Part shown: piece after piece, positions 1-33,950 of the stretch
Layout of the letters: every line of letters starts with the position of its first letter
Numbering within the stretch: the first letter of the stretch is position 1
Source of the DNA: Actinomycetota bacterium
GTDB taxonomy: Bacteria > Actinomycetota > Acidimicrobiia > Acidimicrobiales > Ilumatobacteraceae
Direction of reading: 5' to 3'
Assembly: GCA_009698745.1 (NCBI GenBank)
Contig: WLPO01000004.1
Coordinates: 1-33,950 of the forward strand
DNA length: 33,950 nt
Notes under the pieces: generated by a model
Told to the model about the DNA's origin: nothing
What the model saw: the letters and a program-made list of their open reading frames with translations, nothing else
Databases searched by the model: none
Position numbers and translations under genes: made by a program

Positions 1-1247
1 AACTTGGGAACATTGTTGCGACCTTTGAGCAATCGCTTAATCACGATGCCGATGACTAGCAGTGCAGCGAACCGAACGAGAACCCCCACCATTTCGCCAC
101 CATTAAATAATTCACCCCACCACTTAGTACTCGATTTCCCTGACCAAATCGTGAACGAACCACCGTTGTTGAACGAATGCAGAAATACCAACAGAATTGG
201 AATAAACAAAAACACCAGCACAAGTGCAGTCCAAACGCCAAGCACTTTAGGTAAAACTTCGATCTTTGTTCGCGTACGTGGTTTGATGTGTTTTGCTTGC
301 TCGAGAGTACGTGCATGCATCTTGCGCCTCAGGTTCTGCACTGCAGGCGAAGCAAGCGAACTGATCAGCGGAACAATTTTCATTGCTAGAAACCCAACTC
401 CGAGAGACAGCAACACAGCTGCAATCATCAAGATCGCCATTGCAGAACCAAGCGGCCAGTTTTGTGCACCACTGAATTGCGAAGCAATCATTGCTCCGAT
501 CATGTTGCCCTTTGCGCCGCCGAGCACCGTTGCTGTTACGTAGTCACCGCACATCGGAATAAATGTGAGCAGAACGCCGGCCACAATTCCTGGGCCAGCC
601 AGCGGCAAAGTCACTCCAAAAAATGTGGCTACCCGACCCGCTCCCAAGTCTTTGCTTGCCTCGCGCATACGCACGTCAATTCGGTCAAGCGCCACAAAAA
701 GCGGCAAGATCATGAACCCGAGATAGTTGTAGACGATGGCTATTTGCACGGCAAGAGGAGTTTCAAGAATCTGAATCCCGCTCTGTCCTATCCACCCCAT
801 ACCAACTAGCCATTTTGAAAAAGTGCCGTTTGGGGCTAGCGGAATTCTCCATGCGACAGTGCGAATGAGAAAACTCGTGAAACTTGGCACGACAACCGCA
901 GCCAGAATGATCGCCTTCCATTTTTCTGGCACTTTGAATGCTGCAAAATAGGCAACCGGCAAACCGATCAACACGCACATTGCTGTGGCAATGACCGAAA
1001 TGCGCAGTGTTCCTCTAAACGTCTTGAAAAACGTTTCGTCGAAAACCGCCGAATAGCTATGAGTTGAAAGATGACTGAAGTCAACCGGCAATAATTTTGT
1101 TGAGTCTTTGGTGCCGAACGAATAGAACACGATGAAAGCAATTGGCAATGCAAAAAACAGCAGGTACCAAATAATTGCGGGCAGGGCAAGTAAATACTTA
1201 GGCCCGTGAAATCGCTTTCTCAATCGTGTTGCGACCGTTTCGGTCAC
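1..1247 (-). CDS. Spermidine/putrescine-type ABC transporter permease, PotB-PotC-like fusion (3' end beyond window edge)
   Basis: Manual minus-strand translation from GTG at 1247 stays open to position 1: MTETVATRLRKRFHGPKYLLALPAIIWYLLFFALPIAFIVFYSFG...VPSFTSFLIRTVAWRIPLAPNG...GAKGNMIGAMIASQFSGAQNWPLGSAMAILMIA...ALVLVFLFIPILLVFLHSFNNGGSFTIWSG. A PotB-like domain is followed in frame by a PotC-like N-terminus. The ORF track misses it because there is no stop inside the window. Confidence 0.85.
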   Translation of the reverse strand, partial: MTETVATRLRKRFHGPKYLLALPAIIWYLLFFALPIAFIVFYSFGTKDSTKLLPVDFSHLSTHSYSAVFDETFFKTFRGTLRISVIATAMCVLIGLPVAYFAAFKVPEKWKAIILAAVVVPSFTSFLIRTVAWRIPLAPNGTFSKWLVGMGWIGQSGIQILETPLAVQIAIVYNYLGFMILPLFVALDRIDVRMREASKDLGAGRVATFFGVTLPLAGPGIVAGVLLTFIPMCGDYVTATVLGGAKGNMIGAMIASQFSGAQNWPLGSAMAILMIAAVLLSLGVGFLAMKIVPLISSLASPAVQNLRRKMHARTLEQAKHIKPRTRTKIEVLPKVLGVWTALVLVFLFIPILLVFLHSFNNGGSFTIWSGKSSTKWWGELFNGGEMVGVLVRFAALLVIGIVIKRLLKGRNNVPK

Positions 1248-1253
1248 CCCAGA

Positions 1254-2513
1254 TCAGCCCCCGGCCTTTGCCTTCGACTTGTTCAAAATGTCGATGAGTC
1301 GATCGAGTGCTGGTGTAATGACTTGGGTGTGCATGGTCTTGACTTGGTCATCACCGAAGAAAATCATGTCGCCCTTTTCGAGATCGGGTGCGATCTCACC
1401 GATCAGTGCCGACATGTTCTTCATGCCGGTGTGATAACCGTGGTACTGCAAGTCACGAATTGAAATCTCTGGAATCAAATCCCAGTTGATCCATGCATGT
1501 GCGGCCTCTGGGTTTGGAGCCCCAACTGGGATGCAGTAGTTATCCATCCACAACTCAGTATCTGGCGCACCAAGAACCCACTTCCAATCTTCAGGGTTGC
1601 CACCTGCGTCAGCAATGCGCACGTATGCCTGACGAGCGTCGCCGTTCCAAGCCATTGCAATCGAATATGCGCCTTCTGCGAGTTTCGTCGATGGGTAGCT
1701 ATCAAATGCTTTGATGTGTTGAGCAAACTCATCCACCAAGAATTTCTCGGCTGCGTCCAAGTTGGCCGCATCTTCTGTATTCCAATCGATGCCATTTGCC
1801 CAAAAGTACATACCGCCATAGTTGGGAGCGGCATCGATGACCGAACACTGGCCCGAGGCTTCACCCATGCAGGCATCAATGAAGTCCTGCCAAGTTGTGA
1901 GTTCTTTCGAGATCTTGGTTGTGTCGTAGAAGAAACCAGTTGTTCCCCAGTTCTTGCACACCGAGTAGTCGTTTGTTGTATCCCACGCTTGACCGAGGTA
2001 CAACGGATCAACGTTGACCATGTTTGGGATCAAGGTCTTATCCAACTTCTGAAGCAAGCCCTTTTCGACCATCTGCGAAATGTATGGGCCGGTTGGTACA
2101 ACGATGTCGAAACCACTTGCTCCGCCGCTTGTGGCCAACTTGGTAATCAAATCTTCGTTGCTTGCGAAGTAGTCAACCTTCATAGTCACACTCAAGGTTG
2201 ATGCGGCAAGTGCGCCAACAAGTTCTGGATCGTTGTAATCACCCCACGTATACATGGCCAACGTGCCACTTGCGGTGTTAATAACACGACTCCAATCACC
2301 ACTTGCCAAACCATCGGTTGGGCCAGGTGCTGCAGTATCTGTCGTTACTGCTCCATCAGACGAAGAATTTCCACAAGCTGCAGCGATCAATGCAAAACCA
2401 GCAAGCGCGGTTCCACCTTGCAAAAATGCACGACGTGAGAGCTTCTCGCGAAAGCTGTCCGGTGCCAGCATGCGGAGCTGTTTTGGACTCTGTTGTGAAT
2501 CTTCTATTGCCAT
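1254..2513 (-). CDS. potD: Polyamine ABC transporter substrate-binding lipoprotein (PotD-like, Tat-like signal)
   Basis: 419 aa; RRAFLQGGTALAGFALIAAAC combines a twin-arginine motif with a lipobox; PotD-like body (YTWGDYNDPELV...GFDIVVPTGPYISQMVEKGLLQKLDK); adjacent permease and ATPase. Confidence 0.87.
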   Translation of the reverse strand: MAIEDSQQSPKQLRMLAPDSFREKLSRRAFLQGGTALAGFALIAAACGNSSSDGAVTTDTAAPGPTDGLASGDWSRVINTASGTLAMYTWGDYNDPELVGALAASTLSVTMKVDYFASNEDLITKLATSGGASGFDIVVPTGPYISQMVEKGLLQKLDKTLIPNMVNVDPLYLGQAWDTTNDYSVCKNWGTTGFFYDTTKISKELTTWQDFIDACMGEASGQCSVIDAAPNYGGMYFWANGIDWNTEDAANLDAAEKFLVDEFAQHIKAFDSYPSTKLAEGAYSIAMAWNGDARQAYVRIADAGGNPEDWKWVLGAPDTELWMDNYCIPVGAPNPEAAHAWINWDLIPEISIRDLQYHGYHTGMKNMSALIGEIAPDLEKGDMIFFGDDQVKTMHTQVITPALDRLIDILNKSKAKAGG

Positions 2514-2545
2514 GTTATTTCCCCTTGTAGTCGTTGATTTTGATA

Positions 2546-3658
2546 TTAGTCATGTGCCGGAGCCGCCATAACAACACTGGCTTGCCTAGCCGAGAACAAA
2601 TACACGTCTTCAGCCGACCACGAGCACCACACTGTCTCACCTAGTGCAAAACGCGCAGGATTGGTTCGTGCAACCATCACCAGAATGTCACGGCCCTTTG
2701 CGCTCACCACATATTGCAAAACATCGCCGAAGTGCGACACGCCAGCGACCTTGGCTTCGACCGCATTAGCTGACTGAGCTGGTTGGGCTGCAGACAAGTT
2801 GATGCACTCTGGTCGCACGGCCGAGAGAGCTGCCTCACCGTTGGGCACATTCTCTTCAGGCCGAGTTGCTATGAACACTGTGTCGTCATCGGCCTTTGCG
2901 CCATCCTCGGTTGCAACGCCTTGCCAGAAGTTGTTGCGTCCAATGAACCCGGCAACGAATGCGGACGTTGGATGCTCATAGACAGTTTCAGGGTCGCCGA
3001 GTTGTTCGATATGCCCGTCGAGCATGATGGCAATTCGATTCGACATCGACATTGCTTCTTCTTGGTCGTGAGTTACGAATACGAAAGTGATGCCCAAACG
3101 ACTCTGCAATAACTTCAACTCGATTTGCATCTCTTCGCGCAATTTGCGATCGAGTGCGCCAAGCGGTTCGTCCAGAAGCAAGATGCTTGGTCGATTAACA
3201 AGTGCACGTGCAACTGCAATGCGCTGTTGTTGTCCACCCGACATCTGTCGTGGCTTGCGCTCGGCCAACTTAGTCATCTGCACCATGTCGAGCGCTTCCA
3301 TCACACGCGTCGCAGTCTCTATCTTGTTGACGCCTTTTTGTCGCAAGCCATATGCCACGTTTTCTGCAACTGACATGTGCGGAAAAAGCGCATAGTGCTG
3401 AAACACCGTGTTGACATCTCGTTTATATGGCGGCACACCTTGCACTTCAAGACCATTGATCCGAATGAAGCCTTCATCTGGTTGCTCGAAACCCGCGAGC
3501 ATGCGCAATGTTGTTGTCTTGCCACAGCCCGATGGGCCAAGCAGTGAAAGAAACTCGCCTGCCTTGATTTGCAAGTTGATTCCGTTTACAGCAAGCACAT
3601 CACCATACTTTTTGGTGACATTGCTCAGTTCTACCGAGCCGCGCTCACTATTTTCCAC
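2546..3658 (-). CDS. potA: Spermidine/putrescine ABC transporter ATP-binding protein
   Basis: 370 aa; Walker A GPSGCGKTT, signature MSGGQQQRIAVARAL, Walker B LLLDEPLGALD, C-terminal TOBE-like region. Confidence 0.92.
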   Translation of the reverse strand: MENSERGSVELSNVTKKYGDVLAVNGINLQIKAGEFLSLLGPSGCGKTTTLRMLAGFEQPDEGFIRINGLEVQGVPPYKRDVNTVFQHYALFPHMSVAENVAYGLRQKGVNKIETATRVMEALDMVQMTKLAERKPRQMSGGQQQRIAVARALVNRPSILLLDEPLGALDRKLREEMQIELKLLQSRLGITFVFVTHDQEEAMSMSNRIAIMLDGHIEQLGDPETVYEHPTSAFVAGFIGRNNFWQGVATEDGAKADDDTVFIATRPEENVPNGEAALSAVRPECINLSAAQPAQSANAVEAKVAGVSHFGDVLQYVVSAKGRDILVMVARTNPARFALGETVWCSWSAEDVYLFSARQASVVMAAPAHD

Positions 3659-3692
3659 TCTGTCCCCCGTGCATGTTGATATTTATAGTTGG

Positions 3693-5117
3693 CTAACTGT
3701 TGAGGTTAATCATCACGTGCTTGATGCGCGTGTAATCGTCCAAAGCATATGCCGACAAGTCCTTACCGTAGCCCGACTTCTTGTATCCGCCGTGAGGCAT
3801 CTCGGCAACCATCGGAATGTGGGTATTGACCCAAACGCAGCCAAAGTCAAGATTTTTGGTCATGCGCATCGCGCGCCCTAGGTCACGAGTCCACACCGAC
3901 GATGCAAGTGCATACTCAACTCCGTTGGCCCATTTCAACGCCTCTTCTTCGTCACTGAATTGTTGGACTGTAATGACCGGTCCAAACATTTCGTTCTGAA
4001 TCATTTCATCTTGTTGCTTGAGGTCGCAGATCACGGTTGGCTCAAAAAAGTAGCCGGCTCCGCTCACTTGCGAACCACCTGTTGTTATTCGCGCATGTTT
4101 CGGTGTGCGATCAACAAACCCCTTGACCTTGCTCAAATGGGTTTCGTTGTTTAGCGGACCGTACAACACATCGTCCCCAGGCTTGCCGGTCTTTGTCTTC
4201 TTTGCAGCCTCGGTCAGTGCGTCAACAAAGTCGCGATAGATCTTTGGTCCGGCAATTACTCGCGTTGCTGCAGTGCAGTCTTGGCCTGCATTGAAGTAAC
4301 CAGTCATGGCAATTGTCTCTACCGCAAGATCGATATCGGCGTCGTCAAAAATGATGACAGGTGCTTTTCCGCCCAGTTCGAGATGCACGCGCTTCAAACT
4401 CTTTGCTGCTTCACCAGCTACTTCCATTCCTGCACGAACCGAACCCGTGATTGAAACCATTCCTGGAGTGTCGTGCGTGACCATTGCGCGACCAGTGTCA
4501 CGATCTCCACAAATCACGTTGAGTACGCCTGGAGGCAATACTTCGCCCGCGATCTTTGCAATCAATGCAGTCGATGCTGGCGTCGTGTCGCTTGGCTTCA
4601 GCACAGTCGTGTTACCTGCGGCAATTGCAGGAATGAATTTCCACACGCCCATCATCAGCGGATAGTTCCATGGTGCAACTTGTGCGCACACACCAATTGG
4701 CTCGCGACGAATATACGAAGTGAAGTTGGTCATGTATTCACCAGCGCTCTTGCCTTCGAGCATGCGCGCAGCACCGGCGAAGAACCGAATCTGGTCCATC
4801 ATCGGTGGTACTTCTTCGCCAAACGTAATGGCGCGTGGCTTTCCGGTGTTCTCGATTTCGGCTTCAATCAATTCGGTCATGTTGGCTTCCATCGCATCGG
4901 CGATGTCATTGATTGCTTTCTGGCGCACCGAAGGGGTGGAGTGTTTCCACGAATCAAACGCATCTGCAGCTGCTTTCATCGCATTATCCACATCTGCTGG
5001 TCCGGATAGTGCTGCAGTTGCATACTGCGTGCCGGTTACAGGATCGATGACTGGCGTCGTGCGACCGTCTAGGGCTGCAACTTCTTTACCGTTGATGTAG
5101 TTATTGAACGATTTCAT
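3693..5117 (-). CDS. Gamma-aminobutyraldehyde dehydrogenase-like aldehyde dehydrogenase
   Basis: 474 aa [34 protein letters not shown] catalytic Cys, [10 protein letters not shown]; first gene of the polyamine transporter cluster. Confidence 0.85.
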
Positions 5118-5202
5118 AGGACAACACTAACCAGCAGTGACAAGAGACATGAAATACCAAGCCATCAAATGTCAGCACCACAAATAGGCGTAGTGTCGGG
5201 TT

Positions 5203-6330
5203 ATGGCATCAAGTATCAAAACTCTCGGTGTGCCCAAAGAAATCAAGACTTTGGAGGGTCGTGTCTCCCTCACCCCAGACGGCGTGCGCGAATTTGAGCG
5301 ACTTGGCATTGAAGTATTTATTGAGAAAAGTGCCGGCGAAGGCGCATCCATTAGCGACGCCGAATACGTGGCAGCAGGCGCCACAATCGTGCCGACAGCG
5401 GCCGATGCATGGAGCCAGCAAATGGTCGTCAAGGTCAAAGAGCCAAAGGCCGAAGAATTCGGTTTTCTGAGGCCAGACCTCACGTTGTTTACATACCTCC
5501 ATCTCTCTGCGTATCCAGCGGTTGCTGAGGCTTTACAGAAGTCGAAGACAACTGCCATCGCTTATGAGACGGTGCAACTCGACGACGGTTCGTTGCCATT
5601 GCTTGCACCGATGAGCGAAATTGCTGGACGACTCGCCACCCAAGCTGGAGCTCACTTTCTCGAACGTCCCCAAGGTGGTCGCGGAGTTCTGATGGGTGGT
5701 GCTCCCGGAGTGCGTCCAGCGAAAGTTGTCGTCATCGGCGCAGGCAATGTTGGATACAACGCTGCATGGATTGCTGCAGGTATGCAAGCAGAAGTAGTTA
5801 TTCTCGATAAAAATCTTGACCGTCTGCGATACATCGAGCAAATTTGCATTGGTCGCACCACGACACTCGCATCGAACCGCGGTGCGATTGAGCGCGTGCT
5901 CGCCGATGCAGATCTATTGATTGGTGCAGTACTTGTTGCAGGTGCACGTGCACCAATTGTTGTCAGTGATGACATGGTGCGCAGCATGAAACGAGGATCG
6001 GTCATTGTTGACGTTGCAGTAGACCAAGGTGGGTGCATTGCAACTACGCATGAGACAACACATACTGACCCGGTGTACGAAACTCATGGCGTTATTCATT
6101 ACGCGGTCGGCAATATGCCAGGAGCTGTACCAAACACCAGCACGTACGCGCTCACAAATGCGACGCTGCCATACCAAATACAGATTGCGTCACTCGGTGC
6201 ACGTGCTGCAGCACAACAAAGTCAAGCAATACGACTTGGAGTCAACGCTGCAAACGGACACATCACGAGCGAGCCCGTAGCTCGCGAACTTTCAGCAGAT
6301 TTTGTAAGTCCGCTCGACGCGCTGAACTAA
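5203..6330 (+). CDS. ald: Alanine dehydrogenase
   Basis: 375 aa; GVPKEIKTLEGRVSLTPDGV, MSEIAGRLATQAGAHFLE, GGRGVLMGGAPGVRPAKVVVIGAGNVGYNAA. Confidence 0.93.
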   Translation: MASSIKTLGVPKEIKTLEGRVSLTPDGVREFERLGIEVFIEKSAGEGASISDAEYVAAGATIVPTAADAWSQQMVVKVKEPKAEEFGFLRPDLTLFTYLHLSAYPAVAEALQKSKTTAIAYETVQLDDGSLPLLAPMSEIAGRLATQAGAHFLERPQGGRGVLMGGAPGVRPAKVVVIGAGNVGYNAAWIAAGMQAEVVILDKNLDRLRYIEQICIGRTTTLASNRGAIERVLADADLLIGAVLVAGARAPIVVSDDMVRSMKRGSVIVDVAVDQGGCIATTHETTHTDPVYETHGVIHYAVGNMPGAVPNTSTYALTNATLPYQIQIASLGARAAAQQSQAIRLGVNAANGHITSEPVARELSADFVSPLDALN

Positions 6331-6340
6331 GAAACGATAG

Positions 6341-6532
6341 TTAGTCGCAACAACTGTCACGCCAGCCGCACGATGCACAACGAAAGTGTGCGTGCTCGGC
6401 ATAGAGACCCGAGCCACAGTGCGGACACTCTGAAAAAATCCCGCGTGGCGAATTGCACGTAGTCGCGCTCGTCGTACTGGCATTCACTCTTGTAGCGTTC
6501 ATGTCGAGTTGAGGTTCGAATGTGGGGCTCAT
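6341..6532 (-). CDS. Small zinc-ribbon protein of unknown function
   Basis: About 63 aa from ATG at 6532 (MSPTFEPQLDMNATRV...SECPHCGSGLYAEHAHFRCASCGWRDSCCD). CPHC...CASC zinc-ribbon pattern; starts divergently next to the MFS gene. Confidence 0.55.
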   Translation of the reverse strand: MSPTFEPQLDMNATRVNASTTSATTCNSPRGIFSECPHCGSGLYAEHAHFRCASCGWRDSCCD

Positions 6533-6563
6533 TCCCAACATTCTTGCCGATTCGACAACGACC

Positions 6564-7835
6564 ATGACTGATACCAGCGACATACCCGCCAATCAACCCC
6601 GACGAGGCAGCGCCAGAGCTGCTCTTCGCGTGCGCGACTTTCGCCTTGTGTGGTTTGGGTCTCTGGGCTCAAACATTGGCACATGGATGCAAAATGTGGT
6701 CCTCCCTGCCTACGTGTACCACCGCACAGGCAAAGCCTCTGTTGTGGGTTTGCTCATTTTTGCCCAACTTGGACCGCTACTTTTCTTGTCTATCCCGGCA
6801 GGTGTTATTGCGGATCGTTTTGACCGCAAGAAATGGCTCATCTCGATGCAAGTGGTGCAACTTTCTTTTTCAGTTGCACTGGCAACACTCGCACTAGGCA
6901 CGCCACCCATCTGGGCACTTTTTGCAGCAGCTTTCGGCGTCGGTATCGGAAACGCACTCAATGCACCAGCGTGGTCTGCAATGTTGCCTTCCTTGGTTCG
7001 CCCTGAAGATTTATCGGGAGCAATTGCACTCAACAGCACAGTCATTAACGGTTCGCGTGTCGTTGGCCCAATCATCGTTGCTGTCTTCTCGCAATGGGGT
7101 GCCACCACTGCCCAATTCTTTTATTTCAACGCCGCAACGTATCTTTTCGTTATATTCGCCCTGCTCAGAGTGACAGTGCCCGATTTTGTACCGGATCCAA
7201 CGCAGGGATGGCGACGCTTCACCGTGGGTGTGTCAATTGCGCGCGACAGGCCGGTCGTGCGTCGCCTCATTGTTTCGCTTGCCACATTTTCACTGCTCTC
7301 GTTACCGTATGTCGGTCTCTTCCCTGCAGTCGCCCGACTCACTTTTAAAATTGACGAAAGCGGTGTCACCTACAAGTGGCTGTATGCCACATGGGGTTTC
7401 GGCGCTTGTCTTGGCGGACTTGCAATCGGCACCGTCTTTTCACACATCGACATGCGTCGTCTCATTCAATGGGGATTCGCGGCATTTTCACTTGCAATGT
7501 TTTTGTTTGCTCTTTCGCAGTCGCCTCTGCCGGCATTTATCTCTGGATTCTTTTTGGGATTTGCGTACTTCTTTACAACCACCTCCATGATGACCGTTGT
7601 GCAAATGCGGCTAGAACCCGCTGTTCGCGGTCGCGTGCTTGCGCTGTGGTTCATGGCATTTGGAGGCCTGATTCCGTTTGGCAATATGTTTTTCGGTCCA
7701 CTCATTGACCGTTATGGCTCACGGGGAATGTTGTTCATTAGTTCTGCAACCGCGCTCTTTCTTGCATGGCGATGCGACATTACGGCTCTTGACAAAAAGC
7801 AATCAATGATTGCGAACCAGCACTTAGTCGACTAA
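6564..7835 (+). CDS. MFS transporter (MFS_3/EntS-like)
   Basis: ORF from 6522, likely ATG at 6564 (MTDTSDIPANQPRRG); FRLVWFGSLGSNIGTWMQNVVLPAYVYHRTGKASVVGLL...PAGVIADRFDRKKWL; many TM segments. Confidence 0.88.
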   Translation: MTDTSDIPANQPRRGSARAALRVRDFRLVWFGSLGSNIGTWMQNVVLPAYVYHRTGKASVVGLLIFAQLGPLLFLSIPAGVIADRFDRKKWLISMQVVQLSFSVALATLALGTPPIWALFAAAFGVGIGNALNAPAWSAMLPSLVRPEDLSGAIALNSTVINGSRVVGPIIVAVFSQWGATTAQFFYFNAATYLFVIFALLRVTVPDFVPDPTQGWRRFTVGVSIARDRPVVRRLIVSLATFSLLSLPYVGLFPAVARLTFKIDESGVTYKWLYATWGFGACLGGLAIGTVFSHIDMRRLIQWGFAAFSLAMFLFALSQSPLPAFISGFFLGFAYFFTTTSMMTVVQMRLEPAVRGRVLALWFMAFGGLIPFGNMFFGPLIDRYGSRGMLFISSATALFLAWRCDITALDKKQSMIANQHLVD

Positions 7836-9134
7836 GAGCGAAACTAGTTTTTCGAGTTGGGCAACGCGCGAGCCCTTAATCAAAATAGTTGCCGATTTTT
7901 CGGCTGCCAAAAGTATCGCCGCGACTTCTTCGCGCGTCCGAGATTGCACTCCGTACAAATCTGTTGCAACAGCGATCAGTTCGATGTCGAGTTGCTTGGC
8001 GAGGTGAGTAATCTGCAGATGTTCATGTTCGGGATCTGACAACTCAGCCATCACACCAAGCACTGCAATGCGCCGGCTTGACTTTGTCGCACTCAATGCA
8101 TGCAGCGCAGCCGCCAAAGACGCAGGGTTTGCGTTATACGAATCATCAATGACCAAAGCACCACTGCGCGCAATTCGGTGCTGCATCCGCATTTCAGACA
8201 AGACCGAAGTCTCAATTGCATCTGCTGCTCGCTGAATATCGAGCCCCATCACTCCAGCGACAGCGACGGCCGCGACCGCATTGTGCGCCATGTGCTCGCC
8301 TGGCACATTCATCTTCCACGATGCTTTGCCCCACGGGGATTCAATCGAAACGGATGCGCACGCACGATCATTCAAAACACAACTTGTCATCCGCACGGTG
8401 GCAGAAGGTGACATGCCATAGGTGAATACAGTTGCCTCGGTGAGAGATTGCATCGCCGCTACTCGCTCATCGTCTGCATTGAGAACAGCAAAGCCCGAAG
8501 CATCAAGCGACTTGACAAGTTCGCTTTTTGCACGTGCAACGCCCTCGATGTCGCCAACTCGTTCGGTATGTGCTGTGGCAACCCTCGTAACGACGCCAAT
8601 GTTGGGTCGAGCAACTGCGCACAGTCGAGTTATTTCTCCAAACCCACGCATACCCATTTCGAGCACGAGTGCCTGCACGTCATCCGCGGCGTTCAATATT
8701 GTTACGGGTAGACCCTGATCATTGTTGAAAGATCGCTCATTTGCCGTGACTCGCAAAGACGACCCAAGTGCTGCTGCAATAAAATCCTTGGTACTTGTTT
8801 TGCCAACCGAACCGGTGATGCCAACCACACGGTTATCAAGTTGCTGATCAAGTTTGTTTCGCCCCCAAGCTCCTAGCTGCAACAGTGCCGCGAGTGTGTC
8901 AGGAACCGTGATTGATGTGCGACCAAATGTTTGCCCAGTCGTCAAATATGCACCAGCCCCTGCTGCAAGGGCCGCTTCGATGAATTTGTGCCCGTCGCGC
9001 TCGGCCACGATCGGCACAAATAGTTGTCCTGGACGAACACTGCGCGAGTCAAAACTGACACCGGACAGATGAGCATTTTGACCGACCAGAATTCCGTTGG
9101 TCGCCTTCGCCACATCGGCGGCCATCAAGCGCAT
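7824..9134 (-). CDS. murF: UDP-N-acetylmuramoyl-tripeptide--D-alanyl-D-alanine ligase
   Basis: 436 aa; VGITGSVGKTSTKDFIAAAL, NNDQGLPVTILNA, VIDDSYNANPASLAAAL. Confidence 0.93.
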   Translation of the reverse strand: MRLMAADVAKATNGILVGQNAHLSGVSFDSRSVRPGQLFVPIVAERDGHKFIEAALAAGAGAYLTTGQTFGRTSITVPDTLAALLQLGAWGRNKLDQQLDNRVVGITGSVGKTSTKDFIAAALGSSLRVTANERSFNNDQGLPVTILNAADDVQALVLEMGMRGFGEITRLCAVARPNIGVVTRVATAHTERVGDIEGVARAKSELVKSLDASGFAVLNADDERVAAMQSLTEATVFTYGMSPSATVRMTSCVLNDRACASVSIESPWGKASWKMNVPGEHMAHNAVAAVAVAGVMGLDIQRAADAIETSVLSEMRMQHRIARSGALVIDDSYNANPASLAAALHALSATKSSRRIAVLGVMAELSDPEHEHLQITHLAKQLDIELIAVATDLYGVQSRTREEVAAILLAAEKSATILIKGSRVAQLEKLVSLLVD

Positions 9135-9226
9135 AATGCAATCCTACCGAGCATCCGCATTGGTATGGAGCAGTGACGTACCTATTGCAGGCCTATTGCT
9201 GACCAATTTCTAGTACCGTGTTTTTA

Positions 9227-10273
9227 ATGACATCGTCACAACGCATTCACGTCATCATGCTCTTTGGTGGAGAATCCGCCGAGCACGATGTCAGTTGTGT
9301 GACCGCGGCGCACGTGCTGCGAGCATTGGATACCCAAAAATATCGCATCACCACAGTCGGCATCACTCGGCAAGGCCAATGGGTTCTCGTCACCATGCAT
9401 GCTGACGACAAACTCGTGGTCTCAGGAACGCCAATCTCGATTACCGAAATTGTTGCTGAAGTTCGAAGTGACGAGCGCGCCGTTGTATTGCCGCTGCTCC
9501 ACGGGCCACTTGGCGAAGATGGCACGATCCAAGGCGTACTAGAAGTTGCAAACATTCCGTACGTCGGTTCAGGTGTCCTTGGAAGCGCTGTTGCAATGGA
9601 TAAAGGTGTAGCCAAACAACTACTTGCGGTCAACGGAATTCCACAGCCGAAATATGTATCGCTACATGAACAACACATCACCGATGCAGCCCTTCAACAC
9701 GCAATCGACACTCTTGGGCTTCCGGTATTTGTGAAACCTGCCAACATGGGTTCGTCTATTGGCGTTACGAAGGCTCAAAATTTCGGCGAGCTCCGGGAGT
9801 CCATAGCCCTTGCACTTTCGTATGACGAATGGGTGCTCATAGAAGAAGCAATTGTCGGTCGAGAAATTGAAGTTGCGGTTCTTGGCAATCTCACAGTTCG
9901 CACATCGGTACCAGGAGAAATTATTCCAAGCAGCGAATTTTATGATTACAACGACAAGTATGAAAGCGATAGTGCACAGCTCAAGATTCCAGCACCTCTC
10001 ACCGCAATCGCGACAGAAGCTGTGCAAAAACTTGCCGCAGTTATTTTTCATACCTTACGTGCGCAGGGTATGGCCAGAGTTGACTTCTTCTACGAAGAAG
10101 GTGGACGCGGATTCTTATGCAACGAAATCAATACGATTCCCGGATTCACACCAATTTCGATGTACCCAAAGTTGTGGCAGGCTTCGGGAGTCTCGTACTC
10201 GCAGCTTCTCGATGAACTGATCGAGTTGGCATTTGACCGCCACTCTCGTCGCCGTCGCAACACGGCTCGCTAA
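9227..10273 (+). CDS. ddl: D-alanine--D-alanine ligase
   Basis: MLFGGESAEHDVSCVTAAHVLRAL, HGPLGEDGTIQGVLE, YVGSGVLGSAVAMDK, FVKPANMGSSIGV, NEINTIPGFTPISMYPKLW. ATG at 9227 (MTSSQRIH) preferred over 9218. Confidence 0.94.
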   Translation: MTSSQRIHVIMLFGGESAEHDVSCVTAAHVLRALDTQKYRITTVGITRQGQWVLVTMHADDKLVVSGTPISITEIVAEVRSDERAVVLPLLHGPLGEDGTIQGVLEVANIPYVGSGVLGSAVAMDKGVAKQLLAVNGIPQPKYVSLHEQHITDAALQHAIDTLGLPVFVKPANMGSSIGVTKAQNFGELRESIALALSYDEWVLIEEAIVGREIEVAVLGNLTVRTSVPGEIIPSSEFYDYNDKYESDSAQLKIPAPLTAIATEAVQKLAAVIFHTLRAQGMARVDFFYEEGGRGFLCNEINTIPGFTPISMYPKLWQASGVSYSQLLDELIELAFDRHSRRRRNTAR

Positions 10274-10283
10274 AACAAACTCT

Positions 10284-10883
10284 CTAACTTCCCCAAGCAG
10301 GAATTGTCAAAATTTGTCCTGGATACAACAACGCACCAGAGCTGCTGAAACCGTTAGCGCTGAGCAGCGAGCCAAGTGATACACAGAACTTCTTGCGAAT
10401 GATGTACATCGAGTCACCCTTGGCAACTTTGTAAGTACCTGCGGGGCGGGGATCACAACCGGGCTGGCTAGGACCAGCAGCAGGATCTGGGGCCACATTG
10501 ATCTGAGGATTATTCACCGTTGCAGTTGGAGGAATTTTTAGAGTTGAACCTGGAAATGGAAACTGTCTCGTAGCAACGAGTCCATTCCACGACAAGAGCT
10601 CGGCGACAGTAATGCCGTACAAGTTGGCAACCAAACTTGGCGAATCACCTTGTCGCACGGTGTAGATCTGTTCAACCCCAACTGCGCCGATAGGCAATGT
10701 GGTGACAATGTTGGGAAGCGTTGATTGCACCGGTGGGATTGTTGCAAAATCAGTTGGCCCGACAGGAACAATCGTTGTCGCGGTACCAGCGATAGTGGTG
10801 CTGCACGCGCCAACAAAAAACAGACTCATCAAAACTACGGTCGCGTGTTGGATCGCTTTTGTACTGCTCTTCATTGATCTCAA
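10284..10883 (-). CDS. LysM-domain lipoprotein, two LysM repeats
   Basis: 199 aa; lipobox FVGAC; YTVRQGDSPSLVANLYGITVAELLSWNG and YKVAKGDSMYIIRKKFCVSLGSLLSANG. Confidence 0.82.
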   Translation of the reverse strand: MRSMKSSTKAIQHATVVLMSLFFVGACSTTIAGTATTIVPVGPTDFATIPPVQSTLPNIVTTLPIGAVGVEQIYTVRQGDSPSLVANLYGITVAELLSWNGLVATRQFPFPGSTLKIPPTATVNNPQINVAPDPAAGPSQPGCDPRPAGTYKVAKGDSMYIIRKKFCVSLGSLLSANGFSSSGALLYPGQILTIPAWGS

Positions 10884-10896
10884 TAATAGGCGAAGA

Positions 10897-10914
10897 AGTG
10901 ATTAAAGAATCACT
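10897..10914 (-). terminator. Perfect hairpin at the gltD stop codon; possible weak terminator
   Basis: Minus strand AGTGATT-CTTT-AATCACT, 7-bp perfect stem with 4-nt loop, overlapping the gltD TAG and followed by TCTTC. No strong U-run. Confidence 0.4.
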
Positions 10915-12364
10915 ATGCCATTGGCCGAGCAGAAGCAGTGATCGGTGTAGGAAGCGAAGAAGAACCCATCAATCGTTTATCAACGGCTGCAGCGCAAGAT
11001 CGGCCCTCGGCAATTGCCCACACAATCAGGCTTTGTCCACGACCCATATCGCCAGCAACAAATACACCAGGAATATTTGTTGCGTACTCATCGGTGCGAG
11101 CAATATTTCCTCGTGGATCTAGCTCTACTCCAAGCTGCTCAAGCCATGCCTTCTTTTCAGGACCGACAAACCCAAGTGCAAGCAGCACCAAGTCGGCCTG
11201 CAATTCGCGCTCAGTGCCCGGCACTGTTACAAATTTGCCATCCACAAGCTCTACTTCGTTGAGCACGAGAGCGCGCACGGAGCCTTCAGCGTTGCTAACA
11301 AATCGATCTGTATTCACGCTGAATACTCGTTCACCACCTTCTTCATGTGCCGAACTTGTACGAAACACCAGACTCCACTGCGGCCAAGGGTTTGATTCAG
11401 CTCGCACTTCGGGCGGACGCGGCATGATCTCGAGTTGAGTTACAGAAAGCGCGCCTTGTCGATGCGCTGTTCCGAGGCAGTCCGCTCCTGTATCTCCACC
11501 GCCGATGATCACTACGTGTTTGCCATGCGCACTGATCGACGTTTCAGCCATGTCGCCTTGTTGCACACGATTGCTCGGCGGCAAATATTCCATTGCCTGA
11601 TAAATACCTTTCAATTCTCTGCCTGGCACTGGCAAATCTCGCCATTGAGTCGCGCCACAAGCCAACACAACTGCATCATGCGAAGCAACCAATACATCAA
11701 TATCGACGTTGTCACCCACAGCAGCGTTGACACGAAATTCGGTTCCCTCTTGTGTCATCTGCTCAATGCGCCTATCGATATGACGTTTTTCCATTTTGAA
11801 TTCGGGAATTCCGTAACGCAACAAGCCACCGATGCGATCGTCGCGCTCTAGCACCACCACGTCATGCCCGGCGCGTGTGAGCTGTTGTGCGGCCGCTAAT
11901 CCAGCAGGACCAGAGCCGATTACAGCTACACGCTTACCAGTTTTTTGAGCAGAGATGAATGGCGCCACCCAGCCTTCCTGCCATGCCCGATCGATGATCT
12001 CTACCTCGACCTGTTTGATCGCAACCGGATCTTGATTGATCCCCAACACGCATGCAGATTCACACGGCGCTGGGCACAACCGACCAGTAAATTCTGGAAA
12101 GTTATTCGTTGCGTGCAATCGGTCAAGTGCATCACGCCAGTTGTCGCGATACACCAAGTCGTTCCAGTCTGGAATTAAGTTGCCAAGCGGGCATCCGTTG
12201 TTGCAAAACGGAATTCCGCAATCCATGCATCTTCCTGCCTGATGTTTCAAATCGACTGCAGGAAACGCTTCGTACACTTCGCGCCAGTCTGCAACACGAA
12301 CTGGTATCGGACGACGCTTTGGCGTAGTGCGCTTCCAGTTGATAAATCCTGTTGGCTCACCCAT
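10913..12364 (-). CDS. gltD: Glutamate synthase (NADPH) small subunit
   Basis: 483 aa; [73 protein letters not shown]. Confidence 0.95.
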
Positions 12365-15300
12365 TGACCGGCTCCATCACTCGACGAGAGGTTTCTTCTT
12401 CGCTCAGACCATCATCCTTCGCTTGATCGATAATTGCCATCACTCGCGCATAATCTCGCGGCAGCACTTTGCGAAACTTTTTATACGAAGTGGCCCACTG
12501 AGCAAGTATCTCTGCACCCAATGGCGAATCGGTCAACTGCACATGCTGCTGAATCGTTTCTTGCAACCACGATGCATCCTGCGTATTTGGATCCACAACA
12601 TCCACCATCTCAGTATTCACTCGTGATTCAAAAAGTCCATCTGTGTCGTATACATAGGCGATGCCGCCGCTCATGCCGGCTGCAAAGTTACGGCCAGTTG
12701 CTCCAAGCACAACAACTCGTCCACCAGTCATGTACTCACAGCCATGGTCTCCTATGCCTTCCACAACGGCAACAGCCCCAGAGTTACGCACACAAAAACG
12801 CTCGCCAACAAGTCCGTTGATAAAGAGTTCACCAGACGTTGCCCCGTACCCAATCACATTGCCAGCAATTACGTTGTTCTCTGGCAGAAACGTTGCACGA
12901 AGACTCGGACGCAACACAATGCGTCCACCCGACAAGCCCTTGCCCAAGTAATCGTTTGCATCACCGTGCAGTGAGATCGTTACGCCCTTCGGCAAAAATG
13001 CACCGAGACTTTGTCCGGCCGATCCCGTGAATTTCAACGAAATTGTGTCGACTGGTAGTCCTGTACTTCCCCACTTCTTGGTCACGGCGCTGCCGAGCAT
13101 TGTGCCAACGGTGCGATTGACATTGCTAATTGGCAACTCGATTTCAATTGGTCGTGCATCTTGAATGGCACTCGCACATTGCTCAACGAGTTGCGTGTCC
13201 AGTGCATCTGCAAGACCATGATCTTGCGCAACAGATTGATGCAAAGTTTGTCGGTAGGGATTTTGCGGTGCTGCCAGAATTGGAGAGATGTCCAGTCCTT
13301 TTGCCTTCCAGTGTGTGATGGCGAGCCGAGTGTCCAGTGCCTCAACGTGTCCGACTGCTTCTTGCAACGTTTTGAATCCCAATTGGGCGAGGTATTCGCG
13401 CACTTCTTGGGCTATGTATTCAAAGAAGTTGACGACAAACTCTGGCTTGCCACTGAAGCGCTTACGGAGTTCTGGATTCTGAGTGGCAATACCAACAGGA
13501 CATGTGTCGAGATGACACACTCTCATCATCACGCATCCGCTTACCACGAGCGGTGCAGTTGCAAATCCAAACTCTTCAGCACCAAGCAGCGCTGCGACAA
13601 TTACATCGCGCCCCGTTTTCATCTGACCGTCAGCCTGCACAACAATTCGGTCGCGCAATCCGTTGAGCAACAATGTTTGTTGCGTCTCAGCCAACCCGAG
13701 TTCCCACGGGGCACCAACATGTTTCAAAGATGTGAGCGGAGACGCACCAGTGCCACCATCGTGACCCGAGACCAACACCACGTCGGCCTTTGCCTTACTT
13801 ACACCTGCAGCAACGGTGCCGATACCAACCTCAGCCACCAGCTTGACGTGCACTCGAGCGGCAGGGTTGGAGTTTTTGAGATCGTGAATGAGTTGCTTCA
13901 AATCTTCAATCGAATAAATGTCGTGGTGCGGAGGCGGACTAATCAATCCGACGCCAGGAGTTGAGTACCGTGTCTTTGCAATCCATGGATACACCTTGTG
14001 TCCCGGCAACTGTCCGCCCTCGCCTGGTTTTGCACCCTGTGCCATCTTGATTTGCAGGTCATCTGCATTCACTAAATACTCACTAGTCACACCGAAGCGT
14101 CCTGACGCAACCTGTTTAATTGCCGATCGCTTTGAGTCACCATTTGAGAGTGGAATATTTCGCTCTGCGTCTTCGCCACCCTCGCCCGTATTGCTCTTGC
14201 CACCAATTCGGTTCATTGCAATTGCCAACGTTTCGTGCACTTCAGCAGAGATAGACCCGTAGCTCATTGCTCCCGTGGAAAATCGTGTGACCAGACTGGC
14301 GACAGATTCGACTTCATCAATTGGTATTGGCGTGCGATCTGCCGAAAATTCAAACAGTCCGCGCAACGTGGACAACACGCGTGACTGATCATCCACCGAC
14401 TTTGTGTACTCCTTGAATACGTCATATCTGCCAGCACGAGTCGCATGCTGCAATCGATACACCGTCTCTGGATTGAACAAATGATGCTCGCCCTCGCGTC
14501 GCCACTGGTACTCACCGCCCAGTTCGAGTTTGCGGTGCATTCGTTGGTCGGGACGAAGTGGATGTGCAATCGCGTGACGAGCAGCAACTTCTGAAGCGAT
14601 TTCGCCAAGCCCAATGCCGTCCAAACGCGACACGGTTCCGGTGAAGAACTCGCCAACAATCTCTTTGCCAAGCCCAAGAGCTTCAAATATTTGCGCGCCC
14701 GTATATGAAGCAACGGTAGAAACTCCCATCTTTGACATCACCTTGAGAACACCCTTGCCCGCAGCCTTGATGTAGTTGTTGATTGCCTTTTGGGCGTCAA
14801 CGCCACCGAGTCCGTTAACGCCGGCACCATCATTCGCTGCGATCATGTCTTCAATTGACTCAAATGCGAGATATGGATTAATTGCTCCCGCTCCATAACC
14901 AATCAGCAGCGCCATGTGATGCACTTCGCGCGCATCGCCGCACTCGACAATCAAACCAACTTGTGTGCGCTTCTTTTCTCGAATCAGATGATGATGCAGC
15001 GCGCTCGTCAGCAATAGCGATGGAATCGGTGCAAAAACTTCATCAGAGTTTCTGTCGGAGATGACAATAATGCGAGCACCGTTTTCAATAGCTTCACTCG
15101 CAGTTGCTCGTGCAGCATCGAGCGCATCGCGAAGTCCCTGCTCGCCCTCGGCAACCCTGTACAAGCCACTCACCACGACAGATTGCAATTGTGGGTACGT
15201 GTTGTCATCGTTGATGTGAATAATTTTTGCCAAATGATCGTTATTGATAATCGGAAAAGGCAACACGAGCTGTCGGCAATGCTCTGGACCTGCCTCGAGC

Positions 15301-16925
15301 AGATTTCCTTCTGGTCCCACTGCAGTACCAATTGATGTAACAACTTCTTCACGGATTGCATCAAGCGGTGGATTTGTCACTTGTGCAAACATCTGCTGGA
15401 AATAATCGAACAACAGTCGAGGGCGTGCGGACAACACGGCGATTGGCGTGTCTGTTCCCATTGATCCAAGTGGTTCGCCTCCGCTCTTAGCCATTGGCGC
15501 CAAAATAATTTTGAGCTCTTCGTGCGTGTAACCAAAAACTTGTTGGCGCCTCAGCACGCTGTCACGACTAAACACCATGTGCTCTCGCGCAGGCAGGTCG
15601 CCCAGTTCTACGAGTCCTGCATCGAGCCAGTCTTGATAAGGCGCAGATGCACTCAGTTGCTGCTTAATCTCGTCGTCTTCAACAATGCGCCCCAGATTCG
15701 TATCGATCAACAACATTCGACCGGGCTGCAACCGACCTTTGCGCACAATCTTGGCTTGGTCGATTTCAACAACACCAACCTCACTGGCCATGATCACAAT
15801 GTCGTCGTCGGTTACCCAGTAACGACTTGGTCGCAGTCCGTTGCGATCCAACACCGCTCCAATCAGAGTGCCGTCAGTGAAAGCAATACAAGCCGGTCCG
15901 TCCCAAGGCTCCATCAAGGATGCGTGGAATCGATAAAAGGCGCGTTTTTCTGCGCTCATCGTTTTGTTGTTTTCCCACGCTTCAGGAATCATCATCATCA
16001 CTGCATGAGGCAAACTGCGACCACCTAAGTGCAGCAGCTCGAGCACTTCATCAAAACTCGCCGAGTCACTGCCACCCATTGCGCAAATCGGAAATGCTCG
16101 CTCAAGCTCCGGTAGCAAGTTGCTGTTGAGCAGAGACTCACGCGTACGCATCCAGTTGCGATTACCTTGCACCGTGTTGATCTCGCCGTTGTGGGCAATA
16201 AATCGATACGGGTGAGCAAGCGGCCACGATGGAAATGTGTTGGTTGAAAATCTGCTGTGCACGAGCGCAATAGCCGATTCGATTCGCGCGTCGGTGAGGT
16301 CTGGGAAGAACATTGCCAACTGAGGCGTTGTCAACATGCCCTTATAGATGAGTGTGCGACTCGACAACGATGGGAAGTAAGCCTGTACCTCTGTAGACAA
16401 TTCGTGTTCAATTCGCTTGCGAGCAATGAACAACTTGCGATCTAGCTCAATCTCCCGTGCACCTTCCCTGTCTGCAATAAAAATCTGCGAAAATGCCGGC
16501 ATCACATCTCGCGCGCTCTTGCCAAGACAACTTGGATCAACCGGCACTTCACGCCAGCCCAACACATCGAGATTTTGTTCAGCGATAATTCGTTCAATTG
16601 CGGCAACTGCTGAATCACGAAGCTTGTTGTCAGCCGGCAAAAAGGCAATGCCAACTCCATAACTCCCCACTGCTGGCAAAACGAAACTCACGACTTCCGA
16701 AAAAAAACGATGTGGAATCTGAATCAATACACCTGCACCGTCTCCGGTTTCCACCTCGGCACCAGTGGCACCTCGGTGCTCCATGCTGCAAAGCGCACCA
16801 ATACCCAATGCAACGATGTCGTGCGACTTGCGACCTTTGATGTCAACGACAAATGAGACGCCACAAGCGTCGTGTTCAAATCGTGGGTCGTATAAACCGC
16901 TTGCAGGCGGCATTGAATGTTGCAT
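12357..16925 (-). CDS. gltB: Glutamate synthase large subunit
   Basis: 1522 aa; N-terminal [13 protein letters not shown] class-II GATase, [60 protein letters not shown] Fe-S region. Overlaps the gltD start by 8 bp. Confidence 0.97.
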
Positions 16926-16982
16926 CGTCGTCGTGTCCTATTGACTTCTCGGTTCAGCTGACTTCATTCAGTCTGAACTTTT

Positions 16983-17008
16983 TGCAGATTGCTAAAAAGA
17001 AATCTGCA
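16983..17008. promoter_or_regulatory. 26-bp inverted repeat upstream of gltB
   Basis: TGCAGATT-GCTAAAAAGA-AATCTGCA, 8-bp perfect arms, about 58-83 bp upstream of the gltB ATG. No T-tract on the minus strand after the stem, so it is not a typical terminator. Confidence 0.4.
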
Positions 17009-17046
17009 GGGACGACGCTGGCCCGTGCAAGAACTCTAGCGAGAAA

Positions 17047-17919
17047 TCAGCGGAACAAACTGCCCGACTCAAAGTTTGGTGGACGCTTTTCAAAATGCGA
17101 CTTCACCGCTTCTGCCTGGTTTGCGCTGCCAATCAACTGACCGATCGTTGCCCGTTCAGCCGCGAACTGTTCGGCTGCACCACTATTTGCCAGCAAATTA
17201 ATGAGTTTCTTAGCGCCACGCACCGCCTCTGGACTGCGACCAGCAATCTCACGTGCCATCGACATCGCGTCGGCATGCACATCTTGCGATAACTGGGTCG
17301 CAATGCCCATCTCGTGTGCCTCTTGACCACTAAATATGCGCGCAGTGAACACCAGATTTTTTACGATGTCCGGACGCACAAGTCGGCTCAGCATCAATGT
17401 TCCCGTCATGTCGGGAATGAGGCCCCAGTGCACTTCACGCACTGAGAGTTGGGTTTCTGGATGCACGATTCGGATATCGCATCCAAGAGCAATCTGAATA
17501 CCGCCACCCAATGCATGACCATGCACGGCCGCGATCACTGGCACTGGAACTTCTTGCCACACCCAACACACCTGTTGAGCCATGTGCGTAATTCGACCAT
17601 CAACCATTGCGCCAGCATTCATGTCTGGCTTGCTCTCGCTCGAGCCGGTCCGCGGTCCTGACTCTGCCATCTGAGCAAATGATGAAAAATCGAGTCCTGC
17701 GCAAAAGGACGCACCATCCCCCGAAAGCACCACGACGCGCAGGCCGTCAAGTTTCTTCAGATACTCCCCTGCCGCACTCAGCGATGTGAACATCGAATTG
17801 TCCAGTGCATTGCGTTTATCGGCTCGATTCATCTTCACATCGGCAATGCCATCAATAACCGAAACTGTGACCCGATCGTCAATAACCCCAGGCACATCCA
17901 CTCGTTGTACTGCACTCAT
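17047..17919 (-). CDS. Enoyl-CoA hydratase/isomerase (crotonase) family protein
   Basis: ATG at 17919 (MSAVQRVDVPGVIDDRVTVSVIDGIADVKMNRADKRNALD); GDGASFCAGLDFSSFA, HGHALGGGIQIALGCDIRIV. Confidence 0.9.
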   Translation of the reverse strand: MSAVQRVDVPGVIDDRVTVSVIDGIADVKMNRADKRNALDNSMFTSLSAAGEYLKKLDGLRVVVLSGDGASFCAGLDFSSFAQMAESGPRTGSSESKPDMNAGAMVDGRITHMAQQVCWVWQEVPVPVIAAVHGHALGGGIQIALGCDIRIVHPETQLSVREVHWGLIPDMTGTLMLSRLVRPDIVKNLVFTARIFSGQEAHEMGIATQLSQDVHADAMSMAREIAGRSPEAVRGAKKLINLLANSGAAEQFAAERATIGQLIGSANQAEAVKSHFEKRPPNFESGSLFR

Positions 17920-17975
17920 CACTTTCCCCTTTGCCAAATCGTGTATCCCTATCGTGGCATGGCACACTAGACCCC

Positions 17976-18620
17976 ATGCAACTGAACCTTTCCTCCGAAG
18001 AAGTCCTTCAATCCACCCGCAGCGTTCGCAAGCGTCTTGACTTTGAGAAGCCTGTAGAGCGCAAAATTGTTGAGGAATGTCTTGAAATTGCACTCCAGGC
18101 ACCAACAGGCGGCAATAGCCAAGGGTGGCATTGGATTGTCGTCGAGGACGCAGCAAAGAAAAAGGCACTTGCCGATATCTACCGCGCAAACTGGGCCGTC
18201 TACTCAAGTCTCCCAAGCGGCAAGCCACGCGGCGATGTTCGCGACGAGCAGCTCCCAAAGGTCCGTGACTCTGCAACGTACTTGTCGGAAAACTTTGAAA
18301 AGGCTCCGCTCCTACTCATTCCGTGCATCGAAGGTCGTCTCGAAAATCTCGATGTTGCTAGCGGCGCCGGTGGTTGGGGTTCACTACTTCCAGCAGTGTG
18401 GAGTTTCATGCTTGCACTTCGTGGTCGCGGAATGGGTTCTGCATGGACGACGATCCACTTAATGTTTGACGGCGAGAAAAAAGCTGCCGAACTACTCGGA
18501 ATTCCATTCGACAAAGTCACTCAAGGCGGATTGTTTCCTATTGCCTACACAATCGGTACCGAGTTCAAGGCCGCCAATCGACTGCCACTTGACAAGGTTC
18601 TGCACTGGGACAAGTGGTAG
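17976..18620 (+). CDS. Nitroreductase family protein
   Basis: ATG at 17976; STRSVRKRLDFEKPVERKIVEECLEIALQAPTGGNSQGWHWIVVED...GLFPIAYTIG. Confidence 0.88.
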   Translation: MQLNLSSEEVLQSTRSVRKRLDFEKPVERKIVEECLEIALQAPTGGNSQGWHWIVVEDAAKKKALADIYRANWAVYSSLPSGKPRGDVRDEQLPKVRDSATYLSENFEKAPLLLIPCIEGRLENLDVASGAGGWGSLLPAVWSFMLALRGRGMGSAWTTIHLMFDGEKKAAELLGIPFDKVTQGGLFPIAYTIGTEFKAANRLPLDKVLHWDKW

Positions 18621-18679
18621 TCAGTAAAATAAGCACGTACGCCATTTAGCGTTCATTATTTAGCGAGAGGACTATCGAT

Positions 18680-20965
18680 ATGACTGCTTCAGCAGGAACC
18701 CCCATCGAACTCGTCAACGGCGTGTACGCATCGCTTGAAGCAAACGTGGCTCTTGGCCGCAAGCGCCTAGGTCGCAATCTCACATTGACCGAAAAGATTT
18801 TGATTAATCATCTCTCCGATCCCAAAAATCAGGAGATGGAGCGCGGACGCAGTTACGCAGACTTCGCACCGGACCGTGTTGCGATGCAAGACGCCACCGC
18901 ACAAATGGCCCTGCTGCAATTCATGACTGCTGGACTCCCAACTACGGCGGCACCTTCAACCGTTCATTGCGATCACCTCATCTCGGCGAAAGTTGGAGCA
19001 CGCATCGACATGGGTGTTGCAATCGACACCAATAAAGAGGTGTACGACTTCCTGCAAAGTGTCTCAGCAAAATATGGCATCGGTTTCTGGGGTCCAGGCA
19101 GCGGCATCATCCACCAAGTTGTTCTCGAGCACTACGCATTCCCGGGCGGAATGATGATTGGAACTGACAGCCACACACCAAATGCTGGCGGGCTTGGCAT
19201 GGTCGCGATCGGAGTTGGCGGAGCTGACGCAGTAGATGTGATGACCGGTTTCCCTTTCAATGTGCGCTGGCCAAAAGTAATTGGCGTCAAACTCACAGGA
19301 AAACTTTCTGGTTGGTCAAGCCCGAAAGACGTCATTCTCGAAGTTGCTCGAGTGCTCACTGTTGAGGGTGGCACTGGAGCGATAGTTGAATACTTTGGTG
19401 ATGGAGCCGACACCATTTCGGCAACAGGCAAAGCAACTATTTGCAACATGGGTGCCGAAATAGGAGCAACATGCTCGGTGTTTCCATACGACACAAACAT
19501 GTCCGCCTACTTGCAAGCCACAGGTCGTTCCGAAATCGCAAAGGCCGCCGACCAAGTTGCGACCAACTTACGAGCAGATGATGACGCGACCTACGACCAG
19601 ATAATCGAAATCGATTTATCTTCGTTGAAGCCCCTCATCAACGGCCCACACTCTCCAGACCGCGCTCACAAAGTTGGCAAAGACATCGCTACGGCAGCAA
19701 CAGCAAATGAGTGGCCGCTCGAAATCTCATCGGCCTTGATCGGTAGCTGCACCAACTCGTCGTACGAAGACATCACTCGCGCGGCCTCAGTTGCACGTCA
19801 AGCAAAGGCGCACGGCCTCAAAGCAAAGATTGAGCTACTCATCACCCCGGGGTCGGAACAGATTCGAGCAACGATTGAACGCGACGGCCTACTCGCCGAC
19901 CTCGAAGCAATTGGTGCAACCGTTTTGGCAAATGCCTGCGGCCCTTGCATCGGTCAGTGGGATCGCCCCAAGGAACTGACAAGCAAACCGAACACCATTG
20001 TCAACTCGTTCAACCGCAACTTCCCCAAGCGCAACGACGGTTCTGCCAACACATTGAGTTTTGTTACAAGCCCAGACACCGTTATCGCATTAGCACTTGC
20101 TGGTCGTCTTGACTTTGATCCAACAACCGACACGCTGACCGCTCCTGATGGCACACAAGTCAAGCTTGAGATCCCTCAAGGTGAGGTGTTGCCAAAGGCC
20201 GGTTACGACGCAGGCAATAACACCTTCATTGCGCCTCCAGACGACGGATCAGATATCCAAGTAAACGTGAGCCCAACCAGCGACCGTCTCCAGTTGCTCG
20301 ATCCATTTGAGAAATGGAACGGAAATGATTTCCTGGGTATGCCTGTGTTGATGAAAGCTAAAGGCAAATGCACGACTGACCACATCTCCGCTGCAGGCAA
20401 ATGGCTCACCTACCGCGGCCACTTGCAAAATATATGTGGCAACTTATTTGCTGGTGTTGTCAACGCATACAACGATGTTGTTGGTGAAGGCATTGACTTG
20501 ATCGACGGAAAGACACGTACTTTCCCAGAAATCGCTCGACATTACGGCGACAACAACGTGCAGTGGACCGCAATTGGTGACCAAAATTATGGCGAAGGTT
20601 CAAGCCGCGAACACGCTGCAATGGAGCCTCGCTATCGTGGCGCCGCAGTGATCTTTGCGCGATCGTTCGCACGAATTGCAGAAACCAACCTCAAGAAGCA
20701 AGGCATTGTTCCACTCACTTTTGCCGACCCGGCGACGTACGACATGATCGGCGAACTCGACACCATCACAGTGCGAGACATGCCGCCAAAGCCAGATCAA
20801 CCCGTGCGCTGTTACCTCAACAAGCGTGGCGGAGATGCCATCGAGTTTCAGGCACTGCACACATTTAGCGATGAGCAAATCGAGTGGTTCAAGGCGGGCA
20901 GCGCACTCAATGTCGTTCGCAAAAAGGTAGAAGAAGCTGCGCAAGCCGCAGCAAATTCAAAATAG
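18680..20965 (+). CDS. acn: Aconitate hydratase (mitochondrial-type, 761 aa)
   Basis: SAKYGIGFWGPGSGIIHQVVLE, GGMMIGTDSHTPNAGGLG, SSALIGSCTNSSYEDI, ANACGPCIGQWDR, NYGEGSSREHAAMEPRYRG. Confidence 0.96.
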   Translation: MTASAGTPIELVNGVYASLEANVALGRKRLGRNLTLTEKILINHLSDPKNQEMERGRSYADFAPDRVAMQDATAQMALLQFMTAGLPTTAAPSTVHCDHLISAKVGARIDMGVAIDTNKEVYDFLQSVSAKYGIGFWGPGSGIIHQVVLEHYAFPGGMMIGTDSHTPNAGGLGMVAIGVGGADAVDVMTGFPFNVRWPKVIGVKLTGKLSGWSSPKDVILEVARVLTVEGGTGAIVEYFGDGADTISATGKATICNMGAEIGATCSVFPYDTNMSAYLQATGRSEIAKAADQVATNLRADDDATYDQIIEIDLSSLKPLINGPHSPDRAHKVGKDIATAATANEWPLEISSALIGSCTNSSYEDITRAASVARQAKAHGLKAKIELLITPGSEQIRATIERDGLLADLEAIGATVLANACGPCIGQWDRPKELTSKPNTIVNSFNRNFPKRNDGSANTLSFVTSPDTVIALALAGRLDFDPTTDTLTAPDGTQVKLEIPQGEVLPKAGYDAGNNTFIAPPDDGSDIQVNVSPTSDRLQLLDPFEKWNGNDFLGMPVLMKAKGKCTTDHISAAGKWLTYRGHLQNICGNLFAGVVNAYNDVVGEGIDLIDGKTRTFPEIARHYGDNNVQWTAIGDQNYGEGSSREHAAMEPRYRGAAVIFARSFARIAETNLKKQGIVPLTFADPATYDMIGELDTITVRDMPPKPDQPVRCYLNKRGGDAIEFQALHTFSDEQIEWFKAGSALNVVRKKVEEAAQAAANSK

Positions 20966-20983
20966 ATCAACTACAGTTCGAGC

Positions 20984-21247
20984 GTGGAGAGTCTTGCTCG
21001 TCTCGTTGCGCTGATTCTTGGGGCCGCACTTGCTTCAGGCATCATTGCAGTCGTTTTGTGGCGTAAGCCGCCACGCAATGTTGTAGTACGCGTGATCCTT
21101 GTTGTACTCATGTTGCCCGTGATGTGCATAGGAATCTTTCTTGCTTCGCTCTCGGTAGGCATCGGAGTGCGCGCTTTTGGGGCGGCGATTTTCATTTCGG
21201 CTGTGCTTGCGACTAAGTCGATGTTCGCTCAAAAGAATTCGCACTAA
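20984..21247 (+). CDS. Small multi-pass membrane protein of unknown function
   Basis: GTG start, 87 aa: MESLARLVALILGAALASGIIAVVLWRKPPRNVVVRVILVVLMLPVMCIGIFLASLSVGIGVRAFGAAIFISAVLATKSMFAQKNSH; 2-3 predicted hydrophobic segments; 18 bp after acn. Confidence 0.6.
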   Translation: MESLARLVALILGAALASGIIAVVLWRKPPRNVVVRVILVVLMLPVMCIGIFLASLSVGIGVRAFGAAIFISAVLATKSMFAQKNSH

Positions 21248-21261
21248 ACATCAGCCAGGAA

Positions 21262-21373
21262 ATGGGAAAGGCCCCACATTTCTGCGGGGCCTCTCAACCT
21301 GAGAATCCTGTGGCGGGGGAGCCACATTTTTGGATTCTGTCGGGCGGGCTCTGGGGGGAGCCCACCGCGATAT
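21262..21373 (-). ncRNA. 6C RNA (actinobacterial sRNA with C-run loops)
   Basis: Minus strand: hairpin 1 GGTGGGCT-CCCCCCAG-AGCCCGCC (8-bp stem with one U.G, six-C loop); hairpin 2 GAATCC-AAAAA-TGTGGC-TCCCCC-GCCACA-GGATTC (two 6-bp stems, A5 bulge, C-run loop); then AGGCCCC-N10-GGGGCCT-TTCCCATTT terminator-like hairpin. Confidence 0.88.
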
Positions 21374-21379
21374 GTATCC

Positions 21380-21409
21380 AGTATGGCCTACCCGTGGGTA
21401 AGCGCGCAA
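21380..21409 (-). promoter_or_regulatory. Candidate promoter for the 6C RNA
   Basis: Minus strand TTGCGC (21409-21404), 18-bp spacer, CATACT (21385-21380); predicted start near 21373, just before hairpin 1. Pattern match only. Confidence 0.4.
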
Positions 21410-21428
21410 GGCGAACGTCACGATATCC

Positions 21429-21449
21429 CCTATCTATTTTTCAGATAGG
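21429..21449. promoter_or_regulatory. Inverted repeat upstream of the LysR gene
   Basis: CCTATCT-ATTTTTC-AGATAGG, 7-bp perfect arms, between the candidate 6C promoter and the LysR ATG. Confidence 0.4.
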
Positions 21450-21479
21450 TAGACCCCTGATTTGGCTAGCCTGTGGTTT

Positions 21480-22427
21480 ATGGAGATTCGCCACCTCGCC
21501 AGTTTGATCGCAATTGCAGATCATGGCTCATTTTCGGGGGCCGCTCGGGCTCTTGGAACTGTGCAGAGCAATGTCTCCGCCCACATCTCCCGGCTTGAAA
21601 AAGACCTGGGTGTCGCACTTGTTGAGCGTAATGGCGGTGCGCTCACCGAAGAAGGCGTGGTCGTAGTTGAGCGCGCGCGCCGCATCATTCACGAACTTCA
21701 AGACATCGAAGCAGACGTTCACTCGAGCGACACCGAGGTTGAAGGTGAAACACGTCTTGGATGCATTGGCACCACCGGTCGATGGCTCATGCCCCGACTA
21801 CTTCCCGCTCTTAAAAAGACACACCCACTCGTTCGAGCAATCATTCATGAAGGCGGAACATCAAGTCTCATACCTCGCGTTCTGAGCGGAGATCTCGATG
21901 CTGCAATCGTCCACTTCCCCGTTGATGATCCCGAATTAGTTCTCGAACCATTATTTTCCGAAGACCTCGTCTTACTCGTCCATTCAAAACACAAATGGGC
22001 TGCGCTCAACACCATCACCATCGCAGAACTTGTGACCGAACCAATCTTGCTCGCACCACGCAATACTGCGTTGCGAAAAATCATCGATCGCGCTGCAGGC
22101 GCACAACGACTTGCGTTTACCGCACAGGCCGAAATTGATGGTGTTCGACTACTTACGTCACTTGCATTTGAAGGATTCGGACCCGCGATTGTTCCTGCCA
22201 CCGCAATACCCGGATGGCTCAAGGGCGAATTCGCGCGAGTAACCATTCCCGAACTTCCGCGACGAGTAGTTGGTTGGGCATCGCGACGCCGACCAATTCC
22301 CAACAAATCAACTCGTGCAGCACTCGAAGTCACCAAAAATGTTGTGGCAAAAAGTGGAGATCGCCAACCGGGAGTAACAACAGCTCTTGTTTTGCCAAGC
22401 CAAACTTCGTCTACAGTCAAGGCGTGA
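21480..22427 (+). CDS. LysR family transcriptional regulator
   Basis: ATG at 21480; MEIRHLASLIAIADHGSFSGAARALGTVQSNVSAHISRLEKDLGVALVERNGGALTEEG (LTTR HTH) with LysR effector domain. Confidence 0.92.
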   Translation: MEIRHLASLIAIADHGSFSGAARALGTVQSNVSAHISRLEKDLGVALVERNGGALTEEGVVVVERARRIIHELQDIEADVHSSDTEVEGETRLGCIGTTGRWLMPRLLPALKKTHPLVRAIIHEGGTSSLIPRVLSGDLDAAIVHFPVDDPELVLEPLFSEDLVLLVHSKHKWAALNTITIAELVTEPILLAPRNTALRKIIDRAAGAQRLAFTAQAEIDGVRLLTSLAFEGFGPAIVPATAIPGWLKGEFARVTIPELPRRVVGWASRRRPIPNKSTRAALEVTKNVVAKSGDRQPGVTTALVLPSQTSSTVKA

Positions 22428-23797
22428 ATCGATTGAACAATAAAATATCGACACCAGTTCAGTTGCAACAGTCAGTAAAAGGCGCAGTAAGCGCTGAAGT
22501 TCGATTACTCAACGATTCGCAACGCACTGTCGTCTGGGTCGAGATTGATCCGACAGTTCATTACGGAGCACTTTCGGCCGAAGCATCTGGCGTTATTGCA
22601 AACGCGGCGACCACCGCCCTCAACCAACGTTTGCCGCTTGTGCTTTCAATGGCATCTTCCGGCGCCGACATTCTTGGCGGAATCGATGCATTGTTTGGAT
22701 GGGGTCAGGCCGCACGCAGAGTTGCCATGTGCTCTGGCATTGTTCCAATTTTTACGATCGTAACTGGGCCAGCCGTGAGCGGTCCTGCGCTACTGATCGG
22801 TCTCAGTGACTTTGTGATCATGACAAAAGACTCTTATGCATTCGTATCCGGACCAACAATGGTTGCCGAATTTACGGGCATCACAATGACCAACGAAGAG
22901 CTTGGTGGCACTGATGCTCACTCTCGCCAAAGTGGTGTTGCAAGTTTGGTAGTTGCAGACGTAGAGAATGCCCTTATTGCGCTCGAACAACTACTTTCAT
23001 TCATCCCAGACAATGTTGACAACGTTGCACCTCACATCGCAACCAATGACCCCGCAGATCGTCTAACACCAGAAGCTGGTGCAATCATCCCCGACACCGC
23101 GACCGGCAGTTACGACGTGCGCAAGGTAATTCGCGCAATTGCCGATGACGCAGACATGCTCGAAGTACGTGAAAGTTGGGCGGCCAATGTCATCACCGCA
23201 TTCATCACGATCGACGGCGAATCTGTTGGAGTAGTCGCCAATCAACCGATGGTGTTGGCTGGCACGCTCGATATTCCTGCTTCACAAAAGGCTGCGCGAT
23301 TTGTGTCGTTCTGCGATGCATTCAACATTCCATTACTCACGCTTGTTGATACGCCAGGTTTTTATCCTGGCAAAGACCTGGAGTGGCGCGGCATGATTCG
23401 GCATGGAGGCCAACTCGTATTTGCGTATGCCCGCGCGACCGTGCCTCGCGTATGTGTGATCCTGCGCAAAAGTTACGGTGGTGCCTACATCGTCATGGAC
23501 TCAAAAGGCATGGGCAACGATTTGTGCATGGCTTGGCCAAGTGCGGAACTCGCCGTCATGGGCGCAGGTCAGGCGGCAGCGATCTTGCAACGACGCGCAA
23601 CACCAGAAGAGCGTGCAGTATTTGAAGCCGACTACACCGAGCGACTGCTCAACCCTTATGTGGCTGCCGAGCGCGGATATATCGATGCGGTCATTAATCC
23701 AGCGGAAACACGACGTGAAATTTCGGCTGCATTTACTATGTTGCGCGATAAACGCGAGCGACTCCCTTCGCGCAAACATGACAACTCGCCCCTGTAG
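22424..23797 (+). CDS. Acyl-CoA carboxylase carboxyltransferase (beta) subunit-like protein
   Basis: GTG at 22424 overlapping the LysR TGA; LVDTPGFYPGKDLEWRGMIRHGGQLVFAYARATVPRVCVILRKSYGGAYIVMDSKGMGNDLCMAWPSAELAVMGAGQAAAIL. Confidence 0.86.
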   Translation: MNRLNNKISTPVQLQQSVKGAVSAEVRLLNDSQRTVVWVEIDPTVHYGALSAEASGVIANAATTALNQRLPLVLSMASSGADILGGIDALFGWGQAARRVAMCSGIVPIFTIVTGPAVSGPALLIGLSDFVIMTKDSYAFVSGPTMVAEFTGITMTNEELGGTDAHSRQSGVASLVVADVENALIALEQLLSFIPDNVDNVAPHIATNDPADRLTPEAGAIIPDTATGSYDVRKVIRAIADDADMLEVRESWAANVITAFITIDGESVGVVANQPMVLAGTLDIPASQKAARFVSFCDAFNIPLLTLVDTPGFYPGKDLEWRGMIRHGGQLVFAYARATVPRVCVILRKSYGGAYIVMDSKGMGNDLCMAWPSAELAVMGAGQAAAILQRRATPEERAVFEADYTERLLNPYVAAERGYIDAVINPAETRREISAAFTMLRDKRERLPSRKHDNSPL

Positions 23798-23842
23798 TGG
23801 GGCAACCGCTAAAGTGAAGTGTGAGGACAGGAAGCTCCTCAC
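23788..23842 (+). promoter_or_regulatory. Two hairpins between the carboxyltransferase and citrate synthase genes
   Basis: GCCCC-TGTAGT-GGGGC (23788-23803, spanning the stop codon) and GTGAGGA-CAGGAAGC-TCCTCAC (23821-23842), just upstream of the gltA ribosome-binding region. Confidence 0.4.
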
Positions 23843-23862
23843 CAAAATTGAAGGGAATCCAG

Positions 23863-25131
23863 ATGGCTGAAACAATCACCATCATCGATGACCGAACAGG
23901 CAAGAAAATTACTGTTCCAGTCAAAGATGGCGTCTTTGCCTCATCGGCGCTACGTGAACTCGATCCAAATCTTCGAATGTACGATCCAGCTTTTTTGTCA
24001 ACGGCTGCGTGTGCATCATCCATCACCTATCTCGATGGTGAAGCAGGAATTCTTCGCTACCGCGGTTACCCAATCGAGCAGCTTGCCGAAAAATCAACCT
24101 TTCTTGAAGTTGCATACCTTCTGCTCAAGGGTGAGCTTCCAACAACCCAAGAGTTAGAGGCATGGAATTTTGAAGTCACTCATCACACGATGATTCACGA
24201 AAACATGCGCAAGCGCTTCGTTGATGGTTTCCACTACGACGCACACCCAATGGGCATGTTCATTTCGGCTATTGCAGCACTCGGCACATTTTACGACGAT
24301 TCCAAAAACATCTTTGATGAGGAAGTGCTGAACAAGCAGATTCGTAGGCTTGTCGCCAAAGTTCCAACTATTGCGGCAATGACGTACCGATTCTCATCTG
24401 GGTTGCCATTTGTGTTGCCAAACAACTCGATGTCATATGCGCAAAACTTTCTCAACATGATGTATCGCATTGGTGATGACTACACAGTGCATCCAGCACT
24501 TGCTCGCGCAATGGACGTGTTGTTCATTTTGCACGCAGACCACGAACAAAACTGTGGCACAACCGCGATGCGAGTAGTTGCCTCATCCCATGCAGATCCA
24601 TACTCGGCGACTGCAGCGGCAGCGGCAGCGCTTTCTGGCCCACTGCATGGTGGCGCCAACGAAGCAGTGATTCACATGCTCACAGAAATCGGTGATGTTA
24701 AAAACGTTTCTGCTTTTGTTGAGCAAGTCAAGAAGGGCGATGACCGACTCATGGGTTTTGGTCACCGCGTCTACAAAAACTTTGACCCACGTGCCACGAT
24801 CTTGAAGAAGACTGCGTACGAAGTCTTTGAAGTCACTGGCAAGAACCCATTACTTGACATTGCGCTCAAACTTGAAGAAGTTGCGCTCAACGATGAATAC
24901 TTCATCTCTCGCAAGCTGTATCCAAATGTCGACTTCTACTCTGGGCTGATCTACCAAGCACTCGGCTTCCCTGTCGAAATGTTCACAGTACTGTTTGCAA
25001 TTCCTCGCACAGTTGGCTGGCTAGCCCACATGTCGGAATTGCTGAAGGATAAAGAACAAAAGATCAGCCGTCCTCGCCAGTCATACACCGGTGTTGGTGA
25101 ACGCAATTACGTGGAGATGAAAAAGCGCTAA
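23863..25131 (+). CDS. gltA: Citrate synthase
   Basis: ATG at 23863; DPAFLSTAACASSITYLDGEAGILRYRGYPIEQLAE, HADHEQNCGTTAMRVVASSHADPYSA, GPLHGGANEAV, MGFGHRVYKNFDPRA. Confidence 0.96.
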   Translation: MAETITIIDDRTGKKITVPVKDGVFASSALRELDPNLRMYDPAFLSTAACASSITYLDGEAGILRYRGYPIEQLAEKSTFLEVAYLLLKGELPTTQELEAWNFEVTHHTMIHENMRKRFVDGFHYDAHPMGMFISAIAALGTFYDDSKNIFDEEVLNKQIRRLVAKVPTIAAMTYRFSSGLPFVLPNNSMSYAQNFLNMMYRIGDDYTVHPALARAMDVLFILHADHEQNCGTTAMRVVASSHADPYSATAAAAAALSGPLHGGANEAVIHMLTEIGDVKNVSAFVEQVKKGDDRLMGFGHRVYKNFDPRATILKKTAYEVFEVTGKNPLLDIALKLEEVALNDEYFISRKLYPNVDFYSGLIYQALGFPVEMFTVLFAIPRTVGWLAHMSELLKDKEQKISRPRQSYTGVGERNYVEMKKR

Positions 25132-26114
25132 ACCGCGCTGACGTCAATCACGATTTTGCCAATATTGGCATTTGATTCCATGTATGTATGCCCTTGTGCG
25201 ATATCCGCAAAGGCATACCGTCTATCAATCACCGGCCGAATAGCACCGGATTCAAACAAAGGCAATATTTCAAGCGCAAAACGCTGACTAATTGCAATCT
25301 TTTCTTCAATTGGTCGGGCCCGCAATACTGTCCCCGACAACTTGGCTCGCTTTCCCATCATCGCGGCCAAATTAAACGGAATATTGCCACCTGCCATCAC
25401 TCCAACTTGCACAATGTGACCCTTGAGCGCAAGACATGCCACATTGCGATCCAGATAGTCGCCTCCAATTACATCGAGTACAGCGTCCACGCCACGACCG
25501 TTTGTGGCTGGCCTCACCGCATCTACAAAATCGGCAGTCTTGTAGTCAACAACTACGTCTGCGCCAAGCGCCTTACATGCATCAACCTTGTTTGTTGAAC
25601 ACGTAGCTATCACTCGTGCGCCAATTGCTTTACAAATCTGAATCGCGGCAGTACCAACACCAGATGCCGCTGCATGCACAAGTGCCCAACGACCGTTTGT
25701 TAAACCACCCTGCACAACAAGCGCGTCCCAGGCTGTGATAAAGACTTCAGGGATTGCAGCTGCATCGGCAAGCGACACAGTTGTTGGAATACGCATTGCC
25801 TGACGCTCATGGATCACCAATTCTTCGGCGTACGCACCGCCACTTACAATTCCCATTACTTCGTCACCAAGTTTCCATGCACGAACTTTCGTGCCAAGAC
25901 CGATGACCGTCCCCGAAAATTCCATACCGGGCACATCGTGAGTGTCAGGGAAAGGGTTTGGGTAGAAGCCCATTCGTTGCAACAAGTCAGCGCGATTAAG
26001 GCTTGTGGCACGTACTCGCACAAGTACTTCTTCTGGACCAGGAGTAGGTGCAGCGATATCTTCAAACGTCAACACCTCAACACCACCGTGGCTTCGCAAT
26101 ACAACAGCGCGCAT
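25128..26114 (-). CDS. NAD(P)H quinone oxidoreductase, MDR/zinc-type alcohol dehydrogenase-like
   Basis: 328 aa; MRAVVLRSHGGVEVLTFEDIAAPTPGPEEVLVRVRATSLNRADLLQRMGFYP, VHAAASGVGTAAIQICKAIGARVIAT. Confidence 0.9.
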   Translation of the reverse strand: MRAVVLRSHGGVEVLTFEDIAAPTPGPEEVLVRVRATSLNRADLLQRMGFYPNPFPDTHDVPGMEFSGTVIGLGTKVRAWKLGDEVMGIVSGGAYAEELVIHERQAMRIPTTVSLADAAAIPEVFITAWDALVVQGGLTNGRWALVHAAASGVGTAAIQICKAIGARVIATCSTNKVDACKALGADVVVDYKTADFVDAVRPATNGRGVDAVLDVIGGDYLDRNVACLALKGHIVQVGVMAGGNIPFNLAAMMGKRAKLSGTVLRARPIEEKIAISQRFALEILPLFESGAIRPVIDRRYAFADIAQGHTYMESNANIGKIVIDVSAV

Positions 26115-26122
26115 AGTTCGAA

Positions 26123-27343
26123 CTACGCCATGATCTTTTGCAAACGACGATCGAGAGTCTCTAAAAACTCTTCAGTTGTCTGCCAAGGTGCGGCATTACC
26201 GCCCACGAGTAACGACAAGTCTTTTGTCATCTCTCCTGCTTCAACTGCTTCAACACAGACTTTTTCTACTTTGCGAGCAAAATCAATCACTTCTGGTGTG
26301 CCGTCCAACTTGCCGCGATGTTCAAGACCTCGTGTCCACGCAAAGATTGATGCGATCGGATTTGTTGAAGTCTTTTTGCCCGCTTGGTGATCGCGATAGT
26401 GACGAGTAACTGTGCCGTGTGCAGCTTCTGACTCCATCACACGACCATCTGGTGTGGTGAGCACCGATGTCATTAGACCAAGTGAGCCGAAACCCTGGGC
26501 GACAATGTCCGACTGCACATCGCCGTCATAGTTCTTGCAAGCCCACACGTACCCACCTTCCCATCGCAACATGCACGCAACCATGTCATCAATGAGGCGA
26601 TGCTCATACGTGAGCCCAGCCTTGTCAAACTGCGCTTTGAACTCTTGGTTGAACACTTCTTCAAACAGATCCTTAAAGCGACCGTCATAGGCCTTCAAGA
26701 TTGTGTTCTTTGTACTCAGGAACAGCGGGTAGTTGCGTTGCAACGAATAGTTCATTGTTGCTCGCGCAAAATTACGAATCGATTCATCAAAGTTGTACAT
26801 ACCCATGACGACGCCGGAACCCGTGAAGTCAGCAACTTTCATTTCGATCGGCTTGCTGCCGTCTTTTGGTACGTATGTCATGGTCACGGTGCCTTCGCCA
26901 GGAACACGGAAGTCAGTGGCCTTGTACTGATCGCCGTGTGCATGACGTCCGATCACAATCGGCTTCGTCCAACCCGGCACCAACTTGGGAATGTTGTTGC
27001 AAATAATCGGCTCTCGGAACACCACACCATCCAGAATGTTGCGAATAGTTCCGTTCGGGGACTTCCACATTTGCTTCAAATTGAATTCTTTAACACGGGC
27101 TTCGTCCGGAGTAATGGTCGCGCATTTGATACCAACTCCATGCTTCAAGATTGCCTTTGCCGAATCAATTGTCACTTGATCGCTCGTCGCATCACGGTGC
27201 TCAATTCCAAGGTCGTAATACTCGAGGTTGATGTCAAGGTACGGCAGGATCAGTCGATCTTTGATGAACTTCCACATGATCCGAGTCATCTCGTCACCAT
27301 CGAGTTCAACTACGGGATTAAGAACCTTGATTTTTCCAGCCAT
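26123..27343 (-). CDS. icd: NADP-dependent isocitrate dehydrogenase (dimeric, eukaryotic-like)
   Basis: 406 aa; [63 protein letters not shown]. Confidence 0.95.
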
Positions 27344-27425
27344 GAGGGGGCTCCAGCCTGTTCATCCGGTGAATCCGGAAATTGTCATTGATACGTGTAA
27401 ACAATACCCCACTACCATCGTGAGC

Positions 27426-28559
27426 ATGGATTTTGCGTGGGCTCCTGAGCATGTTGCGTTGCGCGCGCATGCACGCACTGTCGCCAACGATGCCGTTGCG
27501 CGTTACGGCCGGTTTAACGACACATGGATGAATGGTTACTCCAAAGATTTCTCTGCGGAACTTGGTGCTCTCGGTTGGATAGGAATGACATGGCCAAGTG
27601 AGTTCGGTGGCGGTGGCAGACCTGCAATTGAGCGTTTGATTATTGCTGAAGAGATGATTTCGGCTGGCGCCCCTATCGCTGCATCGTGGTTCGCTGACCG
27701 ACAAATGGGCCCAGCCCTCATTGCCTATGGCTCGAAACAGCAACAAGACGAGTTTTTGCCGGACATGCTTGCGGGCAGCACCACCTGGTGTATTGGCATG
27801 AGTGAACCCAACGCAGGTAGCGACTTGGCATCGCTCAAAACATTTGCCCAAGATGACGGCGACGAATGGGTCATCAATGGACAAAAGATATGGACAAGTT
27901 TTGGCGAAGTGGCTGACTACTGCTACTTGATCTGTCGCACCAGCACCGACGGACCACCGCATGCAGGCATCAGCGAAATCATCGTGCCAATGAATACCCC
28001 AGGAATTGATGTTCGACCAATTAAAGACATGACAACAAACAGTCATTTCTGTGAAGTGTTTTACACCGATGTTCGTGTGCCTAAATCAAACTTGGTTGGT
28101 GTGCAAGGTGGAGCGTTTTCACAAACCATGCGGCAACTCGAGCACGAGCGTGGTGGCATCGACAGACTTGTTTCCAACAAGGCTCTCTACGACATGGCAC
28201 GCAAACGAGCGGATACAACCAACAAAGTTGTGCGTCAGGAAATAGCGAATATAGAAATTGGATATCGAATTGGTCGCATTCTTGTTATTCGCGAGACACT
28301 TCGGCAGGCACCAGCAGGTTTCTCAGCCGCCACAAAATGTTTTTGCACTGAGCTCGAAACCCGCATTGCCAATTTTGTGTTCAGCACACTTGGCATGGAA
28401 GCAACGCTTTGGGATGACGTCACTCAAGGTCTTGCCTACGCCTCTGGCTACACGATCATGGGCGGCACATCCAATGTGATGCGCAATATTCTGGGAGAAC
28501 GAGTGCTGGGCCTACCAAAGGAACCGCCAGCAACGAATTTGAAATTAACCCACAACTAG
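27426..28559 (+). CDS. Acyl-CoA dehydrogenase family protein
   Basis: ATG at 27426 (MDFAWAPEHVALRAHARTVAND); WCIGMSEPNAGSDLASLKTFAQDDGDEWVINGQKIWTS, YTIMGGTSNVMRNILGERVLGLPKEP. Confidence 0.92.
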   Translation: MDFAWAPEHVALRAHARTVANDAVARYGRFNDTWMNGYSKDFSAELGALGWIGMTWPSEFGGGGRPAIERLIIAEEMISAGAPIAASWFADRQMGPALIAYGSKQQQDEFLPDMLAGSTTWCIGMSEPNAGSDLASLKTFAQDDGDEWVINGQKIWTSFGEVADYCYLICRTSTDGPPHAGISEIIVPMNTPGIDVRPIKDMTTNSHFCEVFYTDVRVPKSNLVGVQGGAFSQTMRQLEHERGGIDRLVSNKALYDMARKRADTTNKVVRQEIANIEIGYRIGRILVIRETLRQAPAGFSAATKCFCTELETRIANFVFSTLGMEATLWDDVTQGLAYASGYTIMGGTSNVMRNILGERVLGLPKEPPATNLKLTHN

Positions 28560-28568
28560 AGTTTGCAT

Positions 28569-29888
28569 ATGCACCCGATTGAGCTCTCCACCAAAGTCAT
28601 TGATTCTGGAATTGTTGACCAACCCCTCAACCGTGTCAACAACGAAATTACTGAGCTCGCAACCGATCTTGCAATCGTCGAAAGTTTTAGCCACTCAGTT
28701 GTGTGGGACACCGGCGACGGGCTGATGTGCTTTGATGCATCTGGCGCTGGCAGCGGCGAGGCTGTTGTGCAGTCGATTCGAACGTGGCGCGCTGCGCCTA
28801 TTTCCACTCTTGTGTACACACACGGTCACGCCGATCATGTGGGTGGCAGTTTCGCATTCGCAAACGACGCCATCTCAAAAGGTGCGCCTGCACCTCACGT
28901 CATTGGACACGAGAATGTCGTTAAGCGCATTGACCGCTACTCCACTACCAACGAATGGAATGTGCGCATCAATCAGCGTCAGTTTGGTGGCATCAAATCA
29001 GACATGAAGCCAAACTCGGGCAACATGCGTGAAGCACTTTCACTTGGAGAGAGCGCTCAGCAGTTTCTTCCACTCGCCACACTTCGCCCCGATGAATCAT
29101 TTTCGGATCAACTCATCATTCAGGCTGGCAACACTTCGGTCGAGTTTCATCATGCACGCGGCGAGACAGACGACCATTTGTGGGGTTGGATACCCGAAAA
29201 GAAGTGGCTGTTCACCGGCGACTTCGTGATTTGGAATTACCCCAATGCCGGTAACCCACAAAAAGTTCAGCGGTATGCACTCGAGTGGGCAACCGCATTG
29301 CGACGCATGATTGCCCAAGGACCAGAGCTACTACTGCCCGCTCACGGATTACCAATTGAGGGCAAAAAGCGAATCGCCACCGTGCTCGACGACATTGCAA
29401 CGTCGCTCGAGACTTTGGTATCACAAGTGATCTCGATGATGAACGCGGGTGAAACTCTCGACACCATCATTCACACAGTCAAAGTTCCACAACACATTCT
29501 CGACAAGCCATACATGCGTCCGTTTTACGACGAACCAGAGTTTGTCGTGCGCAATATTTGGCGACTCTATGGCGGCTGGTGGGACGGTGCTGCATCACGA
29601 CTCAAGCCCGCTCCCGATGCTGTTGTGGCACAAGAGATTGCCCATCTCGCAGGTGGTGCGCATGTGTTGATTCAGCGCGCACTCGAACTCACCGAGACCG
29701 ATTTACGCCTCGCATGCCATCTGGCAGACCTCGCAGGTTGGGCTGCGCCCGATGACGCATCAGTGCATGCCGATCGGGCGGTAATTTACGACAAGCGTCG
29801 TCGAAGCGAGATGTCGCTGATGAGCAAAGGCATTTACAAGGCTGCAGCCCGCGAATCCGAAGCTGTTGTCAAGAATGCTGGTGCTTGA
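28569..29888 (+). CDS. Alkylsulfatase-like metallo-beta-lactamase fold hydrolase
   Basis: THGHADHVGG metal-binding motif; ARGETDDHLWGWIPEKKWLFTGDFVIWNYPNAGNP; YGGWWDGAASRLKPAP alkylsulfatase dimerisation-like region. Alternative TTG start at 28563. Confidence 0.85.
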   Translation: MHPIELSTKVIDSGIVDQPLNRVNNEITELATDLAIVESFSHSVVWDTGDGLMCFDASGAGSGEAVVQSIRTWRAAPISTLVYTHGHADHVGGSFAFANDAISKGAPAPHVIGHENVVKRIDRYSTTNEWNVRINQRQFGGIKSDMKPNSGNMREALSLGESAQQFLPLATLRPDESFSDQLIIQAGNTSVEFHHARGETDDHLWGWIPEKKWLFTGDFVIWNYPNAGNPQKVQRYALEWATALRRMIAQGPELLLPAHGLPIEGKKRIATVLDDIATSLETLVSQVISMMNAGETLDTIIHTVKVPQHILDKPYMRPFYDEPEFVVRNIWRLYGGWWDGAASRLKPAPDAVVAQEIAHLAGGAHVLIQRALELTETDLRLACHLADLAGWAAPDDASVHADRAVIYDKRRRSEMSLMSKGIYKAAARESEAVVKNAGA

Positions 29889-29894
29889 CACCTA

Positions 29895-29938
29895 GAGCAC
29901 AAGTTATGTAAGTGTTCATAAATGCACCACTTTTGCTC
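29895..29938. repeat. Nested imperfect hairpin between the MBL hydrolase and coiled-coil genes
   Basis: GAGCACAAGT ... ACTTTTGCTC (10-bp stem, one mismatch) enclosing TTATG-TAAGTGTT-CATAA. Confidence 0.45.
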
Positions 29939-29986
29939 TCCCCGCGTACACATCATTTGCACATCACCTCAGCAAAAGGATCGCAA

Positions 29987-30367
29987 ATGCACGAAAGCAA
30001 AACAGCACCGACCAACCAGAACATCGTTCTAACAATGTCCGAACTCATCTCCGACGATGCCAAAAAGTCTGCCACTCGCGCCGACGTCATGATGTTGGCA
30101 GTAACAACCGAAACCGAATTTAGTAAGTTGCGATCGTGGATCAGCGCACGGTTCGACACAGTTGAAGCAGACTTTGCCAAAGTTGACGCACGGTTTGACA
30201 AAGTTGACGCACGGTTTGACAAAGTTGACGCGCGATTCGACAAAATGAGCACCGAAAATACGCACAACACGAATCAGCTACTTCGTCGAAACACCGCCCA
30301 GGTACTCTCTTTAGCCATCAGCGCGTTCGGAGTCATTGCGGCACTCGTTGCCAACATCATTTTCTAG
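29987..30367 (+). CDS. Small coiled-coil protein with heptad repeats and C-terminal TM helix
   Basis: ATG at 29987; VEADFAK-VDARFDK-VDARFDK-VDARFDK heptads, then VLSLAISAFGVIAALVANIIF TM segment. Confidence 0.72.
   Translation: MHESKTAPTNQNIVLTMSELISDDAKKSATRADVMMLAVTTETEFSKLRSWISARFDTVEADFAKVDARFDKVDARFDKVDARFDKMSTENTHNTNQLLRRNTAQVLSLAISAFGVIAALVANIIF
30161..30244 (+). repeat. 21-bp tandem repeat encoding heptads
   Basis: Four 21-bp units; units at 30182-30202 and 30203-30223 are identical (GTTGACGCACGGTTTGACAAA), flanked by diverged copies. Confidence 0.9.
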
Positions 30368-30375
30368 ATCTCTAG

Positions 30376-30449
30376 TGGGCGCGACGGGACTCGAACCCGG
30401 GACCCCTACCATGTCGAGGTAGTGCTCTAACCAACTGAGCTACGCGCCC
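30376..30449 (-). tRNA. tRNA-Val (GAC), atypical C33
   Basis: Minus strand GGGCGCG TA GCTC AGTTGGTTA GAGC A CTACC TCGACAT GGTAG GGGTC CCGGG TTCGAGT CCCGT CGCGCCC A; complete cloverleaf with GAC at positions 34-36; no encoded CCA. Confidence 0.88.
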
Positions 30450-30474
30450 TTACTTTCGTAAAAGCCTACCTGTT

Positions 30475-31563
30475 TTAGGCATTGACCCGCAATCGCAAAC
30501 TCACTTCATTGGCCATCAAACGGCCAGCACGAGTAAGCACAAGCCTGTCGCCCACTTGCGTTATTAATTCGCTCAATACTTCTCGATCTTGCACACTCAA
30601 TGCATCCGTTGGCACACCATCGCGAACTCTCACCAACAATTGCAATGCCTCGAGCTTGCGAGTATCGCCATCGAGCATTTCGCTTGAAGATTCTGGGATC
30701 TCACCACTGTTCACCATCTCGATATACCTGTCTGGCGTACGCACGTTCCACCAACGGCGACCGTCTTTGTGTGCGTGAGCTGCGCAACCAAAACCGTCGT
30801 AGTTGCCTTGGAGCCAATACAAATAGTTGTGCTTGCATTCATGACCGGGTTTTGACCAGTTTGAGATTTCATAATTTGTGAGTCCATTACTTGCGAATAA
30901 TTCATCGACAAGTTCATACTTGTCTGCTTGGTCATCGTTGTCGGGGTGTCGCTCTGGTTGAGTGGCCAGTGGAGTGTTGGCTTCGACAGTGAGACCGTAT
31001 GCAGATACATGCGGCGGGTCTAGTGCCACCACGTCAGACACCGTTGTCTTCCAGTCGGCAAGCGTCTCGCCAGCAGCACCATAAATGATGTCGAGGTTGA
31101 ACGTCGTGAATCCTGCTTCGCGCACATACGCAACCGATCGGCGAACGTTTTCTGGATCGTGCGTACGACCCAACGCAGCCAACACATGCGGCACGGTTGA
31201 CTGCACGCCAATCGAAATTCGATTGACTCCACCCTCTCGATACGTGCGCATCATCTCAAGAGTGATGTTGTCGGGGTTGCACTCAACGGTCACTTCGGCA
31301 TTTGGTGCCAATGGAATATCGCGTATCACTGCAACTAGTTCTTCAGCAGGCACCATGCTTGGTGTACCACCACCCACAAACACACTCGTTGCAGGAATCA
31401 TCCCCTGAGCAACAACCATGTTGATATGAATGCGCATTGCGCGCAAATAATCACCTGTTAAATGGTGACGGTCGGTAAATGTTGCAAACGCGCAATAATC
31501 ACAACGCTTTGAGCAAAACGGAATGTGCAGGTACACACCGTGGGACGAAGCATCAAGTTGCAT
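30475..31563 (-). CDS. hemW: HemW-like radical SAM protein (coproporphyrinogen III oxidase-like)
   Basis: ATG at 31563; GVYLHIPFCSKRCDYCAFATFTDRHH (CxxxCxxC), SVFVGGGTPSMVPAEEL, NRISIGVQSTVPHVLAALGRTHD. Confidence 0.9.
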   Translation of the reverse strand: MQLDASSHGVYLHIPFCSKRCDYCAFATFTDRHHLTGDYLRAMRIHINMVVAQGMIPATSVFVGGGTPSMVPAEELVAVIRDIPLAPNAEVTVECNPDNITLEMMRTYREGGVNRISIGVQSTVPHVLAALGRTHDPENVRRSVAYVREAGFTTFNLDIIYGAAGETLADWKTTVSDVVALDPPHVSAYGLTVEANTPLATQPERHPDNDDQADKYELVDELFASNGLTNYEISNWSKPGHECKHNYLYWLQGNYDGFGCAAHAHKDGRRWWNVRTPDRYIEMVNSGEIPESSSEMLDGDTRKLEALQLLVRVRDGVPTDALSVQDREVLSELITQVGDRLVLTRAGRLMANEVSLRLRVNA

Positions 31564-32077
31564 TGGGCGGCACAAACAGCAAGTCGAGTTCGGCCAACTT
31601 GGTTCCCACATCGTCAATGCTCACATCGAGCATGACCGCAATTGCCCGTGTGTCGTTAGCACGAACAGTGATGACCTTGCCGTTGAAGTCTTGCCGCTGA
31701 ACCTGAATCATGCGCAAAAGTCGCTCCAGCATCTTGAATTGATCACCTTCACGAGTCGACAATTTGGCGACATCTATGCGCAATTTCTTAGGTGCAACCA
31801 CACCTGGCTGGGCCGAATCTTCGCGTTGCTTGTCGCGAGGCAACAGCTGATCAACTGTTACGCCATAAAAGCGCGCCAAGCGTTCGAGCCGCAGCACGCT
31901 GATCACACGTTCACCACGCTCATATGCGCCCATTACCGACGCCTTGAACTCCTGCTGAGTTGAAGTCTCAACTTCATTGAGCGACAAGTTCTTCTGTTGG
32001 CGAATACTGCGCAATCTCTCGCCTACCAAGCGTGCGTATGACTGTTCGTCAAGTGGGTCATTTGCTGGTGTATTCAC
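31553..32077 (-). CDS. bldD: BldD-like XRE family transcriptional regulator with c-di-GMP-binding motif
   Basis: 174 aa; LVGERLRSIRQQKNLSLNEVETSTQQEFKASVMGAYERGERVISVLRLERLARFYGVTVDQLLP, C-terminal RQDFNGKVITVRAND matching the RxD-X8-RxxD signature. Confidence 0.85.
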   Translation of the reverse strand: MNTPANDPLDEQSYARLVGERLRSIRQQKNLSLNEVETSTQQEFKASVMGAYERGERVISVLRLERLARFYGVTVDQLLPRDKQREDSAQPGVVAPKKLRIDVAKLSTREGDQFKMLERLLRMIQVQRQDFNGKVITVRANDTRAIAVMLDVSIDDVGTKLAELDLLFVPPNAT

Positions 32078-32763
32078 ATCTCACCCCTTCGACATCGAGT
32101 CATCAACGCACCTGCAACTATTGCAGCAGTTTCAGCTCTCAACACGGATTCTCCGAGGGAGACTCGATTGACCGACCCCACGAATTCGTCGGGGGCAAAA
32201 CCGCCCTCCGGACCAACAACAATCGTTCGATGCACAGCCGCTACCTCTACTCCACCTGGCTCTGCAAATGCGACTTCAGCGCGTGACACCAAATCTGCAA
32301 GTTGAGTAACCGGGTGCACAACGGGAAGCCAAACTCTTCGACTTTGCATTGAAGCTTCATCCGCTACTCGTTGCAATCTGCCTGTTTGCTTTTCCGCTTT
32401 AGCAGCATCCCACCGAACAACCGACCGAGCAGTTGGAGCCAACGGAATGATCTCATCGATTCCCAGTTCGGTGAGCTTCTGCACAATAAGTTCTGGCTTT
32501 TCACCCTTTACTGGAGCAAACGCAATACTCAACGACCACTTTGGTGGCTCAACAACAAACAATTCACTAGTCGCACGTACGTCACCGTCTTTGCTCAGTG
32601 TTGCTGTGATCCATGCTCCGACGCCATTGCTCACTGTGATTTGATCGGTCGATTTGACCCTGAGAACTTTGAGCAGATGATGTTGATCATCAGTGCTGAG
32701 AGCAAGTGTTTCTAGTGACTGAACAAAAACGTGAGCAGCACTTCGGCGAAGTGTTTCGATCAC
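32074..32763 (-). CDS. rsmE: 16S rRNA (uracil1498-N3)-methyltransferase
   Basis: 229 aa, GTG start; HHLLKVLRVKSTDQITVSNG, LTELGIDEIIPL, IVVGPEGGFAPDE, VSLGESVLRAETAAI. Confidence 0.93.
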   Translation of the reverse strand: MIETLRRSAAHVFVQSLETLALSTDDQHHLLKVLRVKSTDQITVSNGVGAWITATLSKDGDVRATSELFVVEPPKWSLSIAFAPVKGEKPELIVQKLTELGIDEIIPLAPTARSVVRWDAAKAEKQTGRLQRVADEASMQSRRVWLPVVHPVTQLADLVSRAEVAFAEPGGVEVAAVHRTIVVGPEGGFAPDEFVGSVNRVSLGESVLRAETAAIVAGALMTRCRRGEM

Positions 32764-33905
32764 AAAAATGCTGACTTGATCTTGGCTTTCAATTTGGAAG
32801 CCGACTGCGTGACATGCTCGCCGCGAGACTCGGCATATCGAGCCAGTAGATCGCGCTCATCATCGCTGAGTTTGGTTGGCACCGCAATCACAATTTGCGC
32901 ACGCAAGTTTCCACGGCCCTTATTGCGTGCACCCTGGTTGAGATGCGGTACTCCGCGACCCTTGAGCAGAAACTCACGTCCTTGCTGCACGCCTGGAGGA
33001 ATTACCAAATCTTCATCGCCATCAAGCGTGCTCAACACCAAGTGAGTACCAAGTGCGGCCTGCGCAATCGAAATAACAACATCGGTCACGAGATCGTCTT
33101 CTTCACGACGATAAGTCTCGTGCTCGGCTACGCGGACATGCACATACAAATCCCCTGCACCACCACCACGAATACCCACAGCACCACGCCCACTGACGCG
33201 CAATGTTTGACCGGTACTGATACCCGCAGGCACTTCGACTGTGTGCTCCACATCCTTAATGATTCGGCCATCACCCCTGCATGGTGAGCAAGGTGCATCA
33301 ATGATTTGACCCATCCCACTGCATCGACCACACGGCGCCGCAGTCACCATTTGGCCAAGCATGCTCTGACGAACTCGCCGTACTTGCCCAGCGCCGCCGC
33401 ACTCTGCACAAGTCTTTGCAGATGTTCCCTTTTTGGCTCCGCTACCTTCGCATTCGTCGCAGCGAATCGCAGAACGCATCTGCACATCGGTAGTGCACCC
33501 AAAGACTGCGTCTTCAAAAGAAATGTCGGCGACAACTTCAACGTCCTGACCTCGAGGCGGGCCCGACTGTTGTCGCTGTCCACCGCCACCGAATGGCGAG
33601 CCGCCACCAAAAAATGCTTCGAAGATGTCACCAAATCCACCGGCGCTTCCGCCACCAAATGGATTACCAGCATTGCCACGACCCCCGACTCCCGCTTCGC
33701 CAAACTGGTCGTAGCGCGCACGCTTGTCCGAGTCGGACAGTACTTCGTACGCGTGAGATACTTCTTTGAATTTTGATTCGGCTTCGGCGTTTCCAGGGTT
33801 TGCGTCTGGATGCAACTCGCGAGCTCGTTTGCGATACGCGCGCTTTATTTCGTCGGCATCAGCACCACGAGAAACACCAAGTAGTTCATAAAAATCTGTT
33901 GACAT
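32760..33905 (-). CDS. dnaJ: Chaperone protein DnaJ (type I)
   Basis: 381 aa; J domain DFYELLGVSRGADADEIKRAYRKRARELHPD, G/F region, four CxxCxGxG-type zinc motifs. Confidence 0.96.
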   Translation of the reverse strand: MSTDFYELLGVSRGADADEIKRAYRKRARELHPDANPGNAEAESKFKEVSHAYEVLSDSDKRARYDQFGEAGVGGRGNAGNPFGGGSAGGFGDIFEAFFGGGSPFGGGGQRQQSGPPRGQDVEVVADISFEDAVFGCTTDVQMRSAIRCDECEGSGAKKGTSAKTCAECGGAGQVRRVRQSMLGQMVTAAPCGRCSGMGQIIDAPCSPCRGDGRIIKDVEHTVEVPAGISTGQTLRVSGRGAVGIRGGGAGDLYVHVRVAEHETYRREEDDLVTDVVISIAQAALGTHLVLSTLDGDEDLVIPPGVQQGREFLLKGRGVPHLNQGARNKGRGNLRAQIVIAVPTKLSDDERDLLARYAESRGEHVTQSASKLKAKIKSAFL

Positions 33906-33911
33906 AAAAGA

Positions 33912-33950
33912 TCAGCCCTCGGTGAGCCTTCGTCCAAGACGCTCGCCAAC
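33912..33950 (-). CDS. C-terminal end of an upstream CDS, possibly hrcA
   Basis: Open minus frame ...VGERLGRRLTEG* ending at 33912 just before dnaJ; position is typical of hrcA in hrcA-dnaJ operons. Only 12 residues visible. Confidence 0.35.
   Translation of the reverse strand, partial: VGERLGRRLTEG

Follow-up and report, generated by a model that had tools for sequence, protein, structure and literature searches.

Does the gap between acn and a LysR-type regulator gene in this member of Ilumatobacteraceae (order Acidimicrobiales, class Acidimicrobiia) encode a small RNA, and if so, to which family does it belong and what might govern it? 6C RNA is widespread in actinobacteria, where links to SOS, GlxR and stationary phase have been reported and targets differ between species. 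The original prediction had placed a 6C RNA here, oriented opposite to its neighbours. We followed it up in the window (the whole 33,950-nt stretch of DNA that was analysed) and in genomes of the same genus, family, order and class.

The minimum-energy fold of the minus strand at 21262-21373 consists of three hairpins, the third being a GC-rich terminator (Table 1), and its energy of -65.2 kcal/mol compares with -35.2 +/- 3.6 kcal/mol in shuffled sequences (n = 200; z = -8.3; 0/200 as good). The predicted succession of two hairpins with C-run loops and a GC-rich terminator-like hairpin on the minus strand is thus borne out; hairpin 2, which had been read as 6 bp / A5 / 6 bp, folds as 7 bp / A5 / 6 bp, and its bulge varies among relatives from 0 to 6 nt, so that A5 is no conserved feature. 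The RNA would begin near 21373-21376 and end near 21260, with CCCAUUU following the terminator hairpin instead of a long U run. An Rfam scan of the whole window returned no match above threshold except one tRNA gene, at 30376-30449 on the minus strand. Identity with BjrC68 was rejected, the match being sub-threshold (25 of 39 bits) and covering only the terminator.

Table 1. Features of the small RNA locus and of a candidate target in the window.
Feature	Position	Strand	Basis or remark
C-loop small RNA gene, ~114 nt	21260..21373	minus	Fold, covariance model matches, compensatory changes
Hairpin 1, loop CCCCCC	21340..21370	minus	G-run on plus strand at 21353-21358
Hairpin 2, loop UCCCCC, 7 bp + A5 bulge + 6 bp	21302..21338	minus	G-run on plus strand at 21315-21319
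Terminator hairpin 3, loop without C-run in window's genus	21266..21295	minus	Fold and family comparison
-10 box CATACT	21380..21385	minus	Near-invariant in genus and family alignments
-35 box TTGCGC, TTG invariant	21404..21409	minus	Genus and family alignments
Perfect palindrome TACCCACGGGTA in promoter spacer	21389..21400		Window's genus only; replaced in rest of family
Probable LysR binding region	21422..21448		Centred about -54 to RNA start; binding presumed
LysR-type regulator, divergent from small RNA	21480..22427	plus	Pfam LysR_substrate 4.7e-37, HTH_1 1.3e-18
Carboxyltransferase-domain protein, start approximate	22424..23797	plus	Pfam Carboxyl_trans 3.4e-118
Citrate synthase gltA, third gene of LysR unit	23863..25131	plus	NCBIfam PRK05614 above cut-off
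Candidate target GGGGGA, shortly before GTG start 3658	3637..3679	minus	ABC-transporter ATPase gene 2546-3658

Comparative evidence indicates that this RNA is real and strongly conserved, far beyond chance. By a DNA search of 41 relatives, the same RNA was found in 17 genus members including the window; these homologues span 109-114 nt; their 5' ATATCGCGGTG and their C-runs do not vary and their terminator hardly does, so that close relatives keep the loops whose loss the original prediction had named as an argument against itself. A mechanically called 81-aa ORF (21262-21507) overlaps the RNA gene on the plus strand; because homologue lengths differ by 1-5 nt, not by multiples of three, it is no conserved reading frame, and the earlier statement that no ORF explains the region holds. 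Covariance model R1 matched 104 of the 121 Ilumatobacteraceae genomes at E <= 3e-5 and placed the RNA in 26 of 27 family genera, finding none in genus g25. Several weaker R1 matches were rejected once their sequences had been read, since they comprise the terminator stem only, namely those in g25 (L081, L103), at a second site in G049 (L104), in G053 (L106), in G055 (L105) and in order genomes (L110, L111); of the weak phylum-level R2 matches (E 8e-4 to 0.05), those inspected (L161, L162, L164, L168) proved to be terminators as well. When a terminator pattern was run against 11.3 million genome contigs, 39 loci were found, all but two titled Acidimicrobiia or Actinomycetota MAGs; one of these two is titled Acidobacteria.

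Across 42 family members, 97.5% of cells are paired and 24 of 30 pairs show double changes; with partners slid as a control, pairing fell to 45-52% and the covariation score dropped from 0.59 to 0.05-0.08. Double changes affect all 12 pairs of hairpin 1 and all 4 counted pairs of hairpin 2, and hairpin 3 has 14/14 pairs at 100% paired cells. The C's at four loop columns of hairpin 1 are 100% conserved and its adjoining stem columns show ~40% identity; core loop C columns in general are conserved at 98-100% vs ~40% in stem columns. Invariant loop C's among varying stems would be the mark of loops doing the work. All 42 members have at least four C in at least two loops, 40 of them have at least four in the loop of hairpin 2, and this hairpin has been lost in two members of genus g29. 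The terminator loop carries at least four C in 27/32 members from the rest of the family and in 0/10 from the window's genus; the usual family form therefore has three C-loops, the third of which the window's genus has lost. Gain and loss of C-loops proceed hairpin by hairpin. Fold, covariance model matches, covariation and loop conservation together support the predicted conserved C-loop small RNA, presumably transcribed opposite to its neighbours.

The gene immediately upstream of the RNA is the same LysR orthologue, divergently oriented, in 41/41 family loci checked, with its start 71-147 nt upstream of the RNA start; a carboxyltransferase gene and then citrate synthase follow it as far as the locus reaches. 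Since the downstream side of the RNA varies among these loci and the LysR side is constant, aconitase (acn) was rejected as the RNA's partner. Between acn and the RNA lies a plus-strand gene (20984-21247) for an 87-aa predicted membrane protein, which has no Pfam match and occurs in close relatives only.

Of 158 order genomes, 125 carry the LysR gene in single copy, with one match each. An order-wide survey covered up to 300 nt upstream of 105 LysR orthologues from 45 other families on the divergent strand. C-loop hairpins were found upstream of 83 orthologues, with at least one such orthologue in 41 of the 45 families, and 49 orthologues had two or more; on the opposite strand of these regions, 14/105 had a C-loop hairpin and none had two or more, and hairpins per upstream region numbered 1.40 vs 0.34 in a mononucleotide shuffle. 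Many of these LysR-adjoining RNAs have two hairpins, with a C-loop on the terminator, and closely resemble 6C; at the other 22 loci, no C-loop adjoined LysR within the 300 nt surveyed on that strand. The pairing was independently confirmed by order members L155 and L156, found with model R2. Another order of the class yielded one LysR orthologue with C-loop hairpins (L303) and one without (L304), and no LysR orthologue was found outside the class at the E cut-off used. The carboxyltransferase gene follows LysR in the same direction in 17/25 order loci examined; the window's copy scores below the mmdA cut-off, and its position is kept across much of the order. The original prediction had noticed the adjacency to LysR but missed that the pairing is conserved order-wide. 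Linkage through some 45 families, together with a conserved box, argues for a functional link between regulator and RNA.

The RNA has its own conserved promoter, with a -35/-10 spacer of 18 nt in the window and 17 nt in most of the family. The spacer palindrome of the window's genus looks like an operator. Upstream of the promoter, GATA-N5-TATC at 21422-21434 is conserved in the family and is adjoined by the inverted repeat CTATCT-N7-AGATAG at 21430-21448. Order-wide, GAT-N7-ATC occurs in 78 of 105 upstream regions vs 1.7 expected from shuffles, and this box precedes the RNA promoter: it lies ~54 nt upstream of where the RNA begins and also near the start of LysR. LysR activators often bind about 54 nt before a start, and, judged from this position, LysR would control the RNA promoter. 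Many order members (L213-L292) also have, in the first 60 nt from the LysR start, a palindrome-like CTGTTGGACAG that overlaps the -35 element.

We favour, with a probability of roughly 60%, a LysR-controlled C-loop small RNA that pairs with G-rich ribosome-binding sites and is organised like E. coli gcvA-gcvB. According to this reading, a stand-alone RNA of ~114 nt would be transcribed from a promoter of its own, located in the gap that precedes the divergent LysR gene, and would fold into two or three hairpins, each presenting 5-6 cytosines. LysR, sensing a small metabolite, would bind at the GATA-N5-TATC region, between the starts of the RNA and of its own gene, switch the RNA promoter and repress that gene. 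The C-loops would then pair with G-runs at ribosome-binding sites and lower the translation of a set of mRNAs, of which peptide and amine uptake and catabolism genes are the best candidates. Both halves of this proposal have precedents. B11 represses translation through pairing of either C-loop with G-runs at ribosome-binding sites (PMC10470900), and mRNA repression by its C-loop pairing was also described elsewhere (PMC12395582). The gcvB gene is divergent from that of the LysR protein GcvA, is activated by GcvA and represses dppA (PMC1557403). Here, a LysR gene divergent from the small RNA, with a candidate binding region between them, is present in 41/41 family loci, an arrangement shared, presumed operator included, with enterobacterial gcvA-gcvB and oxyR-oxyS; genes for SBP_bac_5-type peptide-binding proteins are candidate targets, comparable to dppA there. 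The locus would thus combine the B11 design and the gcvA-gcvB design. It has, however, no sequence relation to either enterobacterial system and uses C-loops, not a G/U-rich linker. Identity of this LysR with OxyR was rejected: it scores far below the OxyR cut-off (114 vs 329), and the redox cysteine pair is absent, no column having cysteine in >20% of 56 LysR orthologues.

Is the RNA itself a 6C RNA? The Rfam 6C model (RF01066; cut-off 47 bits) has no match in the window or the assembled genome at E <= 10, so that the covariance-model check proposed with the original prediction came back empty for the region even at E = 10, and membership in the family in the Rfam sense is not supported. Known 6C genes score 47-90 bits with the same tool. 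RF01066 matches at L069, L070 and L073 look like chance and were discarded. In Corynebacterium glutamicum and most order genomes the model does not reach its own threshold, and it seems narrow; the majority of C-loop RNAs of an entire class escape it. Regarding structure, two hairpins present loops of about six C in the window (6 C and 5 C), as in 6C. The second C-loop of B11, in turn, sits on the terminator hairpin, whose loop is a seed (PMC12395582), an arrangement seen in 0/10 members of the window's genus. The regular 6C gene of mycobacteria lies near Ms1 (PMC9569102), and the true 6C locus L170 also has Ms1 nearby; here the neighbours are LysR, carboxyltransferase and gltA.

Taken together, the RNA shares with 6C (B11 in Mycobacterium, cgb_03605 in Corynebacterium) its occurrence in Actinomycetota, a length of ~90-110 nt, hairpins with C-run loops, the presumed pairing with G-rich ribosome-binding sites and, in most of Ilumatobacteraceae, a terminator-loop C-run like B11 loop 3. 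It differs in drawing no 6C model match, in having a C-run in hairpin 1 as well, in the terminator without C-run of the window's genus, in its position divergent to LysR instead of near Ms1 and in a promoter with a LysR-type box. What had been called a 6C RNA is thus a C-loop small RNA with 6C-like loops, but RF01066 membership, the second C-loop on the terminator and the 6C context do not carry over. By analogy, the RNA appears to work like 6C, of which it may be a remote relative.

These likenesses also nourish the strongest alternative, which we consider unlikely: that the RNA is a genuine, diverged 6C/B11 orthologue merely adjoining a LysR gene in this class, with LysR uninvolved. RF01066 scores 33 and 29.4 bits on L109 and L093, relatives whose terminator bears a C-loop, aligning hairpins 2 and 3 exactly in register, and reaches 40.9 (L272) and 36.8 bits (L222) on the best LysR-linked order members, yet none of the 20 such members tested attains 47 bits. 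In three genomes, G159 (L276), G186 (L275) and G200 (L229), LysR lacks an adjoining C-loop RNA and an RF01066-like match is present at another place in the genome, which would fit a relocation of the RNA gene. An uninvolved LysR is, however, difficult to reconcile with a linkage maintained across some 45 families and a conserved box lying in between, and the well-scoring 6C genes of other classes that were tested are two-hairpin RNAs with no such LysR within 1.5 kb.

For the preferred reading, in which C-loops pair with G-rich ribosome-binding sites, candidate targets were sought in the window's own genome, sampled in stretches (about 0.85 Mb) with gene starts called mechanically. GGGGG (G5) occurred at -22..-3 in 9/589 ORFs vs 10/2356 control windows (p = 0.006), and the count of genes with GGAGG was identical. 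The nine G5 genes include those for the window's ABC ATPase, an aminotransferase, a WhiB factor and a dimethylglycine-oxidase-like protein, and all three SBP_bac_5 peptide-binding protein genes of the sample have G5 (p = 2.5e-6, noticed after the fact). With flanking bases differing, G5 is kept in 12/13 orthologues of the dimethylglycine-oxidase-like gene, and G5 or GGGGGA in 6/6 genus orthologues of the ABC ATPase gene, whose site is predicted to pair with the two RNA loops at -12.8 to -15.2 kcal/mol. Among 239 held-out ORFs of the same genome, which contain no SBP_bac_5 gene, only three carry G5 at the ribosome-binding site; judged by its sequence, one encodes a substrate-binding lipoprotein. 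The proposed search for G-rich sites thus showed an enrichment in the 589 ORFs of the own genome; in G047, a three-C-loop relative, G-runs were not enriched (6/311 vs 5 and 3). The neighbours are no obvious targets: lacking a G-run, the acn, gltA and LysR mRNAs were rejected as direct ones. As gene starts were mechanical and G-runs could simply be Shine-Dalgarno sites, the target evidence is suggestive, and it points to peptide and amine uptake and catabolism genes. Functions in ABC uptake and amine catabolism are frequent among the genes with G5 at the ribosome-binding site (2546-3658 minus; L306, L314, L320, L345, L353).

The C-loops might instead be decoys for a C-binding RNA-binding protein, like a CsrB sponge in reverse, and not antisense seeds. 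Two to three near-identical UUCCCCCAA hairpins per RNA would suit this function, as would their varying copy number (hairpin 2 lost in g29, the third C-loop in the window's genus). We nevertheless regard it as improbable, given that the tested actinobacterial C-loop RNA precedents act by mRNA pairing (PMC10470900, PMC12395582). No C-binding partner protein is known here. It is hardly credible that the region is only a bidirectional terminator and cis structure with no trans-acting RNA: the terminator hairpin is weakly recognised on the other strand too and would serve the plus-strand gene at 20984-21247, but a terminator needs neither the dedicated conserved promoter nor the covarying hairpins 1 and 2 with their invariant C-loops, and the RNA is retained where the plus-strand neighbours differ.

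No publication describing such a small RNA in Acidimicrobiia turned up in a text search, and our results suggest an apparently undescribed regulator-plus-RNA switch. More tentatively, and with somewhat more doubt than confidence, the locus may belong to an ancient LysR/C-loop RNA regulon of Acidimicrobiia, in which a LysR linked to the citrate synthase operon drives an RNA with several C-loops that limits peptide and amine uptake; such a regulon would parallel gcvA-gcvB independently and would be the source of 6C in this class or a sister to it. The RNA is a candidate global post-transcriptional regulator for abundant uncultured freshwater and soil actinobacteria. With a 6C-like RNA physically tied to one LysR in dozens of families, it becomes possible to test directly what controls the RNA and which signal it follows. 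Short RNAs with C-rich hairpin loops also occur in alphaproteobacteria (ar7, ar14, CcsR1; CCUCCUCCC motif), and models of these gave sub-threshold matches to the LysR-linked relative L272; their loops are, however, CCUCCUCCC vs CCCCC here, and they belong to another phylum and have other neighbours.
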